Positions 1 through 5,056 of a DNA stretch of 5,056 nucleotides are shown here, in pieces (positions within the stretch are counted from its first letter, which is position 1; the number at the start of each line of letters is the position of its first letter). The notes beneath the pieces were generated by a model. It saw nothing but the letters and a program-made list of their open reading frames with translations. It was not told the DNA's origin and did not search any database. The stretch comes from Nitrospiraceae bacterium. GTDB taxonomy: Bacteria > Nitrospirota > Nitrospiria > Nitrospirales > UBA8639. The stretch is taken from the NCBI GenBank assembly GCA_003523945.1, contig DOFS01000571.1, positions 15,238 to 20,293 on the forward strand, written 5' to 3'. Position numbers and translations under genes: made by a program.

Positions 1-20
1 CTGGACGAGCCTTTTTGAAC
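1..20 (+). repeat. 3' end of a dispersed palindromic element (copy B, cut by window edge)
   Basis: The first 20 bases match 4674-4693 at 18 of 20 positions, including the core CTGGACG, the T-run and GAAC. That second stretch is the 3' arm of the full element copy behind the STAS gene. The match stops after the GAAC. Only the right arm is in the window, so the 5' part must lie to the left of it. Orientation is the same as the other two copies. From memory, Nitrospira genomes carry many elements ending this way; I cannot check that here. Confidence 0.7.
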
Positions 21-48
21 ATCCTGCAAGGTTGTATATAGATCTGAT

Positions 49-79
49 GAGATTTTATGCCTAATGGCATCAGAATCTC
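49..79. other. Imperfect hairpin upstream of the YaaC-like gene
   Basis: GAGATT (49-54) pairs with AATCTC (74-79), and ATGCC (57-61) pairs with GGCAT (66-70). They are separated by a small internal loop (TT against CAG), and the apical loop is TAAT. This gives 11 base pairs. No T-run follows on either strand, so an intrinsic terminator is not supported. It could be a transcript-end structure belonging to whatever lies left of the window, a small regulatory inverted repeat, or chance. Confidence 0.35.
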
Positions 80-366
80 CCCAAATTCAGAAAGTAGAGT
101 AGACTGGCCAGGGGAAAAAGTTATTTGGACCAATATACTCAATAGTTAAAAGCCCACATATGGCTGCACATAAACTTCATATAGCAGGAAAGACTGTCAG
201 ATTGCATGGAAGTCTTATTAATCCTAATTTTCGGACGCAGCGCGTTCTTTGCTCGGATCCTTGGGACTTTGTTTCATGATGGTTAAAAAGAGAACACAAA
301 AAAGATTCACTTTTCTTCTGGGAACAATCACATCACTTTTATAATGCGTCCCTATCTCTACCGGAA

Positions 367-1194
367 TTGTCAGCGCCACTGACGTCATATTATTGCTTCT
401 TGAATGCAGCAAAAGCACTTCTTTCGGCTAAAAACCATCTCATAACTGAAAGCCATGGTGTTGGTGGCCGTTCTGAGCCGGGGCATAAGTCTCTTGCAAA
501 TGTAATCGTTGATTTTAAGGGGGGCGGCATACTTCCCAGTTTAAGTAAATATTTGGCAGAGCCAGATAACGCCGGTAAGAATTTCACCCTTCAAGATCTC
601 CTTTGGCAAATACCATTTATCCATCGTGCTTACTGTCTCACCTATAAATCTGCAATTGAATTATTTATTCCATTACAAGAAAATTGCTTCATGCGGAAGG
701 ATCGTTCAAGAGAAGCCTGGTTCCAAGCCCAAATTGATAAAAGATATATAAATGCCCATACGAAGAGCGTAATCAAGCCAGGTTTTGAACTATTTGAGGA
801 AGGAAGGAAATGCTTCATTCAGAGAAAACGACGTTTTAAGTGGTCTGGAAGGGACATAGAAAACAGCATTACCTCTTTCTCGAAATACCACAAGCAAATA
901 CGAAGAAGAGTTGTTCCAATATATTCATCAGAAAACAGATGGTATCTAAAAAAATCGGTAGTAGGCCATGGTAAGCTTGTAAATTCTCAGTTGGTCCTCA
1001 TTTTTTCTGCGATGCATAGGCTAAGCGAGCTTAGCCGATATGACCCAGTTGCCTTTTCTGGGCATTTTAATGTTAATCATAACTGGCTTTTGTCTGAATT
1101 TATTCGTACGGCACCGAACCAGTTTATTTACGGAATGGCATCAGAAATCACTGGTTTGGAATTTATCAAACCAGATGCGTTCTGGAGCTTCTAA
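367..1194 (+). CDS. Open 3' part of the YaaC-like gene (275 codons from a TTG)
   Basis: This is the longest stretch free of stops in the frame, and the form an automatic caller would report as a hypothetical protein. TTG 367 is unlikely to be a natural start. It lies inside what looks like a conserved helix, no ribosome binding site precedes it, and there is no ATG, GTG or TTG between the TGA at 277 and this codon. If translated, the product would lack about 69 N-terminal residues. What remains is a soluble, basic protein with no signal peptide or membrane segment, a cluster of Lys/Arg around residues 153-182 (RKRRFKW, RRRVVP), the HGVGGR motif at 30-35 and the HRLSELSRYDP segment at 217-227. 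It ends TAA at 1192-1194, 195 bp before the end of the convergent recQ. Function unknown; a residual product is possible but doubtful. Confidence 0.5.
   Translation: MSAPLTSYYCFLNAAKALLSAKNHLITESHGVGGRSEPGHKSLANVIVDFKGGGILPSLSKYLAEPDNAGKNFTLQDLLWQIPFIHRAYCLTYKSAIELFIPLQENCFMRKDRSREAWFQAQIDKRYINAHTKSVIKPGFELFEEGRKCFIQRKRRFKWSGRDIENSITSFSKYHKQIRRRVVPIYSSENRWYLKKSVVGHGKLVNSQLVLIFSAMHRLSELSRYDPVAFSGHFNVNHNWLLSEFIRTAPNQFIYGMASEITGLEFIKPDAFWSF
1019..1036. repeat. 8+2+8 bp perfect inverted repeat inside the YaaC-like gene
   Basis: GGCTAAGC (1019-1026) and GCTTAGCC (1029-1036) are exact reverse complements around a GA spacer. The repeat lies within the codons for RLSELSR. An 8-bp arm with a short spacer is expected about once by chance in a window of this size, so no function is claimed. 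Confidence 0.3.
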
Positions 1195-1389
1195 CAATTT
1201 CGAAGGGATTTGGGGGTAAACTCAAAATAATGAGTAAAGGCAAGGATTTCATCTGTCAGGCAGTTTCCGACGAACCCTGACCGATGAATAATTGGTGCAA
1301 GTCAGGGAGGAGAAGGTCCTTCTAAGTGATATTCGGATTGCGAACTAAGTGAGGCACAAAGAGTTCACTCCACTTTGAATGGTGAGATC
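1195..1389. other. Convergent intergenic gap between the YaaC-like gene and recQ
   Basis: Both flanking genes end here. Three small inverted repeats can be seen: ACTCA (1220-1224) with TGAGT (1231-1235); CCCTGAC (1275-1281) with GTCAGGG (1301-1307); and AGAAGG (1311-1316) with CCTTCT (1318-1323). The second has a 7-bp GC-rich stem with a 19-base loop and could help end transcription from either side. None is followed by a T-run, so I do not call a rho-independent terminator. No reading frame looks coding. Confidence 0.4.
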
Positions 1390-3846
1390 TCAGCTTTTTC
1401 CATGAACGACGCGGTAGAGGCGGAGTTGGCCGTAATCGTAGAGGTTGCCGAGTAGCTCTTTGGCGCCGGTGAGATTGCCAAACCCTGTTTTCTCGAAGGC
1501 CGCTGCCATTTCTAATTCCTGCTCCGGTGTCCACAGTTGGGAAAGGTCTACGGGCTCACCCGCTTGGATGGCTTGTTCCAGGTGTCCATAGATGGTGCTG
1601 GTGACTAACCCACGCTCCCTGGCGATTTGTTCGACCGAATGCCCCGCCAGAAAATAGCGTAAGGTTTGATTGACGGTATCTCCAAGCGGCCTTTTTCTGG
1701 CCGGCCTGTTGAAAAAGTCTGCCAGCGGCGTTCTCTGGTCTTGGTCGTCCTCACGTACTTCGCGTACTCTCCGGGCGCCAATTCCCCTGCGGCCTTGCCC
1801 GTGGGAAAGGGGGTCTTGGCGTCCATGGGATTGGGCGGGTGAAATTGTGGACCTTTCTGAACTGGCCGTTTCTTCATCACCTTCTAAATCGTGTTGGTTC
1901 TTAAAATCTTTTTGATTGGTCGCCGGGGTCTGATTCCCTAAAGAAGGTGCAGGGGAAAGATTTGACTCTTTCGGAATGGTCAGGGGGGCGTAGTCCTCCA
2001 GGTGTCTTGCAATAACGGCGAGAAACTTGGGGCCAAACTCCTGTAGTTTCCGATTCCCTACTCCACTAATCTGAAGAAATTCCTGTTCATTGGTCGGATA
2101 GTCCCGTGCCATCTGGCGTAACGCCACGTCGGAGAATATGACATAGGCAGGGACGTCTGCCTCATCGGCTAAGGTCTTACGCAGTTGGCGGAGGCGAGTG
2201 AATAACATCTCGTCGTGACCCAGGTCCTCGACAGAGGATGGATTCCGCTCTGGTGTGCTCATGGGCTTGGTGAGCATGAGTGTCTTGGGCTCTTGAAGGA
2301 AATGCTGGCCCTGGTCGGTGACTTCCAGCACCGTGAATGGGTCTGCCGTTTGATGGAGATATCCCAGCCGTATGAGTTCCCGACTGATGGAAGCCCATTC
2401 GGGCCGGCGGTGGGCTGTCCCTTTCCCGTAGCTGGTTAACCGATCATGACCCCATCGGCGGATTTTTTCGGTGTTAGCTCCAGTGAGGACGCCGATGATG
2501 TGATTGAGTCCAACGCTAAACCCGCTTGTTCCGCATACCTCTTCAACGCAGGAGAGCACGGTCTGCGTGGCCTCTGTGGCATCGAAGGTGTCCCTGGGCG
2601 TCAGGCAGTTATCGCATCCGCCACAGTTTTCGGATTCAACATGTTCTCCAAAATATTGGAGCAACGTGCGGCGCCGGCATGTGGCACACTCCGCATAGTG
2701 CACCATTTCCTGTAATTGCCTATTGGCGATCTGCTGTTCCTGGAGGTTAGGTTTCTCATTGATGAAGCGTTGCTGTTTGACCGTATCCCCGGCGCTGAAG
2801 AGCAGGACGCACTCGCTTGGCAGGCCATCGCGCCCGGCGCGGCCGGTCTCTTGATAATAGCTTTCGAGGTTTTTTGGTAAATCGTAGTGAATGACAAATC
2901 GCACGTTAGGCTTGTTGATTCCCATTCCGAAGGCAATGGTGGCGCAGATCACCTGGGTCTCATCACGAAGAAACAATTCTTGATGCCGTGTGCGCTCCTC
3001 GGCACTCAGTCCTGCATGATAGGCCTGTGCGTTGATGCCATAATGCTGTAATCGTTCCGCCACACTTTCTGTCGTCTTCCGGCTCTGGCAGTAGAGAATT
3101 CCGCAGTCCTTGGGGCGTTTCCGGAGAAACGCGAGGACTTGTCCAAACGGATTGTCCTTGGGCTGCACCTGGTAGGTCAGATTGGGCCGGTTAAAACTGG
3201 CCACGTAGCATGCCGGATCACGCAAGCGCAGGAGTGTCACAATGTCTTTTTGCACACGCTCCGTGGCCGTGGCGGTGAGTGCGATAATCGGGAGGGTAGG
3301 GACCTGATCTCGTAGTTCTACGAGTCGCCGGTATTCGGGCCGGAAATCATGCCCCCATTCACTGATGCAGTGGGCTTCATCAATGGCCAGCAAATTAACC
3401 TGGAAATTCCTGAGCAGGCTGAGGTATCCGGGGAGCATGAGCCGTTCCGGAGCCATGTAGAGCAGTCGGTAGTCACCCTGGTGTAGACCCCGTAACCGTG
3501 CCTGAGATTCCTGCGCGGTCAGAGAGGAGTTGAGAAACGTTGCGGCAATTCCATTGGCCCTGAGTCCATCCACTTGATCTTTCATCAGGGCAATGAGCGG
3601 GGAGACAACGATCGTTAAGCCAGATCGGGCCAGTGCCGGTAACTGAAAACACAGCGATTTTCCTCCCCCTGTAGGCAAGAGTGCCACCACGTCCCGCTCA
3701 GCGAGGACATCCCGAATGATCTCTTCCTGTAAAGGCCGAAAGGCGGTGAAGCCAAAATGTTCCTTTAACAGAGAGTGAAGGGGATGGTGTATTGAGGTCT
3801 GTGGGTGTGGGGAATTGGTGTGTTGATGAAATTGGGTGTTTTTCAC
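1390..3846 (-). CDS. recQ: ATP-dependent 3'-5' DNA helicase RecQ with extra C-terminal HTH domain
   Basis: RecQ unwinds DNA in recombination and replication-fork repair in the cytoplasm. The 818 residues show the superfamily 2 motifs: motif 0 FRPLQ (36-40), Walker A TGGGKS (59-64), DEAH (156-159), TATAT (191-195), FGMGINKP (306-313) and QETGRAGRDG (332-341). A zinc site follows (C390, C408, C411, C414; C387 is an extra Cys), then an RQC winged-helix region (about 420-525) and an HRDC domain (about 545-618). After a polar linker comes a C-terminal helix-turn-helix domain (about 722-818, with IARERGL...STIYGHL) like that at the end of some other RecQ-type helicases. E. coli RecQ has 609 residues; the excess is this tail plus a His-rich N-terminal leader. 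Residues about 684-714 are encoded by a copy of the dispersed palindromic element, without a frame break. The start is GTG 3846; no good Shine-Dalgarno is visible and no other standard start lies before the helicase core. Family certain; exact start less so. Confidence 0.96.
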   Translation of the reverse strand: MKNTQFHQHTNSPHPQTSIHHPLHSLLKEHFGFTAFRPLQEEIIRDVLAERDVVALLPTGGGKSLCFQLPALARSGLTIVVSPLIALMKDQVDGLRANGIAATFLNSSLTAQESQARLRGLHQGDYRLLYMAPERLMLPGYLSLLRNFQVNLLAIDEAHCISEWGHDFRPEYRRLVELRDQVPTLPIIALTATATERVQKDIVTLLRLRDPACYVASFNRPNLTYQVQPKDNPFGQVLAFLRKRPKDCGILYCQSRKTTESVAERLQHYGINAQAYHAGLSAEERTRHQELFLRDETQVICATIAFGMGINKPNVRFVIHYDLPKNLESYYQETGRAGRDGLPSECVLLFSAGDTVKQQRFINEKPNLQEQQIANRQLQEMVHYAECATCRRRTLLQYFGEHVESENCGGCDNCLTPRDTFDATEATQTVLSCVEEVCGTSGFSVGLNHIIGVLTGANTEKIRRWGHDRLTSYGKGTAHRRPEWASISRELIRLGYLHQTADPFTVLEVTDQGQHFLQEPKTLMLTKPMSTPERNPSSVEDLGHDEMLFTRLRQLRKTLADEADVPAYVIFSDVALRQMARDYPTNEQEFLQISGVGNRKLQEFGPKFLAVIARHLEDYAPLTIPKESNLSPAPSLGNQTPATNQKDFKNQHDLEGDEETASSERSTISPAQSHGRQDPLSHGQGRRGIGARRVREVREDDQDQRTPLADFFNRPARKRPLGDTVNQTLRYFLAGHSVEQIARERGLVTSTIYGHLEQAIQAGEPVDLSQLWTPEQELEMAAAFEKTGFGNLTGAKELLGNLYDYGQLRLYRVVHGKS
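1706..1798 (+). repeat. Palindromic element copy C, lying within the recQ reading frame
   Basis: Aligned without any gap to the intergenic copy starting at 4582, these 93 bases match at about 66 positions (hand count). Landmarks keep exactly the same spacing: CTGTTGAAAAAG at offset 0, CTCAC-TACT around offset 50, GGCCTTGC at offset 85. The tip is a small hairpin, GTAC (1755-1758) with GTAC (1764-1767), equivalent to TAC/GTA at the tip of copy A. The two blocks that differ most are the opposite arms of the inner stem. In this copy TTGG (1741-1744) can still pair with CCAA (1778-1781). The terminal T-rich arm of copy A is not preserved here. The element is antisense to recQ, and its reverse strand encodes linker residues about 684-714 including TPLADFFN. 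Confidence 0.75.
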
Positions 3847-4241
3847 AATTGGAGTTGTCGTAAAAATTGGGTATGTGGATGACTTGTCTTGATCATGAGT
3901 CGACCTCTATCCGGGAGTGAGCCTAGCCATATTGCGGTCTGCCACGAGGCACGATTTGTGGAGAGATATCACCTAGTTACCCTGCCGCGGCTCTTCATTT
4001 CTTACACCTATCCGTTTCACCGGTCTCCAGCGAGCTTTCTCCGATTTTTCTCATTTTCTTCAATATTTGTGCAGGTTTTCCCCAACTGAGGATGGTGCAA
4101 GATTTGTCATATTGCTTCATCGGTAAAGAGGCTGTCTACCTCTTTTCGCCGCAAGACTCTCGACATTATGAGGAAATCTGGGGCATTGGACAAGAATCAC
4201 AGGAAATTGCCGACAAGAAAGAAGTAACCTTTGGTGATGAC
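3847..4241. other. Divergent intergenic region between recQ and the STAS gene
   Basis: About 395 bp separates the two starts, so both promoters should lie here. I do not see a convincing pair of -35 and -10 boxes on either strand. TTGTCA at 4104-4109 resembles a -35 box, but nothing good lies 16-18 bases after it. The open frame from ATG 4092 runs into the STAS gene, but its first 50 codons resemble no domain and its GAGG directly abuts the ATG. I read it as leader rather than protein. The rightward frame at 3889-4089 has composition unlike its neighbours and no ribosome binding site, so I treat it as non-coding. Confidence 0.4.
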
Positions 4242-4577
4242 ATGCATGTAACCGAACGAATGCAAGATACCACGCTGGTCTTGATGATTTCAGGCCGAGT
4301 AACCGTGTACTCCAGGAAAGTCTTTCAGGGGATGGTGAGGGCTGCCAGTTTCTCTGGCGCCAAGCATATCATTTTCAACATGCAGGGAGTCACGTACATG
4401 GACACCGTTGCCTTGGGTGTATTGGGGCTTGCCTACCTCGACCTGAATCAACATCATGTGGCCATGAGTGTTGTTGAACCTAGACAGCCGGTTAAAACTC
4501 TACTTGAAAATGCCAATTTTTCTGAACTCATTCCCACGTATCCCACCGAAGAGACGGCTTTGAAAGCCATCCAATAA
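4242..4577 (+). CDS. STAS-domain protein, probable anti-sigma-factor antagonist
   Basis: The 111-residue product has the full size and layout of a single STAS domain as in SpoIIAA/RsbV. It has an N-terminal strand pair (VTERMQDTTLVLMISGRVT), a helix, a central strand HIIFNMQGV (42-50), the loop YMDTVALGVLG (52-62), a second helix and strand (HVAMSVVEP), and a C-terminal helix region with VKTLLENANF. In SpoIIAA the residue after the loop Asp is the Ser phosphorylated by the partner kinase; here it is Thr55 after Asp54, so phospho-control is possible. Such proteins bind an anti-sigma kinase and release its sigma factor, but no kinase, phosphatase or sigma gene is visible nearby. ATG 4242 was chosen because the domain starts there and GGTGAT (4233-4238) can serve as a weak Shine-Dalgarno. 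An in-frame ATG at 4092 would add 50 residues of no recognisable type. The palindromic element follows the stop within about 4 bases. Confidence 0.8.
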   Translation: MHVTERMQDTTLVLMISGRVTVYSRKVFQGMVRAASFSGAKHIIFNMQGVTYMDTVALGVLGLAYLDLNQHHVAMSVVEPRQPVKTLLENANFSELIPTYPTEETALKAIQ

Positions 4578-4580
4578 GGG

Positions 4581-4693
4581 GCTGTTGAAAAAGGCCGCCA
4601 ACTGCGTTTTCGCCATTTTTCCGTGCTCACATACTCCGTGTACGCTCTGCGCGCAAAAATGGCTGTGGCCTTGCTGGACGGGCTTTTTTGAAC
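4581..4693 (+). repeat. Full-length dispersed palindromic element (copy A)
   Basis: The element can fold into one long imperfect hairpin. The outer arm TTGAAAAAGGCCG (4585-4597) faces CGGGCTTTTTTGAA (4679-4692), the inner arm GCCATTTTT (4612-4620) pairs perfectly with AAAAATGGC (4655-4663), and TAC (4632-4634) pairs with GTA (4640-4642) at the tip. It shares its body with the copy inside recQ and its right arm with the copy at the window's left edge. It begins within about 4 bases of the STAS stop (TAA 4575-4577). With six T at 4684-4689 after a stem it could also act as a transcription terminator for that gene, although the stem next to the T-run is imperfect. From memory this type of element is common in Nitrospira; no transposase is present here, so movement, if any, would be in trans. 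Confidence 0.78.
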
Positions 4694-5056
4694 CGACCCG
4701 AGGCCTCTGGCCTTCAAGGTTGCCATGGGGGGTTTTGCCTATGGAGAACAGTAGTATTCAACACTCCCAATAGATTTCCGGGTGCGCTTCTCCTTTTTCA
4801 TCGTATAAACTGATGTGAGTCAATTAGATCAGCTCCGGGGCTGGAGAGTGGATTCGAGCCTAAGCTGAACCGAGCGGAATCTTCAGGGATTTAATGAAAT
4901 TCTGGTGACCATGAGCATTCAATCGGCAGGAAAGGGAGAATATGGTATCCTCGTCTGGACCTGCCAAAGAGGGGACAAGTCCGGGAAGAGGATATGTGAT
5001 GACGGACTAAGGGCGACTCGTCTGAAGTTCTGGAGTTTATCAAAGAGAAGCCATCG
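4694..5056. other. Right-edge region without a firmly supported gene
   Basis: No strong coding signal or RNA gene is visible. Near the edge there are rightward candidates. One frame from ATG 4911 stays open to the end of the window (48 full codons) but has no obvious domain. ATG 4942 has a good Shine-Dalgarno (AAGGGAG at 4932-4938) but reaches TAA at 5008-5010 after 22 codons, and another in-frame ATG at 4999 follows AAGAGG. Directly after that TAA, the +1-shifted frame reads GDSSEVLEFIKEKPS to the edge, which looks more protein-like. A small gene starting here, possibly frameshifted, is conceivable but cannot be decided from the window. Confidence 0.3.

Follow-up and report, generated by a model that had tools for sequence, protein, structure and literature searches.

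The capture of mobile palindromes in frame within genes is best known in Rickettsia; enterobacteria and a small number of other bacteria also provide cases, according to a review (PMC10969869). The same review describes Rickettsia palindromic elements (RPE) as dispersed palindromic repeats of ~150 bp, belonging to several families and lying in frame inside protein genes, with 44 RPE insertions in the genes of R. conorii (PMC10969869). In enterobacteria, the mobile repeats RU-1 (ERIC), RU-2 and RU-3 are 103–168 bp long, carry open frames and are intergenic, with some fused in frame to genes (PMC2759123). REP sequences have been counted in Nitrospira moscoviensis, and the accessible part of that report gives neither a sequence nor an in-frame case (PMC12306157). 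In the literature searched, covering part of the matches listed, no description was found of the element family reported here or of a repeat in RecQ.

In this study, we describe a dispersed palindromic repeat of Nitrospirota, of which one copy is likely now incorporated in a repair protein, as judged from its sequence. The element resembles RPE in being palindromic, dispersed and in frame with the frame kept (in recQ of three genomes and in the protein P0007), and differs in that its host belongs to another phylum and only 1 of 45 places in the window genome lies well inside a long frame. The original prediction had drawn a parallel with RPE, which holds for the behaviour of in-frame insertion but not for the family as a whole in the window genome. 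Since its copies lie mostly outside long frames and the likeness rests on behaviour and not on sequence, we regard the element as one that would work like RPE and do not class it as RPE. It is also similar by description to RU-1 (ERIC), RU-2 and RU-3, which are short mobile repeats with open frames and some gene fusions in an unrelated host. Like MITEs, it is short, dispersed in many copies, bounded by terminal inverted repeats, able to form a hairpin and devoid of a transposase gene; unlike them, its outermost bases vary between copies and are largely complementary within a copy (by eye). This was seen for the outermost 6–10 bases of L003, L006, L269, L276, L279 and L288, and such varied but complementary ends suggest paired evolution or insertion into palindromic targets.

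The window, meaning the whole stretch of 5,056 nt that was analysed (G000:C251:15238-20293), comes from a genome of 4.9 Mb in 638 contigs. It carries a YaaC-like gene (367-1194, forward strand), recQ (1390-3846, reverse strand, 818 codons) and a STAS-domain gene (4092-4577, forward strand), after which comes an intergenic copy of the element, copy A (4576-4701, forward strand, short subtype). The RecQ helicase domain set in Pfam (DEAD, Helicase_C, RecQ_Zn_bind, RQC and HRDC) is complete in the window protein, which also has HTH_40. The insert lies between HRDC (ending at residue 612) and HTH_40 (starting at residue 724), and these Pfam limits confirmed the claim that the copy sits inside the recQ frame in the linker between HRDC and the helix-turn-helix. 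Residues 626-717 of this linker (1696-1971, reverse strand) are predicted to be disordered: in an AlphaFold2 model built with 36 sequences (mean pLDDT 76.5, pTM 0.56), pLDDT is below 50 for residues 626-669 and 671-717, and the flanking helices end at 618 and start at 723. This fits the proposal that the linker position explains why the copy is tolerated, and tolerance would then be due to the unstructured character of the linker.

The element in recQ had been delimited as 93 nt (1706-1798) matching 4582-4674 without gaps. The match is exactly 66 of 93 identical positions, 4582 is the best other placement of the recQ segment within the window, and the pair ranks first in a repeat scan of the window (96 nt at 71%). 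This core stood, but the true span is 165 nt (1703-1867, reverse strand), as seen from alignment to long copies and a covariance-model hit. The copy had been traced only to 1798 because the reference, copy A, is of the short subtype; in G020, G026 and G015, dispersed copies carry an additional ~50 nt and represent the long subtype, to which the recQ copy belongs. Similarly, the RecQ residues first assigned to it (684-714) are the stretch in common with the shorter subtype, and the whole copy, with a length of 55 codons, corresponds roughly to residues 660-715. The insert aligns over bases 6-165 to L276, an intergenic-type copy of another genus (G026), with 131 identities, 26 mismatches and 5 gap columns, and over bases 6-161 to L269, with 128 identities, 25 mismatches and 5 gap columns; bases 6-161 align to copies of G020 and G015. 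Its length is divisible by three, and the frame is open through the copy.

The terminal arm GGCCTGTTGAAAAAG (1703-1717) matches the element ends and is complementary at 12 of 16 outer positions to the other arm, CTTTCTGAACTGGCC (1853-1867), and both ends are present in the covariance-model alignment of the G029 orthologue. On either side of the insert, at 1697-1703 and 1862-1868, lies a 7-bp direct repeat, CTGGCCG (coding strand, CGGCCAG), a single copy of which remains at the empty sites of G036 and G046. This repeat may be a target duplication or a substrate for deletion, both of which would give the same picture. The ~27 linker codons adjoining the insert (window ~1868-1950) are patchy among species of the genus, and among the loci fetched their matches were in recQ only.

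The covariance model was built from 17 aligned intact copies with recQ excluded. The consensus folds from end to end as a single hairpin of 39 pairs, of which 9 are changed on both sides, with a summed covariation term of only -0.24 kcal/mol. Without any recQ copy in it, the model found the window recQ copy genome-wide (40.3 bits, E 9.4e-7), gave a weak match to the recQ copy of G029 (26.5 bits) and missed that of G047, which was recovered by BLAST with the window insert (81%). Copy A, itself in the training set, scored 122.6 bits with a hairpin z of -2.49, and BLAST with it located 25 places in the window genome, the recQ place having an E of 1.9e-6. The window also contains the tail of a third copy (1-28, forward strand), which starts before the window and is therefore cut off (14.6 bits, E 0.095; bases 1-20 in the repeat scan; genome hit C251:15025-15099). 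In the window genome, 55 model matches at E<=1 reduce to 46 distinct places after removal of 9 opposite-strand echoes. At E<=0.001, copies were detected in 43 of the 48 family genomes (best 72 candidates at most scored per genome); at E<=1e-5, they were detected in 104 of the 295 phylum genomes sampled, or 26 of 135 genera (best 11 at most per genome). An element family of this size would be helpful for genome annotation in the phylum. The genomes with an insert in recQ are rich in the element, with 39 (G000), 52 (G047) and 37 (G029) matches, and the relatives of the P0007 host, G020, G026 and G027, have 60–72 each (best 72 candidates at most scored per genome). A known RNA family was rejected as an identity, as comparison of the window with Rfam yielded no match at E<=1.

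Of the 48 family genomes, 36 contained RecQ, and 30 loci were retrieved: 21 had a linker readable to the helix-turn-helix, 2 were truncated, and 7 were distant RecQs of another genus outside the linker comparison. Presence in only some orthologues, as the original prediction had proposed to check, was indeed what the alignment revealed. The insert occurs in 3 of the 21 readable orthologues, namely G000 and G047 (165 nt each) and G029 (141 nt), and in none of the other 18; the 24 nt by which G029 differs, in frame, is the sole length difference among the three inserts. The segment is also not conserved in RecQ generally: among 120 RecQ-like proteins listed out of 180 found, it was present in 2, one being the window's own, and the linkers in this list are 56–68 residues long except in P0001 (144 residues, the window's own) and P0007 (108 residues). 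The flanks of G036 and G046 can be aligned with no insert between them, joining as ...AAACGGCCAGAA... Sisters of two carriers have no insert, and one of them holds an apparent 18-nt end of the element: G035 retains GGCCAGTTCAAAAAGGCC, which looks like a left-end footprint or scar and is placed beside the window genome with support of 95/93 in a 25-row core tree and 93/93 in a DNA tree of 12 genomes. An assembly artefact was rejected, because the carriers include one-contig and seven-contig genomes. Placed side by side, the orthologues with an insert, without one and with a probable scar would thus form a series from noncoding repeat to protein, with stages in which the hairpin decays, the frame stays, the peptide diverges and the segment disappears.

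Considering all the above results, we propose, with a probability of roughly 0.87, that the recQ segment is a complete, 165-nt copy of the palindromic element dispersed in Nitrospirota, which was transposed into the linker in an ancestor of the genus and reads in frame as approximately residues 660-715. The observations behind this reading are the near-full-length identity to the family, both arms, the length divisible by three, the open frame, the presence or absence among orthologues and the dispersal of the family. As the element is too short to encode a transposase, it would have been moved by a putative transposase acting in trans. A single insertion within the genus would have been followed by repeated deletion, and the insert is predicted from its frame to be translated as part of RecQ. 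The peptides quoted originally, KTQLAAFFNS for copy A and RTPLADFFNR for RecQ, are both in the sequence, and similar residues appear when the reverse strand of noncoding copies is translated. Copy A is open in two of three frames on the strand equivalent to the recQ reading; therefore, an insertion of suitable length into a flexible linker can lengthen the protein and leave it intact. The present case of in-frame capture is in Nitrospirota, and in a core DNA-repair helicase.

After insertion, the hairpin would have decayed while the frame was retained and the peptide drifted under little constraint. Consistent with this, the three recQ copies have no significant hairpin (z of -1.16, -0.82 and +0.89), whereas 19 of 20 dispersed copies have a z of -1.9 or lower, the remaining one being at -0.43. 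The dN/dS ratio is 0.06–0.08 in the core, 0.16–0.37 in the native linker, 0.44–1.18 in the insert and 0.23–0.26 in the C-terminal domain. Purifying selection on the insert was not supported by these ratios. The codon-position pattern of the recQ frame was weak. The recQ copies thus appear from sequence comparison to keep their frame with a peptide that drifts.

The history of the insert within the genus was less simple than one insertion followed by descent. In the RecQ core tree, the carriers form no clade, and 4 changes are needed among 25 rows, or 3 with DNA of 12 genomes. G000 is placed with G035, G047 with G034, and G029 with G036, G046, G030 and P0006; P0007 falls in an unresolved group with G020, G022, G023 and G025-G028. 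Because the carriers are scattered, the model also needs loss on several occasions, interspecies recombination or more than one insertion. Among the matches listed (17 candidates scored per genome), those reaching the first 50 bases of the long subtype were, within the genus, only in recQ of G000 and G047, which favours one old insertion with several losses over three insertions. We therefore consider the insert to be probably older than this species and patchily lost.

One alternative is that the recQ linker is a preferred target, which the element entered separately in G000, G047 and G029 and again in P0007. Carriers with non-carrier neighbours on the core tree are in keeping with this, and so is P0007, a RecQ of another lineage, which has a short-subtype element at the equivalent linker site (layout by eye); this subtype makes it probably a separate insertion, and at least two insertions at this site are thus likely. 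Within the genus, separate entries are nevertheless unlikely in our opinion, as all three inserts are of the long subtype and have sequence features in common, a likely remnant exists in G035, and the genus has first-50-base matches in the recQ copies alone among the matches listed. A second alternative, to which we assign a similarly low probability, is horizontal exchange of the C-terminal region of recQ between related species, producing the patchy pattern. The scattered carriers would agree with it, and between G000 and G029 synonymous differences affect 5 of 33.5 sites of the insert, a lower share than the 157.5 of 411 for the core, although these counts are small. Against exchange, the tree of the HTH region does not unite the carriers, with one change in 0% of 200 bootstrap trees (the tree is poorly resolved), and the linker adjoining the insert has a high dS of 1.16 for the same pair, again from small counts. 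An old insertion with several losses remains our preferred reading.

It could also be argued that the insert was co-opted for a function, perhaps through a short protein-binding motif in the region of TPLADFFNRPA. Five aligned inserts show no variation in QGRRG and in part of TPLADFFNRPA, and the insert peptide matched one RecQ in each of two lineages, plus a protein of the DNA polymerase III alpha type. Such a role is improbable in view of the dN/dS of the insert compared with that of the core, the change of FF to FS in G047, the 8 residues that split the polymerase copy between LAD and FFN, the neighbouring genomes without the insert, and the similar residues encoded by noncoding copies. That the recQ linker was instead the source of the dispersed family is very improbable; the sequence common to both would be explained, but the segment is missing from 18 of 21 readable orthologues, the family extends to 26 of 135 sampled genera, and the end-to-end hairpin kept by the family is lost in the recQ copies. 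Chance or compositional similarity can be dismissed, with nothing in its favour after the tests, since the insert scores 162 against a shuffle maximum of 28 for L276 (26 for L269; 200 shuffles each) and the 66 identities compare with a maximum of 45 in 300 dinucleotide shuffles, the shuffle control being one of the two tests named in the original prediction as able to refute it, neither of which, the other being conservation of the segment in RecQ, went against it.

Other copies in or near genes were also considered. The 45 places in the window genome, among them frames of 80–206 aa over other copies, were judged by frame length, with Pfam applied to recQ, L062 and L084, and a listing of model matches inside reading frames, proposed at the outset, returned recQ as the only place clearly internal to a long frame. 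L062, in an hsdR-like frame, was rejected as an in-gene copy, as the sequence upstream of the element is unlike the same gene (Pfam). When the insert region (56 residues) was compared with 29 candidates of 450–1430 aa, three proteins matched at E<=1: the window RecQ, P0007 and P0121. P0121, with domains of DNA polymerase III alpha, contains a long-subtype copy that is read in the frame used in recQ and is interrupted by 8 residues; its relatives have no element at that place (17 of 21 loci showed the site), and the 20 residues upstream of the element are unmatched in relatives. It is possible, though we propose it only tentatively, that the element is a protein-building mobile repeat, having entered nearly the same recQ linker codons at least twice (two lineages, two subtypes) and, on one occasion, a gene of the DNA polymerase III alpha type, with one reading frame in all cases (AxS...TPLADFFNRPA). 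If so, the recQ linker would be a hot spot for the conversion of mobile DNA into disordered protein and for its subsequent loss. One of the two other frames is also open, so that the same-frame reading in three cases is not significant.

A search with two element frames in 8 genomes showed that many in-frame genes, as in Rickettsia, are largely absent among the matches listed. Of sixteen stretches retrieved, 13 were read, with open frames of 187–593 aa in this genome and relatives. In 8 of the 13 (L164-L168, L171, L172 and L176), the element lies just before the likely start codon, and L173-L175 were left unsorted (both by eye). In L169 (G041, 1872-3575, reverse strand), the element forms the last ~40 residues of a protein with Proton_antipo_M, of the NADH-quinone oxidoreductase type (Pfam), and in L170 it is near the N-terminus of a histidine kinase (Pfam). 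The L170 element peptide had one candidate among predicted proteins of 326–1038 aa, which did not match, so that the L170 read-through is missing from the predicted proteins compared. Copies directly before a likely start, by eye, were those of L164 (G030), L165 (G046), L166, L167 (G029), L168 (G036), L171, L172, L176 and L281, and they may have an effect on translation initiation; in two genomes, the element precedes a folD-type gene.

A second kind of short sequence (CCTTCG...CTCAGG type) is nested near the right end of the element in L005 (~729-831), L019, L023 and L026, and the 8-residue piece in P0121 (residues 66-73) may be of this kind. Further element copies lie within ~3 kb of recQ, at G020:C214:7486-7590, G030:C1:3190548-3190640, G038:C99:13012-13101 and G039:C95:6505-6594, and in the window at 1-28 and 4576-4701.
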